DNA from: Paenibacillus antibioticophila
GTDB taxonomy: Bacteria; Bacillota; Bacilli; Paenibacillales; Paenibacillaceae
Direction: 5' to 3'
Assembly: GCF_000455265.1 (NCBI RefSeq)
Contig: NZ_HG005139.1
Span: 2,573,480 to 2,637,479, forward strand
Length of the DNA: 64,000 bases
The position numbers were made by a program, and so were the translations under genes. Below the pieces are notes generated by a model. It was not told where the DNA came from. It was given only the letters and a program-made list of their open reading frames with translations, and searched no databases. Below, piece after piece: positions 1 through 64,000 of the stretch (the stretch's first letter is position 1; each line of letters starts with the position of its first letter).

Positions 1-717
1 GGAGGTCTTCCGGTAACGAACATATCCAAGGGCATCCTCCCCGTTCAGATGCTGGGGACCTTCCTTCAGATTAATATCCGTACCGTCAGCCGTATCGCGA
101 TAGCACATGTCTGCATCCACATTCACATCAACACCGCCAAGCGCATCTACAATGTCCCTGAATCCCTGGAAGTTCAATACGGTAACATAGTCAATCGGTA
201 TATCCATATATTTCCCGAGCATCGTCTTCATTTCATCCTCGGCGGAAACTCCCGATTTCTTCTCGGCAACCAGGAAGTTCGGATAGAATGCATTGAGCTT
301 ATTCGTCTTGTATCCGTCCATTGAGAAACGCGTATCCCGCGGTAAAGATACTACGGTGGCAGATTTCGTGTCGGGATTCATCGCAATGATCATAATGACA
401 TCGCTCAGATGTGTCCCTGTCTCGGGCCTGTAATCCGTCCCTAACAAGAGCATTGTGATCGGTTTGACCTTGGCAGATTCTTCAGGAGCCACCTCGACGT
501 CACTGCCTGTGTCTTCAATAACCTTGTCCAGCGTAAGGTACAAATAACCAATATAGGCGCCAACACCAATTATAGCCACGATGATGATGCTTAGAAATAT
601 CTTCAGAAATGTTTTTCCTGCTGATTTCTTTCGCTTTTTCGATTTGGAAGCTTTATTAGCAGGAGCAATTCTTTGGCTTTGCCCCCGAGGAGGCAAGCCG
701 CTGTTGGAAGAACTCAT
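1..717 (-). CDS. LCP (LytR-CpsA-Psr) family protein, C-terminus cut off by window edge
   Basis: The minus-strand frame starts with ATG at 717 (MSSSNSGLPPRGQSQ) behind a GTTGAGG ribosome site and stays open to base 1, so only the first ~239 residues are seen. A basic cytoplasmic tail (KASKSKKRKKSAGK) is followed by one membrane segment near residues 35-57 (FLKIFLSIIIVAIIGVGAYIG). An extracellular LCP core follows, with LLLGTDYRPETGTHLSDVI, VSLPRDTRFSMDGY and KTNKLNAFY, then VDALGGVDVNV. These Asp/Arg-rich motifs are typical of the phosphotransferases that attach teichoic-acid-type polymers to peptidoglycan. Which polymer is attached cannot be told here. Family assignment is secure; the exact paralogue is not. 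Confidence 0.9.
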   Translation of the reverse strand, partial: MSSSNSGLPPRGQSQRIAPANKASKSKKRKKSAGKTFLKIFLSIIIVAIIGVGAYIGYLYLTLDKVIEDTGSDVEVAPEESAKVKPITMLLLGTDYRPETGTHLSDVIMIIAMNPDTKSATVVSLPRDTRFSMDGYKTNKLNAFYPNFLVAEKKSGVSAEDEMKTMLGKYMDIPIDYVTVLNFQGFRDIVDALGGVDVNVDADMCYRDTADGTDINLKEGPQHLNGEDALGYVRYRKTS

Positions 718-813
718 GAACCTCAACACCTAATTTCATCTGGATTATGTCACATGAATAAGAACGTTGCAGAAGCCTGCAAGGTTACAGCATGTACCAC
801 AGACAGACAAGCA

Positions 814-1122
814 TTAGTCTTGCTTGCTCACAGCTGTTGACGAAAGGGATTCCTTCCGCTTGCGCCGGCCCTCTACAAAATAGCGGATTCGAACCATCAG
901 CATCAGGATAACCGCTACTAACAGGCACTGAATAATCGGCAGTTTGTCGATTTGAAAAATGAGCAGAAGGAATGAACCGATTGCCATGATCACATACAGC
1001 ACGATTTCTTTAAGCAATGGAAGCTTTTGCTGTGCCCGAAAGACCTTGTTGTATACGAAAGCCACCAACACAAAAATAAGAATATACGATATTACCGGAT
1101 TTTGCGCCAGCCAAGCTTGCAT
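814..1122 (-). CDS. ylaH: YlaH-like membrane protein
   Basis: This 102-residue protein has three hydrophobic stretches (about residues 9-25, 38-57 and 62-78) and a basic, polar C-terminal tail (EGRRKRKES). It matches the YlaH-like family in length and character. Its position directly after typA (39 bp gap) is the same ylaG(typA)-ylaH order as in Bacillus subtilis, which supports the name. It starts with ATG at 1122 behind GAGGGAATCCGCT. The function of YlaH is not known; a small integral membrane protein is all the sequence shows. Confidence 0.7.
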   Translation of the reverse strand: MQAWLAQNPVISYILIFVLVAFVYNKVFRAQQKLPLLKEIVLYVIMAIGSFLLLIFQIDKLPIIQCLLVAVILMLMVRIRYFVEGRRKRKESLSSTAVSKQD

Positions 1123-1160
1123 AGCGGATTCCCTCCTTCTCGCACTTGCTTATATTTCTA

Positions 1161-3002
1161 TTATAGATTGGCTTCTGCCATTTTGCGATGTTTTTCGGCA
1201 CGTTCCCGTTCGCTCTTGTTCAAAATTTTCTTTCTCAGGCGAATAGACTTCGGCGTAATCTCGCAATATTCATCATCATTCAAATATTCCAGCGCCTGTT
1301 CCAGCGAGAACAGACGAGGCGTCTTCATCTTCACGGTATCGTCCTTCGTTGCGGAACGAATATTGGTTACCTGCTTCTCCTTACAGATATTCACAACAAT
1401 ATCGTTATCTCTTGTATGCTCGCCGACGATCATCCCTTCATAAATCTCGACCCCAGGTTCCAGGAACAAGGTGCCCCGGTCTTCGATCGAAAGAATCCCG
1501 TAAAGCGTGGATACCCCATTTTCGCTAGATACCAGAACCCCTTCATGACGTCCGCCAACCTGCCCGCCAACTCGAGGTCCATAGCTGTCAAAGGCATGAT
1601 TCATGACTCCGTAACCCCGTGTCAGTGTAAGAAAATGTGTCGCATATCCGATCAAGCCACGCGCAGGAATCAGAAACTCAAGACGCACCTGACCTGTTCC
1701 GTTATTAATCATGTTCACCATCTCGGCTTTGCGTGTTCCGAGACTCTCCATAACAGCGCCCATGCTTTCTTCTGGGACATCAATCAACAGACGTTCGATC
1801 GGTTCCATCTTGACACCATCAATTTCCTTGATAATTACTTCAGGCTTCGAAACTTGCAGCTCATAGCCTTCACGGCGCATATTCTCAATCAGAATACCCA
1901 AATGAAGCTCTCCGCGTCCCGATACAATGAAGGCATCCGGGCTATCGGTTTCATCCACACGAAGCGACACGTCCGTCTCCAATTCCTTTAACAACCGCTC
2001 ACGAAGCTTGCGGGAGGTGACCCATTTCCCTTCCCGGCCAGCAAACGGACTATTATTTACGAGGAAGGTCATTTGCAGGGTCGGCTCATCAATCTTGAGC
2101 ACCGGCAATGCTTCAGGGTGATTCGGGTCGGCAATCGTCTCACCGATATTAATGTCCTTGATCCCGGCGATGGCCACAATATCCCCGGCACCAGCTTCTT
2201 CGGTTTCTACACGGCGGAGGCCCTGGAAGCCGAATAACTTCTCGATGCGCGCAGACTTCTTGCCGCCTTCGCGCGTCATTACAGTGACAGGCTGTCCTTG
2301 ACGGATCACACCGCGATTCACACGTCCGATCGCAATCCGTCCCAGATATTCATTATAATCCATCAAGGTCACAAGAAATTGCAGAGGTTCCTCTACGGTT
2401 TCAGTAGGTGCGGGGATTTTTTCAATAATGGTCTCATAGAGAGCAAGCATATTGTCATCCTGTTTCTCAGGATCCAGACTGGAGGTTCCGTTCAATGCGG
2501 AGGCGTAGACAACCGGGAATTCCAACTGCTCGTCATTTGCTTCCAGCTCGATGAACAAATCAAGTACTTCATCGATAACTTCTGCCGGACGTGCTGCAGG
2601 GCGGTCGATTTTGTTCACTACGACAATCGGGGTAAGTTGATGCTCAAGTGCTTTGCGGAGTACGAATTTGGTTTGCGGCATGCAGCCTTCATAGGCGTCA
2701 ACCACAAGCAACACGCCATCCACCATTTTCATGATCCGCTCTACCTCTCCGCCAAAATCGGCGTGTCCCGGAGTATCCACGATGTTAATCAGGTAATCCT
2801 TGTAAGTGATCGCTGTGTTTTTAGCCAAAATGGTAATCCCACGTTCACGCTCCAGATCGTTGGAATCCATTGCGCGCTCCTGCAAGGCTTCATTTTCGCG
2901 GAAGATTCCGGATTGTTGAAGCAGTTTGTCTACAAGTGTTGTCTTGCCGTGGTCTACGTGAGCAATAATAGCGATATTGCGAATGTTTGTTCTTTCATGC
3001 AT
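1161..3002 (-). CDS. typA: Translational GTPase TypA/BipA
   Basis: At 613 residues this is full length for TypA/BipA, a ribosome-binding GTPase of the EF-G group involved in 50S assembly and stress or cold adaptation. The G1 loop AHVDHGKTT lies at residues 14-22, the switch I RGIT at 54-57, G3 DTPGH at 76-80 and G4 NKID at 130-133. EF-Tu-like domain II follows, then two alpha/beta domains with the BipA-characteristic [17 protein letters not shown] and the C-terminal [15 protein letters not shown] region. It starts with ATG at 3002. It is separated from the upstream membrane-protein gene by a hairpin terminator and is probably co-transcribed with ylaH. Confidence 0.96.
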
Positions 3003-3075
3003 GGTCTTTTCTCCAAATCCTTTCGTCTCTATATGTGTTTACTGAAAACAGCTAATCTCAGCCTGAATCACCATT

Positions 3076-3112
3076 AAAACAAGCGCCGGTAATTTGACAT
3101 AACCGACGCTTG
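3076..3112 (-). terminator. Rho-independent terminator after the 3169-3669 gene
   Basis: Read on the minus strand, CAAGCGTCGGTTATG pairs with the later ACCGGCGCTTG across a short loop and is followed by TTTT. It lies in the 166-bp gap between the small membrane protein and typA, so typA probably has its own promoter in the remaining ~70 bp. Confidence 0.6.
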
Positions 3113-3168
3113 GACATATCCCTTATATTATACGCAAATCCATGAAAAATTCAATAACTTTACAAACT

Positions 3169-3669
3169 TCACCAACTTCGGCGGGTATTCCTGCGTCCGC
3201 GTGCAGCAATCAGCCAAATTCCCGCAACAATCATCAAGATGGCAAGCAAGTAGATAAATGCCATCGAGAACAAAGTGAACCCGAACAAAACAAGTGAAAC
3301 AGCGGTCAGAATCAAGGTGACGATCCATAATCCGTTATGGCGCGTGCCCGACAGCAATAAGTATTCATACAGCCCGGCCGCGATTCCGAGAATGAATCCA
3401 GGCCAGATATGCTTCATCGTCTGCCAGCCCCAGATAATGGCGATAAAAAACATAACGCTGTAAAGCACCAGCATGGCTCCCGGGACGAGTAATTCTGCCG
3501 GTCCTTTCCGCCAAAAATATAGCAAGTGGAGTAACAGGCCCGGGATCAATAACAGAAGCGGCCAGAACGCTCTCCCGAGAAAGCCGAATACGCCAAGCTT
3601 ACCGAGCAGGATGATGATCCCCGCGGCTAAAATCAGTATCCCTGTTGTTAGTTTGTTGTTGTCGGACAT
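3169..3669 (-). CDS. Small multi-pass membrane protein, unknown function
   Basis: I take ATG at 3669 (MSDNNKLTTG) as the start because GGAAGGTG lies at good spacing. A longer TTG-started frame to 3705 lacks a ribosome site. The 166-residue product is almost entirely hydrophobic, with about six predicted membrane segments and a basic tail (ARGRRNTRR). The arrangement (TTGILILAAGIIILLGKLG, ...FWPLLLLIPG) resembles the LiaF/DUF5668-type transmembrane domain, but without the soluble C-terminal domain of LiaF. It sits between typA and a TerC gene, with terminators on both sides, so it looks monocistronic. I do not assign a function. Confidence 0.75.
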   Translation of the reverse strand: MSDNNKLTTGILILAAGIIILLGKLGVFGFLGRAFWPLLLLIPGLLLHLLYFWRKGPAELLVPGAMLVLYSVMFFIAIIWGWQTMKHIWPGFILGIAAGLYEYLLLSGTRHNGLWIVTLILTAVSLVLFGFTLFSMAFIYLLAILMIVAGIWLIAARGRRNTRRSW

Positions 3670-3759
3670 CCCATCACACACCTTCCAGTGGACAATGAGG
3701 GACAAGCCGCATCAAAAAACGACATTTCCCTTTGCTTCCAGTTTAGCTGATAACAGCAC

Positions 3760-3799
3760 AAAAAACCACTCTCAACCCCTGCTCTGAGAATGATTTTTT
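3760..3799 (-). terminator. Terminator of the minus-strand TerC gene
   Basis: On the minus strand AAAATCATTCTCA pairs with TGAGAGTGGTTTT around AGAGCAGGGGT, with two G-U wobbles, and ends in a TTTTTT run. The wobble pairs exist only in the minus transcript, which fixes the orientation. Confidence 0.75.
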
Positions 3800-3807
3800 G
3801 AGGGAGA

Positions 3808-4467
3808 TCAGCGTCGCCCGATATTATATTTCCTAATCCAGCCGAACATAATAACCAACACTGCGAGGATGAAGGGAAGCAATTGCGCAAGCGAGGGCAG
3901 CAAGGAAGTAAGCAGCCTGCCCATCTTCGGATCATTCATTAGCATTTCACCTGCAGTATAGGCAAGGATTCCGGCCCCCGCATAGTTCAACAAGGGTACC
4001 TTGTGCAGTAAGGTAGCAATCAGATTACTTCCCCAGATGACGATGGGAATGCTAAGCGCAATACCGATCACAAGAACGGCTACATCACCTTTTGCCAATG
4101 CGGCTATCGCAAGAACGTTATCCAGACTCATGACGAAATCGGCTATAAGAATAACCTGAATCGCCTTCCACAAGGTACCCGCCTCGCGTGCATCGCTCAC
4201 TTCGTCGTGAGGCATCAGCAGTTTGAAAGCAATCCCGGCCAGCATGAGCCCTCCGGCAGCTTGGATAAATGGAATTTTCAGCAGAACAAGTGCAATCCAG
4301 GTGAGGGCGCATCGAAGCATGATGGCCCCCAACGCTCCCCACCATATAGCACGCTTCCGCTGCTTCACGGGTAAATCCTTGCTTGCCATAGCAATGACCA
4401 GCGCATTATCACCGCTTAGCACCAGATTAATTATCAGTATCTCAACCAATAGCAAGAGCTGCTCCAA
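3808..4467 (-). CDS. TerC family integral membrane protein (YjbE-like)
   Basis: The 219-residue protein has seven or so hydrophobic segments. It carries both TerC signatures: LVLSGDNALVIAMA near residue 17 and DFVMSLDNVLAIAAL near 113. In each, an Asp-Asn pair lies inside a membrane helix. TerC proteins are associated with manganese efflux and metallation of exported proteins, or with tellurite resistance. The start is TTG at 4467, chosen because a perfect AGGGGGG site lies six bases upstream. It is transcribed away from a second TerC gene at 4594; the two share a 126-bp intergenic region. Confidence 0.88.
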   Translation of the reverse strand: MEQLLLLVEILIINLVLSGDNALVIAMASKDLPVKQRKRAIWWGALGAIMLRCALTWIALVLLKIPFIQAAGGLMLAGIAFKLLMPHDEVSDAREAGTLWKAIQVILIADFVMSLDNVLAIAALAKGDVAVLVIGIALSIPIVIWGSNLIATLLHKVPLLNYAGAGILAYTAGEMLMNDPKMGRLLTSLLPSLAQLLPFILAVLVIMFGWIRKYNIGRR

Positions 4468-4593
4468 GCTTATCCCCCCTCGATCATAATTATGAAACGA
4501 AGGGCCAAGCTATGCCTGGCAATCATAAAAGGCTGGACAAATGGTGGCATTAGTTTTTTAATACCTATATACCGAATAAGGAAGTGACATCAA

Positions 4594-5316
4594 TTGGATT
4601 TATTTCAGGCAACATTCTGGTTTTCTTTACTCAACATCATCTTTATTGATCTGATTCTTGCAGGCGACAACGCGATCGTAATCGGAATGGCCGCTCGCAA
4701 GCTCCCGCACACGGTTCAGAAAAAAGCGATCCTTTACGGGACTGCCGGTGCGGTCGTGCTCCGGATTCTGGCTACGCTCGTTGTTGTGTGGCTGCTGGGT
4801 ATTCCTTGGCTGCTTGCCGTAGGCGGGGTGATGCTTATATTTATTGCCTATAAAGTTCTGGCCGATGATGGGGATCATGATACCATTGAAGCGAAGGACA
4901 AGCTATGGCCGGCAGTACGAACGATTGTCATTGCAGATGCGGCTATGGGACTCGACAATGTCATTGCTGTTGCAGGCGCGTCGGGACAGCATACCATTCT
5001 CGTTGTAATCGGTCTGCTGATCAGCGTGCCGATTGTTGTATGGGGCAGCACCATTTTCATTAAAATCCTGGGCAGGTTCCCTTGGATTGCCTATATCGGA
5101 GCAGCGGTTCTGGCATATACAGCGTCCCACATGATTACCGAGGAGCCCCATTTCCTTCCCTTCTTTGAAGAGCATGTCGTCCTTCGTATTTTGTTCATCG
5201 CCCTCGTAATCGCCGCTGTTCTTATCGCAGGGTATTTCAAAAAAGCGCGGCAAAAGAAGCGGCGGAAAGAAGCCGAGGCCGCACGAGGTTCAAGCTCAAG
5301 GCCGGCCACCCGGTAA
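4594..5316 (+). CDS. TerC family integral membrane protein
   Basis: A 240-residue paralogue of the neighbouring gene, with the TerC motifs DLILAGDNAIVIGMA near residue 20 and DAAMGLDNVIAVAGA near 114, and a basic Lys/Arg-rich tail (KKARQKKRRKEAEAARG). The start is TTG at 4594 behind AAGGAAGTG; no ATG alternative keeps the first membrane helix. It is divergent from the 3808-4467 TerC gene. Its substrate is not shown; manganese export is the best-supported role in Gram-positive relatives. I see no yybP-ykoY manganese riboswitch in the short upstream region. Confidence 0.88.
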   Translation: MDLFQATFWFSLLNIIFIDLILAGDNAIVIGMAARKLPHTVQKKAILYGTAGAVVLRILATLVVVWLLGIPWLLAVGGVMLIFIAYKVLADDGDHDTIEAKDKLWPAVRTIVIADAAMGLDNVIAVAGASGQHTILVVIGLLISVPIVVWGSTIFIKILGRFPWIAYIGAAVLAYTASHMITEEPHFLPFFEEHVVLRILFIALVIAAVLIAGYFKKARQKKRRKEAEAARGSSSRPATR

Positions 5317-5322
5317 GGTAAC

Positions 5323-5364
5323 AAAAAAAGATCAACCGCAAACAAGCCGGTTGATCTTTTTTTA
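5323..5364 (+). terminator. Rho-independent terminator after the plus-strand TerC gene
   Basis: AAAGATCAACCG and CGGTTGATCTTT form a 12-bp perfect stem with an eight-base loop, followed by TTTT on plus and preceded by AAAA. It can therefore work on both strands, but it closes the TerC gene that ends seven bases before it. Confidence 0.9.
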
Positions 5365-5391
5365 TAGCTGCGCTCCATAAATGCGATTTCA

Positions 5392-5434
5392 GAAAATCGG
5401 CTCTTCAACGCCGAGATGGTTGCGGGAGCCGATG
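5392..5434 (-). terminator. Possible terminator of thiI
   Basis: On the minus strand CATCGGCTC pairs with GAGCCGATT across a ~25-base loop and runs into TTTTC. It lies just after the thiI stop codon. The large loop and short T-run make it a weak call. Confidence 0.4.
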
Positions 5435-5448
5435 GGCGAATCGATCTC

Positions 5449-6684
5449 TTAGAACCAGTTATCCGAAACTGCCGCAGCTTCTTCATTTTGCCGAACTACC
5501 TCTTCATCCGGGCGGATGATCAAGGTCTCCGTATCCGATACCGCAGCTTCAATCAGTCTCTCCAATCCGGCAATACCGGCTTCGATTCGCTCCACGACCC
5601 GCAAGTTAGGATTTGTAGTCGGTGACTTGGGGACGAACAGCGTGCAGCAATCCTCATAGGGCAGGATCGAAATATCGTATGTCCCGATCTCCCTTGCTTG
5701 GCTAATGATTTCCTCTTTATCGATCATGACAAGCGGGCGCAAAAGCGGAAGGTCCGTTACCCTGCCGATTACATTCATGCTTGCCAGCGTCTGGCTTGCC
5801 ACCTGTCCCAGACTATCCCCGGTCACGATAGCCAATGCTCCGTTGCGTTCCGCAAGCAGCGATGCAATCCGCAGCATGGATCGGCGCATCAGGGTAATCG
5901 TCAGGTTTTCCTGTCCAGTTCCTGCAATCGCCGTCTGAATTTCTGTGAAGGGAACTAGATGAAGCTTGATTTGGCAAGCAAAGCGGGACAAGACCTTGGC
6001 AAGCTCGATCACCTTCTCCTCCGCCTTCTTACTTGTAAAGGGGTAGCTATGAAAATGCACGCATTCAATTTCCAGCCCCCGCCGCATGGCAGACCAGCCC
6101 GCTACCGGGCTGTCGATGCCGCCGGACAAGAGCAATAAACCTTTTCCATTTGTGCCCAGCGGGAAGCCGCCGGCTGCCGGAACCACTTCAGAGTACAAGT
6201 AGGTGCCTTGTTCCCGGATTTCCGCGCGCAATTCCAATTCAGGATTATGGACGTCTACCTTCAATTGAGGGCAGAGCTGCAGGACCGGGCTGCCGATCAG
6301 CCGATTCATTTCCTGGGTGCCGTGCGGGAACTCCTTCCATACTCGCCGGGCACTCACTTTGAACCGCATCTGACGATCTGTCGGCAGATCGCAGACAAAG
6401 AGCTTTGCCGCTTCGATGATATCCTCAAGTCTGGAAGGAACGACAACTACAGGGCTAATCGAGGTCACACCGAAGATGTGCTTCAGGATCGAAATGATCT
6501 CATGCGCGGGTTCGCCGTTCAACACGACATAAATCCGGCCATATTCCCTGATAATTTTAACTGCGGGATACTTCTTAAGCAGCACCTTGACATGGGACAG
6601 AGCTGCCTTTTCAAAACGGGAGCGGTTCTTCCCTTTAATCGTTATCTCTCCAAAACGGAGCAGAAGCATATCGTAAGCTATCAT
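5449..6684 (-). CDS. thiI: tRNA 4-thiouridine synthase ThiI
   Basis: The 411-residue protein follows the Gram-positive ThiI plan: an N-terminal ferredoxin-like region (LLLRFGEITIKGKNR), a THUMP domain (about 60-165), then a PP-loop ATPase with SGGIDSP at 187-193. A Cys pair in YEDCCTLFVP lies near 346-347. There is no C-terminal rhodanese domain, as is usual for Bacillus-type ThiI, where the partner desulfurase hands on sulfur directly. It modifies U8 of tRNA. ATG at 6684 lies behind GGGAGAG. It starts three bases after the stop of the NifS-like gene, so the two are translationally linked. Confidence 0.96.
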   Translation of the reverse strand: MIAYDMLLLRFGEITIKGKNRSRFEKAALSHVKVLLKKYPAVKIIREYGRIYVVLNGEPAHEIISILKHIFGVTSISPVVVVPSRLEDIIEAAKLFVCDLPTDRQMRFKVSARRVWKEFPHGTQEMNRLIGSPVLQLCPQLKVDVHNPELELRAEIREQGTYLYSEVVPAAGGFPLGTNGKGLLLLSGGIDSPVAGWSAMRRGLEIECVHFHSYPFTSKKAEEKVIELAKVLSRFACQIKLHLVPFTEIQTAIAGTGQENLTITLMRRSMLRIASLLAERNGALAIVTGDSLGQVASQTLASMNVIGRVTDLPLLRPLVMIDKEEIISQAREIGTYDISILPYEDCCTLFVPKSPTTNPNLRVVERIEAGIAGLERLIEAAVSDTETLIIRPDEEVVRQNEEAAAVSDNWF

Positions 6685-6687
6685 GTT

Positions 6688-7836
6688 TTAATTCTCTCCC
6701 TTTAATCTACGCACGCGGTCCACAGACTTTCCGATCGCCGCGAGCAGCTCCTGAATATCACCTGCTGTATGCTCCTCGGCAAGACTGATGCGAACGCCGG
6801 ACTCGGCCTCAGCCTTGCCGGCTCCCATGGCCAAAAGCACCCGGCTGGGCTCGGCTTTCTTCGAAGAGCAGGCTGACTTTGTAGAGACAAGAAATCCTTG
6901 CTCTTCCAGCATATGCAGGAACGCCTCCGCCTTCATGCCAGGATACGAGAAATGTACGATGTGCGGAGCCACAGCTTCGCCCGAATGAACGATCAGCTCA
7001 GGCCAGGCAGCTAAGCCTTGAATCAGCTGCTTTCGCAGGGCATTTAGCTTGCCTGCGCGTTGCTGTTCACCCTCCTTGGCAAGGCGGATCGCCTTTGCCA
7101 TCCCGACAACGGCCGGGATATTCTCCGTTCCCGGCCGCAGGCTATCCTCCTGTCCGCCGCCCGACATGAGCGGAACAAGCGAAAGACCTTCCCGCACCAT
7201 GAGCAGTCCGGCCCCTCTCGGTCCCCTTAGCTTATGCGCAGAAAGGCTATACAAATCAATTCCGCTGTCCATGAGAGACAGCGGAACTTTACCAAAGCCC
7301 TGGACACCGTCGACATGGAAAATCACGCGAGGATGTTCCTTTTTAAGTCTGCGTCCAAGCTCTTCCACGGGCTGGATGCAGCCTGTTTCATTGTTCACGT
7401 GCATCACGGACAGGAGAACCGTATCCTTGCGCACGGCGTCAAGCCCATCCTGCACAGAGATTTGCCCGTTTTTATCCACGGGGAGAAAAGTAACCTCCCA
7501 GCCCTGCTTCTCTAACTGAACATAGCATTCCCATACCGAAGGATGCTCGACCTGGGTGGTAATCAAATGTCGGCCGCGGCCAGCATATCGCATTGCTGCT
7601 CCCTTTACGGCCAGGTTATTGCTCTCAGTGGCTCCGGAGGTAAATATAATTTCTCCGGGCTTTACGCCAAGCGCGGCGGCGCATACCTCCCGTGCCTTTA
7701 TAAGCAGTCTTCCGCTCTCCTCGCCAAGCTTATGCAGGGAGGAGGGGTTGCCATAATGAGCAGCCATCACCTCTGCCACAGTTCGCACTACATCTTCATA
7801 AGGCGGGGTTGCAGCGGCATGGTCAAAATATTTCAT
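6688..7836 (-). CDS. nifZ: Cysteine desulfurase, NifS/IscS-like (sulfur donor to ThiI)
   Basis: This is a PLP-dependent class V aminotransferase-fold enzyme of 382 residues. It has the Schiff-base lysine in SAHKLRGPRGAG (about K202), the cofactor-binding HVDGVQGFGK, and the active-site cysteine in STKSACSSKK (about C323), in the short-loop style of thiI-linked desulfurases. I chose ATG at 7836 (MKYFDHAAATPP) because GAGGG lies eight bases upstream. An upstream ATG at 7851 overlaps the previous gene and has a poor site. The tight coupling to thiI matches the nifZ-thiI pair of B. subtilis and implies delivery of persulfide sulfur for tRNA thiolation. Confidence 0.92.
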   Translation of the reverse strand: MKYFDHAAATPPYEDVVRTVAEVMAAHYGNPSSLHKLGEESGRLLIKAREVCAAALGVKPGEIIFTSGATESNNLAVKGAAMRYAGRGRHLITTQVEHPSVWECYVQLEKQGWEVTFLPVDKNGQISVQDGLDAVRKDTVLLSVMHVNNETGCIQPVEELGRRLKKEHPRVIFHVDGVQGFGKVPLSLMDSGIDLYSLSAHKLRGPRGAGLLMVREGLSLVPLMSGGGQEDSLRPGTENIPAVVGMAKAIRLAKEGEQQRAGKLNALRKQLIQGLAAWPELIVHSGEAVAPHIVHFSYPGMKAEAFLHMLEEQGFLVSTKSACSSKKAEPSRVLLAMGAGKAEAESGVRISLAEEHTAGDIQELLAAIGKSVDRVRRLKGEN

Positions 7837-7840
7837 ATTC

Positions 7841-8596
7841 TCAGCCCTCATATTTAGCCCGAGCTGCGGCGATCTTTACAATATACCGTTGGGTCTCGCC
7901 CGGCAACAGCTCCAGCTTCTCCATCAGTTGCGAATCCCCGGAAATGCCGAGCTTGGCAAGGCGTCCAGGTCCTGCGTTATAAGCAGCCAAAGCAGTATTC
8001 TCATCTCCGCCGAAACGCTTTATTTGAGCAGCCAGATAACGGGTGCCTGCGTCGATATTTTGGGCCGGATCAAATGGATCTGTTACTCCAAGTCCCTGGG
8101 CCGTACCATCCATCAGCTGCATCAAGCCCTTAGCCCCGGCAGACGATACTGCCTGAGGATTAAAGGAAGACTCCGTCTCAATAACAGCTTTAATCAAGCT
8201 GGCAGATACGCCATATTTTTGTGCGGCTTGCGTAATGAGCGGCTCCAGATCCCCGGCAGTTGCTGAGGAACTCGTGCTTGACCGGGCTGCAAGCAGTTGG
8301 CTTAATGCCGCAAATGACTCCGTATCCAATCCGGACAGGCCCTCCCAGGCGTTGTCATCGTTCATCATGCCCGAAGAGAGCGTGCTTAAATCTGCAGCGG
8401 TCCACGGAACATTGCTCAAGATATCCTCTTGCCCTGCCGGATCGCCGCTTTCTGCTCTCATTAACTCCTGCAATAATATATCAAACAACGAACGGTCGGT
8501 TTCTGCTTTTGCTCGGCTCTCCGTATTGCTGAAATCGACAGCGCTTCTCGACTGTGTCTGAATCAGCTGCACCATGGTTCTTGGATCAATTTGCAT
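7841..8596 (-). CDS. Lytic transglycosylase with SLT domain (YjbJ-like)
   Basis: The C-terminal ~135 residues form a Slt70-type lysozyme fold. The catalytic glutamate lies in ETESSFNP (about E142), followed by AGAKGLMQLMDGTA, NIDAGTRYLAAQ and ALAAYNAGPG. The N-terminal ~110 residues are polar, Ser/Ala/Asp-rich and low complexity. No signal peptide or membrane segment is visible, as in YjbJ of B. subtilis, so the route outside the membrane is unclear. ATG at 8596 follows GGAGGAATTACC. The next gene starts four bases after its stop, though the functional link to sulfur transfer is not obvious. Confidence 0.87.
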   Translation of the reverse strand: MQIDPRTMVQLIQTQSRSAVDFSNTESRAKAETDRSLFDILLQELMRAESGDPAGQEDILSNVPWTAADLSTLSSGMMNDDNAWEGLSGLDTESFAALSQLLAARSSTSSSATAGDLEPLITQAAQKYGVSASLIKAVIETESSFNPQAVSSAGAKGLMQLMDGTAQGLGVTDPFDPAQNIDAGTRYLAAQIKRFGGDENTALAAYNAGPGRLAKLGISGDSQLMEKLELLPGETQRYIVKIAAARAKYEG

Positions 8597-8764
8597 GACG
8601 GTAATTCCTCCACCTTGTTATGGACAAAGTCTAATATAGCCTTTATTTTACACTTGTTCCACCAGCTTGACCAGCCGTAAGTCAGTTTCCATTCAAAATG
8701 GCAAAAAATCGTGCAAGTGCGCAGCAGTATAAAACAGCTGACGTTTCTGCGTTCCGGGGGTAAC

Positions 8765-8881
8765 GTGTAAAGGTTGCTTACGATCGCTGTTGTTCGCGGA
8801 TTCCTTGGATTGAACTAAGCCTCAAAAGGTAGAAATCCACTCGCAAAGGCGACCGCTTCGCTTCTGCAGCAACCTTCACAC
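8765..8881 (+). repeat. Terminal hairpin module 1 of repeat copy A
   Basis: Outer arms GTGTAAAGGTTGCT (8765-8778) and AGCAACCTTCACAC (8868-8881) pair with one mismatch. An inner stem is formed by TCGCGGATT and AAATCCACTCG. Between the outer and inner arms lies the conserved TACGATCGCTGTTG. The module is the inverse of the one at 9653-9771. Confidence 0.85.
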
Positions 8882-9652
8882 TTATACCCTTATTACGCAG
8901 GCTCGTGAGCTCGGCATTATATGTGCCGAATGCATGATAGTAGCCCACATGCTCGAATCCCTTGACATGTACCACCGACTCGTTCTTCCGGCATTTGAGG
9001 TGCCGGATAACACCGATGCAATACAAACAGTAACTGCGAATCATTGCACCTTTCAGCGGATAGGTGCATGGACAACTACCCACACAAGGACTATCCCCGG
9101 CAGATTCTGCAAAATAGCAACAAAGTACCGTCTACGCACACACACCTCGCATCATGCAGATCTCACACTGCGCAAAGCTCCCAATAATGTACGGTGCTTT
9201 ACAGCATGACGACGATTGGCAGACCCCATGCATATACGGATCACACACATGCAGTGAAAAAAGTTACTCTAAATATAGGTGAAATGGTGGGAATGCGGAT
9301 ATAGTGAAATTTTTTCGCTTAAAGTTGACTAAAACGTGGATTTGGCTAGTTACTGGCGATCTAAGGTAAGTTTTTTCACTAAAATTGGGTTCGAGCGTCG
9401 AATGAAGAATTTAAGGTAAGAAATTTCACTGGAGCATGATGGAATGAGACAGGAAAAGCGGGATGGGTGAAGCTCGGAACAAGACTGGAATGCGTAGTCA
9501 AATAACGAAGTTCCGCGTTCTGCGTAAGGCCGAGGCAACGTGCGACTGGCCGTAACTTCAGGCGGCCAGCTTACTGTAATGCGACATGTGAGCGCAGGCA
9601 CGTGCAAACTGCACTGTAGTTGAACTTTAAAGGCGAAGTAATCAGGGCATAA

Positions 9653-9771
9653 GTATGAGGTGTGCTGTAGAAGCGTTAGCGGTCGCCTTTGTAAGCGGAT
9701 TTCCCCCCTGTGATAACTTGGTCCAATTAAAGAAATCCGCGAACAACAGCGATCGTAAGCATACCTCATAC
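9653..9771 (-). repeat. Terminal hairpin module 2 of repeat copy A
   Basis: Outer arms GTATGAGGTGTGCT (9653-9666) and AGCATACCTCATAC (9758-9771) pair with one G-U wobble. Inner arms are AAGCGGATTTC and GAAATCCGCG, and CAACAGCGATCGTA is conserved, so the module is reversed relative to module 1. Relative to the other modules the arms carry paired substitutions (TGAAGG/CCTTCA becomes ATGAGG/CCTCAT), so pairing is kept while sequence changes. Confidence 0.85.
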
Positions 9772-9874
9772 GTTGCCCATCCAACTCGCCATCTAATGTT
9801 CAACTGTTTTCTGCTGCTGCACATTTTGCCGCTTAAATGCCGTAGTCGGAATGCTTGTTGCAGTGCAGCCCTAA

Positions 9875-9920
9875 CAAAACAGGGCCTCCCGCCAGATCAA
9901 GTCTGTTGGGACAGCCCTTT
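9875..9920 (-). terminator. Terminator of the 9940-10353 gene
   Basis: On the minus strand AAGGGCTGTCCC pairs with GGGAGGCCCT across a ~17-base loop and is followed by GTTTTG. It lies about 20 bases beyond the stop codon of the membrane protein gene and just outside the repeat element. Confidence 0.65.
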
Positions 9921-9939
9921 CGCAGATCGACTATGCGGT

Positions 9940-10353
9940 TTACCGAGTGAACGGAATGAGTACGAAATAACTGAGCGTCGCTACAATACCTAGTCCCGCC
10001 GCCCATGCGCCTGAAGCCTTCCGGCCTTGGCTGTATGCGTAGAAGCCCAGTACGGCTGCAATGGGACCTAGAATTATGGACCACATAAACAAAGATGCGA
10101 TGCCCAGGCCTACGCCGATATAGCCCACTGTTTTCCCCGCTTCTCTTCCCTTAGCTCCTGCGTTATCCGGATTGATTTCCTGCCGTTCGGTCTCCGTAAA
10201 GGCCGTTCGGCTCGGAGCAAATTCGGCTGCATATTCCTCGTTGTGCTCCTCGTGCGGCATTCGTGGATAATCAGTACGGCTCTTTAATGAGTTATCCGAA
10301 CTGTTCGAATTATCAAACTTTCTGGAGTTATCATTCGGACCTAAGTTATCCAT
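9940..10353 (-). CDS. DUF4190-like small membrane protein
   Basis: ATG at 10353 (MDNLGPNDNSRK) is preferred to the GTG three codons upstream because AGGAGG lies eight bases before it. The 137-residue product has a long, acidic, Asn/Ser/Glu-rich cytoplasmic N-terminus of about 75 residues. Two membrane hairpin segments follow (GKTVGYIGVGLGIASLFMW, IILGPIAAVLGFYAY) and a last helix (GIVATLSYFVLIPFTR). The Gly-rich GIASL...LGPIAAVLGF pattern resembles DUF4190. No function is known. Confidence 0.72.
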   Translation of the reverse strand: MDNLGPNDNSRKFDNSNSSDNSLKSRTDYPRMPHEEHNEEYAAEFAPSRTAFTETERQEINPDNAGAKGREAGKTVGYIGVGLGIASLFMWSIILGPIAAVLGFYAYSQGRKASGAWAAGLGIVATLSYFVLIPFTR

Positions 10354-10399
10354 AACTGGCACCTCCTGTAGAATGGATCATGCACTTGCTTTTTGCAAA

Positions 10400-10624
10400 T
10401 TACGATTTAGGCTTAAAGGTGTGACAGCAAGTTGCTGATGAGGATTCGGCAATATCCTGATGCTCTGTATCGAACGATTCCCCTGCAAATTCCGCGTTGT
10501 AATCCCGGGAGGCATGAGTGTCAATGTCGATCATGATCATGTCCGCTTGGCATAAGTTTTTCTCACCCCAATACGTGCAGTTGGAGACGCTGCATTTTAC
10601 AATCGGCTTATCTTCTTTAGCCAT
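10400..10624 (-). CDS. DUF1540 domain-containing small protein
   Basis: The 74-residue product shows the DUF1540 cysteine layout: KCSVSNCTYWGEKNLCQAD near the N-terminus and ATCCHTF near the C-terminus, with an acidic middle (SFDTEHQDIAES). The regular cysteines suggest metal binding, but that is inference. ATG at 10624 follows GAGGTGATTATAA. It is upstream of, and in the same direction as, the DUF4190-like gene (46 bp gap), so the two are probably one operon. DUF1540 proteins are common in spore-formers; their role is unknown. Confidence 0.85.
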   Translation of the reverse strand: MAKEDKPIVKCSVSNCTYWGEKNLCQADMIMIDIDTHASRDYNAEFAGESFDTEHQDIAESSSATCCHTFKPKS

Positions 10625-10697
10625 TTATAATCACCTCAAGCTACATTTTTTCCGTCCCGCCGGTTTGATATGCGAAGCGGCTGCTGTTAAATGAATA

Positions 10698-10722
10698 CAA
10701 AAAAGATGCCTTTCGGCATCTC
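10698..10722 (-). terminator. Terminator-like hairpin upstream of the DUF1540 gene
   Basis: On the minus strand GAGATGCC-GAAA-GGCATC followed by TTTTTT is a compact textbook terminator with a GNRA tetraloop. No minus-strand gene ends nearby. The DUF1540 start lies 74 bases downstream of it, so it may be a leader attenuator or a guard against read-through from rnpB. Confidence 0.7.
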
Positions 10723-10788
10723 AGAATAAAATCTTCCGGTTTTCCTCATTCTAAGCCTGTTCAGACTAGTCTTGAGGAGGCCTTACCT

Positions 10789-12696
10789 ATGAAGCGGAAA
10801 AGCTGGGCTCTGCTAGCGCTATTAGCCGCCGGAGTCATTGTCTTGTATACATTTGCATCTGATCCACAGCAGAATTCACATTCGAATAACGCCTCACGAC
10901 CCGAAACCGCATCAACAACCGGGCCAAAGAAGCTTGGGAATCATCAGGAACACAAGCTGAAACAAATGATGAAGCAGCGTGACATGACAGCTACCGAGCG
11001 CTTGGCGCGTCTGGATGCAAAACGGCATGTCCGGCAGTTGGCTGAACAATATGCTGCAGTCCGTAAGAGCGGCGAAACACCTTCCTATGCCCGGGAGCTG
11101 CAGAAGGATCACGGTCAATTCTTGTCGATCATCTGGGTAAAGGACGGCCAGGAGCGGGAAACAAAGGCCGCTTCCTATAAGCTTGATCAGAAGGAGCAGA
11201 AGCAACTGCGAGGCTATCTTCAGTATGCCCGAAAGGCTCTCCAGCGGAAGCAATCCTACGAATCGCCTTCATTCCCTCAGGATCAACCCAAGTATTATGT
11301 TGTTGCCGAGCCGTCCGGTCAAGGACAGTCCGGTATGATTGCTGTTATGGACATGGGGATCCTGAAACGGGTGGAAGAGCATCAAGACAAAAACCTGCGG
11401 CTGATTCCATATCCCAAGGAAGGGAAGTACAAGGTGGAATCCATACATGCCGATACACTCAAGGATATGACCGTCAAGACAGGCCATGACAACGAAAAGG
11501 CAAGCCACTATTACGAAAATGAAATCGTTGTGACCTTTGCGGAGCCACCCTCAACAGAAGAGTTGAGTAGAATGACCCAAGAACTGCAATGCGGCCAACC
11601 AAAGCGGATTGCCAACACCTACATTTTTCGTTCTGAAACGATGGATATGAAGCAGTTGAAACACTATTTCCAGACGAAATGGAAGCCGAATTATGTGGAG
11701 CCCCATTACTTGTACATGACAAATGACAACTTGAGCATGAATCTGACTGATGAATCCCCGGTAATTCCGAATGATTTATTATTCTCTGAATATCAATGGA
11801 ATCTTCCGGTTATAGAGACTAATCGAGCCTGGAAACTGTCCAAGGGGAGCGATGATGTCATTGTTGCCGTGGTCGATACCGGAGTGGACCTGAAGCATCC
11901 CGATTTGAACGGGCGCTTGCTGGAAGGCTATAACGCCATCGAGCAGGAGGAGGAGCCCTATGACGATGTTGGCCATGGCACGCACGTCGCCGGAATTATC
12001 GCAGCGAATGTCAATAACAATGAGGGCATTGCCGGCATGATGTGGGGAGGCAAGATCTTGCCTGTAAAAGCGCTCGACAATACTGGCGCCGGAACATCCT
12101 ACTCTGTGGCTGAGGGCATTATCTGGGCTACCGACCATGGAGCCAAGGTAATCAATCTCAGTCTAGGGAATTATGCGGATGCCCAATTTCTGCATGAAGC
12201 AGTCAAGTACGCCTTTGACCGGGATGTAGTCCTGATTGCCGCTACCGGAAACGACAACACCGAGCGGGCCGGCTACCCAGCGGCTTATCCGGAAGTATTG
12301 GCAGTATCTGCTACAGACTTTCAGCTCCAGCGCGCTTCGTTCTCCAATTACGGCGATTATGTTGACGTCATGGCTCCCGGCGAGAGCATTGCCAGCACTT
12401 ACCCGGACAATCAGTATGCCGCTTTGTCCGGTACCTCCATGGCCTGTCCGCATGTCACCGCATTGGCCGCCCTGATCCGCTCCGTCAACCCCGATCTGCG
12501 AAATACCGAGGTGATGGATCTGATCCGCAGCAATGTGATCGATCTCGGCCCGACAGGACGCGACAAGGATTACGGCTATGGACAGATCGATGTCTATGCC
12601 GCACTGTCCGCTGCAGGAGCAGGGGATTCAGCGCTGCAGCTCTGGCCGCAGGCTGTTCAGCGCAAGATTAACCAGATTCTGGACAAACACAAATAA
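10789..12696 (+). CDS. Exported S8 (subtilisin family) serine peptidase with long prodomain
   Basis: A signal peptide or anchor (MKRKSWALLALLAAGVIVLYTF) is followed by a polar linker and a long propeptide. The catalytic domain holds Asp363 in VVAVVDTGVDLKHPDL, His396 in GHGTHVAG, Asn488 (oxyanion) in AATGND and Ser550 in LSGTSMACPH. The prodomain of over 300 residues is longer than in classical subtilisins. Its last part (about 240-312, ENEIVVTFAE ... YVEPHYLY) resembles the I9/fervidolysin-type inhibitor fold. ATG at 10789 lies behind GAGGAGG. It stands alone on the plus strand among minus-strand genes. The substrate is unknown; a scavenging or sporulation-related protease is possible. Confidence 0.93.
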   Translation: MKRKSWALLALLAAGVIVLYTFASDPQQNSHSNNASRPETASTTGPKKLGNHQEHKLKQMMKQRDMTATERLARLDAKRHVRQLAEQYAAVRKSGETPSYARELQKDHGQFLSIIWVKDGQERETKAASYKLDQKEQKQLRGYLQYARKALQRKQSYESPSFPQDQPKYYVVAEPSGQGQSGMIAVMDMGILKRVEEHQDKNLRLIPYPKEGKYKVESIHADTLKDMTVKTGHDNEKASHYYENEIVVTFAEPPSTEELSRMTQELQCGQPKRIANTYIFRSETMDMKQLKHYFQTKWKPNYVEPHYLYMTNDNLSMNLTDESPVIPNDLLFSEYQWNLPVIETNRAWKLSKGSDDVIVAVVDTGVDLKHPDLNGRLLEGYNAIEQEEEPYDDVGHGTHVAGIIAANVNNNEGIAGMMWGGKILPVKALDNTGAGTSYSVAEGIIWATDHGAKVINLSLGNYADAQFLHEAVKYAFDRDVVLIAATGNDNTERAGYPAAYPEVLAVSATDFQLQRASFSNYGDYVDVMAPGESIASTYPDNQYAALSGTSMACPHVTALAALIRSVNPDLRNTEVMDLIRSNVIDLGPTGRDKDYGYGQIDVYAALSAAGAGDSALQLWPQAVQRKINQILDKHK

Positions 12697-12705
12697 TCTG
12701 CTGAA

Positions 12706-12760
12706 GAAAAAGAGGCTATTCCGTCGGATTCAGGATCTCTCGGGAATAGCCTCATTTCAT
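12706..12760. terminator. Shared bidirectional terminator of the S8 peptidase gene and rnpB
   Basis: GAGGCTATTCC and GGAATAGCCTC form an 11-bp stem around a ~20-base loop. On the minus strand the stem is followed by TTTTTC (end of rnpB). On the plus strand it is followed by ATTTCATT (end of the peptidase gene). The two transcription units converge here. Confidence 0.8.
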
Positions 12761-12799
12761 TCATAAAAAATCATTAATGATATAGGTGGTTGCAGTGAA

Positions 12800-13215
12800 G
12801 AAAGTTTGCCGTAAGCCGGGTTCTGTACTCTTGGCGGTAATCACGGGAACAACCCTCCCGCTTGGAGTGACAATCATCTATCTAGGCCGTACATTACTGG
12901 ACGGCTCCAGCGACCAACCCGGACGCGCCTCGGGCAAAGGCTGCTTCACGAAGGAAGCTGCGTCCCATTAGGTCTTGCTCCAGATGGGGTTTACCAGGAA
13001 CGAAGTCACCAGCGTTCCTCGGGGTCTCTTACACCTCGGTTCCATCCTTGCCTGATCCGCAATTGCTTGCGGCCATCGGCGGTCCATTTCTGTGGCACTA
13101 TCCTTCGGCTCGCGCCGACTGGACGTTATCCAGCACCCTGCCCTATGGAGCCCGGACTTTCCTCCCGCGGCAACAAGGCCGCCGGCGATTGTCTGTCAAA
13201 CTTTCAATAGCAACA
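12800..13215 (-). ncRNA. rnpB: RNase P RNA (rnpB), apparently ancestral A type
   Basis: On the minus strand the universal blocks are present in order: GAGGAAAGTCCGGGCTCC, AGGGCAGGGTGCTGGATAA, AGTGCCACAGAAA, ACCGCCGATGG, GGTAAACCCCATC, GGAGCAAGACC, GCCTAGATAGATGAT and the 3' ACAGAACCCGGCTTA. The ends GAAAGTTTG and CAAACTTTC pair as P1. Several blocks, notably the P4 neighbourhood and the ACAGAACCCGG end, match the E. coli-like A architecture better than the B architecture of Bacillus. The RNA makes the catalytic subunit of RNase P, which matures tRNA 5' ends. The 5' end is placed from the promoter and is good to a few bases. Confidence 0.93.
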
Positions 13216-13221
13216 CATGTT

Positions 13222-13250
13222 AGTATACAGGCATCTCCCCGAGATCACAA
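13222..13250 (-). promoter_or_regulatory. Promoter of rnpB (SigA type)
   Basis: Minus-strand TTGTGA (13245-13250) and TATACT (13222-13227) are separated by exactly 17 bases and lie just upstream of the expected 5' end of RNase P RNA. Confidence 0.75.
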
Positions 13251-13280
13251 GTATGAAACTGCAGGAAAAAGTCGTAATGA

Positions 13281-14396
13281 TTAAATAAAGCGGAAGGGCT
13301 CCGTATCTATGCCGGAAGCAAATACCTTTGTCTCGTACTTCCCCTCTCTCAGCTTTTGCTCAAGCCATTCCGCCACCTTGGCCTTCATAATCTTCTCGGC
13401 ATTATGACCTGGGTCGATCAAAGCGATCCCCGCCATCTGGGCATCCTGTGCCGTATGGTAATCAATATCTCCCGTCACCAGCACATCCGCCCCTCGGAAC
13501 ATCGACGCTTTCCAGTACTTCCCTCCAGAGCCTCCGACTACTGCGGCTTTACGGAGCGGACGATTCAGATCACCGACAACACGAACGAAAGGCACGTCCA
13601 GCTTCTCTTTGACTCGTTCTACGAATTCACCAAGAGTGGCCGGTTCACGCAGCTTCCCCACACGTCCAAGTCCAAAGGTTCTTCCCTTCAAATCCATCGG
13701 GTATAGGTCATAAGCAACCTCTTCATAGGGATGGCTTTTGAGCATGGCTTGAATCACTCTTTTTTGCAGGCTCTCGGGAACAATCGTCTCAATCCTCATT
13801 TCCTCTACGGTCTCCAGCTTGCCTGGAGTTCCAATGTAGGGATCTGTCTCCGCACCGGGAATAAAGGTTCCCTGATCTTCCGTATTGAAGCTGCAATGGC
13901 TGTATTGCCCGATGGCTCCGGCTCCCGCATTGAGAATGGCCTCCAGCACCTGACGGTGATGGTCTTTCGGAACGAACACGACCAGCTTATGCAGCCGGTC
14001 CGTATGGATATCCTCCAGAGCTTCGCCAGGCTCAATCCCCAACGCCTCAGCCATCCAGTCATTCATTCCTCCGTCTGTAACATCAAGATTTGTATGAGCG
14101 ATATAGACAGCAATATCATGCTTGATCAGCTTCTCATACACCTTGCCCATCGGCGTATCGGTTTGCAACTGCGCAAGGGGACGGAAAATGATCGCATGGT
14201 GCGCTACAATCAAATCAGCACCCAGCTTGATTGCCTCATCTACTACTGCCTCATTCACATCCAATGCAGTCAGCACACATTTGATATCCTTTTGCAGGCT
14301 GCCAAGCTGGAGACCGATTTTGTCGCCCTCCATCGCAACATGCTTAGGAGACAATTGCTCCATATACTGAATTACTGTTTGTCCTTTTGCAAGCAT
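13281..14396 (-). CDS. yqfO: Nif3-like dinuclear metal center protein (YqfO)
   Basis: The 371-residue protein has the two halves of the Nif3 fold (VAHHAIIFRPL near residue 65 and the C-terminal GHNAE motif that supplies metal ligands). About 110 residues of a CutA/PII-like domain are inserted between them (VVFVPKDHHRQVLEAI ... CSFNTEDQGTF ... PYEEVAYDLYPM), the typical YqfO-type architecture. The family has been annotated as GTP cyclohydrolase I type 2, but its true activity is uncertain. ATG at 14396 lies behind GGAGG and inside the end of trmK (25-bp overlap), so translation is coupled. The trmK-yqfO pair downstream of sigA is as in B. subtilis. Confidence 0.93.
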   Translation of the reverse strand: MLAKGQTVIQYMEQLSPKHVAMEGDKIGLQLGSLQKDIKCVLTALDVNEAVVDEAIKLGADLIVAHHAIIFRPLAQLQTDTPMGKVYEKLIKHDIAVYIAHTNLDVTDGGMNDWMAEALGIEPGEALEDIHTDRLHKLVVFVPKDHHRQVLEAILNAGAGAIGQYSHCSFNTEDQGTFIPGAETDPYIGTPGKLETVEEMRIETIVPESLQKRVIQAMLKSHPYEEVAYDLYPMDLKGRTFGLGRVGKLREPATLGEFVERVKEKLDVPFVRVVGDLNRPLRKAAVVGGSGGKYWKASMFRGADVLVTGDIDYHTAQDAQMAGIALIDPGHNAEKIMKAKVAEWLEQKLREGKYETKVFASGIDTEPFRFI

Positions 14397-15133
14397 TCCA
14401 TTACCTCCTTCAACTGCCGAGCCAGTTCTGCCAGTTCCTGCTCCTTGATCCTCGACGCCTCATGCGAGGAGGAGGCCACAGAGCTGCGAATCCGCTCCAG
14501 CTGTTTGATTTCTCCGTGCCACTTTTCAAACCAGACTGCATTCGGCTCCTTAATTAACCAAGGACCGAGCAATAGCAGCAGTTCCTCCGTTAGCTTCATT
14601 TCACTGCCAGGCAGTGCTCGGGGCGCATACAGCTGGGCATTAAAACCTGTGCTGTCAGGAAGACGTCTTGCCGTCAGAATTTCATAAATCTTGCCGTCCT
14701 CCTCCAGAATGCTCTCTTCGGTTAAAGCCCATTCATGACGAAGCAGCCAGCGCCGAACCAAATCTTCGCCTACATTCGGCTGAAGCACAAGGGTATGGAC
14801 CCCTGCAAGCTTCTCCTGACCGGCTTCTAGAATGGAAGCGATTAATGCTCCTCCCATGCCTGCGATCGTAATTGTGTCCACCTCTCCAGGACTGACAACC
14901 GCTAGCCCGTCTCCTTTTCGTACAGCAATGGAAGAGGTTAAGCCCGCTTGAGCTACCTGCTGCTGCGCCGCCTTCAACGGCCCCTCATTCACCTCACCGG
15001 CAACAGCGCTCAAGGCAAGCCCATTCTTCACAGCATACACCGGAAGAAGCGCATGATCCGAGCCAATATCGGCCAATTTACAGCCCATTGGCAGCCGTTC
15101 CGCAATCTGTATCAACCTTGCTGATAATTTCAT
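14372..15133 (-). CDS. trmK: tRNA (adenine(22)-N(1))-methyltransferase TrmK
   Basis: A class I SAM-dependent methyltransferase of 253 residues: MKLSARLIQIAERLP, SAM-binding LADIGSDHALLPVY, EVNEGPLKAAQ, then ITIAGMGGALIASILE and LVLQPNVGEDLVRRW. These are hallmarks of TrmK (YqfN), which methylates A22 of tRNA. The C-terminal coiled region (EQELAELARQLKEVMECL) is also typical. I start it at ATG 15133, which forms an ATGA overlap with the stop of the upstream membrane-protein gene; the frame continues upstream without any family similarity. Overlap on both sides implies one operon with yqfO. Confidence 0.93.
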   Translation of the reverse strand: MKLSARLIQIAERLPMGCKLADIGSDHALLPVYAVKNGLALSAVAGEVNEGPLKAAQQQVAQAGLTSSIAVRKGDGLAVVSPGEVDTITIAGMGGALIASILEAGQEKLAGVHTLVLQPNVGEDLVRRWLLRHEWALTEESILEEDGKIYEILTARRLPDSTGFNAQLYAPRALPGSEMKLTEELLLLLGPWLIKEPNAVWFEKWHGEIKQLERIRSSVASSSHEASRIKEQELAELARQLKEVMECLQKDKQ

Positions 15134-15960
15134 GAAGAAATCCACACCACCCATTTTTTTCGTAATCCAAACAAAACGCCCAGGGCCAGCACAATCTTTA
15201 ATAAAAGAAATAGCTCCATTCCTTGAACCGGTTGCTGCCGAAGCAGGAAATAATCCGCCTCCGGCATGAACCAAAGGGTCACCGACAGGGCGAAAAGCAC
15301 TCTGGACACCATAACCAAGCGCTGATGAACAAGCCAGACCAACCAGAAGATAATGATGCTGACCGGAAGCCAGACGACCTGTAACCAGATCCATGAATAC
15401 TCAGGGTGCAAATAATCAAATATAAAAGCGTAGACAAGTATGAAGGCCGCAAAACCGCAATACATCAGAATTCCGATCTTTAGTATAGTTCCTGCGCATA
15501 GCCAGACCAGACCACAGCCGGCAATCAAGGCCATAAAGGCGAGACCGCTGCTCCACCCCTGCAGGAGAAGAATCCAGCTTCCGAGGCCAAGCAGGATAAT
15601 GCTCCCCGCACCGGCTGTCACCAACGAGAACAGATCTCTCTGCTCACGATAATATCCAGAGATGACGTAACAGATAGCCGGAACCAGCAACGTAATTCCG
15701 ATTTGCAATGGCCAGGCAAAAAGGCTAAAATAAAAAGAAATAAAGAAAAAGAAGGAAATAATTCCAAAAGAAAGTAACCAAGCCTTCCAGCTGCCTTGAC
15801 TGAACGAGCCCAACGAGAGCATCGGACGGGCAGCAGTTGGCGACTCGTCATGATCCCGATACAAGTTCTCTAGAAAGTCGCAACACTGCTCGGGCAGCAA
15901 CCGGCTTCGCCGCCAATGAGCGATTTCTCGGAGAATGATGTCTCTTTTATCCGGATTCAC
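15130..15960 (-). CDS. Multi-pass membrane protein of unknown function between sigA and trmK
   Basis: The 276-residue protein starts with a soluble ~60-residue region (DIILREIAHWRRSRLLPEQ, CCDFLENLY). About eight or nine hydrophobic helices follow and fill the rest. The N-terminal helix-rich segment is reminiscent of DUF2157-type membrane proteins, but the match is not firm. The start is GTG at 15960 behind AAGGAAGG; its stop overlaps the trmK ATG by four bases. In B. subtilis this slot between sigA and yqfN holds cccA (cytochrome c550). No haem motif is present here, so it is a different gene. Function unknown. Confidence 0.75.
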   Translation of the reverse strand: MNPDKRDIILREIAHWRRSRLLPEQCCDFLENLYRDHDESPTAARPMLSLGSFSQGSWKAWLLSFGIISFFFFISFYFSLFAWPLQIGITLLVPAICYVISGYYREQRDLFSLVTAGAGSIILLGLGSWILLLQGWSSGLAFMALIAGCGLVWLCAGTILKIGILMYCGFAAFILVYAFIFDYLHPEYSWIWLQVVWLPVSIIIFWLVWLVHQRLVMVSRVLFALSVTLWFMPEADYFLLRQQPVQGMELFLLLKIVLALGVLFGLRKKWVVWISS

Positions 15961-15995
15961 ATTATAACCTTCCTTCTGAGAGAGTTACTTTCATC

Positions 15996-16033
15996 AAAAA
16001 AAAGACCTTGCTGCTCTGATCAGCAGAAGGTCG
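15996..16033 (-). terminator. Terminator of the dnaG-sigA operon
   Basis: On the minus strand GACCTTCTGCTG and AGCAGCAAGGTC form a strong stem with loop ATCAG, followed by eight Ts. It lies between the sigA stop and the downstream membrane-protein gene. Confidence 0.92.
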
Positions 16034-16044
16034 GGTGCCTTGGA

Positions 16045-17172
16045 CTATTCCAGAAAGTCCTTCAGCCGTTTGCTCCGGCTCGGATGGCGCAGCTTCCGAA
16101 GGGCCTTCGCCTCGATTTGGCGTATACGCTCGCGGGTGACGCCAAACACTTTGCCGACTTCTTCCAGCGTTCTGGTACGTCCATCGTCCAGTCCGAAGCG
16201 CAGTCGAAGCACATTCTCTTCACGCTCGGTCAGCGTATCCAAGACATCTTCGAGCTGTTCCTTGAGAAGCTCATACGCCGCTGCATCGGCAGGGGCCAGC
16301 GCTTCCTGGTCTTCGATGAAATCACCCAGATGGGAGTCATCTTCTTCACCAATCGGCGTTTCCAGCGAGACCGGCTCTTGGGCAATTTTCATGATTTCTC
16401 GTACTTTCTCAACGCTTAATTCCATCTCGGCTGCGATCTCCTCAGGCGCAGGCTCACGCCCAAGCTCCTGCAGCAATTGACGGGAGACCCGAATCAGCTT
16501 ATTAATGGTCTCCACCATATGCACAGGAATCCGAATCGTTCTTGCCTGGTCGGCAATCGCGCGGGTAATCGCCTGGCGAATCCACCAAGTGGCATAAGTA
16601 CTGAACTTGAAGCCTTTCTTGTGGTCAAATTTCTCAACCGCTTTGATCAGGCCCATATTGCCTTCCTGAATCAGATCAAGGAACAGCATGCCGCGTCCTA
16701 CATAACGCTTGGCGATGCTTACAACCAGCCGCAGATTCGCTTCGGCCAGACGGCGCTTCGCTTCTTCGTCGCCACTCTCGATCCGTTTGGCAAGCTCCAT
16801 CTCGTCATCACCGGATAACAAGGGAACTCTTCCGATTTCCTTCAAATACATACGGACCGGATCATTAATTTTGATCCCGGGAGGAAGTGTCAAGTCATCG
16901 TCGAAGCCGAATTCCCCGTGCTCTCCATGCTCATCATCATTGCGGCGAGTCGTAAGCTCTTCATCGCTGTCACCGGTAATATCAATGCCAAGATCAGCTA
17001 ACTGCTCATAGAACTCGTCCATCTGTTCAGGATCCTGCTCAAATGGCGACAGCTTCTCCATAATTTCTTTATAAGTCAAAGAAGATCTCTTCTTGCCCTG
17101 CTCAATCAGACGATCCTTGACCTGTTCCAGTGTTAATTCGGTTTCTAGTTCAGTATGTTGTTCATTCGTCAT
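16045..17172 (-). CDS. sigA: Primary sigma factor SigA/RpoD
   Basis: At 375 residues this is the usual length for Gram-positive SigA. After an acidic N-terminal region 1.1 (residues ~1-95) come region 1.2/2.1 ([16 protein letters not shown]), region 2.2 ([20 protein letters not shown]) and region 2.3-2.4 ([19 protein letters not shown]). Region 3 ([17 protein letters not shown]) and region 4.2 with its helix-turn-helix follow ([19 protein letters not shown], then [12 protein letters not shown]). It directs RNA polymerase to housekeeping promoters. ATG at 17172 lies behind GGAGGGAGCC. It follows dnaG by 42 bp in the conserved dnaG-sigA order. Confidence 0.98.
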
Positions 17173-17214
17173 TTCTGGCTCCCTCCTCCCTAGAAACTAA
17201 CCACGGTTCAACGT

Positions 17215-19038
17215 CTATTGTCTCTCTAGGGCAATAATCTCACTGGCTATTTGTGCTGCACGCAAAAAATCCCCGGCTTTTTCAGCCGATACCATTTCTT
17301 CTTTCTTTCGTCTGATTTGCTTCATCTGAGGCACCTTCTTGACTTCCCGGATACAGTCGTCAAGTTCCTGGGTGCTCCATTCTGCAGGAAGCTCCATCAT
17401 GGCGATTCCAATGACGGATTGCTCAAGCCGTTCATCCTGCAACGAAGCAATAAAGCGGCTTGCATCCGGCGGTTTGCCTTGTGCATAGTATGCGTATAGA
17501 TAAGCAGCAATGGCTGCATGATCTTCGAGGTTAAATTGGTCTCCAAGCGAGTCACCCACATAACGGGCTACCTCATCATCCTGGAGCATAAATGCAAGAA
17601 GCCGGCGTTCGGCAACATGATAAGCAGGCAACAGCTCCGGCATGGAAGCCTGCCCCGTTTTATGCCTACCATTATTCCACCTTTTGCCCTTATTATCCCC
17701 TGCATAGTTGTTTTTTTGCATGGATTGGCGCTTCTCATTGCATTCCTGCTTCAGGCTTTCGAAGGAAACCTGCAGCTCAGCCGACAACTCCTTCAAGTAA
17801 ATCTCTCGTTCGGTTGGTGACGATAAGGGAGCAATTACTTCCATCGCATCCTTGATGTAGGCAACCTTTCCGTCTTCTTCTAGCAGTATATGGTTTTTTC
17901 TCAAATATATAAGCTTGAATTTTACAGATGAAACAGCTCCATCCAAAATTTGACGATGAAACCGCTCTGCTCCGTATTTCCGAATAAAGTCGTCCGGATC
18001 GAGCCCTTCGCTCAGCATTGCAATTCTTACCTGAAATCCCGCGTCTTCCAAAATCGGTATGCTCTTCAACGCAGCAGCCTGTCCGGCTTGATCTCCGTCA
18101 TAGCAGACAATGACCTCATCGGCCAATCCCCGCATCATGGCGGCATGGCTCTCGGTCAGCGCCGTGCCCATTGTCGCTACTCCGTTATGCACTCCAGCTT
18201 CCCAGGCACTAATCACATCTCCATAGCCCTCAAATAATACAAATTGACGTGATTTTCGTATCTCGCCCTTGGCCATATGAAGATTGTATAAAGTCCGGCT
18301 CTTGCTGAACAGCTTGCTCTCGGAGGAATTCAGATATTTCGGCTGACCCTCTCCCAGAACTCGTCCTGCAAAAGCAATCACTTTGCCGCTTCGATTATGG
18401 AGCGGAAACATGACCCGATCTCGGAATCGATCGACGTAGCCGCTGCCGTCCTGTTTGGACGACAAAAGTCCGCCCTTCTCCATGACATCAAGATTAAAAG
18501 AACGCTTCTCCAAAAATTGAACAAGCGTATCCCAACGTGCAGGCGCATAGCCGATTTGGAACGTGTCAATCGCCTTTTCGCTGAATCCTCTTGACTTTAA
18601 ATAGTCCATTGCAGACTTTCCATACTCCGTATTCTTCAGCAGGAAATGATACAGCTTCGCTGTCCATTCGTGCGCTTGCAGTTGCTGCTCCAGCTCCAGA
18701 TTTCGCGGAGAATCTCCGGCAGAACCGCCCGTTCCGGCCTCATAGGGAATATGAGCTTCATCCGCCATCAGCCGAACGGCTTCCGGGAATGTCAACCCTT
18801 CGAGCTCCATCCGGAATTTGATCGCATTACCGCCCTTGCCGCACCCGTAGCAGTGAAAAATCTGCCTGTCAGGCGTAACAGTAAATGAAGGCGTCTTCTC
18901 CGAGTGAAACGGACAAAGCCCCTTCATATACTTGCCTTGCTTTGTTAAATGAACGTGCTTGCTGACCGTATCGACAATATCATGCTGCCGCAGGACGGCC
19001 TCGATGACTTCCTCAGGAATGCCTCGCCCGGTATTCAT
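17215..19038 (-). CDS. dnaG: DNA primase DnaG
   Basis: The 607-residue protein has the N-terminal CHC2 zinc-binding domain (LCPFHSEKTPSF ... FHCYGCGKGGNA; Cys42, His45, Cys63, Cys66). The RNA polymerase domain follows with TOPRIM motifs VLFEGYGDVI and CYDGDQAGQAA. A DnaB-binding C-terminal region (HVAERRLLAFML...) ends the protein. It makes RNA primers at the replication fork. ATG at 19038 (MNTGRGIPEEVIEAVLRQHD) fits the family N-terminus. It is co-oriented with yqxD upstream and sigA downstream. Confidence 0.97.
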   Translation of the reverse strand: MNTGRGIPEEVIEAVLRQHDIVDTVSKHVHLTKQGKYMKGLCPFHSEKTPSFTVTPDRQIFHCYGCGKGGNAIKFRMELEGLTFPEAVRLMADEAHIPYEAGTGGSAGDSPRNLELEQQLQAHEWTAKLYHFLLKNTEYGKSAMDYLKSRGFSEKAIDTFQIGYAPARWDTLVQFLEKRSFNLDVMEKGGLLSSKQDGSGYVDRFRDRVMFPLHNRSGKVIAFAGRVLGEGQPKYLNSSESKLFSKSRTLYNLHMAKGEIRKSRQFVLFEGYGDVISAWEAGVHNGVATMGTALTESHAAMMRGLADEVIVCYDGDQAGQAAALKSIPILEDAGFQVRIAMLSEGLDPDDFIRKYGAERFHRQILDGAVSSVKFKLIYLRKNHILLEEDGKVAYIKDAMEVIAPLSSPTEREIYLKELSAELQVSFESLKQECNEKRQSMQKNNYAGDNKGKRWNNGRHKTGQASMPELLPAYHVAERRLLAFMLQDDEVARYVGDSLGDQFNLEDHAAIAAYLYAYYAQGKPPDASRFIASLQDERLEQSVIGIAMMELPAEWSTQELDDCIREVKKVPQMKQIRRKKEEMVSAEKAGDFLRAAQIASEIIALERQ

Positions 19039-19082
19039 CTAACCACCTTCATCTTTCATAAAACACATTTAATTATAATTCG

Positions 19083-19544
19083 CTAAAATTGTACATTCTC
19101 CTGCAAATCCCGCAAAAGATTTATCAGGCTCGATCGAAAGTGCTGCCGATCTTCTTCAGAAAAGGGGCGCGGACCCCTGGAATGCTTGCCCGACCGTCTT
19201 GCCTTGGCCTGGGCATGTCTTCGTTCCAGCAAGTAATCGATATTCCCCGGGTGAAATATATCGCCCCGGGGAGACAGTGCCTGGCAAGCCTTGGCTAGCA
19301 CAAGTGCGGCCAGACCGTAATCCTGGGTCACCACAACATCGCCGCGCCGGATATGATTGACGATATAAAGATCGGCGCTTTGCTGACTGCGGTCAACCTG
19401 AACGACCTCTACACCGGATGCCTCCTTCAGAACATGGTCGAAGGACGACACCATCAGTACGGAAATGCCGAACTGGCTGGCAATCTCAATAATTTCGGCT
19501 TTGACAGGACAAGAGTCCCCGTCAACAACAATTCTCGAAGACAT
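19083..19544 (-). CDS. yqxD: UPF0178 family protein (YaiI/YqxD)
   Basis: ATG at 19544 (MSSRIVVDGDSCPVK) is chosen over an upstream ATG because AAGGGGG lies eight bases before it. The 153-residue product shows the family motifs: VVDGDSCPVKAEI, DLYIVNHIRRGDVVVTQDYGLAALVLAK and FHPGNIDYLLERRH. The acidic pocket is PIN/NYN-like, which suggests a nucleic-acid-related hydrolase, but this is unproven. It lies between glyS and dnaG, as yqxD does before dnaG in B. subtilis. Confidence 0.9.
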   Translation of the reverse strand: MSSRIVVDGDSCPVKAEIIEIASQFGISVLMVSSFDHVLKEASGVEVVQVDRSQQSADLYIVNHIRRGDVVVTQDYGLAALVLAKACQALSPRGDIFHPGNIDYLLERRHAQAKARRSGKHSRGPRPFSEEDRQHFRSSLINLLRDLQENVQF

Positions 19545-19577
19545 GCGGGGACCCCCTTTCATTTAGTCGTGTGCTTA

Positions 19578-21653
19578 TTATGCCCAAACAAGCTTGCCAA
19601 AGTCGGCAAATTGCTTCAATTCCTGGTCAATAGCCGAGAGCAGCGCCAGCCGATTCATCCGGATTTGCTCATCCTCGGTCATCACCATAACGCCGTCAAA
19701 GAAAGCATTAATCGCTTCCTGCAAGGAAGAAAGCGAGGTCAATGCCCCCGAAGCATCCTTGCCCTCAAGCTGGCGGCGGAACTCAGGTGTGATCTCCGTC
19801 AACTTCTGATAAAGCTTGGCTTCCGCAGGATCATGGAGCAGGTCAGAGCGCACCTTAACAGCGGAAGCTTTGGAGGCAAGGTTGCTTACACGTCCAAAGG
19901 CTTCGCAAACGGTCTTGAACTCCGGACGTTCAACAGCTTCCATCAATCCGTTGCCCCGGGATACGACAGAGACGACGTCATCATAGCCCGCCCCCATCAC
20001 AGCATCCACCACATCATAACGGCAGTGATCGGAAAGGGTCTTTCTTACGCGCAAGCCGAAGAACTCCAGCAGATCCTTCATCATTTCTTCCTTGCTCCGC
20101 TTCAGCTCATGGAAATGGGCATGAGTCTCAATCGCAAGCTCGAACAGTTGGGATAACTGAACCTCCAACTGATGCTCCAGAATAATCTGAACAATGCCTG
20201 CAGCTTGACGGCGCAATCCGTAAGGATCCTGTGAGCCTGTCGGGATAATCCCTATGGAGAAGCAGCCTGCAATTGTGTCCAGCTTATCGGCAATGCTGAC
20301 AATGGATCCGACTTGCGAAGCCGGAACATCATCTCCGGCAAAGCGGGGCTGATAATGCTCAAAGATTCCCCTGGCAACAGCATCAGACTCCCCGGCTTTG
20401 CGAGCATAGTCTTCCCCCATCACTCCTTGAAGTTCCGGGAATTCATAGACCATTTGGGTAACCAGGTCGAACTTGCAAATTTCAGCCGTACGACTCACGG
20501 CTTCTACAGTGCCGCTGTCAGCGCCGAGCAATGCGGTCAGCTTCTCGCTGTTGCGGCGGATCCTGCGCACCTTGTCTCCTACCGTGCCCAGCTCCTCATG
20601 GAATACGATGCTCTCCAGCTTGGACAAGGCATCCTTGATCGCCAGCTTTTGATCCTCTTCATAGAAGAATTTCGCATCGGACAGCCGTGCGCGAAGAACC
20701 TTCTCATTCCCGCGGGCGATAAGGTCGAGGGAACGGTTGTCTCCGTTGCGGACGGTAACGAAGAAGGGCAGCAGCGCTCCATCTGCATTCAATACCGGGA
20801 AGTAGCGCTGATGCTCGCGCATGGAGGTGATCAGCACCTCCTGCGGAATATTCAGGAACGATTCCTCGAACTTCCCGAACAGGACGGTCGGTGTTTCCAC
20901 CAGGAACAGAACTTCCTCCAGCAAATCTTCCTTTACAGCGATATTCCAGCTTTGCTCTTTGGCAAGGTCTGCAATTTGCGAAGTAATCATTGCCTCCCGC
21001 TCTTGGATGTCAGCAATCACATGCTGGGCGCGAAGCGCCTCCACATATTCGCCAGGGGATGCAATGACGGTATCCTGACCAAGGAAACGGTGCCCGCGAG
21101 TGACATTCCCGGATTTGACTCCCGCAATTTCCAGATCAATAATCTCGCTGCCGAACAAAGCAACCATCCAGCGGATCGGACGCACAAACTTGAAGTCATA
21201 GCTGCCCCAACGCATATTTTTAGGGAAATTCATGGCATGCAGTATACCTAATAAGCCTTCAGACAGCAAGGACTTCGTCTCAACACCTTCACGGCTCTTG
21301 CTGACATAAATGTATTCGGTTCCCGACAATTCGCGGAAGGTGAATTGATCCGGATCCACACCCTGACTTCGGGCAAATCCAAGAGCAGCCTTGCTCCAGT
21401 TGCCGCTCTCATCCAATGCGATTTTACGGGAAGGCCCCTTCACTTCTTCATGAACGTCCTCCTGCTTCTCGGCTACGCCCTTTACCAATACCGCAAGACG
21501 GCGCGGCGTCGCATAGCTGTCAATGCTGTCATAGGAAATGACCGAATCTCCCAGCCACTTGCTCGTGCGTTCCTTTAATTGCTCCATAGCTGCACGGATA
21601 AAGCGCGCAGGCATTTCTTCGAGTCCAATCTCAAACAATAAATCCTTAGCCAT
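19578..21653 (-). CDS. glyS: Glycine-tRNA ligase beta subunit
   Basis: This 691-residue protein is full length for bacterial GlyS: N-terminal [18 protein letters not shown], the B3/4-like body with [11 protein letters not shown], the HD-domain-like region, and a C-terminal DALR-like anticodon-binding region ([21 protein letters not shown]). It forms the alpha2beta2 glycyl-tRNA synthetase with GlyQ. ATG at 21653 lies inside the end of glyQ (8-bp overlap), so synthesis is coupled. It is controlled by the T-box leader upstream of glyQ. Confidence 0.97.
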
Positions 21654-22533
21654 GGATTTCGCCTCCTTTGTTCAGCATCGGGAATCCAAGCTTTTCGCGC
21701 TCCTCCAGATACGTAGCCGCTACTTGACGGGCAAGGTTCCGGACTCTTGTAATATAACCGGTGCGTTCAGTCACACTGATAGCCCCCCGGGCATCAAGCA
21801 GATTGAAGGTGTGCGAGCATTTCAGCACATAATCATATGCCGGGTATACCAGGTGCTCGGCCATTGCTTTCGCCGCTTCCTGCTCATACATGTTAAATAA
21901 CGTGAATAGCATCTTTACATCGGAAAGCTCAAATGTGTACTTGGAATGCTCAAACTCGGCTTGATGGAATACATCGCCATAGCTTGTTCCATCCACCCAC
22001 TCCAGATGGAATACATTCTCCTTGTCCTGGATGTAAGAAGCCAGCCGCTCCATACCATAGGTAATTTCCACGGCTACCGGATTCGTCTCGATTCCTCCAA
22101 CTTGCTGGAAATAAGTGAACTGTGTAATCTCCATACCATCCAGCCATACTTCCCAGCCGAGTCCCCAGGCGCCAAGTCCCGGATGCTCCCAGTTATCTTC
22201 GACGAACCGGATATCATGCTCCAGCGGGTTAATGCCAAGTCGCTTCAAGCTCTCCAGATAGATTTCCTGGATGTTGTCCGGCGAAGGCTTCAGAATAACC
22301 TGGAACTGATGATGCTGGTACAGCCGGTTCGGGTTCTCGCCGTACCGTCCGTCCGCCGGACGGCGGGAAGGCTCCACATAAGCTACATTCCACGGCTCCG
22401 GTCCGATGGAGCGCAGGAATGTCATCGGGTTCAGCGTCCCTGCACCCTTCTCCACATCATAGGGCTGGACGACGATGCAATTTTGCTCGGCCCAGAACTG
22501 CTGCAGGGTCAAAATCATTTGTTGAAAATTCAT
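21646..22533 (-). CDS. glyQ: Glycine-tRNA ligase alpha subunit
   Basis: The 295-residue catalytic subunit shows the GlyQ signatures [51 protein letters not shown] and [19 protein letters not shown] at 22533 lies behind GGAGATGAGG. It heads the glyQS operon, about 60 bases after a T-box terminator, so expression should rise when uncharged tRNA-Gly accumulates. Confidence 0.98.
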
Positions 22534-22596
22534 TGAACCTCATCTCCTTGTTTGCTGAATAAATGAGAGTCCGCAACATTCGCGGGCGGTGAGGCG

Positions 22597-22870
22597 CAAA
22601 AAAGCTCTCGCCGCCCACGTCTGTTGTCAGACGTAGGGACGAGAGCTATTGTCCCGCGGTTCCACCCTACTTGATCTGCCTGACAGCTAACTTGCATGCC
22701 GCTCACGAACAGATCCGCTTTTCACGTACCATTCCCATCCTCCCGGGCCGCCGCTTCATGAGTTCCTCCGGCCGGGCTTCCACTACCCCCGACTCGCTGT
22801 TCCTGCCGCTTCGAAACATCATTACTTTTCCCGATCAACGCATGGGTCTCCAGAAAGGAGAAATTCTTAT
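22597..22870 (-). promoter_or_regulatory. T-box leader of glyQS
   Basis: On the minus strand the T-box consensus AGGGTGGAACCGCGGGA occupies 22651-22668. It is followed by a strong terminator, GCTCTCGTCCCTACGTC pairing with GACGTGGGCGGCGAGAGC and then TTTTTT (22597-22645). Upstream is a long structured Stem I region starting near 22870; AGTA, as found in specifier loops, and a GGC that could be the glycine specifier (GCGGCAGG) are visible there. Uncharged tRNA-Gly should stabilise the antiterminator and allow glyQS transcription. The 5' boundary is approximate. Confidence 0.92.
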
Positions 22871-22897
22871 TTATAATATCCGATTTCACATGCCGCG

Positions 22898-23647
22898 TCA
22901 AATCTCGTATTTATCAAGCTGATCCAGAAAGCTGCGCGACTTCAGCTTAAGTCCAAGCTGCATATCCATGAAATCCCGCATGATCCTCTTGAGCTCCGCC
23001 GTTGTCTCATCCTTAACTTCAACATTGCCCAGCCTGCGCATATCCATACGTTCAAAATAATGGAGCAGCTTATAGGTGCCTGCAGACACCTTTTGAGCAG
23101 CCGGATCGTGATGTCCGCAAGAAGGACAGAGCGAACCTCCCAGCCGGGGACTTATTTTATAAGTATCCGCCGTGCGTCCGCAGGATACGCAATTTGAGAT
23201 GACGGGTCCATAGCCGGCGGCCTGCAAAATTTTCATCTCATATAGTGCGATGACAACCTCGGGGTCCTTTTTCGAAGCCAGCGATTCAAGACAAGCCTTT
23301 AGCTGTGTGTACCAGAAGCTGCCCACCTCTTCATCCTGCAAGGTCCGATCCAGCAATTCGCAAGCATAGGAGGCATAGGCCGCTAAAAAAAGATCCTCAC
23401 GTAAAGAAAAGTGAGATTCAATAATCTCACCTGAATTCAATGTGCCCAGACCGTGGTTGGGACGGTAAAATGCAAACTCCCCGAGCGTAAAAGGCTGCGT
23501 TATTGCCGCATGACGGCTCTTGACCTTTTTTGCTCCCCGCACCAACACTCCGATTTTACCGTTGCCTTCTGTGCACAGCGTGATGATCTTGTTCCCCTCG
23601 CCGTAGTCCATGCTGCGGATGACAATGCCTTCCACCCTGTATAGCAT
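22898..23647 (-). CDS. recO: DNA repair protein RecO
   Basis: ATG at 23647 (MLYRVEGIVIRSMDYGEGNK) is preferred to a longer upstream frame because GGGGGAAGAGAC lies just before it and the family begins here. The 249-residue product has the N-terminal OB fold (VLVRGAKKVKSRHAAITQPFT), a helical body and a four-cysteine zinc site (NCVSCGRT ... LCPSCGHH). RecO loads RecA with RecR in gap repair. It follows yqzL closely, in the era-yqzL-recO order of B. subtilis. Confidence 0.95.
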   Translation of the reverse strand: MLYRVEGIVIRSMDYGEGNKIITLCTEGNGKIGVLVRGAKKVKSRHAAITQPFTLGEFAFYRPNHGLGTLNSGEIIESHFSLREDLFLAAYASYACELLDRTLQDEEVGSFWYTQLKACLESLASKKDPEVVIALYEMKILQAAGYGPVISNCVSCGRTADTYKISPRLGGSLCPSCGHHDPAAQKVSAGTYKLLHYFERMDMRRLGNVEVKDETTAELKRIMRDFMDMQLGLKLKSRSFLDQLDKYEI

Positions 23648-23673
23648 GTCTCTTCCCCCATGTGTGAACCTTG

Positions 23674-23820
23674 TTATATTTCCTGTTGTTCCTCCGGAAC
23701 AACCCATTCCTCTGCGGCTTCAGTCATCTCGTCCTCTGGATTGCCAACAGCTTCTTTATAGAGCATGTAAGCATCGACATCTCCAGTCATTGAAAAATAC
23801 TTCCACGAAAAATCTCGCAT
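23674..23820 (-). CDS. yqzL: YqzL family small protein
   Basis: A 48-residue frame, ATG at 23820 to TAA at 23674, begins MRDFSWKYFSMTGDVDAYML and continues with an acidic tail rich in Glu (VVPEEQQEI). The FxWxxFSxTGxVDxYxLxKE pattern is that of YqzL, the small gene between era and recO in Bacillus. A GGGAAGGG site lies upstream of the ATG. The function is unknown. The call rests on motif, length and conserved position. Confidence 0.88.
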   Translation of the reverse strand: MRDFSWKYFSMTGDVDAYMLYKEAVGNPEDEMTEAAEEWVVPEEQQEI

Positions 23821-23864
23821 TCGTATTCACCCTTCCCTTCGAAATGACGCCTTTTAAAAGGAGT

Positions 23865-23893
23865 GTTCAAAAAGTGATAACTTTTGAACTACC
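23865..23893. repeat. Small dispersed hairpin repeat (TTTTGAACTACC type)
   Basis: GTTCAAAA-AGTGATAAC-TTTTGAAC is an 8-bp inverted repeat followed by TACC. A related copy lies at 46932-46964. Both are in intergenic gaps of the same gene block, here between era and yqzL. Confidence 0.5.
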
Positions 23894-23957
23894 ACGTTCA
23901 AAGGATAGGATGCTCGGGTAAACACGAACTAATGTGATACAAATCCTCCCAATCCGC

Positions 23958-24860
23958 CTACATGTCGCGATGGAAGCCCAAATCCTTCAAAATCCGTTCC
24001 TGGTTCCGCCAGTCCTTCTTCACTTTCACCCATAGCTCCAGGAAGGTTTTGGAGCCCAGCAGATTCTCAATATCTTGTCTCGCCAGCTTGCCGACTTCCT
24101 TCAGCAAAGCTCCTTGCTTTCCGATGATAATTCCCTTCTGAGAGTCTCTCTCCACAAAGATGATAGCCGATATATAGACGACCCCATTCTCCTCTACCCG
24201 CATATCTTCAATAGTTACGGCAATGGAGTGCGGCACTTCCTCCCGGGTCAGATGAAGAATTTTCTCCCGGATCAGCTCTGCGCATACAAACTGCTCCGGA
24301 TGGTCGGTCACCTGATCCTCTGGGTAGTACTGCGGGCCTTCCGGCAAATACTTGCCGATCTGCTCGATCAATGTATTCACATTGCTTCCAAGCATCGCGG
24401 AGATCGGTACGATTTCTGCAAAATCATACAGCTTCCGGTACTCCTCGATGATCGGGAGCAATTCCTCCGGCTGAATCCGGTCGATCTTGTTCAATACGAG
24501 GATAACAGGGGTTCGCACATCCTTGAGACGTTCAATAATAAAACGATCTCCGCCTCCCAGCCCTTCCGCAGTATCAACGAGGAACAGAACCGCCTCTACC
24601 TCCCCAAGGGTGTTCAGAGCTGTCGTGTTCATATAATCGCCGAGCTTGGACTGCCGCTTGTGGATGCCGGGCGTATCCAGAAAAACCACTTGCATCTCTT
24701 CAGATGTGTAGACCCCATGAATTTTATTACGGGTTGTCTGAGGCTTATCGGACATGATTGCAATCTTTTGGCCGATGATATGATTCATCAACGTAGATTT
24801 TCCGACATTCGGCCGTCCAACGATGGCGACGAAGCCTGATTTGAATTTGGATTTTGCCAT
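23958..24860 (-). CDS. era: GTPase Era
   Basis: The 300-residue protein has G1 GRPNVGKS (15-22), G3 DTPG (62-65) and G4 NKID (124-127). The C-terminal KH domain carries [15 protein letters not shown] and ends with [13 protein letters not shown]. Era binds the 3' end of 16S rRNA and helps 30S assembly. ATG at 24860. It lies downstream of cdd and upstream of yqzL-recO in the standard order. Confidence 0.97.
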
Positions 24861-24921
24861 GTAGTGAAAGTTCCTTTCGCATGTTTATGCTATATTTTCA
24901 TAACCGTTGGGAATCCTTGCA

Positions 24922-25335
24922 TTATTCCTGCTGTTCCTGCAGATTCACAGAGCTAAAATAGTACGGCAGCAGTTCCCCTACCGTAGTTTCTTTGACATCA
25001 CCCTTCAGGTTGCCAAGCACAACCGGCATTTCCGGACCGCATAGCTCCAGAAGCACCTGCCGGCAAACCCCGCACGGAGAGATCGGTCCCTCGGTATCGC
25101 CAACAATTGCGATGGCCTGAAAGGATCCCGGCTTCAAGCCGTCAGCAACCGCGCGAAATACGGCCGTCCGCTCCGCACAATTGGTTGGTCCATAGGCGGC
25201 ATTTTCAATGTTACAGCCATGGTGGACCTTTCCCGACTGATCCAGCAGTGCGGCCCCAACGCCAAACCCTGAGTAAGGGATATATGCTTTCTTCCTTGCC
25301 TCAACTGCTTCTTGAAGCAGTGCTTTGTAATCCAT
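24922..25335 (-). CDS. cdd: Cytidine deaminase
   Basis: A tetrameric-type cytidine deaminase of 137 residues. The zinc ligands and catalytic glutamate are in TNCAERTA (Cys53, Glu55) and SPCGVCRQVL (Cys88, Cys91); the substrate loop is YSGFGVGAAL. It converts cytidine or deoxycytidine to uridine forms in pyrimidine salvage. It lies between dgkA and era, as in B. subtilis. Confidence 0.97.
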   Translation of the reverse strand: MDYKALLQEAVEARKKAYIPYSGFGVGAALLDQSGKVHHGCNIENAAYGPTNCAERTAVFRAVADGLKPGSFQAIAIVGDTEGPISPCGVCRQVLLELCGPEMPVVLGNLKGDVKETTVGELLPYYFSSVNLQEQQE

Positions 25336-25369
25336 TCTATCAGCTCCCCATTCTAAATGAACCGCTGTG

Positions 25370-25741
25370 CTACAGTCCCAGCAATGTCATCACAGGCTTC
25401 CAGAACACTAAAAGTCCGATGAAGACGGCAAAAGCCGCGGCGATCAGCACAGCTCCGGAAGAAGCATCCTTGGCTTTCTTCGCCAATTCGTGCCACTCCG
25501 GTGCTGCCAGATCCACTGCAGCTTCGATCGCAGTATTGATAACTTCGGTTGCAAGAACCAACGCAATGGTCAACAGCAGCAGCGCCATATCTCTTGCGGG
25601 CAAACGCAGCAACAGTGCGGCAGTCACCACGACAATTCCGGCAACAACATGAATTTTCATATTACGCTCATGCATCACGGTTTCTCTGATGCCAGACCAC
25701 GCATCCTGAAACACTCTGCTCCAACTGCGGCGGGGCTTCAT
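25370..25741 (-). CDS. dgkA: Diacylglycerol/undecaprenol kinase DgkA
   Basis: The 123-residue protein has an amphipathic N-terminus (SWSRVFQDAWSGIRETVMHE, NMKIH) and three membrane helices. The family motif is ATEVINTAIEAAVDLA, with the catalytic glutamate region. Gram-positive DgkA phosphorylates undecaprenol to recycle the cell-wall lipid carrier. Its ATG overlaps the ybeY stop by one base (TAATG). Confidence 0.94.
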   Translation of the reverse strand: MKPRRSWSRVFQDAWSGIRETVMHERNMKIHVVAGIVVVTAALLLRLPARDMALLLLTIALVLATEVINTAIEAAVDLAAPEWHELAKKAKDASSGAVLIAAAFAVFIGLLVFWKPVMTLLGL

Positions 25742-26238
25742 TACCGAACCAATCCTACTTGGGCAAGGACCGTTTCCTGTTTTCCCATCATGACCTGTTC
25801 GCTGGCGGTATCTTGATGATCATAGCCTAGCAGATGCAGGAATCCATGGACAAACAGGAATCCCAGCTCACGCTCCAGAGAGTGACCGTAGTCTTCACTC
25901 TGTGCCTTCGCCCGCTCGACGGAAATGATGATGTCGCCGAGCACGTCGGTCAGCTCGTCCAGCTCTTCACCTTCTTCAAGCTCGTACACGATATCCATTT
26001 CCTCATCAAGCGATTCGTTCATGGCAAAGGATAACACATCGGTAGGTCGGTCGATGCCGCGATACTCCTTGTTCAACTCGTGAATAGCCACATCATCCAC
26101 AAAAGTCAGGTCAACCTCTCCTTCGACAATGCCCTCCATCTCGGCGGCCGCTTGAAGCAGCTTGTCCAATAGCTCGATCAGACTATCCTCTACCGCCATT
26201 TTGTCTTGATCATTGTTCCAAGCCAGTGTTAGGCTCAT
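25741..26238 (-). CDS. ybeY: rRNA maturation endoribonuclease YbeY
   Basis: The 165-residue protein ends with the metal-binding motif HGFLHLLGYDH (His131, His135, His141), preceded by TDVLSFAMNES and GDIIIS. YbeY is needed for 16S rRNA 3'-end maturation and ribosome quality control. ATG at 26238 lies within the pgpH end (29-bp overlap), behind GGGGAG. Confidence 0.95.
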   Translation of the reverse strand: MSLTLAWNNDQDKMAVEDSLIELLDKLLQAAAEMEGIVEGEVDLTFVDDVAIHELNKEYRGIDRPTDVLSFAMNESLDEEMDIVYELEEGEELDELTDVLGDIIISVERAKAQSEDYGHSLERELGFLFVHGFLHLLGYDHQDTASEQVMMGKQETVLAQVGLVR

Positions 26239-28504
26239 TCACAGCACTCCCCTTGTCTTTCTCTTCGATCGCCTTGTTCTTCTTGATTTGATCCGGATAT
26301 TCAATTCGGGAATGGAAGATTCCCATGACCGTTTCTTTCAATGTCTGGGCAATCAGATCAAGCTCACGCATCGTCAAATCGCATTCATTAAACTGGTGGT
26401 CATCAAGCCGACTCTTGATAATCTTCTCGATCATTGTCTCGACCTGCTCCACTGTAGGCTTGCGAAGGGAACGCACAGCAGCTTCTACGCTGTCGGCAAT
26501 ACCGACCACCGCTGCCTCTTTGGATTGAGCCTTCGGACCAGGATAGCGGAAGTCGTTCTCGGTGAAATCCGGTTCCAGACCTTGCTCCTCAGCCTGCGCG
26601 AGCGCTTTGTGATAGAAATAGTGGAGGAATGTCGTACCGTGATGCTGCTCCGCGATATCGCGGATCGGCTTCGGCAGCTTATACTCCTTCTGCATGTCCA
26701 CCCCGTCCCGGGCGTGGGCAATAATGATTGATTTACTAAGTTTAGGATCTATAAAATCATGCGGATTCTCCATATTATTCTGGTTCTCGATGAAGTAGCC
26801 CGGGCGTTTCGTCTTGCCGATATCGTGATAATAAGAGCCTACCCGGCAGAGCAGTCCATCTGCTCCGATCGCTTCAGCAGCAGCCTCGGACAAATTCCCG
26901 ACCATGACGCTATGATGATACGTTCCCGGTGTCTCGGTCAGCAGCTTCCGAAGCAGCGGATGATTGGGATTGGACAGTTCCACCAGCTTCAGGGCAGACA
27001 GGATGCCGAATGTAACCTCGAAGAATGGCATTAATCCGATAACCAGTATCGTAGTCAACAAGCCTCCGGCAATGGCAAAGCCGATGGCAAGCAGTGTATC
27101 GCCATTCTCGGCCCAGCCGTTGTTATGAATGACAATCAGCGAGAAGACGGCCAAGGACCCAAAGAGGCAAATCATGATCCCTGCCTTAAGCAGGGTTGAC
27201 CGCTGGCTGGCCTTGTGAATGGCAAAGATGGAAGCATAAGAAATGACCAGGGCAAACAGCCCGAATTCAAAGTCAAAGATTTGTCCCTGATGAACATTTA
27301 GAATAATACTTGCCATAATGCTTAACAGAATGGAGCAGGTATAAGCCAAGGACAAATCGATCAGCAAGGTGATCAGCATGGCTCCCGTCGCTACCGGCGC
27401 CAAATAACCCATATAAGGACGCTGTTCATTTTGCAGGATAGAAGTAATATGTAGTGATAACAGCGTGATAAGCAGAATCAACAGCAGCATAACAAATTGC
27501 GAATTATTGTACTTAAAACGGTTTACCCCTTGGGATTGACGCATAAACAGGATCAGACCGGTCGCCATCAAGGCAGACAGCAGGATAAGCCCCAACTGCG
27601 GCCAGTAATTAACCTCATCCTTTAACAGCCCATTTTTCTCCAGCAGACTATACATTTCCTCGGAAATTTTTTCGCCCTTTTGAATCAGAACATCCCCTTG
27701 CTTGATATAAACTGTAGGGGTATTCTCTCTGGCCTCTACCTTCGCGGCTTTAGTCGCTTCATCATCGAAAAATTTATTCGCGGTGATCGCCAGTCTTGCG
27801 AGCTCCTGTACAACCTCACGGGAGGTCCGTTTGCTTAGCGAGCTGGTGCTGACCATTTCCGCCACTTTCGCCCGGGCGGTCTGCGCGTCGACAATCTGGT
27901 CTGTCATCAATCTGGCCACGATATCGGCAGCTACCGGCTTCATTTCGTTAATATCCTCCGCCGTCAGACGGGGAATTTTAATGAAGGTCTCCTCGGAAAT
28001 GGAATATTGCTGTTCATCCACCTTACGGGTAACTTCCTCGAACAGCGTCGCTGAATAAGCACTGTTAGAGCGATTATTCATAATAAAGTTTTGCACGTGG
28101 TCCTTTACACGCTGCGGAAGCTCTTCACGATAAATATTGATTTTATCATCGGTCGATACCTGATCATCCTGATTCAGCCGGGAGATGCGATCAAGCAATT
28201 GCCCGACCAGCGCCTCGTTGCGAAGCGGCAGGATTGAATAAATCTGCCCCACTTTCTCGGCTGCCTCTTCTTGCGCCTTCAGTGTAGCCTTTGTATTCGG
28301 TATATCCATAGGGGATAATATTTCTTTGTCCGCCGGCAGGCCTACGGCAATGTCGTAAGTTTCCGGCAACAGCTTGGGCGACATACTCAAATACAGCATG
28401 ACAATAAGCGCGCCATACAGTACATACCGTACTGAGGAGCTGTATTTCCAGCCTGCCGTCTTGGATTGGAGCTTGCTCTTTCCCTGCTGATTGCTTGAAG
28501 TCAT
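26210..28504 (-). CDS. pgpH: 7TM-HD family cyclic-di-AMP phosphodiesterase PgpH (YqfF)
   Basis: ATG at 28504 (MTSSNQQGKSKLQ) is preferred because GGAGG lies nine bases upstream. The 764-residue protein has an N-terminal membrane helix, a large extracellular 7TM-HD domain (about 60-300), seven membrane helices and a cytoplasmic HD domain. The HD motifs are PGTYHHSVMVGNLSEAAAE, SYYHDIGKTKRP and the later IIIAHARDGV and EQHHGTTFL. This family hydrolyses c-di-AMP, so it probably tunes osmotic and wall stress signalling. It sits between phoH and ybeY as in B. subtilis. A stem-loop (28542-28571) lies just upstream. Confidence 0.94.
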   Translation of the reverse strand: MTSSNQQGKSKLQSKTAGWKYSSSVRYVLYGALIVMLYLSMSPKLLPETYDIAVGLPADKEILSPMDIPNTKATLKAQEEAAEKVGQIYSILPLRNEALVGQLLDRISRLNQDDQVSTDDKINIYREELPQRVKDHVQNFIMNNRSNSAYSATLFEEVTRKVDEQQYSISEETFIKIPRLTAEDINEMKPVAADIVARLMTDQIVDAQTARAKVAEMVSTSSLSKRTSREVVQELARLAITANKFFDDEATKAAKVEARENTPTVYIKQGDVLIQKGEKISEEMYSLLEKNGLLKDEVNYWPQLGLILLSALMATGLILFMRQSQGVNRFKYNNSQFVMLLLILLITLLSLHITSILQNEQRPYMGYLAPVATGAMLITLLIDLSLAYTCSILLSIMASIILNVHQGQIFDFEFGLFALVISYASIFAIHKASQRSTLLKAGIMICLFGSLAVFSLIVIHNNGWAENGDTLLAIGFAIAGGLLTTILVIGLMPFFEVTFGILSALKLVELSNPNHPLLRKLLTETPGTYHHSVMVGNLSEAAAEAIGADGLLCRVGSYYHDIGKTKRPGYFIENQNNMENPHDFIDPKLSKSIIIAHARDGVDMQKEYKLPKPIRDIAEQHHGTTFLHYFYHKALAQAEEQGLEPDFTENDFRYPGPKAQSKEAAVVGIADSVEAAVRSLRKPTVEQVETMIEKIIKSRLDDHQFNECDLTMRELDLIAQTLKETVMGIFHSRIEYPDQIKKNKAIEEKDKGSAVNEPNTGLEQ

Positions 28505-28585
28505 AGAGACAGCCCTCCCGCAAATTGATAAACCCAAAGCAGCCTTACCCGAATGATCTCCGGGTAAAGGCCTCCGGGAATTGAC

Positions 28586-29560
28586 TTACTGACCTTGCTG
28601 CTCCGCAGCCCGGTCATACGCGACAATAATTTTCTGAACCAAGGAATGCCTTACCACATCCGAATCATCGAAATGAACAAACCCGATTTCCTCAATCTGT
28701 TCCAGAATCTTTCCCGCCTCAACCAGACCGGACTTTTTGCCGCGCGGCAAATCGATCTGTGTTACATCTCCTGTAATGACCATCTTCGAGCCAAAGCCGA
28801 GACGGGTCAGAAACATCTTCATTTGTTCAGGGGTTGTATTCTGGGCCTCATCCAAAATAATAAAGGAATCGTCCAATGTACGCCCGCGCATATAAGCTAA
28901 CGGTGCAATCTCAATCAGTCCCCGCTCCAGCGCCTTGGCTGTCTGGTCTGGACCCATGACATCATATAAGGCATCATAGAGCGGCCGCAAGTAAGGATCT
29001 ACCTTCTCCTGCAGATCTCCAGGAAGAAAGCCCAGACTTTCCCCGGCTTCCACAGCAGGACGGGTCAGGATGATCCGCTTGACTGCACCTTCCTTCAAGG
29101 CTGTTATCGCCATAACAACGGCAAGATAGGTCTTCCCTGTTCCTGCGGGTCCGATACCGAACACAATGTCCCGCTTCCGGATTGTCGTGACATAATGCTT
29201 CTGACCAATCGTCTTGACCCGAAGCGGCTTGCCGCGATAGGTGACCGCAATTTCTCCCTTATATAAATCAAGCAATTGATCCGCGCGAAAATCCTTCGCC
29301 AGATCAATCGCATAGAGCACATCCCGTTCGGTTAGAATATACCCGTTCCGGATTAATTCAAGTAATACCTCGAACAATTGCTTGGTTTTCTCTACTTCCT
29401 GTTCTTCACCGCGAACAGAAATCTCCGATTCACGAAGCGCAATAGTTGCATGTATTCTCTGCTCGGTCAACTTCAGAAAGACATCCTGCGGACCGAAGAG
29501 CGCCAAACCTTCCGATGCATTCTGGAGCGGTATTTTTATGCTGTACAGTTGTTCTGACAA
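28586..29560 (-). CDS. phoH: PhoH family ATPase
   Basis: A 324-residue PhoH-like P-loop protein: Walker A GPAGTGKT at 137-144, Walker B FIILDEAQN with DEAQ at 237-240, and RTLDDSF just before it. The N-terminal ~100 residues form the short RNA-binding-like domain typical of this PhoH subgroup. It is often linked to RNA metabolism because it neighbours ybeY. The start is TTG at 29560 with AAGGAG eleven bases upstream; no in-frame ATG fits. Confidence 0.94.
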   Translation of the reverse strand: MSEQLYSIKIPLQNASEGLALFGPQDVFLKLTEQRIHATIALRESEISVRGEEQEVEKTKQLFEVLLELIRNGYILTERDVLYAIDLAKDFRADQLLDLYKGEIAVTYRGKPLRVKTIGQKHYVTTIRKRDIVFGIGPAGTGKTYLAVVMAITALKEGAVKRIILTRPAVEAGESLGFLPGDLQEKVDPYLRPLYDALYDVMGPDQTAKALERGLIEIAPLAYMRGRTLDDSFIILDEAQNTTPEQMKMFLTRLGFGSKMVITGDVTQIDLPRGKKSGLVEAGKILEQIEEIGFVHFDDSDVVRHSLVQKIIVAYDRAAEQQGQ

Positions 29561-29566
29561 ATAGAC

Positions 29567-30745
29567 TCATTCTCCTTGATCATATACTATCGGGAGTTCT
29601 TCCGCGATGGATTGTTCCACTTCAAAAAGCACTTTCATATAAACTTTACCATTGTCTGTCTTCTCATGCAAAATTTTTTGATTCAAAATCGTAGTGTCAG
29701 CGCCGTTTTTAGCCAAAATATCTTCTTTTGCCCGTTCGATCCCATCGGCGGCAGCCTTCTCCTCGCTCAGCTTGAATTCGAGCACTGCCGTCTCCTGAAT
29801 CTTTTCGCTCATCCAGCCGATCGGGAGCTTGAAGCTTCTCCAGGTCAAGGGATCAAACTCAGTGGTAACCCGTGACGATTCAAACCCCGCATTGCCGTAT
29901 CCGGTCAACTGGATTGCTGTCCGTCCAAAGTACAGGTAGCCGCGCTCCTTTTCTTCCCCAGTAAATACATTCTGCTTGCGAATAAGCGGAACTTCTATAT
30001 TGTATTCATGCCATACATTAGCCCGAATTTGGCCCTTTGACACAACAGCCTTTCCGCCTTGATATCCGGACACCAGGATTTGCCCCTTTTTAACCCGGTC
30101 ATGCTTTTTCACCTCAGGCTGTCCCTTTTCCGCATAAATGAACGTAATGACCCCATCAGCCTTACTGACCAAATGACTCGGACTGACAAGCTTCTTCTCC
30201 GGCTCGGTCGCCTCTACTATTTGAATATGGACCTTGGTTCCGGTTCGTGATACACCGACCCAGGAGATTCCTTTGAGCTTGCGGCTCAGACCGGCTGACA
30301 GCTTGTCCTGTGAAGGCAGCGCAAAGGTCCACTGAAAAGGATACAACCCTTCTTCCTTCGCAGCAAGCAGGATATCCTGCTTCGCTATCTTATCATTGCC
30401 TGTTACCTCGATATCCCATACCATTCTGGTTAAGCTAAAAAGAACAGCCGCGAAGAGAATAAATCCGGCGGCAAACCACTTGCGGCGCCAGAGACGAAGC
30501 AGCATGAACGGAAGTCCAAACCGCTCCTTCACGGAAACCCTGCAGCCTGTCCGCTTTAACAGCGGGCGAAGCGCAAAAAAGCTGTCTACCTTCATACACA
30601 ACTCCATTTTCCGGTCATTATTCGGCTTGATATCCCAGATATGGATTCCCGCAGCGTTCACCTCATTAATGAAGCCTTCGATGTCTCCCCCACGAACAAC
30701 GACCGTTATAGCCCCGCTCCACTTTGTCAATATCGATGATCTCAT
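29567..30745 (-). CDS. yqfD: Sporulation protein YqfD
   Basis: The 392-residue protein has a soluble N-terminal ~85 residues (VVVRGGDIEGFINEVNAAGI) and one membrane helix (about 88-108, WFAAGFILFAAVLFSL). A large domain follows with WDIEVTGNDKI and FPFQW-like repeats (YPFQWTFALP). This is the YqfD plan. YqfD and YqfC are conserved sporulation proteins of the SigE regulon whose biochemical role is unknown. Its ATG overlaps the yqfC stop as ATGA. Confidence 0.94.
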   Translation of the reverse strand: MRSSILTKWSGAITVVVRGGDIEGFINEVNAAGIHIWDIKPNNDRKMELCMKVDSFFALRPLLKRTGCRVSVKERFGLPFMLLRLWRRKWFAAGFILFAAVLFSLTRMVWDIEVTGNDKIAKQDILLAAKEEGLYPFQWTFALPSQDKLSAGLSRKLKGISWVGVSRTGTKVHIQIVEATEPEKKLVSPSHLVSKADGVITFIYAEKGQPEVKKHDRVKKGQILVSGYQGGKAVVSKGQIRANVWHEYNIEVPLIRKQNVFTGEEKERGYLYFGRTAIQLTGYGNAGFESSRVTTEFDPLTWRSFKLPIGWMSEKIQETAVLEFKLSEEKAAADGIERAKEDILAKNGADTTILNQKILHEKTDNGKVYMKVLFEVEQSIAEELPIVYDQGE

Positions 30746-31035
30746 GAAGATCCCTCCGCTTCACGATAGTTGATACCGTTGATTTTTCCTTCAACCACAA
30801 TTTCTTCAGGCATGATTTCCCTGATGAGCAATCCGCTTCCATATACCTCCAAGGTTCCTTCCTTTGTGCGCAAATGAAGGGCCTCAGGGGAAAAGTGCAC
30901 AATACCGCGGTGGTTTTCTATGTATAACTGCTTGCCGCCAACCCAGGTGAGCCTTGGCAAATCAAACACAAGATCATTCGGAAGATCCAGAGCTTCGACC
31001 GTCCATTTCCGTATTTTGCGAATCATCCGGCTCAT
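30742..31035 (-). CDS. yqfC: Sporulation protein YqfC
   Basis: A 97-residue protein with the YqfC pattern DLPRLTWVGGKQLYIENHRG followed by a beta-rich YabP/YqfC-type domain (VYGSGLLIREI). ATG at 31035 lies behind GGAGG. It is coupled to yqfD by a 4-base overlap. In Bacillus the pair is expressed in the mother cell during sporulation; by inference the same holds here. Confidence 0.92.
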   Translation of the reverse strand: MSRMIRKIRKWTVEALDLPNDLVFDLPRLTWVGGKQLYIENHRGIVHFSPEALHLRTKEGTLEVYGSGLLIREIMPEEIVVEGKINGINYREAEGSS

Positions 31036-31101
31036 ACTGAGGCAAACCTCCTTCTTTTACTTTACACAGTATGCTAGGAGCGGCTTATTTATGAAAAACA
31101 G

Positions 31102-31135
31102 AAAAAACACCCTCTACCAAAGTAGAGGGTGTTGC
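31102..31135 (-). terminator. Terminator of rpsU-yqeY
   Basis: On the minus strand AACACCCTCTAC and GTAGAGGGTGTT form a 12-bp perfect stem with a short TTTG loop region, followed by TTTTCTG. It separates yqeY from the yqfC-yqfD unit. Confidence 0.92.
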
Positions 31136-31145
31136 TGTGATCTAA

Positions 31146-31589
31146 CTATTGCAGAAACTGTTGAACTGCCTGATTAACGAGCTTGCCGTCTGCCCGGCCT
31201 TTGACCTTAGGCATTAACGCGCTCATTACCTTCCCGATATCGGCTTTCGAAGTAGCACCGGTTTCCTGGATGGTCTGCTGTACGATAACTTTAATTTCAT
31301 CTTCGTTCAGCTGTTCGGGAAGATACTCGGCAATAATCTCGGCTTCCGCCTTAACATTTGCGGCAAGATCGTCACGACCTGCTTTTTCAAATTCTTGGAG
31401 GGCATCTTTGCGCTGTTTGATTTCACGACTTAGGATATCAAGCACTTCACTATCGTCCAAAGTTCTTTTCAAATCTATTTCAAGATTTTTAATCGTAGCA
31501 CGAACCATTCGAATGGTGGAGAGTTTGAACTTGTCTTGACTCTTCATCGCTTGCTTCATATCTTCGTTCAATCGCTCGCTAAGACTCAT
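31146..31589 (-). CDS. yqeY: GatB/YqeY domain protein
   Basis: The 147-residue helical protein has the YqeY sequence from MSLSERLNEDMKQAMKSQDK through EYLPEQLNEDEI to KVMSALMPKVKGRADGKLVN. The fold is shared with the tail of GatB, the tRNA amidotransferase subunit; YqeY itself has no proven function. It starts 16 bases after rpsU, and its ribosome site AGGAGG overlaps the rpsU stop region. Confidence 0.94.
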   Translation of the reverse strand: MSLSERLNEDMKQAMKSQDKFKLSTIRMVRATIKNLEIDLKRTLDDSEVLDILSREIKQRKDALQEFEKAGRDDLAANVKAEAEIIAEYLPEQLNEDEIKVIVQQTIQETGATSKADIGKVMSALMPKVKGRADGKLVNQAVQQFLQ

Positions 31590-31604
31590 GGTAGCAATTT
31601 CCTC

Positions 31605-31778
31605 CTAAAACTTTCTTTTACGAGCAGCCTCAGACTTTTTCTTGCGCTTTACGCTTGGCTTTTCATAATGCTTGCGTTTCTTCACCTCAGCCAATACGCC
31701 ATCTTTAGCGATTGAGCGCTTAAAGCGACGAAGTGCAGCATCAATTGTCTCGTTTTTGCGAACTTTAGTTTCAGACAC
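31605..31778 (-). CDS. rpsU: 30S ribosomal protein S21
   Basis: A 57-residue basic protein, [20 protein letters not shown] and so on, ending in a Lys/Arg-rich tail (SEAARKRKF). This is full length for Gram-positive S21. The start is GTG at 31778 behind GGAGGGAAAAC. S21 sits near the 3' end of 16S rRNA and aids initiation. It forms a two-gene operon with yqeY. Confidence 0.96.
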
Positions 31779-31847
31779 CAGTTTTCCCTCCCTCCGACCA
31801 GACCGTCCAAGAGCCTAACACGGTTCATCAAACTTCATTATAGGGGA

Positions 31848-31884
31848 AAAATAAATAGGGTGTCAACCTGAGCACCCTATTTTT
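31848..31884 (-). terminator. Terminator of the HIT-protein gene
   Basis: AAATAGGGTG and CACCCTATTT form a ten-base stem around TCAACCTGAG. It is AT-flanked on both sides; on the minus strand it is followed by ATTTTTCC. It lies about 30 bases after the HIT gene stop. Confidence 0.8.
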
Positions 31885-31912
31885 AATATATGGAAGGAGA
31901 ATGTTTTCTTCA

Positions 31913-32275
31913 TCAAGCGTGCGAGCTGGAATGTTGGACTAAAGCGCCTAACTTCGTCCCGCCAAGCAGGTGGTAGTGGATATGGTAGACCGCTTGTCCG
32001 CTGTCAGGCCTGCAGTTATTAATCAGACGATAACCGGACTCTGCTACGCCAAGCTTCTTTGCCGCTTCCTTCGCGACCAAATGCAAGTCGCCAAGAAGCG
32101 CCGCATCCTCTTGCTCCACATCGTTCATCGTAGCGATATGCTTCTTGGGGATAATCAGTACATGTGTCGGTGCCGCGGGCTCAATATCGTGGAATACAAG
32201 AAAGCGGTCGTCTTCATATACTTTATTGGACGGAATCGAGCCTTCCGCAATTTTGCAAAACAAGCAGTTCTCCAT
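31913..32275 (-). CDS. HIT family nucleotide-binding protein (HinT type)
   Basis: The 120-residue protein has the histidine triad YHIHYHLLGG (His98, His100, His102), with zinc-type Cys at the N-terminus (NCLFCKIAEG). It is close to HinT purine-nucleoside phosphoramidases. ATG at 32275 follows GGAGGCGTACC. It lies between the addBA operon and rpsU; the position suggests nothing about substrate. Confidence 0.93.
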   Translation of the reverse strand: MENCLFCKIAEGSIPSNKVYEDDRFLVFHDIEPAAPTHVLIIPKKHIATMNDVEQEDAALLGDLHLVAKEAAKKLGVAESGYRLINNCRPDSGQAVYHIHYHLLGGTKLGALVQHSSSHA

Positions 32276-32319
32276 AGGTACGCCTCCATGATCATATAGT
32301 TTTCTCTATCATACAAAAA

Positions 32320-32432
32320 AATGGCAAAAAAAAGAAGCACCCTAGCGTACTCAGCGAGTTCGCTTCTCACACGGACGTATTGGACCGAAAATAAAAATTC
32401 TCTGTCAGCAATACGTCCGTCGGGGTGCTTGC
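32320..32432 (-). terminator. Multi-branched terminator structure after addA
   Basis: On the minus strand an outer stem AAGCACCC/GGGTGCTT encloses two hairpins. One has 12-bp arms, ACGGACGTATTG pairing with CAATACGTCCGT around ~26 bases. The other is AGCG-AACT-CGCT. The outer stem is followed by CTTTTTTT. It should terminate addBA transcription 120 bases after the stop. The three-way junction is more elaborate than a simple terminator. Confidence 0.7.
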
Positions 32433-32552
32433 AAAATTGATGTCGGCTAACTGTAGTATAACAGCGGGTTGATACTGTATCTGTGATCAACATCACTTAT
32501 TTTTGCTTTGTGAAGAAAATATCATCTGAAGCTTGGACATCATTATTACGTC

Positions 32553-35500
32553 TTACAGCTGGACGGCATCCCCGCTGTCGAAGAAAAACAGCCACTTCTC
32601 ATCGACAGGCATGCCCGTAATTTTCTCCAATGCTTCTGCATACAGCTCGAGCTGGAAGCGGTAGCTCTCGGTCAGGGCGGCGACGCCGCCGCGGTGCGGA
32701 AGCACCTTGTCACTCTTGTAATCCAGCAGAATTACCCGTCCGTCCACCTGGAACAGACAGTCGATAACCCCCTGTACCAGTACAGTCTCTTCTCCTTCAT
32801 TAGGCTCCAGTTCCTTATTGCCTTGCGGTTGTAGCTGATGCAAGCGGCGGTGTGCCCGGGAAGCCGGCAAACCAAAGCTGAAGGGCATTTCACGCCGGAT
32901 CCAGTCGGCTTGTCTCAGCGCCATTCCGAGCGGACTATTTCGGAACTGAATAATATATTCGAGGTTAATTCCTGAAATCTGCTCCGAAGTCATAATCTGG
33001 CGTTCTACCAGTTGATTCAGCAAGGAACGCAGACTCTCTGCCGTTTCTTCCCCTTCAAAAGAAATATGCTGCATCAAGGTATGATAGGCTGTTCCACGCT
33101 CGGTGGGCGTGAGTCGGTTCTGTTCCATAAACCTTGGTCTTCGCAGCTGCAGCTGGAACTCCGGCAAAGATGGCTCGCTGTCCTCCGCGGAAAGTGCAGG
33201 CGGCGGTGTCAAAATATCCACAGCCGGAGACTCGTCGGAGTTCAGAGCTTCGTAGGACTTCAGCTCCGTAACGGTGGTCTTCGCCGGAAGCATCGTATCC
33301 TCATGATAAGGATACGACCAGCTTAACGCAGCCTTCACTTGCTCGTCTGCCTCCTTGTTCACATGATGAAGCCAGAACGGGGCTTCGTCGGATAATAACC
33401 GATCTAGGACCGAATGCTCCCCCGGCATGAACGGCTGATCAGAAGGAGCTGCTGTCCCGTCCGCCAGCTCAGCTGTGGCCGCAGCCTCCTGGTGATCTAC
33501 TGCAGCATGGGTAGAATCCGGCTCCGTTAAACCGGATTCCGCCCGGATCAGCCATTCGGACGCGGTATCCGCCAGTACGCCGGAAGCTGTCTCCGACAAG
33601 CCTGCCCAGCGGCGCAATTCAACTGCCGAAGGGGTGCGGATCAGCGAAGGGCCGATCCAATCCAGATAGGATCGGGCACCGGCAAGCAAATAATCCGGCA
33701 GTTGTTCCTCGCGGATATCCATCACTGAGCCCCAGCCTTCAATTGTCTTGCTTAGGTCTTTTACAGCGGATATCAGGATCAGTTTGTCTTTGGGACGGGT
33801 GAGGGCCACATACAACACTCTCATCTCCTCCGCCAACAATTCCATTAACGCTCGTCTTCGAATCGCCAGATTCGGCAGCATCGGATAGCTGACTCTTCTG
33901 ATGCTGTCCACGAGCTTCGGACCAAACCCCAGCTCCTTATGAATGAGGAAGCGGGCATTCAAATCCTGCCGATTGAACATTTTGGATAAGCCGGCGACAA
34001 AGACGACCGGAAATTCCAGTCCTTTGCTCTTATGAATCGTCATGATCTGCACAGCTTGTTCCAGTGATCCGGAAGCCGATGCCGCACCCAGATCTCCGCC
34101 GTTCTCGCGCAGCCGCTCCAGATATCTGAGGAATCGGAATAGTCCGCGCGATGAGGTCGCCTTCTCATAGGCAATAGCCCGATCATGCAGTGCTTGGAGA
34201 TTGGCCTGCCGCAGATGTCCGCCGGGAAGCCCCAGTGCCCAATCCTGGAGACCGGTATCCCGATAGATTGCACGGATCAGGTGCCCAAGATCGCCCTCAC
34301 TGGCCAGGTTGCGCCAGTCATCCAGCTGTTCCAAAAATAATTTCAACTTATCCAGGGCTGTCGCATCCATCTGATCCCCCGAAGCCGCAGAGAGAACAGC
34401 CTCATAGAAGCTGCCGCTCGGCAAGGTCAGACGAACCTGTGCAAGCTCTTCTTCGCTCAATCCAAAGACAGGCGAGCGCAGCACAGCCGCAAGCGGAATA
34501 TCCTGCAACGGATTGTCTATAACCTGCAGCAGGCTTAACATCGTCTCCACTTCGGACGCCTGAAAATACCCCTGATTCAGTTCACCGTATGCAGGTATCC
34601 CTTCGATTCGAAGCTCTTCGATCATGATGGGAGCCCATGACAAGGTAGAACGAAGCAGAATGACCATATCTCTGTATTCGGCAGGACGCAGCCGCTTAAG
34701 CTGCTTGTCATAGACCTGCAGCGGAGGCAGTCCGGTCTGCCCGGTCAATTCGCGAATTCGCCGGGCAATTGCCCGCGCCTCCAGCCGAACGGCCTCCGGT
34801 TCGACTTCATTTTCTTCTATGCTCTTGTCATTTGATCCGCTGACTGGCGATACTGTGTTTGTGAGATCCCCAGCCGCTTCTTCGGACGAGGAGGAGGCTG
34901 AAGCCTTCCGATCCAGCAGCAACAGCTCTGGCCGGTAATCACTGCCTTCGTTGAGATTCTCGTAGCCTTCTCCATACACCAGCTCCGCCCTGTTATCATA
35001 GGCGATCTCCGCCACACCTTCATTCATGATCTGCCGGAACAGCAAATTAACCGCATCGACAACCTCTCGTCTGCTGCGAAAGTTCCTGGCCAGATCAATT
35101 CGTAGTCCGGAGCCGGTGAAATCACCGCCATAGCTGCGGTATTTCTCCAGGAACAGCCCTGGCTCCGCCAGACGAAAGCGATAGATGCTCTGTTTCACAT
35201 CTCCAACCATAAACCGGTTGCCCGGAGACTGCCGTGCAATGAGACGCACGATATCCTCCTGAACCGTATTTGTATCCTGATATTCATCAAGCAGCACTTC
35301 CTCATACTGGAGCTGATACTCCCTTGCAGCCTCGGAAGGCATCGTCATTGCCGGCGTCGAATCGGGGTGCCGCAAAATTTGCAGGCAGTAATGCTCCAGA
35401 TCGGAAAAATCAAGCCAGCCGCGCTCCATCTTCTCCTTCTTGTAACGTTCTCCGAATTCAATGACCAGCTCAGCCAGCCCTTCCATTAGCGGAGCTGCAA

Positions 35501-36527
35501 GGTAGAGCTCCTCCAAGTAATCCTGAAGCGAGCGGGAAAATAACTGTCCTCGCAGCTCGGTTACAGATTTCTTGACATCGTCCCGCAGCCTTTTTACCCG
35601 TTCCTGCAAATCAGGATCCGTCTGATCCTTCTTGCAAGGCTTCAGCTTGCCGAAGCCTGCTCCAAGGAATCTTTCTTGCAATCCAGTCCATCCGTCAGCT
35701 TCCGAAGCTGCAGCCTGCAGGCTGGCGATGAGAGCCATATCCTCCCGCAGCGTATCCGCATAAGGGGCTGGGCCGCCGGGAGACAAAGCCAGCGCTTCAG
35801 CCTGTCGAAGCACATCGGCAGCGTCGTCCAGAATAATCAAAGCATCCTTCAGCAGGCTCGACAGCCAGCCGCTGCCCTCCAGTTCGGCCAGATCAGCCGG
35901 ACGAAACGCAGCTGCAGCCTGACGCAGCCAGTGCTCGGGCCAGGATTGACTGCGGGAAAATTCATACAGCTTCTGAACGAGCACGAACACCTCGGAATCG
36001 CTGCGCTCTCCGCTAAACCAATCTACCAGCGTCAGAAAGTCGCCGCCCTCCTCCTCTTCGGCATACTTTTCCTCGAACAGGCCCTCCAGCACTTCCTGGC
36101 GAAGCAATACGGCCTCACTCTCTGACGCAATCCGGAAGCCGGGATCAAGCGGGATAAGCGTGTAATGCCGCTGAATCACTTCCATGCAAAAGGAATGAAG
36201 CGTGGTGATCGAGGCTCGGCCAAGCATGGCCAGTTGCCGGGACAAATGCTCGCTTCCCGGGTCACGCTCCAGCTCCCGCTCTAATGCCTCGCGGATGCGC
36301 TGCCTCATTTCCGAGGCCGCAGCTTTGGTGAAGGTTGCTACCAGCAGCCTGTCTACACTTAAGGGCTGGTCGGCAGCCGCCAGCTTGCGGATAATCCGTT
36401 CTACCAGCACAGCCGTCTTTCCTGAGCCGGCTGCAGCGGCAACCAGCATATCCCCACCGGAGAGAGAGATCGCATTCCACTGATCATCACTCCAGTAGCT
36501 ATCTTGAGGCTTCGGTATCCTATTCAT
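32553..36527 (-). CDS. addA: Helicase-exonuclease AddAB, subunit AddA
   Basis: ATG at 36527 (MNRIPKPQDSYWSDDQWNAI) is preferred because AGGAGCAGGG precedes it and it overlaps the addB stop as ATGA. The 1324-residue protein is a UvrD-type superfamily 1 helicase. It has Walker A AAAAGSGKTAV (30-40), DEYQDTN, the Q-motif-like GDVKQSIYRFR and IMTIHKSKGLEFPVVFV. A C-terminal RecB-type nuclease with VILLDYKSDK near residue 1260 completes it. AddAB resects double-strand breaks up to Chi for RecA loading. A poorly conserved Glu/Ser/Ala-rich insert lies around 540-580. Confidence 0.96.
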   Translation of the reverse strand: MNRIPKPQDSYWSDDQWNAISLSGGDMLVAAAAGSGKTAVLVERIIRKLAAADQPLSVDRLLVATFTKAAASEMRQRIREALERELERDPGSEHLSRQLAMLGRASITTLHSFCMEVIQRHYTLIPLDPGFRIASESEAVLLRQEVLEGLFEEKYAEEEEGGDFLTLVDWFSGERSDSEVFVLVQKLYEFSRSQSWPEHWLRQAAAAFRPADLAELEGSGWLSSLLKDALIILDDAADVLRQAEALALSPGGPAPYADTLREDMALIASLQAAASEADGWTGLQERFLGAGFGKLKPCKKDQTDPDLQERVKRLRDDVKKSVTELRGQLFSRSLQDYLEELYLAAPLMEGLAELVIEFGERYKKEKMERGWLDFSDLEHYCLQILRHPDSTPAMTMPSEAAREYQLQYEEVLLDEYQDTNTVQEDIVRLIARQSPGNRFMVGDVKQSIYRFRLAEPGLFLEKYRSYGGDFTGSGLRIDLARNFRSRREVVDAVNLLFRQIMNEGVAEIAYDNRAELVYGEGYENLNEGSDYRPELLLLDRKASASSSSEEAAGDLTNTVSPVSGSNDKSIEENEVEPEAVRLEARAIARRIRELTGQTGLPPLQVYDKQLKRLRPAEYRDMVILLRSTLSWAPIMIEELRIEGIPAYGELNQGYFQASEVETMLSLLQVIDNPLQDIPLAAVLRSPVFGLSEEELAQVRLTLPSGSFYEAVLSAASGDQMDATALDKLKLFLEQLDDWRNLASEGDLGHLIRAIYRDTGLQDWALGLPGGHLRQANLQALHDRAIAYEKATSSRGLFRFLRYLERLRENGGDLGAASASGSLEQAVQIMTIHKSKGLEFPVVFVAGLSKMFNRQDLNARFLIHKELGFGPKLVDSIRRVSYPMLPNLAIRRRALMELLAEEMRVLYVALTRPKDKLILISAVKDLSKTIEGWGSVMDIREEQLPDYLLAGARSYLDWIGPSLIRTPSAVELRRWAGLSETASGVLADTASEWLIRAESGLTEPDSTHAAVDHQEAAATAELADGTAAPSDQPFMPGEHSVLDRLLSDEAPFWLHHVNKEADEQVKAALSWSYPYHEDTMLPAKTTVTELKSYEALNSDESPAVDILTPPPALSAEDSEPSLPEFQLQLRRPRFMEQNRLTPTERGTAYHTLMQHISFEGEETAESLRSLLNQLVERQIMTSEQISGINLEYIIQFRNSPLGMALRQADWIRREMPFSFGLPASRAHRRLHQLQPQGNKELEPNEGEETVLVQGVIDCLFQVDGRVILLDYKSDKVLPHRGGVAALTESYRFQLELYAEALEKITGMPVDEKWLFFFDSGDAVQL

Positions 36528-39500
36528 TGGCCCTGCTCCTCCTCTCTTCCGGGTTGTCCAAGCATGCTCCAAAGCTCTTCCTTGCCCGGCTTGTTAAGCA
36601 CTTTATAGCTGCCGTCCAGCCCTTCATCAAACCGGCATACCGGTTTGAACTGGCAATAAGTACATGCTGTTTCTGCCGCTATTTTATACGGGGTTATTTG
36701 AACCTCGCCATCCGTAATTCGGGTTCCGATATCCACAACCTTATGACGCACAGAGCTTAATAGGCCCTGCCATTGCTCCAGCGTTGCCACGGAGGCCGTG
36801 CTATAGAAGCTGCCATCGCTTTTGACGGCTACAGGCAGTATGTCCGAATACCCCTTCTCTAGCTGCCCGTCCATCCGGGCAATGACCTCGCGATCTGCAA
36901 GCAGCAGGCCTTTCATTTTGAACCGTTTCAGCATTTCGCTGTAGGCTTCCTCTTCACTAAGTCCGTTACTGCTCTGAAGCAATGGATTATGGACATGAAA
37001 ATACAACGTTCCAGCCGGAAGCGCCGGCCGGCCGAGCCACATTTCCGCCGAGCTGAGCAACACATCCAGATAGGTCAGCATCTGCAGGGATAGTCCGTAA
37101 TACACCTCATGCAGCTTCAAATCCGTCTGGCTGGATTTATAATCAATAACCCGAAGCAGCACGCCTTCTTCCCCTTCGGACATATCGACCCGGTCGATTC
37201 GTCCTACAATCTCCATCACGCAGCCGTTTGGAAGCTCAAAGGTCAGCGGCGGAAGCGGGCGGCCCGGGCCAAAATCGAGCTCGAGTCCGATGGGCTCGAA
37301 GCTGCCTCTTCGAGACTGCTCGCCGAGGATAACCGATGCCCGTCCAACAATTTGCTTTAACTTGCGTTTGATATAGCCATAACGCTTCGTACTGAGCAAA
37401 ATCTCGCCCTGGAGCTTGGGAGCGAGGCGCTCCACGACTGCATCCGCCTCTTGAAGACACTCCTCCGGAGTCAGACTTCCCCAGCTGCGGCCTTGCTCCT
37501 TAAAGGTGACTGCCAGTTGGCTGAGCGCCGAGTGGAATAACTGTCCAATATCCGGAGCCTTGAGCCGATACAGCTGACGTTCCTTAAGCCTTAGACCGTG
37601 GGAAGCAAAATGAGAAAACGGACAAGCCGAAAACTTCTCCATCCGCGACACACTTGTCCGCAGCACTTTGCCATACAGCTTCCTGCTCGTCGCTGGAGCC
37701 AGGCTGTATGCGCGGTTGCGATAATCGAGCGAGCCTACGAGCCTTCTCAACACGCCGCTCCATTCCGGCGATTGATTGTACCAATCCAGTGCGCTCCACC
37801 ATACCGCCGAGACAGGCTGGCCGGTACGCCACGCACGAAGCTGACTGATCAAGCGCGGCAAAGTAGGCACAGGACTGCTTATATAATTTAGCGCAAGCAT
37901 CTCAGCATCATCCGGCACGGGCTCATCCTCAATCTTACGCTCCTGAAGCATGCCTCCGGGGAAGATCGCTTTGATCTGGCGGATCACTTCGGATGGAAGC
38001 AAGGGCTTGCCCTCCTCATCTGCTTGCGGATAGCTAAGCCATAAAGAGCGGCTTGCCGAAGATAGCGCGCTATAAATGAGGAATCGCTCATCAAGCAGCC
38101 TGCGCGTCAGCCCCGGCGCCAGCTCCAATCCAAGCTCGCCAAGCAGGCTGCGCTCCCGGTCACTCAGCAATCCCTCTTCCTGAATCCCTGCGGGCATAAT
38201 ACCTTCGTTAACTCCGAGCAGAAAAACTTGCAGCGCACGACGTGTACGGGTCCGATCCGTACTTCCGATCAGAACCTGATCCAATGCGGGAGGCACCAGT
38301 CCCAGACTGAGCGATTTGATTCCTGTCTCCAGCACCCCTGCAAATGCTTCAGGCGCGAGCTTCTCTTCCCCCATCATCTCGACAATCTGATCAAGCAAAT
38401 CCAGCAGCGCCCCCCATAATTGGCGATGCTCTGCCGCCTGCTGCGGCCGTCCCTTCTCCAGTGCTTGATGCGCCAGAAGATCAAGCCGGTCCGCTGCCGC
38501 GATTGCCTCAAGCAGTCCATACACGGCGAGACACATCTCCCGTGCCGTCTTGGCCTGCTTAAGCGCCTTGTCAAAGGCTGCAAGCGGCGTGACGACCGCA
38601 TTTCGGCAGCGTTCGAGCAGCTTCAGCTTATCCGCAGCGGCACTGGTTCGTCTCTCCTCTGTTTCCTCCAACGATTCGCTCGGTTTAGGCTTCCACGGAC
38701 GACCATCTGTCCAGCGGTAACCCTGAATGCCGCTGGCAAGCACGTAGTTCTCCAATTCGTCCATATCTTCCCGGGTCAGACTATGATCCGCAGGCAGCAA
38801 AAATCCGGTTTTCACACTGCGAAATACATCCTCATACCTCCAGAATTTCAGCACAATGTCCAGAGAAGCCCTGATAAATTCAATCAAAGGATGATGAAGC
38901 AAGCTTTGCTTCTTGTCCGTAAAATAAGGAATTCCATAATCCTCAAATATCGGCCCCATCACCTGTGCATAGTCATCGATATTCCGTACAAAAACAGCAA
39001 TATCTCTATACCTGACGCCTTCCTCACGAACAAGTCGGAGAATTTGCCTAGCGGCTCCATCGACTTCAATCCGCCGGCTGCCGGCATTTAGCAAAACAAC
39101 GTCCTGCTCCAATCCTTGCGGAGGCTTTGCACCCTGCCAAGGCTTTCTTCGTTCGTAAGCCTCCTCGAGATAGGCGAGTGCTTCACTGCCCCGAAACCGC
39201 GGGTACGGACTTGAATTCAAGGTGATGGTCGGCTGTATCTCCGCACCCATCGCTTCCGCCAGCTCCCGAAGCTTGATATAGGTGGAGGCTGTTGCATGGA
39301 ATATATTCAATTCATGAGGCTGTGCACCATCATCATAGGATCGATCCAGCGTCAACGCTACAGTGACGGAATCAACTGTCTTCAGCAATTCACCAAGCGC
39401 CTTATATTCACCAGGGGTAAACGAATGAAATCCGTCAATCCACAGCTTGGCCCCACGCAAATAAGCCGAGTCCTTCGCTCCTTCGGCCAGCTTGACAACA

Positions 39501-40063
39501 TGGTCCTCTGCATCGATGTACAGCCCGGACAGCTCGGCATCAAATTCACGGTACAGCAGGCTCAAATCATGCAGCTTGTCCTGTAATAACGCGTTCTCTC
39601 CCTGAGTAACCGGAGCCGATGTCAGCGCCTCTCGATAGCTGCCTAACAGGTTGAAGTCGGCTTGATGCTTCTTCAGCTCGGTATAAAGCGAATTTAACTC
39701 ATCAATCAGTCCGAGCTGATCACCGCCCTTCCCATATAAACGCAATGCGTCTTTGTGTCTTCGCATAATTTTATAAAGGAGCATCTTCTTGCCTTCATCA
39801 CTGATCGGAACCAACGCAGCCCCGCCAGTCTCCTGCATAACCCGGAGAGCAAGCCGGCGAAAGCCGAGCACCTGCAATCGAACCGTGCCGGAGATGCCGG
39901 GAGCATTCAAAATCGCCTGTTCAATTTGAAATGTCCCTTGTTCCGGAGCAAGCAGAATCATCGGAGGGCCTGTCGGATCCTCGCGCAGCTGTGATGTGAT
40001 ATCCTCCAGAATTTGATGGCTCTTGCCGCTTCCGGAACGGCCGATGATCAATTGCAATGACAT
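36524..40063 (-). CDS. addB: Helicase-exonuclease AddAB, subunit AddB
   Basis: The 1179-residue protein begins MSLQLIIGRSGSGKS with its single Walker A (8-15). It ends with a RecB-type nuclease (LLRVIDYKSSQTDL) and an iron-sulfur cluster. One cluster cysteine is in EKFSACPFSHFA and three are in CTYCQFKPVC (about Cys1134, 1137 and 1143). AddB recognises Chi and cuts the opposite strand to AddA. ATG at 40063 lies behind GGGAGGCAGC. It heads the addBA operon; repeat copy B begins about 120 bp upstream of it. Confidence 0.96.
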   Translation of the reverse strand: MSLQLIIGRSGSGKSHQILEDITSQLREDPTGPPMILLAPEQGTFQIEQAILNAPGISGTVRLQVLGFRRLALRVMQETGGAALVPISDEGKKMLLYKIMRRHKDALRLYGKGGDQLGLIDELNSLYTELKKHQADFNLLGSYREALTSAPVTQGENALLQDKLHDLSLLYREFDAELSGLYIDAEDHVVKLAEGAKDSAYLRGAKLWIDGFHSFTPGEYKALGELLKTVDSVTVALTLDRSYDDGAQPHELNIFHATASTYIKLRELAEAMGAEIQPTITLNSSPYPRFRGSEALAYLEEAYERRKPWQGAKPPQGLEQDVVLLNAGSRRIEVDGAARQILRLVREEGVRYRDIAVFVRNIDDYAQVMGPIFEDYGIPYFTDKKQSLLHHPLIEFIRASLDIVLKFWRYEDVFRSVKTGFLLPADHSLTREDMDELENYVLASGIQGYRWTDGRPWKPKPSESLEETEERRTSAAADKLKLLERCRNAVVTPLAAFDKALKQAKTAREMCLAVYGLLEAIAAADRLDLLAHQALEKGRPQQAAEHRQLWGALLDLLDQIVEMMGEEKLAPEAFAGVLETGIKSLSLGLVPPALDQVLIGSTDRTRTRRALQVFLLGVNEGIMPAGIQEEGLLSDRERSLLGELGLELAPGLTRRLLDERFLIYSALSSASRSLWLSYPQADEEGKPLLPSEVIRQIKAIFPGGMLQERKIEDEPVPDDAEMLALNYISSPVPTLPRLISQLRAWRTGQPVSAVWWSALDWYNQSPEWSGVLRRLVGSLDYRNRAYSLAPATSRKLYGKVLRTSVSRMEKFSACPFSHFASHGLRLKERQLYRLKAPDIGQLFHSALSQLAVTFKEQGRSWGSLTPEECLQEADAVVERLAPKLQGEILLSTKRYGYIKRKLKQIVGRASVILGEQSRRGSFEPIGLELDFGPGRPLPPLTFELPNGCVMEIVGRIDRVDMSEGEEGVLLRVIDYKSSQTDLKLHEVYYGLSLQMLTYLDVLLSSAEMWLGRPALPAGTLYFHVHNPLLQSSNGLSEEEAYSEMLKRFKMKGLLLADREVIARMDGQLEKGYSDILPVAVKSDGSFYSTASVATLEQWQGLLSSVRHKVVDIGTRITDGEVQITPYKIAAETACTYCQFKPVCRFDEGLDGSYKVLNKPGKEELWSMLGQPGREEEQGQ

Positions 40064-40253
40064 GAAGCTGCCTCCCTTGTAGTGACGGTGTACCTGCCCG
40101 TTCGTTTTTCTAACTGTAAATCAGTATAACATACCTTCATCGGATAGGAATATACGTTCCCTCTTTCTACAAGCTGTCATTGCTGCGTACTTGCAGGAAA
40201 ATGTGCAACAGCGGAATATAGCTAGAACATTGGAGGCGAGTTAGAGGGGCAAC

Positions 40254-40372
40254 GTGTGAAGTGTGCTTACGATCGCTGTTGTTCGCGGATTTTTATGATT
40301 GGACCAAGTTCTGGCAAGGGAGAAATCCGCTCTCAAAGGCGAACGCTGACGCTTCTACAGCACACTTCACAC
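40254..40372 (+). repeat. Terminal hairpin module of repeat copy B (addB side)
   Basis: Outer arms GTGTGAAGTGTGCT (40254-40267) and AGCACACTTCACAC (40359-40372) pair perfectly; inner arms are TCGCGGATTT and GAAATCCGC. It matches the 9653-9771 module of copy A but has a different, still fully paired, outer arm. Confidence 0.85.
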
Positions 40373-41295
40373 TTATGCCCTGACTACTTCGCCTTTGCTG
40401 TTCAACTGATACGCAGTTTGCACGTGCCTGCGCCACAGTTGCATTACAGTAAGCTTGCAGCCTGTGGCATGCAAGTAGGATACTCCGCGCGCCAATAGCC
40501 CCCTCCTAACTTCACTTTACTGCCAGCCCCGCCTTAGATTAGGCATCGCGAATGGAAGCCTGCGCGATTCACTTTATGCACAGTCCAATGGAACACCGGC
40601 GCCTGGAGTTGCGTCCAGTCATACGTTGCTTCAACCTTGAGCGGAACGCGGATCTTCGTTATCCGACTGGGCATTCCATTCTTGCTCCGAACTTTACTCG
40701 TCCTACTTGATCAGCCTAATTCCGGTCATGCTCCAGTGAAATTACTTACCTTAAATTTACCATTCGACGCTCAAACCCACTTTTAGTGAAAAAACTTACC
40801 TTAGATTGCCAGTCATTAGCCAAACCCACGTTTTAGTCAACTTTAAGTACAAAAATTTCACTATATTCGCATTTCTATCATTTCCACTAAATTTAGAGTA
40901 ACTTTTTTCACTATATGTGTGTGATCTGTATTTGCATGGGGTCTGCCAACCGTCGTCATGCTGTGAAGTTCCGTACGTTGGAGCTTGGCGCAGTGTGAGA
41001 TCTGCATGATGCGAGGTGTGTGCGTATACGTACTTTGTTGCCATTTTACAGAATCTGCTGGGAATAGTTCTGTGGGTAGTTGTCCATGAACCTACCCCCG
41101 CTGAAGGTGAAATGATTCGCAGTTACTGTTTGTATTGCACCGGCGTCTAGGCACTTCAAATGCCGGATGAACGAGCCGGTAGGTACATGTCGAGGGATTC
41201 GAATGCTAGTCACCGCATGGGCGGCATTGTTAGCTATTAAAGTGCATTCGGCACATACAAAGCCGAACTAAAGAATCTGCGTTAAAAGGGTATAA

Positions 41296-41450
41296 GTGTG
41301 AAGGTTGCTGCAGTAAAGCTTTCAGAAAGAAAGCTACATCGGGAGCATACGCTCGGAGTGGTCGCCTTTGCGAGTGGATTTCTTCCTTGTCAGAACTTAT
41401 TACAATAAGAGAAATCCGCGAGCAACAGCGATCGTAAGCAACCTTCACAC
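41296..41450 (-). repeat. Terminal hairpin module of repeat copy B (rlmI side)
   Basis: Outer arms GTGTGAAGGTTGCT (41296-41309) and AGCAACCTTCACAC (41437-41450) pair perfectly over 14 bp. Inner arms are GAGTGGATTTC and GAAATCCGCG. It corresponds to the 8765-8881 module but has about 38 extra loop bases, including AGCTTTCAGAAAGAAAGCT, itself a small hairpin. Confidence 0.85.
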
Positions 41451-41528
41451 GTTACCCCCGGAACGCAGAAGCAATCTTTAGATGGTTTTATACTGCTGCA
41501 CGCTTGCACGAAACTAGCGGCGAATGGA

Positions 41529-41581
41529 CACAAAAAGAGAGCGCCCGACGGATTCGCGATCATCGGAGCAACTCTCTTTGC
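41529..41581 (-). terminator. Terminator of the RlmI-like gene
   Basis: On the minus strand AAAGAGAG and CTCTCTTT pair around a ~35-base loop that contains an inner CCGA/TCGG stem. The hairpin is followed by TTG. It separates the methyltransferase gene from repeat copy B. Confidence 0.65.
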
Positions 41582-41607
41582 TAATCACTTATGGTAATCA
41601 CTTATAG

Positions 41608-42987
41608 TTAAAACTGCTTGCTTCTTACTTCAAAAATGGCGAACTTCAGATAATGGCCTTCGTCCACGCCAAGAATCTGCGGGTGATCCTTGCCGGCAGC
41701 ACGCCATTCTACAAGGCGCAGAATCTTGCCTGCGTCAGCGGCCGCCTCTTGAATCGTCTCGAGAAAAAGATCAGGGCGCATATGGTATGAGCAGCTGGCA
41801 GTCACCAGATAGCCGCCCTCATTCACCAGCTTCATGCCATGCAGATTGATATCCTTATAGCCTCTGCATGCGCCCTTGACCGCTCCGCGCGTCTTGGCGA
41901 AGGCGGGCGGATCCAGGATGACGACATCCCAGGTTCTGCCGCCTCCGGCCGTCATCGGCACCGAGGTGTCCGCCTTAACGCTACCCGCCGCCCGAAGGCT
42001 CCGCTCATTCAAGCCTTTAACCTGGCTGCGCAAATATTCAAACGCATCGGCAACCACAAACTCGACGCGATCCTCGAAGCCGTTCAGCTCCACATTTTGG
42101 CGGGCACTCTCAATCGCATGCTCGGAAATATCCAGACAGGTGACCTTTTTGGCGCCGTATTTGCAAGCATGAAGCGTGAAGCTGCCCGTATGCGAGAAGC
42201 ACTCCAGCACGGTTGCCCCGTCCCAATAAGGAAATGTGACCTCCTTGCCGTTCCGGTTGACCGGGGCGGTGCGCACGGATCCGTCCTCATTAGGGACCTC
42301 TTGGAGTTCAATCCCGCTCTTTGCTCCCCAGCCGGTCATAAGCGGGGCTGTCGACGCCCGGTTCTCGCGCTGGTCAAAGAAGTAACCGGTCTTCTGTCCT
42401 TGCTCAATGTCTACTGAAATGAGCAGGCCGTTCTCTTTTACCGTCACAAAGCGAGGCGGATTGCCGTAGATCGGCCCCTTGACCTGCTCCAGCCCCTCCA
42501 TTTCCCGGATCGGCACATCGCTGCGTTCATATATCCCTACAGGGTTCATGACCGAGACAAGCGCTTCTACAATGCTGTCCCTGCAACGATCCATGCCGAG
42601 GGTCAGAATTTGTACCACGAGCACCTCGCCGAACCGGTCTACGATCAGGCCAGGCAGGAAGTCCGCTTCTCCATAGACCAGGCGATACGCATCGTCCGCC
42701 ACAAAGCGGTTTCGGTGCAGCAAACACTCCCGGAATCTGCGCTCGAAAAAGGCGGTATCCATCTCCTCCAATTCCAGATACGATACAGCACGCACCGTAA
42801 TCTGCGAGGCAGGATTGTAATAGCCTGTCGCCAGAAAACGCTGGCGATGGTCCATGATCCGCACCAGACTTCCCGGCTGCGGGCCCCCTTCCACCCGTTC
42901 AATCTCATTGTTATAAATCCAGGGGTGCCCCTGCTCCAACCTTTTCTTTCGAGCTTTATGCAAAATTACCGATGCCACACGCTTCAA
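41608..42987 (-). CDS. RlmI-like class I SAM-dependent rRNA methyltransferase, with two inserts
   Basis: An N-terminal PUA domain (about 1-70, GHPWIYNNEIERVEG) is followed by a linker with GEADFLPGLIVDRFG. The methyltransferase domain has GQKTGYFFDQRENR, SAM-binding VLECFSHTGSFTLHA, LDISEHAIESARQN, the DPPAFAKT motif (359-366) and SCSYHM (Cys399). This is the RlmI/YccW plan for 23S rRNA m5C methylation. At 459 residues it is about 60 longer than usual because of inserts at about 214-253 and 325-350. Both lie between conserved blocks. The target base is not proven. ATG at 42987. Confidence 0.88.
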   Translation of the reverse strand: MKRVASVILHKARKKRLEQGHPWIYNNEIERVEGGPQPGSLVRIMDHRQRFLATGYYNPASQITVRAVSYLELEEMDTAFFERRFRECLLHRNRFVADDAYRLVYGEADFLPGLIVDRFGEVLVVQILTLGMDRCRDSIVEALVSVMNPVGIYERSDVPIREMEGLEQVKGPIYGNPPRFVTVKENGLLISVDIEQGQKTGYFFDQRENRASTAPLMTGWGAKSGIELQEVPNEDGSVRTAPVNRNGKEVTFPYWDGATVLECFSHTGSFTLHACKYGAKKVTCLDISEHAIESARQNVELNGFEDRVEFVVADAFEYLRSQVKGLNERSLRAAGSVKADTSVPMTAGGGRTWDVVILDPPAFAKTRGAVKGACRGYKDINLHGMKLVNEGGYLVTASCSYHMRPDLFLETIQEAAADAGKILRLVEWRAAGKDHPQILGVDEGHYLKFAIFEVRSKQF

Positions 42988-43140
42988 CTCCGTTCATCCT
43001 ACTTCAAATCTGATTCTGATAAGCCGCCGTCTTCATTCCTGCTGCTGCCACCGGGGTAACCGCATCCGACACCGGTGAGCATGCAGCCCTAACCACGGGC
43101 ATAAGCTTAGATATAACTTGTACATCCAGGAGGTATTTCC

Positions 43141-44133
43141 TTGGTACGCGACATCATTTTTCCTGTAACCTTCGGTCTGGCCCTTTTCCTGTTCGGAATG
43201 AAGTTAATGGAGGCCTCGCTGCAGGCCTGGGCAGGCCCCCGGCTCATAGCCGGACTCCGGACCTCGACTAAGACACCCTTGACCGGTATGCTGTCCAGCA
43301 CTGTCGTAACGGCCTTGCTTCAGAGCAGTACTGCCGTGACCGTGATGACCATCGGGCTCGTAAATGCCGGCCTGCTCAGTTACGCGCGCACACTGGGAAT
43401 CATTCTAGGGGGCAATATCGGCACCTGTCTGACCACTGAGCTGATCGCCTTGAATATATCACGCTGGGGCCCTGCGCTGGCCGTAGGCTCTATTATCCTA
43501 TGGATCGCTAGCGTCTTGACGGAAGAGCTTTCGCCGCGAGCCGCGATCGCCGCCTGGAGCCACTTGCTTCGCCCGCTGCAGCTTGGCGCGCTGGTGCTCC
43601 TTGGCTTCAGCCTGATCCTGATTGCCATCGCCTGGATGCAATCGATAGGTCCCGCGCTGGAAGCGCGCGGGGTCATCGACTGGCTGCTCGGCCATGCCGG
43701 AGACAGCCTGCTGTGGGGCGCTGCGGCAGGCGCGGTCATCACCGCGCTCATTCACAGCAGCGCCGCCGCCATTGCGATGACTATGGGGCTCACCGCCACC
43801 GGCGTACTTCCGGTGCCGTTCGGGATCGCTATGGTCATCGGCGCCAATGTGGGGACCTGCGTCACGGCCGTGATCGCCGCCATCGGCGGCACAAGGTCCG
43901 GCCGGTTTGTGGCCTGGTCCCACGTATTGCTCAATGTTGCCGGCGCTGTACTGTTCCTGCCGCTCACCCCGCTGCTGGCTGAGGCAAGCGCCTGGATCTC
44001 ATCCGATCCGGCGGCACAGATCGCGCATTCCCAGACCATTTTCAATGTTGTCTGCTCTATACTGGCCCTGCCCGTCTGTTATCTACCCTTGTGGAGCAGG
44101 CTGGACAAGAACATGGTTCCACCCGGGGCATAG
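43141..44133 (+). CDS. Na/Pi cotransporter family protein
   Basis: A 330-residue membrane protein with the inverted-repeat architecture of Na+/phosphate cotransporters. The duplicated signature is TALLQSSTAVTVMTIGLV near residue 58 and TALIHSSAAAIAMTMGL near 201, each followed by a Gly-Asn-rich segment (ILGGNIGTCLTTELIA; MVIGANVGTCVTAVIA). The C-terminal PhoU-like domain seen in longer NptA proteins is missing. The start is TTG at 43141 behind AGGAGG. It lies alone on the plus strand and converges on the Nudix gene with only four bases between stops. Confidence 0.9.
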   Translation: MVRDIIFPVTFGLALFLFGMKLMEASLQAWAGPRLIAGLRTSTKTPLTGMLSSTVVTALLQSSTAVTVMTIGLVNAGLLSYARTLGIILGGNIGTCLTTELIALNISRWGPALAVGSIILWIASVLTEELSPRAAIAAWSHLLRPLQLGALVLLGFSLILIAIAWMQSIGPALEARGVIDWLLGHAGDSLLWGAAAGAVITALIHSSAAAIAMTMGLTATGVLPVPFGIAMVIGANVGTCVTAVIAAIGGTRSGRFVAWSHVLLNVAGAVLFLPLTPLLAEASAWISSDPAAQIAHSQTIFNVVCSILALPVCYLPLWSRLDKNMVPPGA

Positions 44134-44137
44134 GCAG

Positions 44138-44569
44138 CTAGAGCTGAACGCCGAGCATAACCAGCGCCTTTTCCAGAATAAAATCATTATTATCATAGCC
44201 AAATTTCATCTGATTCTCCAAAGCCTCTGCCGGAGAGTACCAGTCGACACTGCGAATCTCCTCCAGTTGGGGCTTCAGTTCTCCGCTCTGATACTCCACC
44301 AGATAATAATGCACTTCTTTATTCACCGCTCCATACGCCGGATGCCGGTAGGTATAAGCAATAATGTCGATCAGCTCTTTGATCCGGCCGTTGACGCCCG
44401 TTTCCTCTTTGATCTCACGAAGAGCCGTCTGCTCTACGGTCTCACCGGGTTCCCGTTTGCCCTTGGCATACGATATCCGGCCGTAGCGATCCCGAATCAA
44501 CTGAATCCGCAGCTCGCCCGCTTCCCGCCAATACACAATGCCTCCTGCGGATATTTCTGTCTCCGGCAT
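44138..44569 (-). CDS. Nudix hydrolase
   Basis: The 143-residue protein contains a perfect Nudix box, G-x5-E-x7-REUxEExGU, from Gly37 to Val59 (GKREPGETVEQTALREIK, then EETGV). The N-terminal ISAGGIVYWREAGELRI resembles the Ap4A-hydrolase/MutT-like group that acts on dinucleoside polyphosphates. The substrate cannot be read from the sequence. It lies downstream of mtaB in the same direction, with a 149-bp gap. Confidence 0.9.
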   Translation of the reverse strand: MPETEISAGGIVYWREAGELRIQLIRDRYGRISYAKGKREPGETVEQTALREIKEETGVNGRIKELIDIIAYTYRHPAYGAVNKEVHYYLVEYQSGELKPQLEEIRSVDWYSPAEALENQMKFGYDNNDFILEKALVMLGVQL

Positions 44570-44638
44570 CTCTGCTCCCTCCTGGCCTTACCTGACTCCA
44601 GAGCCATATCGGCCTGGGCCATGATTGGCAACAAGGAC

Positions 44639-44658
44639 TTCAGCCCGCCTGGGCTGAA
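44639..44658. other. Perfect hairpin in the mtaB-Nudix gap
   Basis: TTCAGCCC-GCCT-GGGCTGAA is an 8-bp perfect stem with a four-base loop, without a T-run. It lies 60 bases after the mtaB stop and could be an RNA 3'-end stabiliser or weak attenuator. Confidence 0.5.
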
Positions 44659-44718
44659 ATCCCTGTAGAATTCAACTTCTATATCCTATTTACACAATCT
44701 TATTTACACAAAATCCAC

Positions 44719-46062
44719 TTAAGCCAAAGCTTGCGTAATGGCTTGATCCATCACACGCACGAGACGGCCTTCGCTTGTGTTAGCGTCCGCTTTCGTTACC
44801 TGAACACGGCACAGCTTGCCGGTCAGGTCCTGCGATCCCTCAAAGCAAATCTGCAGATAGTTATCGCTGAAGCCCGCCACATAGCCAGTGCCCCAAGCCC
44901 CTTTTTCATCGCGCTCCGGGATGACCTCAAGCACTTGACCCACGAATTTCTCCGCATAGGAAAGCTGCATTTGCTCGGAAAGGTCGATCAATTGCTGAAC
45001 TCTGGCATTTTTAACTTCCTCATCAACCTGATCTTCCATCCGCGCAGCCGGGGTTCCGGTCCGTTTGGAGTATGGAAATACATGCATCTCGGAGAAGCCG
45101 ATGCGCTTGATGGCCTCAAAGCCTTCATTGAACAGCTCGTCAGTCTCGCCCGGGAAGCCGACGATCAAATCGGTTGTAATCGCCACCTCCGGCATGAAGG
45201 CACGGATCTTCGCAATCTTTTCCTCAAATTCTTCAATGGTGTATTTCCGTCTCATCCGCTTGAGAACCTCGTTGCTTCCGGCCTGAAGCGGGATGTGGAA
45301 GTGACGGCACATCTTGGACGAATGCTTGAGCACCTCAAGCATCCGGTCATCGATCTGACTCGCTTCAATGGAGCTGATCCGGATCCGCCCCAGACCTTCA
45401 ATCTTATCAAGCTCCCATAACAAATCGGCAAGACTGAAATCCTCCAGATCATCGCCGTATCCGCCAGTATGGATGCCCGTCAGTACAATTTCATTATAGC
45501 CTGCGGCTACCAGCTGCTTGGCCTGGGCTACAACGTTCTTCGGATCACGGCTTCGCGACAATCCGCGCGACCAGGGAATGATACAGAACGTACAGAAGTT
45601 GTTACAGCCCTCCTGAATTTTGAGAAAGGCCCGGGTATGATCCGCAAAGCCCGGCACATCAAGCTCTTCAAACTCCCGGGTCTTCATGATATTGCGGACA
45701 GCATTAATCGGACGACGCTGGGCTTGCAATTCCTTCACATAAGGAATGATTTTGTCGCGATCCTGCGTACCGACAACGAGATCCACGCCCGGGATATCCA
45801 GGATTTCTGCAGGCGAGGTCTGGGCGTAGCAGCCCGTTACTGCCACAATCGCATCCGGATTTCTGCGAATGGCGCGGCGAATAATCTGCCGGCTCTTCTT
45901 ATCCCCGGTATTCGTCACCGTACATGTATTGATCAGATATACATCGGCGGTCTGTTCAAAGTCCACCTGTTCATAGCCTTCATTTTTAAACATCTGCCAG
46001 ATCGCTTCTGTATCATAGAAATTGACCTTGCAGCCCACAGTATAAAATGCAACGGATGCCAC
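44719..46062 (-). CDS. mtaB: tRNA ct6A/t6A C2-methylthiotransferase MtaB
   Basis: A 447-residue methylthiotransferase of the MiaB/MtaB group. The N-terminal UPF0004 domain has VGCKVNFYDTEA and NTCTVTNTGDKKSRQ with auxiliary cluster cysteines. The radical SAM motif is CNNFCTFCIIPW, and a C-terminal TRAM domain ends it. It makes ms2t6A37 in tRNA. I start it at GTG 46062 (ASVAFYTVGCKVN follows) because GGGGGG lies seven bases upstream and the family begins here. An ATG ten codons earlier would overlap rsmE. GTG comes one base after the rsmE TAA, so the two are coupled. Confidence 0.94.
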   Translation of the reverse strand: MASVAFYTVGCKVNFYDTEAIWQMFKNEGYEQVDFEQTADVYLINTCTVTNTGDKKSRQIIRRAIRRNPDAIVAVTGCYAQTSPAEILDIPGVDLVVGTQDRDKIIPYVKELQAQRRPINAVRNIMKTREFEELDVPGFADHTRAFLKIQEGCNNFCTFCIIPWSRGLSRSRDPKNVVAQAKQLVAAGYNEIVLTGIHTGGYGDDLEDFSLADLLWELDKIEGLGRIRISSIEASQIDDRMLEVLKHSSKMCRHFHIPLQAGSNEVLKRMRRKYTIEEFEEKIAKIRAFMPEVAITTDLIVGFPGETDELFNEGFEAIKRIGFSEMHVFPYSKRTGTPAARMEDQVDEEVKNARVQQLIDLSEQMQLSYAEKFVGQVLEVIPERDEKGAWGTGYVAGFSDNYLQICFEGSQDLTGKLCRVQVTKADANTSEGRLVRVMDQAITQALA

Positions 46063-46063
46063 G

Positions 46064-46828
46064 TTACATCCCCCCCATTTCTCCAGATTCATACATGATG
46101 CATGTCAGGGCAGCCATTCCCGCTGTCTCCGTTCTTAAAATCCGTCTGCCAAGCGAAGTGGATACGGCTCCCGCTTCCTCCGCCTCCTGGATTTCCCGTT
46201 CCGAAAATCCGCCCTCCGGACCAATCACGACGGCAACATGGCACTGGTTCTCCCGCAGTGTCGCCTCAATCAAGGGGCGAAGCACATCTCTAAGCCCGCC
46301 GCCATCTTCCTTCTCATAGCAGATGCATACAAGATCAAAGGTATCCAATCGACGGAGCAATTCCTTCCATGAGATTGGAGTCTCTACGGCTGGAATTACA
46401 CTGCGGTGTGATTGCTCAGCCGCTTCCTTGGCGATTTTACGCCACCGGGCTATCCGCTTTTCTTCCTTCTTGCCATCATACTGTACGACAGTCCGTTCCG
46501 AGATAAAGGGCAGAAATCCATCTGCACCAATTTCCGTGCATTTTTGAATGACCGTCTCCATTTTGTCGCCCTTCGGCAGGCTCTGGACAAGTGTGACTTT
46601 CACCCAAGGCTCGCCTTTCTGCTCAAGCATTTCAAGGATCTCCGCAGATACTGTCTCCGGCTCCAAGGATACAATTTTGACAAGGGCATCCCGGGAGGCA
46701 CCGTCACTGACGATGAACTGATCGCCCGGTTTGGATCTCATAACTTTGCTTATATGGCGGGCGTCTTCACCTGTGATTGTTACAGAACGCTCTCCGAATT
46801 GATCGGGCCCAATAAAGTACCGCTGCAT
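46064..46828 (-). CDS. rsmE: 16S rRNA (uracil(1498)-N(3))-methyltransferase RsmE
   Basis: ATG at 46828 (MQRYFIGPDQFGERSVTITG) is chosen because AAGGA lies nine bases upstream and the family starts here. The 254-residue protein has an N-terminal PUA-like domain (HISKVMRSKPGDQFIVSDG) and a SPOUT methyltransferase domain with the knot motifs VVIGPEGGFSEREI and LGRRILRTETAGMAAL. It methylates U1498 of 16S rRNA. It follows prmA's neighbourhood in the yqeT-yqeU-yqeV order, here interrupted by the M50 gene. Confidence 0.95.
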   Translation of the reverse strand: MQRYFIGPDQFGERSVTITGEDARHISKVMRSKPGDQFIVSDGASRDALVKIVSLEPETVSAEILEMLEQKGEPWVKVTLVQSLPKGDKMETVIQKCTEIGADGFLPFISERTVVQYDGKKEEKRIARWRKIAKEAAEQSHRSVIPAVETPISWKELLRRLDTFDLVCICYEKEDGGGLRDVLRPLIEATLRENQCHVAVVIGPEGGFSEREIQEAEEAGAVSTSLGRRILRTETAGMAALTCIMYESGEMGGM

Positions 46829-46931
46829 AATCACCATTCCTTGCACAAAATAAACCAAAATACATCATACAACTTTTATTTTCCGGATTCCAGTGGCGGT
46901 TTTAGGGAGAACTCCGAACTGCCCCCTTAAG

Positions 46932-46964
46932 CTCAAATTTAAAAAGTCGGCTTTTTGAACTACC
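46932..46964. repeat. Small dispersed hairpin repeat (second copy)
   Basis: AAAAAGTCGGCTTTTTGAACTACC at its core is related to 23865-23893 (shared AAAAGT...CTTTTGAACTACC). It abuts the stop codon of the M50 peptidase gene and may serve as a weak terminator there. Confidence 0.5.
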
Positions 46965-46966
46965 TC

Positions 46967-47653
46967 TTAAGCTCCGAACAGAACACGGAAGAAGATCAGA
47001 AAATGTTCCGCCAGCGCATTTGCCGCTCCGTACAGCGGCACTATAGTATAGAGCCGAAATGTAGGCACTACCAGAATAATCAAGAAAACCAGGATCGACC
47101 ATTGCTCAAATCGGTGCAGGATGCCCAGCATCCGGCGCGGCACCAGATCTTCGACGATCCGGTAACCGTCCAGCGGCGGCAAGGGAATAAGGTTGAACAG
47201 ACACAGAAAGAAGTTCATGACGATAAAAGTGCTGAAAAAGATATGAATCGCCTGCTGCAACTTATCCTCTACCATAAATGGAGATACTACTCCGGACTGC
47301 AAAAGCGCTGCATAGATCACCGAGCCGAGCACGGCCAGCAATAAATTGCTCAGCGGGCCGGCAACCGAGACGATAATGCCCATTAAACGGGGCTTGTCGA
47401 AGTTATCGCGATTGACCGGGACCGGTCTGGCCCAGCCGAAGCCTGCTATCAACAGCAGGACAATACCGAAAAAATCAAAGTGAACCGTCGGATTAAGGGT
47501 AACCCTTCCAAGCATCTTGGCTGTAGGGTCACCGAACCGATAAGCAAAATAGGCATGAGAAAATTCATGGACTGTAAATGCAATCAGCAATGTAACCAGG
47601 TAGAACGGCAACTCGCTGATTGGCACATACAAGAGTTTATTTAGAAACTCCAT
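46967..47653 (-). CDS. Site-2 protease family (M50) membrane metallopeptidase
   Basis: The 228-residue protein has the zinc motif HEFSH (His29, Glu30, His33) in an N-terminal membrane helix. The third-ligand region is FNLIPLPPLDGYRI near residue 170. Five to six membrane helices are predicted, and there is no PDZ domain. This is the short YwhC-like branch of site-2 proteases; its substrate is unknown. ATG at 47653 follows GAGGTAAATAA, and it starts four bases after the prmA stop, so it is probably co-transcribed with prmA. Confidence 0.92.
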   Translation of the reverse strand: MEFLNKLLYVPISELPFYLVTLLIAFTVHEFSHAYFAYRFGDPTAKMLGRVTLNPTVHFDFFGIVLLLIAGFGWARPVPVNRDNFDKPRLMGIIVSVAGPLSNLLLAVLGSVIYAALLQSGVVSPFMVEDKLQQAIHIFFSTFIVMNFFLCLFNLIPLPPLDGYRIVEDLVPRRMLGILHRFEQWSILVFLIILVVPTFRLYTIVPLYGAANALAEHFLIFFRVLFGA

Positions 47654-47657
47654 TTAT

Positions 47658-48626
47658 TTACCTCTTTCTCGCTACAAAGGCAACCCAATCCTCTTCACGG
47701 GCTGTCTGCGTGATCTCAAAGCCGGCAGCAAGCAGCGCGTCTTGCACAGCCTGCTCCTTGTTCTTATAAATACCTGAAGCAATATAAATTCCGCCTGACT
47801 CAAGCGCTTCATAGACATCCTCAATGAATAGCAAAATGATTTCGGCCAAAATGTTGGCAACCACAACGCGAACCGGCAGCTTCACAGATATCGGGGTGTT
47901 CACACCTTGCTTCAATACCGACAGCAGATCGCTTTCCACAACCTGAATCCGATCTTCCAGGCCGTTCAATCTTGTGTTCTCCGCGGCACTGGAGACAGCT
48001 ACAGGATCCAGATCCAGCGCCAGCACCCGGGAAGCACCTAATCTGCATGCGCCTATGGCAAGAATTCCGGAACCGGTGCCGACATCTATAACTTCGTCTC
48101 CCGGCTGTATTACACCTTCTAATGTGCGTAAGCACAACGATGTCGTAGGATGCGTGCCTGTGCCGAAGGCCATACCCGGATCAAGCTCAATAATCTGCTC
48201 TTGATCCGATTGCGGCGTGTACTCTTCCCAGGTCGGCTTGATGGTCAAGCGATCGGACACCTTTAGCGGCTTGAAATATTGCTTCCAGTTGTTCGCCCAA
48301 TCATCCTCATCCACCTCTCTGATGGAGTAAACAGGCTGTCCGGGATCAATGTCATATTCCCGAAGCTCTTCAACCCGCCGCCTGATCTGTACTGCCACCT
48401 CATCCAAGGCAATCCCTTCCGGAAAATAGCCAAGAATCTTCGCCTCTCCCTCCGGAATGTCGTTAGGAGGAATTTCAAACCATTGACCGAGCGAGGTGTC
48501 GCGGGGCTTGCTATTATCGACATGCTCTTCTATCGTAACGCCGCCTGCACCTGCCTCATGCAGAAAGTTGGTGATCATCTCCACGGCCTCTTCGGTAGTA
48601 TGTATTGTAAGTTCATTCCATTTCAT
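47658..48626 (-). CDS. prmA: Ribosomal protein L11 methyltransferase PrmA
   Basis: The 322-residue protein has the PrmA N-terminal substrate-binding domain (WNELTIHTTEEAVEMITNFL) and the SAM domain with PGMAFGTGTHPTTSLCLR, VIDVGTGSGILAIGA and VVANILAEIILLF. It trimethylates ribosomal protein L11. ATG at 48626 lies behind AAGGAGGAAAAC. It is downstream of dnaJ as in B. subtilis (yqeT), but two small genes and two terminators intervene. Confidence 0.96.
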   Translation of the reverse strand: MKWNELTIHTTEEAVEMITNFLHEAGAGGVTIEEHVDNSKPRDTSLGQWFEIPPNDIPEGEAKILGYFPEGIALDEVAVQIRRRVEELREYDIDPGQPVYSIREVDEDDWANNWKQYFKPLKVSDRLTIKPTWEEYTPQSDQEQIIELDPGMAFGTGTHPTTSLCLRTLEGVIQPGDEVIDVGTGSGILAIGACRLGASRVLALDLDPVAVSSAAENTRLNGLEDRIQVVESDLLSVLKQGVNTPISVKLPVRVVVANILAEIILLFIEDVYEALESGGIYIASGIYKNKEQAVQDALLAAGFEITQTAREEDWVAFVARKR

Positions 48627-48690
48627 CGTAAGTTTTCCTCCTTGAAATCATGCATAAGGTTTATTGTACTATAGACCGGGACATTATCGC

Positions 48691-48720
48691 AAAAAAAGGC
48701 CGGGCATCAGCACCCGGCGC
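48691..48720 (-). terminator. Terminator of the YfhD-like gene
   Basis: On the minus strand GCCGGG-TGCTGATG-CCCGGC is followed by CTTTTTTT, starting within a few bases of the stop codon. It insulates prmA from the small genes. Confidence 0.9.
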
Positions 48721-48725
48721 TTTCA

Positions 48726-48914
48726 TTACAATTTTCGCTTTCCTTCCTGTCGAGCATTTGCCCGTTCACTGCGCTCCAAGGCTTCCCAGTCCTCCTGATC
48801 TGCCAGGTCATCGGAAAATTCAACGTCTTCATGATATCCTCCGGACAAATCGTTCAGGCTTCTATCAGCCGATCCCCTTTTCGTACGCCGATCCTCTGAA
48901 CTAAATTTGGACAT
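48726..48914 (-). CDS. YfhD-like small hydrophilic protein
   Basis: This 62-residue charged protein contains DVEFSDDLADQEDWEALER followed by an Arg/Ala/Glu-rich end. That matches the DVEFSxELADxEDxEAxxR pattern I associate with the YfhD family of small Bacillus proteins. ATG at 48914 lies behind AAGGGGGAAGG. No domain with known activity is present. The family assignment is moderate. Confidence 0.65.
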   Translation of the reverse strand: MSKFSSEDRRTKRGSADRSLNDLSGGYHEDVEFSDDLADQEDWEALERSERANARQEGKRKL

Positions 48915-48957
48915 CTTGTACCTTCCCCCTTCACAGATTTGAGTTGCTTGCTAAAGG

Positions 48958-49266
48958 CTATAGCAGTCCGTCCAGGTCCTCAATCAGACGCAATGCCTGA
49001 TGATGAATGCCTTCATCCACGACGGCGGTAAGCAGGATATCCCTTCCGGTTGGCCCTCCTTGTCCGCCATGACTCATGCCGCTTGAAGCCGGATCAGCAG
49101 CGCTAAGAATCCCTAAGGAGTCTCCGAACTCAACAGAGTATTCTTCTCCATAACGGCTGATGCGATCGATAGATACATCCGCCGCTCTTAACGCACGGAG
49201 CTTGGCAGCTGCTTCACCGGCTTCCTCAGGGCTTTTGAAATACGCCAGAATATTTTTCTCGCCCAT
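48958..49266 (-). CDS. Small protein of unknown function, downstream of dnaJ
   Basis: The 102-residue protein starts MGEKNILAYFKSPEEAGEAA, a beta-strand/helix opening like that of YflT-type general-stress domains. A variable Ser/Gly-rich middle (ASSGMSHGGQGG) and a second strand/helix unit (ILLTAVVDEGIHHQALRLIED) follow. I read it as a small ferredoxin-like alpha/beta fold, but no family is certain. ATG at 49266 lies behind AAGGAAGGAC. The dnaJ terminator is just upstream, so it probably has its own promoter in the ~100 bp before it. Confidence 0.7.
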   Translation of the reverse strand: MGEKNILAYFKSPEEAGEAAAKLRALRAADVSIDRISRYGEEYSVEFGDSLGILSAADPASSGMSHGGQGGPTGRDILLTAVVDEGIHHQALRLIEDLDGLL

Positions 49267-49361
49267 ACCGCATTCTGTCCTTCCTTCAATAATGAACAGA
49301 ACCTTACAAGGTTCCTCGAGGATTAGGATGAGTATCTGGATAAGTATTTATCCTCTGAAAA

Positions 49362-49402
49362 TAAAAAAGAGCGGCCCGGCATCATCTTGCGATGTCCGGG
49401 CA
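49362..49402 (-). terminator. Terminator of the hrcA-grpE-dnaK-dnaJ operon
   Basis: On the minus strand GCCCGGACATC pairs with GATGCCGGGC across GCAAGAT and is followed by CGCTCTTTTTT. It lies about 34 bases after the dnaJ stop. Confidence 0.88.
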
Positions 49403-49435
49403 GCCCTCATGCCGCTATAGGCCTATCCTGTTAAA

Positions 49436-50554
49436 TTAATCCCCGCGGAAAGCCCGCTTCATACGGTCGAAGAACGACTGTTCATGCTCATGCGTGAATT
49501 CCCCATCGAGCGAAGCGAATTGGCGCAGCAATTCCTTCTGCTCCTCGTTGAGCTTGCTAGGAGTAACAACCACAACCTTGACATGCTGATCCCCTTGACC
49601 GATGCCGCGCAGCTTAGGCACCCCTTTGCCCTTAAGGCGGAAGTAGGTTCCCGTCTGTGTACCGGCAGGAATCTTCAGCTTTACCTTCTCCGTCAAGGTC
49701 GGAATTTCGATCTCATCGCCTAGTGCAGCCTGGGCAAAGGTCAGCGGAATCTCACAATAAATATCGTCGCCTTCCCGATCGAAGAAATCATGAGATTTCA
49801 CACGGATAATGATATATAGATCGCCGGCCGGACCTCCGCGCAGCCCGCCTTCACCCTCTCCGGCCATCCGAAGCTGAGCGCCGTCATCCACGCCCGCCGG
49901 AATGCGGACATGAATCTTCCGCTGTTTCTTGACCTTGCCGTTACCACCGCAGGTGGTGCACTTCTCCCTGATAATCTGTCCTCTACCGCCGCAGTTAGAG
50001 CATGCACGGCGGTTAACCATACGGCCAAATGGCGTATTCTGCACGACCTCCTGTTGGCCTGAACCATGACAGACAGAACAAGTCTCAGGCCGGGTGCCCG
50101 GCTTTGCTCCGCTCCCGTTACAAGTATCGCAATTCTCTGTCCGGGGAATCGTGATATCTGTCTCTTTGCCGAATACGGCTTCCTTGAATTCGATGGTCAT
50201 CGTATATTGCAGATCATTACCTCGCTGCGGAGCATTCGGATCACGCCGATTCCCTCCGCCGCCGAAGAACATATCGAAAATATCGCCAAAACCGCCGAAA
50301 TCGCCGGAAAAGCCTCCGCCCATCCCCTGGTTAGGATCGACATGCCCATATTGATCATATTGCGCCCGTTTGCCGGAATCACTCAGCACATCATAGGCTT
50401 CCTTCACTTCCTTGAACTTTGCCTCCGCGTCATCCGCCTTGTTCACATCCGGATGATACTGCCGTGCCAGCTTTCGGTAAGCCTTCTTGATCTCTTCCTC
50501 GGAAGCTGACTTGCCGAGGCCCAGCACCTCGTAATAGTCCCGTTTCTCTGCCAT
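49436..50554 (-). CDS. dnaJ: Chaperone protein DnaJ
   Basis: The 372-residue type I DnaJ has the J domain with YHPDVNK (HPD), a Gly/Phe-rich region ([20 protein letters not shown]), four CxxCxGxG zinc motifs ([32 protein letters not shown]) and two C-terminal beta domains. It stimulates DnaK ATPase. ATG at 50554. It follows dnaK in the heat-shock operon after a 151-bp gap that contains a stem-loop. Confidence 0.97.
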
Positions 50555-50621
50555 CCTTCCACCCCCATACTTGACTTGAAGCCCTGCTGTAAAGACCGGC
50601 CCTTAATCCGGCAAAAGGAAA

Positions 50622-50651
50622 GTCAAAGCGCAGGCTTACCTGCACTTTGAC
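50622..50651 (-). other. Stem-loop in the dnaK-dnaJ gap
   Basis: On the minus strand GTCAAAGTGCAGG and CCTGCGCTTTGAC form a near-perfect 13-bp stem with a TAAG loop, followed by TTTCC. It may lower dnaJ expression relative to dnaK by partial termination or by RNA processing. Confidence 0.65.
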
Positions 50652-50705
50652 CTCCCCAGCTCACCCAAGTCTATTTACTCTATGCATCAAGGCATGTGCC
50701 TCGGA

Positions 50706-52559
<1,854 letters not shown>

Positions 52560-52592
52560 TTAAATGTATGCTGCAAACTGGGAAAAGGGCGA

Positions 52593-53189
52593 TTAACCTT
52601 TCACTTTGACCATCGCCGGACGAAGCACTTTATCTTTCAGCATGTAGCCTTTTTGTACTTCTTCGACCACATCGCCTTCCTCATATTCATCGCTCTCCAC
52701 CTGCATAATCGCCTGGTGGTACTCGGGGTTGAACGGTGTCCCCACAGCCTCCATCGGCGTCAAGCCTTCCGCTTTAAGAATACCTTCCAGTTGGCGGAAG
52801 ATCATCTCAACACCCTTGGCATAAGAAGCTGCCTCCGGCACATCGGAAACCGAGCCCAAAGCGCGTTCAAAATTGTCAATGACCGGCAGAAGCTCGGTAA
52901 TAAGCTTGGCAGATGCATACTTGCCCAGCTCTTCCTTCTCCTTCACGGTCCGGCGGCGGAAGTTATCATAATCGGCCTGTGTACGAAGCAGACGCTGCTT
53001 GTGCTCTTCTATTTCAGCCTTCAGCTTCTCCGTCTCAGCCTCAAGGGCTTGATCCTGATCACCCGCTGCCTGTTCCTGAACATCTTCTTCAGGAGTGCCG
53101 TCGTCCGTTACGTTGTCCGTATCCGCATTTTCCAGCTCTTCTTTAACTCCAGTCTCCATCTCGTCTTGAATCGGTTGTTGTTCCTTCAA
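52593..53189 (-). CDS. grpE: Nucleotide exchange factor GrpE
   Basis: The 198-residue protein has an acidic, disordered N-terminus (residues ~1-55, rich in Glu/Asp), a long coiled coil, and the GrpE head domain (LLPVIDNFERAL, GTPFNPEYHQAIMQ, VVEEVQKGYMLKDKVLRPAM). It releases ADP from DnaK. The start is TTG at 53189 with GGAGGTGACATC directly upstream. It lies between hrcA and dnaK. Confidence 0.96.
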   Translation of the reverse strand: MKEQQPIQDEMETGVKEELENADTDNVTDDGTPEEDVQEQAAGDQDQALEAETEKLKAEIEEHKQRLLRTQADYDNFRRRTVKEKEELGKYASAKLITELLPVIDNFERALGSVSDVPEAASYAKGVEMIFRQLEGILKAEGLTPMEAVGTPFNPEYHQAIMQVESDEYEEGDVVEEVQKGYMLKDKVLRPAMVKVKG

Positions 53190-53248
53190 GATGTCACCTC
53201 CTTAGACAAAATTGCTGCAATTCATCTGCATCATTTACCCTATTGAAT

Positions 53249-54280
53249 TTAATGAATCCTGGATAAAAATCTGCTCAGGTCTTTTGATAGGATGTCCAGG
53301 ATTCCAATAACCCGTGCATACTCCATTCGTGTCGGACCAAGAATCCCAATCGTTCCCACCGCTTCACCGTCAATTGCATAGGTCGCCGTAATCAGACTAC
53401 AGTTCGCAAAGGCTTCATGGCCATTTTCAGTCCCGATCCTCACCTGTATACCGCCCGGGCTTGAAGCCGAGGCCATCATTTTCAGCATCGTCGGCGTCTC
53501 CTGGAACAAATCGAGAATGCTCTTTACCTTATCAACCTCTCGGAATTCCGGCTGGGTCAGCATATTCGTCATCCCGCTAAGGAACAAACGCTGCGTATCC
53601 TGCCCATTATCAAGCGCATCATCCAATACACTCATCAGACCCTCGAAATGACTCACATAACGCTCCATTTCCTGACCGATCTCGTTGTAGAGCGCCGTCT
53701 TCAGCTTGTAAATAGGTATCCCGGTCAATTTTCGGTTAAGCAGGTTCACGAAATGCTCGATCTCCGAAACTGAAATTCCGGCCGGAATGGATACGGTCTT
53801 GTTCTCCACTTGACCCGTATTGGTCACGATAATGGCGACAGCCGTATTCTCATTCAGCGGCAGCAGCTGAAAATGACGCAACGACGTATTAAAAACTTCC
53901 GGCCCAAGCAGGATGGAAGTGTAATTCGTCATATTGGAAAGAATGGTGCCCGCATGCTGTACGATCTGTTCAATCGCATTCAGCTTCTCCGCAAAAAACG
54001 TCTTCAGGGTATGCAATTCCTTCGGCTTGATCAGATCCTGGGGAGCCAGATGATCCACATAGTATCGGTATCCCTTATGAGAAGGTATCCGTCCTGCAGA
54101 AGTATGAGGCTGCTCCAGAAATCCAAGTTCCTCCAGGTCGGCCATCTCATTGCGGATGGTGGCTGGACTGTAAGAAACATCTCCCCGCTTGGATATGCTC
54201 CGGGATCCCACCGGCTCCGCTGAACGGATATAATCATCAACTATAGCATTAAGTATCATCCTTTGGCGTTCCGTAAGCAT
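53249..54280 (-). CDS. hrcA: Heat-inducible transcriptional repressor HrcA
   Basis: The 343-residue protein has the N-terminal winged helix-turn-helix (LTERQRMILNAIVDDYIRSA, SYSPATIRNEMADLEELG) and a GAF-like regulatory domain. It represses the dnaK operon by binding CIRCE, which is present 47 bases upstream of its own start, so it autoregulates. ATG at 54280 lies behind AGGAGGGATTACC. Confidence 0.97.
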   Translation of the reverse strand: MLTERQRMILNAIVDDYIRSAEPVGSRSISKRGDVSYSPATIRNEMADLEELGFLEQPHTSAGRIPSHKGYRYYVDHLAPQDLIKPKELHTLKTFFAEKLNAIEQIVQHAGTILSNMTNYTSILLGPEVFNTSLRHFQLLPLNENTAVAIIVTNTGQVENKTVSIPAGISVSEIEHFVNLLNRKLTGIPIYKLKTALYNEIGQEMERYVSHFEGLMSVLDDALDNGQDTQRLFLSGMTNMLTQPEFREVDKVKSILDLFQETPTMLKMMASASSPGGIQVRIGTENGHEAFANCSLITATYAIDGEAVGTIGILGPTRMEYARVIGILDILSKDLSRFLSRIH

Positions 54281-54326
54281 GGTAATCCCTCCTGTATCAC
54301 TTGGATAAAGCTCTGTTTCAAGCTCG

Positions 54327-54353
54327 TTAGCACTCGTTGTCGTTGAGTGCTAA
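54327..54353 (-). promoter_or_regulatory. CIRCE operator (HrcA binding site)
   Basis: The perfect inverted repeat TTAGCACTC-N9-GAGTGCTAA is present without a single mismatch. It lies in the 5' leader between the hrcA promoter and hrcA start. Confidence 0.98.
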
Positions 54354-54364
54354 TCACTATTACA

Positions 54365-54394
54365 AAAATACCAAACCAACCTGACGATTGTCAA
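54365..54394 (-). promoter_or_regulatory. SigA-type promoter of the hrcA operon
   Basis: Minus-strand TTGACA (54389-54394) and TATTTT (54365-54370) are 18 bases apart. The predicted start site falls just before CIRCE, the usual arrangement. Confidence 0.75.
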
Positions 54395-54395
54395 G

Positions 54396-54863
54396 TCAGT
54401 TCAGTATCTTGAGCACAGCTATTTCGTCGCAGCATTGCTGCTTCGAACAGTTCACGCAATCCCGCCATACTTTCTCCGGAAAAATCTCCTTTTCCACCAC
54501 ATGATATCCATTCTTTAAAAAGAAGGAGACCTCATAGGTAAGAGCCATCACCCGGGGGAGGGACTGCTTTCTCGCTTCCATCTCCAGCTGCTCAACAAGC
54601 ATCGAGCCTAGTCCGCGGCCTTTATACCCTTCCGAGATGCCAAGCGAGCGAATCTCCACCAGCTCATCTCCGAGCTTGCATAACGATCCGCAGCCTACAA
54701 TGATACCGTCTGCTTCCGCAACGATGAAATCTTCGATCTGCCGCTCGAGCACAGCCCGGGAGCGCGGGAGCATGATCCCCTTTTTTGCATATTCATCTAT
54801 AAGCTCAAAAAGCTGACCTACATCCTCCAGCTTCGCTTGTCTGCATAAGATAACAGCCTGCAT
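54396..54863 (-). CDS. GNAT N-acetyltransferase, short N-acetylglutamate-synthase-like
   Basis: ATG at 54863 (MQAVILCRQAKLEDV) is chosen because GGAGGGGGAGAAGGT lies just upstream. The 155-residue GNAT protein has VEIRSLGISEGYKGRGLGSM with the acetyl-CoA loop and LTYEVSFFLKNGYHVVEK. Its tail, VWRDCVNCSKQQCCDEIAV, closely follows the tail seen in short ArgA-type N-acetylglutamate synthases (DCxxCPKF..CDEIAM). A role in arginine synthesis is therefore possible, but no arg genes are nearby. It lies between hemW and hrcA and runs in the same direction. Confidence 0.8.
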   Translation of the reverse strand: MQAVILCRQAKLEDVGQLFELIDEYAKKGIMLPRSRAVLERQIEDFIVAEADGIIVGCGSLCKLGDELVEIRSLGISEGYKGRGLGSMLVEQLEMEARKQSLPRVMALTYEVSFFLKNGYHVVEKEIFPEKVWRDCVNCSKQQCCDEIAVLKILN

Positions 54864-54958
54864 ACCTTCTCCCCCTCCGATCAACGCTGCAATGATTTAC
54901 GAATAAATATACATCACAGTGTATAAAAGTTCAAGAGAGAATATACATTCTATTTCCC

Positions 54959-56125
54959 TTAGCTGGTTAGCGCCCCGACAAATTCACCAAATACCTCGTT
55001 GCCGAGTAAAATCCCGCGCTCGCTGAGACGATAACCTCCATGATCAGCATGCGGCTCAAGAAGTCCGGCATTCAGCATTTTTTGAAGCTGGCCCTCAAAG
55101 ATACTCTCCAGAGAAGCTCCAAATTGATCACTAAAATCGCTGCTGCGAATCCCGTCCAGCATCCGCAAGCCAACCATCACAAAGTCCTCCATTGCCTCCT
55201 CGCGCGAAACCCGGAATTGCTCCAGGCGCGGAAGTCTCGTCTTGGCGGCTTCGACAAAGGGGCTGACCCCTTTAATATTCATATGGCGCTGACCGCCGAC
55301 ATAACCGTGCGCACCGGCTCCAAGACCGTAGTAATCCTCATTTCGCCAATAGGTCGTATTGTGCCGGCTCTCCAAGCCGGGCTTGGCAAAATTACTGATC
55401 TCATATTGTTTATATCCTACTGCCTTCATCCGAGACATCAGAAGCAGGTACATGTTCAACTCATCCTCTTCACTCGGAAGCGGCAGTTGATTTCGCTGAA
55501 ACAGGGTATGGAATAACGTATTCTCCTCCACCTTAAGGCTGTAAATCGAGTAATGAGGGAGTTCCAGCTCAAGGGCCCGGTCTATACTTTCATTTAACAT
55601 GTCAACCGTTTGATTAGGAAGCCCGAACATCAGGTCGATGGACATATTTGAAATTCCAGCGAGACGAGCATTCTCAAGACTTCGATATACATCATCTGTA
55701 TTATGAATCCGTCCGATTCCCGTAAGCAGGTCATTCTGGAATGCCTGTACCCCGAAGCTGACCCGGTTCACCCCGCCGGCCTTCATGACCAACAGCTTCT
55801 CCAGGTCCGTCGTTCCCGGATTTGCTTCCATCGAGAATTCGATATCATCCGCCCAATCCGGAAAATGCCGTTTGACCGAGCTCAGGAAATACTCCATCTC
55901 ATCCGGCTTGAGTACGGTTGGCGTTCCTCCGCCTACAAAAATGGACTTGATCGTTCCGGGAGGGGTCTCTCCAACCGTAAGCTCCATCTCCCTATCCAGT
56001 GCGTGCAGATAGTCCATGACAGGCTGATCCTTCAGCACGTAAGAGTTAAAATCGCAATAGAAGCATTTATTTGTACAAAATGGTATGTGAATATACACCG
56101 CCTGCGGTGATGTTTGCTGGCTCAT
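54959..56125 (-). CDS. hemW: Radical SAM family heme chaperone HemW
   Basis: The 388-residue protein has the radical SAM motif FCTNKCFYCDF (Cys17, Cys21, Cys24), GGGTPTVLKPDEME, SMEANPGTTD and GLPNQTVDML. A HemW-type C-terminal domain follows (NTTYWRNEDYYGLGAGAHGY). It lacks the extra cysteine of true HemN oxidases, and the Gram-positive homologue is regarded as a haem chaperone. ATG at 56125 lies behind AGGAGGG. It lies between lepA and hrcA as in B. subtilis. Confidence 0.94.
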   Translation of the reverse strand: MSQQTSPQAVYIHIPFCTNKCFYCDFNSYVLKDQPVMDYLHALDREMELTVGETPPGTIKSIFVGGGTPTVLKPDEMEYFLSSVKRHFPDWADDIEFSMEANPGTTDLEKLLVMKAGGVNRVSFGVQAFQNDLLTGIGRIHNTDDVYRSLENARLAGISNMSIDLMFGLPNQTVDMLNESIDRALELELPHYSIYSLKVEENTLFHTLFQRNQLPLPSEEDELNMYLLLMSRMKAVGYKQYEISNFAKPGLESRHNTTYWRNEDYYGLGAGAHGYVGGQRHMNIKGVSPFVEAAKTRLPRLEQFRVSREEAMEDFVMVGLRMLDGIRSSDFSDQFGASLESIFEGQLQKMLNAGLLEPHADHGGYRLSERGILLGNEVFGEFVGALTS

Positions 56126-56404
56126 CTTATTCCCTCCTTAATGACTGCAAATTCATGTCTGTGTCCAGCCGAAAGTCCGATATAGCGCGAAGAGGGTGTC
56201 CCAAAAGCAAGCTTTGGAACACCCACGCCAATAGAATAGGATGGTCATTTTCTTCATCATCATAACCCGTATCGGCGATGACGATTTTGGACAGCTTGCC
56301 CGGCTGTGATTTTACATTTCACTATAGTAAGCGGGCGTCATGACTTCTTACTATAGCTATTTCGCGCACTTAAAATGGCTTCATTTAGGTGCGAGTGTTC
56401 ACGC

Positions 56405-56556
56405 GACGAAACAAGTGCCAAAAAGCAATTAGATTACTGAACTGGGAGCTCTCACGGCGAAACAAGTGCCGAAAAGCAATTAAATTGCTGAATTGAGAGC
56501 TCATACGACGAAACAAGTGCTGAAAAGCAATTAAATTGCTGAATTGAGAGCTCATG
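56405..56556. repeat. 51-bp tandem direct repeat, three units
   Basis: Three adjacent units begin near 56405, 56456 and 56507. The landmark CGAAACAAGTGC recurs at 56407, 56458 and 56509, exactly 51 bases apart. Each unit also contains AAAGCAATTA..TTGCTGAA, in which AGCAATT-A-AATTGCT is a perfect palindrome in units 2 and 3, and GAGAGCTC. There are no spacers, so it is not a CRISPR array. It lies in the 556-bp gap between hemW and lepA, which holds no gene I can support. Confidence 0.9.
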
Positions 56557-56559
56557 CGC

Positions 56560-56640
56560 CCTTTTGAGCGGCTTGCTCCCTTGTCAGAACTTAGTCGAAT
56601 CAGAGAAATCCGCTAGCAACAGTGATCATAAGACGCAGCA
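56560..56640. repeat. Solitary, degraded module of the large repeat element
   Basis: GCTCCCTTGTCAGAACTTA, then GAGAAATCCGC and AGCAACAGTGATCATAAG, follow the 41380-41437 part of repeat copy B (CTTCCTTGTCAGAACTTA, GAGAAATCCGCG, AGCAACAGCGATCGTAAG). Only one arm is left; the outer stem and core are absent. Confidence 0.75.
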
Positions 56641-56681
56641 TCATTAACAAGGACTCTGGGACAGCCTCTAAGTCGAACCTG

Positions 56682-58499
56682 CTATTTATCGTCGATCTTC
56701 AGTACTGCCATGAAGGCTTCCTGCGGAACCTCGACATTACCGACCTGCTTCATCCGCTTCTTGCCTTCCTTCTGCTTCTCAAGCAGCTTGCGCTTCCGCG
56801 AGATATCCCCGCCGTAGCACTTGGCAAGCACGTTTTTCCGCATGGCCTTGACCGTCTCGCGGGCAATAACCTTTGTTCCGATCGAGGCTTGAATCGGCAC
56901 CTCGAACATTTGACGAGGAATCAGTTCGCGAAGCTTCTCGCAGATAACCCGTCCGCGATGATACGCGCGCTCCCGGTGCACGATGAAAGACAACGCATCG
57001 ACTTGCTCTCCGTTCAAGAGGATATCCATCTTGACCAGATTGGACTGACGGTAGCCGGACAGCTCGTAGTCGAAGGAAGCATACCCCTTCGTGCTCGATT
57101 TCAATTGATCGAAGAAGTCATATACGATCTCCGACAACGGGACCTGATAGATAATGGTGACCCGTGTCGTATCCAGATATTCCATATTAACGAATTCACC
57201 GCGCTTGCCCTGGCAAAGCTCCATAACAGTTCCAACATAATCGTTCGGAACAATAATGCTTGCCTTAACAAACGGCTCTTCCACATACTCGATCTTGCCA
57301 ACCTCAGGATAATTCGAAGGGTTGTCAATTGAAATCTGTTCTCCGTTGGTCAAGGTGACATGATAAATTACGCTCGGCGCCGTTGTAATCAGCGGAATAT
57401 TGAATTCACGCTCAATGCGCTCCTGGATGACATCCATGTGCAGCAGACCGAGGAATCCGCAGCGGAATCCAAAGCCCAGCGCACTGGAGGTCTCGGGCTC
57501 GAAGCTCAGCGAAGCATCATTCAGTTGAAGCTTCTCCAAGGCCTCGCGCAAATCATTGTAGTCCGAAGTCTCAATCGGATACAAGCCGCAATAGACCATC
57601 GGATTGATCTTCCGGTATCCTGGCAGCGGCTCTGCTGTTGATTTCTTGGCATCCGTTACCGTATCCCCGACCCGGGTGTCCCCCACATTCTTGATCCCGG
57701 CTACGATAAAGCCGACATCGCCGACGCTAAGCTCGTCCACTACAGTCATCCGCGGTTTGAATGCTCCGACCTCAATAACCTCAAACGTTTTGTCGGTCGC
57801 CATCATCTTGATCTTGGAGCCTGCCTTAATATGACCATCGATGACACGCACATAGACGATAACTCCTTTATAAGGATCATAATGCGAGTCAAAGATGAGC
57901 GCCTTCAGCGGCTGATCAGGATCTCCTGTCGGGGCCGGAACCTTCTCAACCACCTGCTCCAGAATTTCCTTGATTCCGATACCCGCTTTTGCAGAGGCAA
58001 GCACGGCATCACTGGCATCCAAGCCGATAACATCCTCCACCTCCTGCTTAACGCGGTCAGGATCAGCGCTTGGGAGATCAATTTTATTAATAACAGGCAA
58101 TATTTCAAGATTGTTATCCAACGCTAAATATACATTAGCCAGGGTTTGCGCCTCGATTCCTTGCGCAGCATCCACGACCAGCAATGCGCCTTCACAGGCA
58201 GCCAGGCTTCGGGATACTTCATACGTGAAATCGACGTGTCCCGGCGTATCGATCAGATTGAGTATATACTCTTCTCCATCGTCCGCACGATAAGACAAGC
58301 GAACCGCTTGCAGTTTAATTGTAATACCGCGCTCCCGTTCCAGATCCATCTGGTCCAGAACCTGCTGCTGCATTTCTCTTGAGGAAAGCGCTCCAGTATA
58401 TTCCAGGATCCGGTCGGCCAAGGTCGACTTTCCATGGTCTATATGTGCGATAATACAAAAATTACGAATCTTCTTTTGTCTTTCCCGAATGTCAGTCAT
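56682..58499 (-). CDS. lepA: Elongation factor 4 (LepA)
   Basis: ATG at 58499 ([20 protein letters not shown]) is preferred to a longer frame because GGGGGTAAGA lies just before it. The 605-residue GTPase has G1 AHIDHGKS (about 19-26), DTPGHVDF and [10 protein letters not shown]. Domains II-V follow, with the LepA-specific C-terminal region ([20 protein letters not shown]). It acts on ribosomes during initiation or back-translocation. It lies upstream of hemW in the conserved order, with the repeat-rich 556-bp gap between. Confidence 0.97.
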
Positions 58500-58562
58500 T
58501 CTTACCCCCACCACAAATCCTCGTAGTCAATCAATTCATTATATCAGTTGAGAGGGGCGGCA

Positions 58563-59630
58563 TCAACGCTTCAATTCCTTTGTCGAGGAGCGGAGGACAA
58601 GTTCGGCCGAGACGAGTATCTTCTCCCGAATCTGATCCGGGCAGTCAATTCGCTCAAGCAGCTTCCGGACCGCGCGTTGTCCCATCGACTCCTTAGGCAC
58701 ATGGATTGTGGTGAGCATCGGCGAGCTGCGGAAAGCATCATCAATATTATCAAACCCCGTAACACTAACCCGTCCCGGCACATCGATTCCAGCATGCCGG
58801 AGCGCATCCACGACATGAAGAGCAATCGCATCATTCGCACAGATCATCGCGGTTGGCATTGTTCCTCCTCTCAGCCTTTCCTCCGCCCACTGCTGCACAA
58901 GGGAGACATACTTTTCTCCCAGCTCTACATTGGTCGGCTGAAGCATTGGGTCATCCTTGCTTGGCATCACCAGTCCGTTAGCCTCCATCGCCTCCCGGTA
59001 CCCTAGCCAGCGATCCCGGAAGCTTCGGGAGAAGGAAATATCCCCAATAAAATGCAACTGCTCATGACCAAGCTCAATTAGATATTGACAGAGACGCATC
59101 ACACTGTCAGCATTGTTCGCAAATACAGTATCTGTCGGAATCAACGCATCCTCATGATCGACCAGTACCATGGGAATTCCAAGCCGGTGTACCTCCAGCA
59201 GAAGAGAGGACTCGATGTTGCCCACGCCGATCAGTCCCAATATCCCCTCGGGGTTGAGGATGTGGCTGAGATCCTCGGCTCTTGATTCGGAGATTGTCAT
59301 CATTCCGATCCCTAGAGACTCCAGCTCTCTGTCGATTCCCTCCAGAATTTTACCCCAATACAAAGACTCCCTCGTCTGAAACCGGTTGTTCGGCATCAGG
59401 ACAATGACCGATTGTCTCGACGAGCCGGCTGCAGGCGCGGAAGCCCGCGACAAAGACCCGTGCTTCATATAAGCATTCTTCTGATTAAAATAACCCAGCT
59501 GAGATGCTGCTTGAATGACCCGGTCTTTCGTTACTTCATTCACGCCTCCCTTTCCGGACAAGGCTTTCGACACGACAAATTTGGATACCCCCAAATGGTC
59601 GGCGATATGTTGCATCGTAACCTTCTTCAC
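58563..59630 (-). CDS. LacI family transcriptional regulator (orphan)
   Basis: The 355-residue protein has the LacI helix-turn-helix and hinge at the N-terminus (MQHIADHLGVSKFVVSKALS, then TKDRVIQAASQLGY). A periplasmic-binding-type sensor domain follows (VIVLMPNNRFQTRESLYWG ... VLVDHEDALIPTDTVFANN ... RVSVTGFDNIDDAFRSSPML). The start is GTG at 59630 behind GGGGG. No sugar transport or catabolic gene is nearby; it interrupts the usual yqxA-lepA order. An inverted repeat (59654-59682) lies just upstream. The effector is unknown. Confidence 0.93.
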   Translation of the reverse strand: MKKVTMQHIADHLGVSKFVVSKALSGKGGVNEVTKDRVIQAASQLGYFNQKNAYMKHGSLSRASAPAAGSSRQSVIVLMPNNRFQTRESLYWGKILEGIDRELESLGIGMMTISESRAEDLSHILNPEGILGLIGVGNIESSLLLEVHRLGIPMVLVDHEDALIPTDTVFANNADSVMRLCQYLIELGHEQLHFIGDISFSRSFRDRWLGYREAMEANGLVMPSKDDPMLQPTNVELGEKYVSLVQQWAEERLRGGTMPTAMICANDAIALHVVDALRHAGIDVPGRVSVTGFDNIDDAFRSSPMLTTIHVPKESMGQRAVRKLLERIDCPDQIREKILVSAELVLRSSTKELKR

Positions 59631-59653
59631 TGAATAACCCCCGACATTAATCC

Positions 59654-59682
59654 GTTAGTAATAATACTATCATTATTATAAC
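59654..59682. promoter_or_regulatory. AT-rich inverted repeat upstream of the LacI-type gene
   Basis: GTTAGTAATAAT and ATTATTATAAC face each other around ACTATC, starting 24 bases before the GTG. It could be an autoregulatory operator, though it lacks the central CG typical of many LacI-family sites. Confidence 0.45.
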
Positions 59683-59720
59683 AAATAGCTGTCTTTGAGG
59701 TACGCCTTGCTGCACAGTTC

Positions 59721-60170
59721 TTATTCTCCGGAATCAAACCAGGATGAGACCCAATGAATACTCCTGCTGGATAACTGCTGAAGCAGGCTTGCCGTTTTGT
59801 CCGCAAACCGGTCAACGGCAGGAGCCTGCGGGTCCGGCAGCAGCAAATCAGCCGGGGTCTGCAGTCCATCCGCTATTTCCTCTACGGAGGAGGGCAGCTG
59901 TGAGTCAGCTCCGCCTTGAGCAGAGTCAGTCTGCTCAGGAACCATAAAGTATCCGGTCTTGCCGTCCGGAGTTATAAAGGTATACACCTCCTTGATCGGG
60001 TTCGCCGCAGCAGAATTGGCTTGCTGCAACCCGGACCCGTTCTCAGGCCCGGTTGTTGCCTTCGAATCCTGCGGGCCCGGTGAGGCCGGCTCCGATATTT
60101 GCATTCCGAGCGTGACTCCTGCAGCCAGCAGCAGCACATACAGCAGTGTTTTCTTAAGCGATTTCCCCAT
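59721..60170 (-). CDS. YqxA-like protein (DUF3679-type N-terminus)
   Basis: ATG at 60170 (MGKSLKKTLLYVLLLAAGVT) is chosen because AAGGAG lies eight bases upstream. The 149-residue product has one N-terminal membrane helix ending LGMQ, as in YqxA/DUF3679. A polar, Pro/Ser/Gly-rich exported region follows, and then an amphipathic C-terminus (VDRFADKTASLLQQL). Its place directly after spoIIP is that of yqxA in B. subtilis. The body differs from the Bacillus protein, so the name rests mainly on position and the N-terminus. Function unknown. Confidence 0.65.
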   Translation of the reverse strand: MGKSLKKTLLYVLLLAAGVTLGMQISEPASPGPQDSKATTGPENGSGLQQANSAAANPIKEVYTFITPDGKTGYFMVPEQTDSAQGGADSQLPSSVEEIADGLQTPADLLLPDPQAPAVDRFADKTASLLQQLSSRSIHWVSSWFDSGE

Positions 60171-60206
60171 CAGTAACACTCCTTCCTTCCGGACAGCAGA
60201 ATTGCA

Positions 60207-61502
60207 TCAGGACTGATGATTGCTTTGAATTTGATTCCCGTTACCGTTACTGCCGCTCTGTGTCAACGAACCCGCCTTCAATGCCTCCTGGTTCTCCCAA
60301 TACAGGTCGGAAATAATCTGGGCCAGCACCTTTGCTGTCCGTTGGAGCTCTTCCTCCGTATTGTCGATTCCCCCAACCTCGATCAGGATGCTTTGCGGTG
60401 ACAGTGACTGATTGTACTCGCCATTCCCCTGCGAACTCGTCTTGCCCCAGATTCCTCTTGAGATCCCCGGGTAAGCTGCCTCCAAACGATCATGAATCTT
60501 ATTCGCAAAGGATTCGTTCTTACGCCAGTTTTCATTTCCATGTCCAATGATGAAATACACCTGGGCATAGGAAAGGCCATCAATCGTGGTGGTCGTTTTA
60601 TCATGCCGCTGTGAATCGCGGTGAATATCAATGAAGTATTCCAGCATCCCGTTTTCAGCCATCGCAGCCTTTACCGTCTCTCTGGAATATTTATATGAAT
60701 AGTTATAGCTGTAATTGCTAACTGTAGCAGCATAGTTCTTGAACGAATGCAGGGTAGCTATCCCTAAGCGCTCCAGCTCTTCGGCCATAAACTCTCCGAC
60801 CAATCCGACATTTTTCTTTTCTTCCGCTGAGCTCGGGTTATCTATGTTGGTACCGAGAATAGGATTGTAGGATTCCTGGGGATGTGAATGGTAGATCATG
60901 ACGACATTTTTGTAGCCTGGCTGGTTTGCCGGCTGCTGATCAGGATTGGTTGGCGGTTGATTCTGTCCATCCGTCTCCGTTGGGGGGATGTCATTCTGGT
61001 CTGGGTCGGTGGTTCCCAAGTCAGGCTCTGAATGCTCGGGAGCCGTATCGGATGCCCCTGAGCCGGGATGATAATCCTCCGGCGCCTGGACGGTCTTATT
61101 CCCTGAACCAATACGAAGCAATACAGGATTGTCCGCGCCGAGGCCCGGAACCTCGCGGGCTACCAGGCTTTTCGGATCCGAAGGATTTACATCCGTCAAC
61201 AATTGGAAGACAAACCGGGAGACCTGTCCGGCAGATATAGCCGGACTGTCCGAATCACCTCCTGAATGCGGGAGCTCCATGCCTATCATTTCGATGAAGA
61301 ACTGGCTGGACAGTGAAGCCGCGAGCCCCTTCATCGACGATACGGGAGAGGTATGCAGATGCTTCTCTGCGATCCCGAACGTACCCAATAGAACAAAAAA
61401 GACAACCGACATCGCCGACATCAACAAAAAGGTGCGCCCCATTACAAGCCCTTGCAGCAGATTCGCTCTGATTTTCCCAATATTCCATGCTCTGAACTTC
61501 AT
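60207..61502 (-). CDS. spoIIP: Stage II sporulation protein P (peptidoglycan hydrolase)
   Basis: The 431-residue protein has one N-terminal membrane anchor (about 21-45). A long Pro/Asp/Gln-rich linker (about 130-195, SEPDLGTTDPDQNDIPPTE) follows, then the SpoIIP amidase/endopeptidase domain: VVMIYHSHPQESYNP, EYFIDIHRDSQRHDKTT, FIIGHGNENWRKNE and SILIEVGGIDNTEEEL. SpoIIP with SpoIID and SpoIIM degrades septal peptidoglycan for engulfment. ATG at 61502 lies behind GGAGGAGGATAAC. It follows gpr as in Bacillus. Confidence 0.96.
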   Translation of the reverse strand: MKFRAWNIGKIRANLLQGLVMGRTFLLMSAMSVVFFVLLGTFGIAEKHLHTSPVSSMKGLAASLSSQFFIEMIGMELPHSGGDSDSPAISAGQVSRFVFQLLTDVNPSDPKSLVAREVPGLGADNPVLLRIGSGNKTVQAPEDYHPGSGASDTAPEHSEPDLGTTDPDQNDIPPTETDGQNQPPTNPDQQPANQPGYKNVVMIYHSHPQESYNPILGTNIDNPSSAEEKKNVGLVGEFMAEELERLGIATLHSFKNYAATVSNYSYNYSYKYSRETVKAAMAENGMLEYFIDIHRDSQRHDKTTTTIDGLSYAQVYFIIGHGNENWRKNESFANKIHDRLEAAYPGISRGIWGKTSSQGNGEYNQSLSPQSILIEVGGIDNTEEELQRTAKVLAQIISDLYWENQEALKAGSLTQSGSNGNGNQIQSNHQS

Positions 61503-61598
61503 TATGTGTTATCCTCCTCCAGCCAGTACGCTTAGGCTCTGATCTCATATACTTCAAATCTATGAACCTATCGGAGAGGATAGAACTTGCTATTATCA

Positions 61599-61630
61599 TA
61601 AAAATAGAAGTCCGCGAGAATGCGAACTTC
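61599..61630 (-). terminator. Terminator after gpr
   Basis: On the minus strand GAAGTTCGC-ATTCTC-GCGGACTTC is followed by TATTTTTAT, about ten bases after the gpr stop. It would separate gpr (forespore gene in Bacillus) from spoIIP (mother-cell gene). Confidence 0.85.
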
Positions 61631-61638
61631 ATAGAGAG

Positions 61639-62654
61639 TTAGTGGGTGTAGGCCGATATGTTTTCCCGATTAACCGCCTCATGCAATGCAAGATTCAGGC
61701 CGTTGGCGATCACGTTGGCGATATCTTCAATAAACTCGTCGATTTCTTTAGGCGTCACGATCAGATCGTGCCCCAGCGGCTCCAGCACTTCCTTGACCAA
61801 TCCCAAGCGTTCGCTTTCGCTTAACTCGGTCAATAGCCCAAGAATTTGCTTGGTCTGCACCTGTTGTCCGCCATCCTGCTCCTGGTCGAAATGGGTCTTC
61901 ATCATATCGAATACATTGTTCACGATGGTGGAAGCATAGCACACGGTGGGCACTCCGATGGCGATGCAAGGCACTCCGAGAATCTCACGGGTCAGTCCCC
62001 GGCGCTTATTCCCTATGCCTGAGCCCGGATGGATACCGATATCCGCAATCTGGATCGTCGTATTAATCCGTTCCAGTGAACGCGAGGCAAGCGCATCAAT
62101 GGCAATAATGAGATCCGGCTTTGTACGTTCCACAATCCCTTGCACAACTTCGCTCGACTCGATGCCGGTAATTCCCATCACTCCAGGAGCAATCGCGCTA
62201 ACCGGACGGTAACCCGGAGATACCCGATCCGGGGTCAATTCAAAATAGTGGCGGGTGATCAGCACATTCTCAACGACAAGCGGACCCAGCGCATCCGGAG
62301 TCACATTCCAGTTCCCAAGCCCGACAATAAGAGCCTTCGCTCCTCTGGCAATACCAAGCTTGTTAAGAAAACCGCTGAATTCTTTGGCGAACGCTTCGGC
62401 TACCTTGTCCTGCAGCTCACTGTCCTGGCCCCGCAGTCCGGGGACCTCAATGGTAATGTAATGCCCTTTGATTCTGCCGAGCTTGGCTGAAGCAGCCTCA
62501 TCCAGCACATCAAGACGAGTAATCTTAATACCATCCTGTTCTTCAACCTGCTCTGAACTCCAGGGAGCGGCCCGCCATGGATGGTCTCGGCAAGCTCCCG
62601 GGATTCCACAGCCAGATCGGTGCGAACCGAGTATTTTTGCAAATCCAGTGTCAT
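61639..62654 (-). pseudogene. gpr: Spore germination protease GPR, split by an apparent 1-nt frameshift
   Basis: The true start is ATG at 62654 (MTLDLQKYSVRTDLAVESRE) behind GGAGGCGTGATCC. After HGG at residues 26-28 the frame is lost. The family sequence resumes in another frame as WSSEQVEEQDGIKITRLDVL, and then continues intact to the end (LIVGLGNWNVTPDALGP, PGVMGITGIESSEVVQGIV, IAIDALASRSLERINTT, HPGSGIGNKRRGL). One missing base, most simply in the GGG run at 62571-62573, explains it; restored length would be 338 residues. GPR degrades SASP proteins in germinating spores. Sequencing error is the simplest reading. A GTG start at 62508 would give only 289 residues and lose the propeptide. 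Confidence 0.88.
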
Positions 62655-62764
62655 TGGATCACGCCTCCTTTTTCTTGCTCGCAGCTATAGTTTGCGAGAC
62701 AGCGCAGACAATTATTCACGATTAATTCCACTTACGGCCGTGCCGAATTGTTTGTAGGAACTGA

Positions 62765-62793
62765 TTGCAATTTGCTAGGCATCGTGATAAACT
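62765..62793 (+). promoter_or_regulatory. Possible rpsT promoter
   Basis: TTGCAA (62765-62770) and TAAACT (62788-62793) are 17 bases apart and lie 55 bases before the rpsT start. The match is fair, not perfect. Confidence 0.5.
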
Positions 62794-62847
62794 ATTTTAA
62801 GTTGTGAATCATCTGGGATGATATATGCTTTACAGGAGGTGAATGCA

Positions 62848-63120
62848 ATGCCAAACATTAAATCCGCAATTAAACGCGTAAAAACGAATGACAAGCGCCG
62901 TGCGCTGAACGCTTCGCAAAAGTCTGCTCTTCGTACTGTTGTTAAAGCTGCTGACACAGCTCTGGCTAACAATGAAGTGGACACTGCAAAGTCTGCTTTC
63001 GCCGCTGCTTCCAAAAAATTGGACAAAGCCGTTACTAAAGGTTTGATCCATAAAAATGCAGCTGCCCGCAAGAAGTCCCGCTTGGCTAAAAAATTGAACG
63101 CCCTTACGTCGCAAGCGTAA
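62848..63120 (+). CDS. rpsT: 30S ribosomal protein S20
   Basis: ATG at 62848 ([20 protein letters not shown]) lies behind a perfect AGGAGGTG site. The 90-residue protein is basic and helical, with the family end [18 protein letters not shown]. The frame extends ten codons upstream but without family similarity. It is divergent from gpr and convergent with holA, the usual arrangement in Bacillus. Confidence 0.97.
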
Positions 63121-63146
63121 GCGTCGCTTTTTATAAACTTAAGCTC

Positions 63147-63181
63147 AAAAAGACCTGAACGATAATCGTTCAGGTCTTTTT
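63147..63181. terminator. Bidirectional terminator between rpsT and holA
   Basis: AAAAAGACCTGAACGAT and ATCGTTCAGGTCTTTTT form a long perfect stem with almost no loop, flanked by A and T runs. It serves both converging genes. Confidence 0.93.
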
Positions 63182-63228
63182 GATGATATCAGCAAGTATA
63201 AACTTCGGAGCATGAGTTCATTATCCCC

Positions 63229-64000
63229 TTAAGCGCCTAGTCTGAGCAGGAACAGCTCCAGGCCCAGCACCTTATCAATTCCGCCGCTTTTCATCTGGTA
63301 GTCAAGCTGCGCAAGATCGGATAAGATCCCCTTAAGCCGCGAAGGCTCAAACTTTCTGGCTTGTTCACCTGCAATTTTAACCGCATAAGGATGCAGGCCC
63401 AGCTGCGAAGCAATTTGCTGCTGCGAATAGCTCTGTCTTGCCATATCCTTCACCTGAAGCATAATCCGGAACTGCCGGGCAATCAGGGAAGCAATTTTGA
63501 TGGGCTCCTCCCGCTGCTTCAATAATTCGTAGAAAATATCCAGCGCCTGTTCAAGGCGCAGGTTGGCAATATGCTCAACCATCACGAATACATTCTGCTC
63601 TGTTGTCCTGGCAACAAGCTGTTCAATAACCGCAGAGTCAATCATTCCGCCTTGCCCGGCATATAGACAGAGCTTGTCTATTTCAGTAGACAACGGGGAC
63701 ATCTGGACGCCTACCGTCTGAACTAACGCCTCGGCTGCCTCACGGCCGATTCGGCTGCCTCTCTTCTCAATCTCCCGAATCACCCAGTTTGTTAATTCGC
63801 TGCCGCCCAGCGGCATAAAGGAAAGCACCGTACCCGCCGCCTTCACAGCCTTAACGATCTTCTTACGCTCATCCAGCTTGTCTCCTTGTACCAAAAAGAC
63901 AATTACACTGTGCTCCGCTGGATTGGACAGATAAGAGGTCAGCGCCTCAACTTTATGTTCGATCTTGCCGTTATCCTTCCCCGTGCCAAACAGCGACACA
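63229..64000 (-). CDS. holA: DNA polymerase III delta subunit HolA, N-terminus cut off by window edge
   Basis: The minus-strand frame is open to the window end. The visible ~257 residues begin SLFGTGKDNGKIEHKVEALT and include the delta-type WVIREIEKRGSRIGREAAEA, MSPLSTEIDKLCLYAG and the collar domain FRIMLQVKDMARQS, ending LGLELFLLRLGA. Full HolA is about 340 residues, so roughly 80 residues lie outside. Delta opens the sliding clamp during loading. Confidence 0.93.
   Translation of the reverse strand, partial: VSLFGTGKDNGKIEHKVEALTSYLSNPAEHSVIVFLVQGDKLDERKKIVKAVKAAGTVLSFMPLGGSELTNWVIREIEKRGSRIGREAAEALVQTVGVQMSPLSTEIDKLCLYAGQGGMIDSAVIEQLVARTTEQNVFVMVEHIANLRLEQALDIFYELLKQREEPIKIASLIARQFRIMLQVKDMARQSYSQQQIASQLGLHPYAVKIAGEQARKFEPSRLKGILSDLAQLDYQMKSGGIDKVLGLELFLLRLGA

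What the first reader, a model, noticed from the sequence alone, without database searches (positions are those of the whole stretch)
8710..9836. Two large non-coding repeat elements in inverted orientation, bounded by hairpin modules
The gene-free gaps at 8.6-9.9 kb and 40.1-41.6 kb carry the same ~1.1-1.3 kb sequence, copy B being the reverse complement of copy A. Many long blocks match, yet substitutions are scattered throughout, and copy B has ~140 extra bases. Each copy has facing ~120-155-nt hairpin modules at its ends and conserved, end-specific outer tips (GTGCrGCAGTATAAAAC on one side, GCACATTTT on the other). No transposase or other protein is inside. It could be a non-autonomous mobile element with long inverted ends, a large structured RNA family, or a chromosome-organising repeat. 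I know of no described element with this layout.
Basis: partly seen in the sequence, partly recalled or inferred. Interest (0 to 1): 0.8.

Follow-up and report, generated by a model that had tools for sequence, protein, structure and literature searches.

The report
Composite repeat built from miniature transposons
The two matching gene-free stretches belong to a family of about 40 related non-coding repeats scattered over this Paenibacillus genome, put together from two kinds of miniature transposon and usually lying with the same end towards the tail of a neighbouring gene; it is a known type of thing in an unusually large and ordered form.

Summary
A (8709-9836, +) and B (40198-41511, -) align along their length at ~80%. 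They are 2 of 43 loci of one family found in this genome: 40 by similarity to A, 3 more via the core motif. Of the 40, 25-26 have left module, core and right module. Relatives occur in Paenibacillus brevis; 25 of the 40 sites are occupied in both species. No Rfam family matches credibly.

The hairpin modules are diverged copies of a ~200-bp MITE that also occurs alone, with 16-bp inverted ends common in the genus. The best conserved central 178 bp carries four copies of AGTGAAAnnnnTTACCTTAnAT; it also occurs alone and is limited to this species pair among 39 genomes.

Unexpected: the element's right end faces the neighbouring gene's 3' end in 31 of 35 callable sites and in 5 of 5 held-out copies.

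Best reading: a non-autonomous composite MITE once spread by a transposase in trans, now mostly fixed and decaying. No transposase was found. Hairpin pairing is kept without RNA-like G-U preference; the core shows no covariation.

The parts
8709..9836 (+). Copy A, whole composite element (outer limits approximate)
   Evidence: Alignment to B and to other family members
8707..8745 (+). Left outer tip of A; imperfect inverted repeat of the right tip
   Evidence: Local alignment of the two tips
8736..8902 (+). Left hairpin module of A (diverged MITE-1)
   Evidence: Module profile hit, 168.9 bits (the profile was built from A and B); the same profile hits 19 of 19 solo MITE-1 copies
9253..9430 (+). 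Core unit of A (MITE-2-like), four motif arms at 9253-9274, 9303-9324, 9359-9380, 9409-9430
   Evidence: Motif scan, conservation in 47 core copies, solo occurrences
9631..9800 (-). Right hairpin module of A (diverged MITE-1, inverted)
   Evidence: Module profile hit, 177.6 bits
9790..9836 (+). Right outer tip of A
   Evidence: Right-end alignment, tip alignment
40198..41511 (-). Copy B, whole composite element, reverse orientation (outer limits approximate)
40227..40394 (+). Right hairpin module of B
   Evidence: Module profile hit, 178.3 bits
40735..40912 (-). Core unit of B; three of the four motif arms pass the scan
   Evidence: Motif scan
41277..41479 (-). Left hairpin module of B, with an extra ~37-nt internal segment
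   Evidence: Module profile hit, 164.0 bits; alignment
56553..56632 (-). Fragment of a hairpin module inside a ~480-bp segment (about 56195-56672) that is absent from P. brevis
   Evidence: Profile hit, 55.6 bits; alignment with L151

Best explanation
A and B are members of a dispersed, non-coding, composite repeat family. Each full member is [tip]-[MITE-1 hairpin]-[linker]-[MITE-2-like core]-[linker]-[MITE-1 hairpin, inverted]-[tip]. Inferred mechanism: MITE-1 copies, which carry the ends of a still unidentified insertion sequence, came to flank a stretch holding a second miniature element; the paired, inverted ends then let the whole piece be moved in trans by that insertion sequence's transposase in an ancestor of this species and P. 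brevis. Most copies now stay at their sites, lose their insides by deletions within the large inverted repeat, and at some sites carry a different subtype in the two species. Shown: the modular build, solo forms of both modules, dispersal, shared sites, deletion remnants, orientation bias. Inferred: the transposase in trans, movement as one unit, sequence exchange between copies.
For: 40 loci share the same module order at different sites; 25-26 of 40 hold left module, core and right module, 12 hold the core with one or both strong module hits missing, 2 lack the core (the 26th is L067, whose left module lies ~1.9 kb away). The A/B module profile hits 19 of 19 solo MITE-1 copies; these were picked for having both ends and are 196-201 bp (14) or 227-253 bp (5), 17 of 19 with both 16-bp ends perfect. 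The end motif TATATAAGTTGAACTA (up to 2 mismatches) occurs 105+105 times here against 5+3 for the reversed control. 12 of 19 solo MITE-1 sites give one continuous match in P. brevis (empty), 6 are filled in both, 1 unclear. Core units occur alone in L250, L251, L252. Site L070 holds a ~1.9-kb composite here and ~14 nt in P. brevis; L051, L064, L081 keep only ~50-80 nt there.
Against: No transposase with these ends was found: 20 stretches fetched at presumed unpaired ends (one mistyped, so 19 useful) showed MITE-sized pairs or no partner; the few longer spacings (0.56-1.5 kb) each enclose a MITE-sized pair. No target duplication was established for the composite, and for solo MITE-1 the empty junction read TA in 4, CA in 4 and was unclear in 4 of the 12 examined (read by eye). 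The L070 empty site differs by its terminator hairpin too, so insertion there cannot be told from loss. Transposition in trans does not by itself explain why the right end faces gene 3' ends in 31 of 35 sites.
Confidence: 0.72

Rival explanations
1. A host-useful DNA element at gene ends: a repeat of mobile origin kept because its core motifs bind a host protein and its hairpins stop, insulate or stabilise transcription coming from the gene at its right end.
For: Right end faces a gene's 3' end in 31 of 35 callable loci, tandem pairs 15 versus 2, left side unbiased at 16 versus 18 (p values); by ORF length alone 34 of 40 on the right and 17 versus 3 in tandem pairs; 5 of 5 held-out composites agree, one weakly. 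Core arms 0.91-0.98 conserved against 0.79 for the flanking alignment in 47 copies, without covariation. 25 of 40 sites occupied in both species.
Against: Many copies are truncated or reduced to remnants in P. brevis, which argues against strict need. Terminator-like structures between right gene and element were found in only 5 of 31, 0 of 31 with a stricter scanner. No protein is known to bind the motif. Biased insertion would give the same placement.
Confidence: 0.17
2. A large structured RNA family, transcribed as one molecule.
For: Hairpin modules keep pairing: compensatory cells exceed shuffles (60 vs 37 left, 80 vs 55 right, 135 vs 46 P. brevis, 34 vs 22 other species). RNAalifold finds paired structure on both strands (that script stopped with an error before the last group).
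Against: Core arms: 4 (outer) and 0 (inner) compensatory cells against 1.9 and 0.1 by shuffling. Hairpin mismatches are not biased to G-U on the strand counted (G-T vs A-C: 74 vs 98, 54 vs 69, 111 vs 180, 16 vs 20); the P. brevis excess of A-C would be G-U on the other strand, but shuffled columns show the same excess. The core G-U excess (80 vs 19) comes from a structure fitted to that strand. No credible Rfam match; promoter- and terminator-like hits at or below chance.
Confidence: 0.06
3. A retroelement-like insertion (for example a relative of terminator-targeting group IIC introns) placed in one orientation behind genes.
For: Orientation bias relative to gene 3' ends. That group IIC introns insert in this way is recalled, not taken from a call.
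Against: No credible Rfam match (that the library holds group II intron models is recalled); no reverse transcriptase inside; inverted-repeat ends; terminator-like structures in only 5 of 31 right flanks.
Confidence: 0.03

Closest known systems
Prokaryotic MITEs (review PMC10969869; abstract and sections 2, 3 and 4.2 read)
   Same: Non-coding, short inverted ends, hairpin-forming, mainly intergenic, many copies, thought to be moved in trans; the review reports QMITE2 mainly in 3' untranslated regions
   Different: The review gives a typical length under 500 bp; here the whole unit is mostly about 1.1-1.9 kb and contains two different MITE-like modules in fixed order
Pneumococcal BOX elements (PMC3049150; passages seen)
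   Same: Composite repeat: end modules boxA and boxC around a variable number of inner modules
   Different: No sequence relation was tested; here the ends are facing copies of one module that is itself a MITE
MITE-flanked integrons of Acinetobacter (as described in PMC10969869, section 4.2)
   Same: Two MITEs flank a longer piece and are thought to mobilise it
   Different: There the cargo is genes; here it is a non-coding repeat in dozens of loci
BIME / REP elements (PMC2817692 and PMC3733652; start of abstracts in a listing only)
   Same: Mosaic of palindromic units in alternating orientation between genes
   Different: REP units are 20-40 bp; here modules are ~170-200 bp with terminal inverted repeats

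Membership tests
MITE (solo hairpin module) | Short terminal inverted repeats | tested here: met
   16-bp ends, both perfect in 17 of 19 copies chosen for having both ends; 105+105 hits vs 5+3 control
MITE (solo hairpin module) | Insertion polymorphism / empty sites | tested here: met
   12 of 19 sites empty in P. brevis, 6 filled, 1 unclear
MITE (solo hairpin module) | Target-site duplication | tested here: inconclusive
   Junction dinucleotide TA 4, CA 4, unclear 4 of 12 (read by eye)
MITE (solo hairpin module) | Related autonomous insertion sequence | tested here: inconclusive
   None in 19 useful stretches; the rest of the genome was not scanned for transposases
Composite mobile element (A and B as a unit) | Same module order at many unrelated sites | tested here: met
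Composite mobile element (A and B as a unit) | Clean empty site with target duplication | tested here: inconclusive
   L070 absent in P. brevis, but the terminator there differs as well
Structured RNA family | Covariation with G-U tolerance on one strand | tested here: not met
   Hairpins show compensatory excess but no G-U preference; core arms show neither
Structured RNA family | Match to a described Rfam family | tested here: not met
Structured RNA family | Transcription | not testable with these tools
   No RNA-seq available
BOX-type composite repeat | Sequence homology to boxA/boxC | not tested
   Compared by architecture only

The most novel reading that the evidence does not exclude
A mobile composite whose insertion or retention is directional with respect to transcription: a protein binds the four-arm core and, through the paired inverted hairpins, docks the element behind genes with one fixed end towards the incoming RNA polymerase, so that a transposon family has become a genome-wide set of 3'-end boundary elements.
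Probability: 0.15. Interest if true: 0.72.

Novelty: new variant of a known kind. Interest (0 to 1): 0.45.

Why it matters
It shows how miniature transposons can stack into kilobase-sized, ordered non-coding units that occupy dozens of intergenic gaps and break draft assemblies (P. brevis contigs end inside the counterparts of A and B). The orientation bias towards gene 3' ends, seen again in held-out copies, is directly testable by RNA-seq and would tell targeting from selection. In eight full-text searches of the held open-access library the listed titles and abstract openings showed no description of this family; subscription papers and ISfinder were not searchable.

Tried and rejected
Structured RNA: Rfam, covariation and wobble tests; not supported. 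Phage or plasmid origin: no match in 50,697 phage records; in plasmids only weak hairpin-sized matches in two P. cellulosilyticus replicons; no viral contig with the exact 22-base core pattern. Replication-direction placement: A and B lie 31 kb apart in opposite orientation; no formal test was made. Insertion behind intrinsic terminators: 0 of 31 with my first scanner, 5 of 31 with an RNAfold-based one, and 6 of 16 on the left side, two of those being the module's own hairpin. Strict within-genome homogenisation: an own-genome copy was closer than the ortholog in 22 of 25 curated module pairs (11 by at least 0.05; 1 pair favoured the ortholog by at least 0.02), and the ortholog was the best hit for 1 of 41 modules and 3 of 7 cores; but these compare one ortholog with the best of dozens, one search does not keep left and right modules apart, gaps are ignored, and non-orthologous P. 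brevis copies are often as close. I therefore claim only that some sites carry different subtypes in the two species (L055/L123 and L077/L141).

Failed or partial runs: one search ended with an error before the last group; one search timed out and was replaced; the place lists were capped.

Full report
Check of the observation. A and B are inverted copies of one sequence: 79.4% identity over 926 columns and 84.8% over 270 columns. The window also holds a third, partial hairpin match at 56553-56632. Against the window's genome (5.58 Mb, 9 contigs) A gives 191 matches (part listed), which I grouped into 40 clusters. The core motif led to nine further places; three of them (L247, L248, L253) are composites with both modules and core. 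So 43 loci are known, not two. The ~134 nt that B seems to have extra are the common state; A lost them.

Anatomy. In the 40 loci the order of pieces is the same. Strong hits for left module, core and right module occur together in 26 loci by count, 25 if L067 is dropped because its left module lies ~1.9 kb away; 5 have left module and core, 3 core and right module, 4 the core alone, 2 no core. Some loci carry an additional internal module (for example L057, L070, L080, L083, L086). Left and right modules face each other. Outer tips align as imperfect inverted repeats.

The hairpin module is a MITE. Several solo copies in P. brevis end in CTATATAAGTTGAACTA...TAGTTCAACTTATATAG or close variants. 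In this genome the 16-base end occurs 105+105 times with up to two mismatches against 5+3 for the reversed control. Nineteen solo copies chosen for two ends are 196-201 bp (14) or 227-253 bp (5), and all 19 match a profile made from the A and B modules. With up to one mismatch the end is present in 27 of 39 genus genomes, reversed control 0-2 per strand. The module itself is found by BLAST in 31 of 35 other genus members searched and in 1 of 23 genomes of other genera. Joined flanks of the 19 solos gave one continuous match in P. brevis for 12, split (filled) matches for 6, and an unclear one for 1. At the 12 junctions examined, the extra dinucleotide read TA in 4, CA in 4, unclear in 4, so the target duplication is not settled.

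The core is a second MITE-like unit. Forty-seven core copies aligned show four arms at 0.949, 0.912, 0.977 and 0.921 identity to consensus, spacers at 0.86-0.90 and flanking columns at about 0.79. The arm motif occurs 74+75 times here against 0+1 reversed. In the window its 7 matches all lie in A or B. It stands alone, without a module in the fetched stretch, in L250, L251 and L252; weaker solo-like hits are in L249 and L255. Among 39 genus genomes only this one (149) and P. brevis (24) exceed 5 matches, the others staying near their controls. BLAST of the core found 2 of 40 genus genomes, this one included. An exact 22-base pattern in GTDB species genomes hit only P. brevis MSJ-6, 5 contigs whose lengths equal those of G059; records of the window's own genome may be left out there.

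DNA rather than RNA. Core arms vary no more in concert than shuffles. Hairpin modules do keep their pairing beyond shuffles in all four groups, but G-T mismatches do not exceed A-C mismatches. This fits palindromic DNA or a hairpin needed on either strand, and gives no support for a transcript-level structure. Promoter-like and terminator-like consensus hits are at or below shuffled expectation.

Position and turnover. Twenty-five of 40 sites share flanks with a P. brevis stretch that also holds at least part of the element, A and B among them; P. brevis contigs end inside both. Flanks there are mostly about 88-97% identical. At L055/L123 and L077/L141 the P. brevis site carries a shorter core subtype shared by those two P. 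brevis sites. Of 13 loci without a shared stretch, both flanks were found on one P. brevis contig for 8: the spacing is shorter in P. brevis for 7 and longer for 1 (L056). L070 has ~14 nt there, L051, L064 and L081 only ~50-80 nt of remnant, L062 about 334 nt with module pieces. Which state is older is not known.

Orientation. I called flanking genes twice. With open frames whose substitutions against P. brevis concentrate at third codon positions (35 right and 34 left flanks callable of 40), the right neighbour points at the element in 31 of 35 (p = 3.5e-6), the left one in 16 of 34 (p = 0.86); tandem pairs are 15 versus 2 (p = 0.0023). By longest frames alone the right side is 34 of 40 and tandem pairs 17 versus 3; the two callings disagree on the right neighbour of L065 and L082. 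Five composites not used before, three here and two in P. brevis, all agree, by frame length only; L248 is weak (a 95-aa frame 571 bp away). B is one of the exceptions, A follows the rule. Terminator-like structures lie between right gene and element in only 5 of 31, so targeting of intrinsic terminators is not shown. Targeted insertion and selection both remain possible.

Mechanism. I favour a non-autonomous composite moved in trans through MITE-1-type ends, because dispersed copies share one order, solo MITE-1 copies differ in presence between species, and the ends are inverted. The motor is missing: 19 useful stretches at presumed unpaired ends showed no larger element with paired ends (their open frames were not searched for transposases), and the genome was not scanned for transposase families. 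Confidence 0.72.

Known relatives. MITEs, BOX, BIMEs and MITE-flanked integrons share parts of the design (PMC10969869: abstract and sections 2, 3 and 4.2; PMC3049150: passages; PMC2817692 and PMC3733652: start of abstract in listings; PMC3012674 on P. vortex repeats: passages, which mention repeats at contig ends but, in what I saw, not this family). None combines facing MITE modules with a second MITE-like core at this size in what I saw.

Noticed in passing
window 12797-13204 (-): Bacterial RNase P RNA class A, 271.9 bits.
   Followed up: no
window about 56195-56672: A ~480-bp segment absent from P. brevis, starting with a GGTGTCCC hairpin, holding three direct repeats of about 58 nt (by eye) and a hairpin-module fragment; P. 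brevis has a plain terminator-like hairpin there.
   Followed up: partly
window 9880-9920 and right flanks of L053, L065, L066, L077: A similar hairpin sequence (AGGGCxTCCCGCCAGAxCAAGTCTGTTGGGA) recurs beside the right end of several copies; one match in the window. Whether it belongs to the element is open.
   Followed up: partly
L182-L197 (P. brevis empty sites): Empty MITE-1 sites show CA as often as TA at the junction (4 each of 12), odd for a simple TA duplication.
   Followed up: partly
L210 and L206 (P. brevis): Remnants in which the outer arms of left and right modules, or just the two tips, are fused and everything between is gone, as expected of deletion across a large inverted repeat.
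   Followed up: partly
L055 and L074: Left modules of two distant loci are identical over 157 bp although the P. brevis ortholog of L055 differs.
   Followed up: partly
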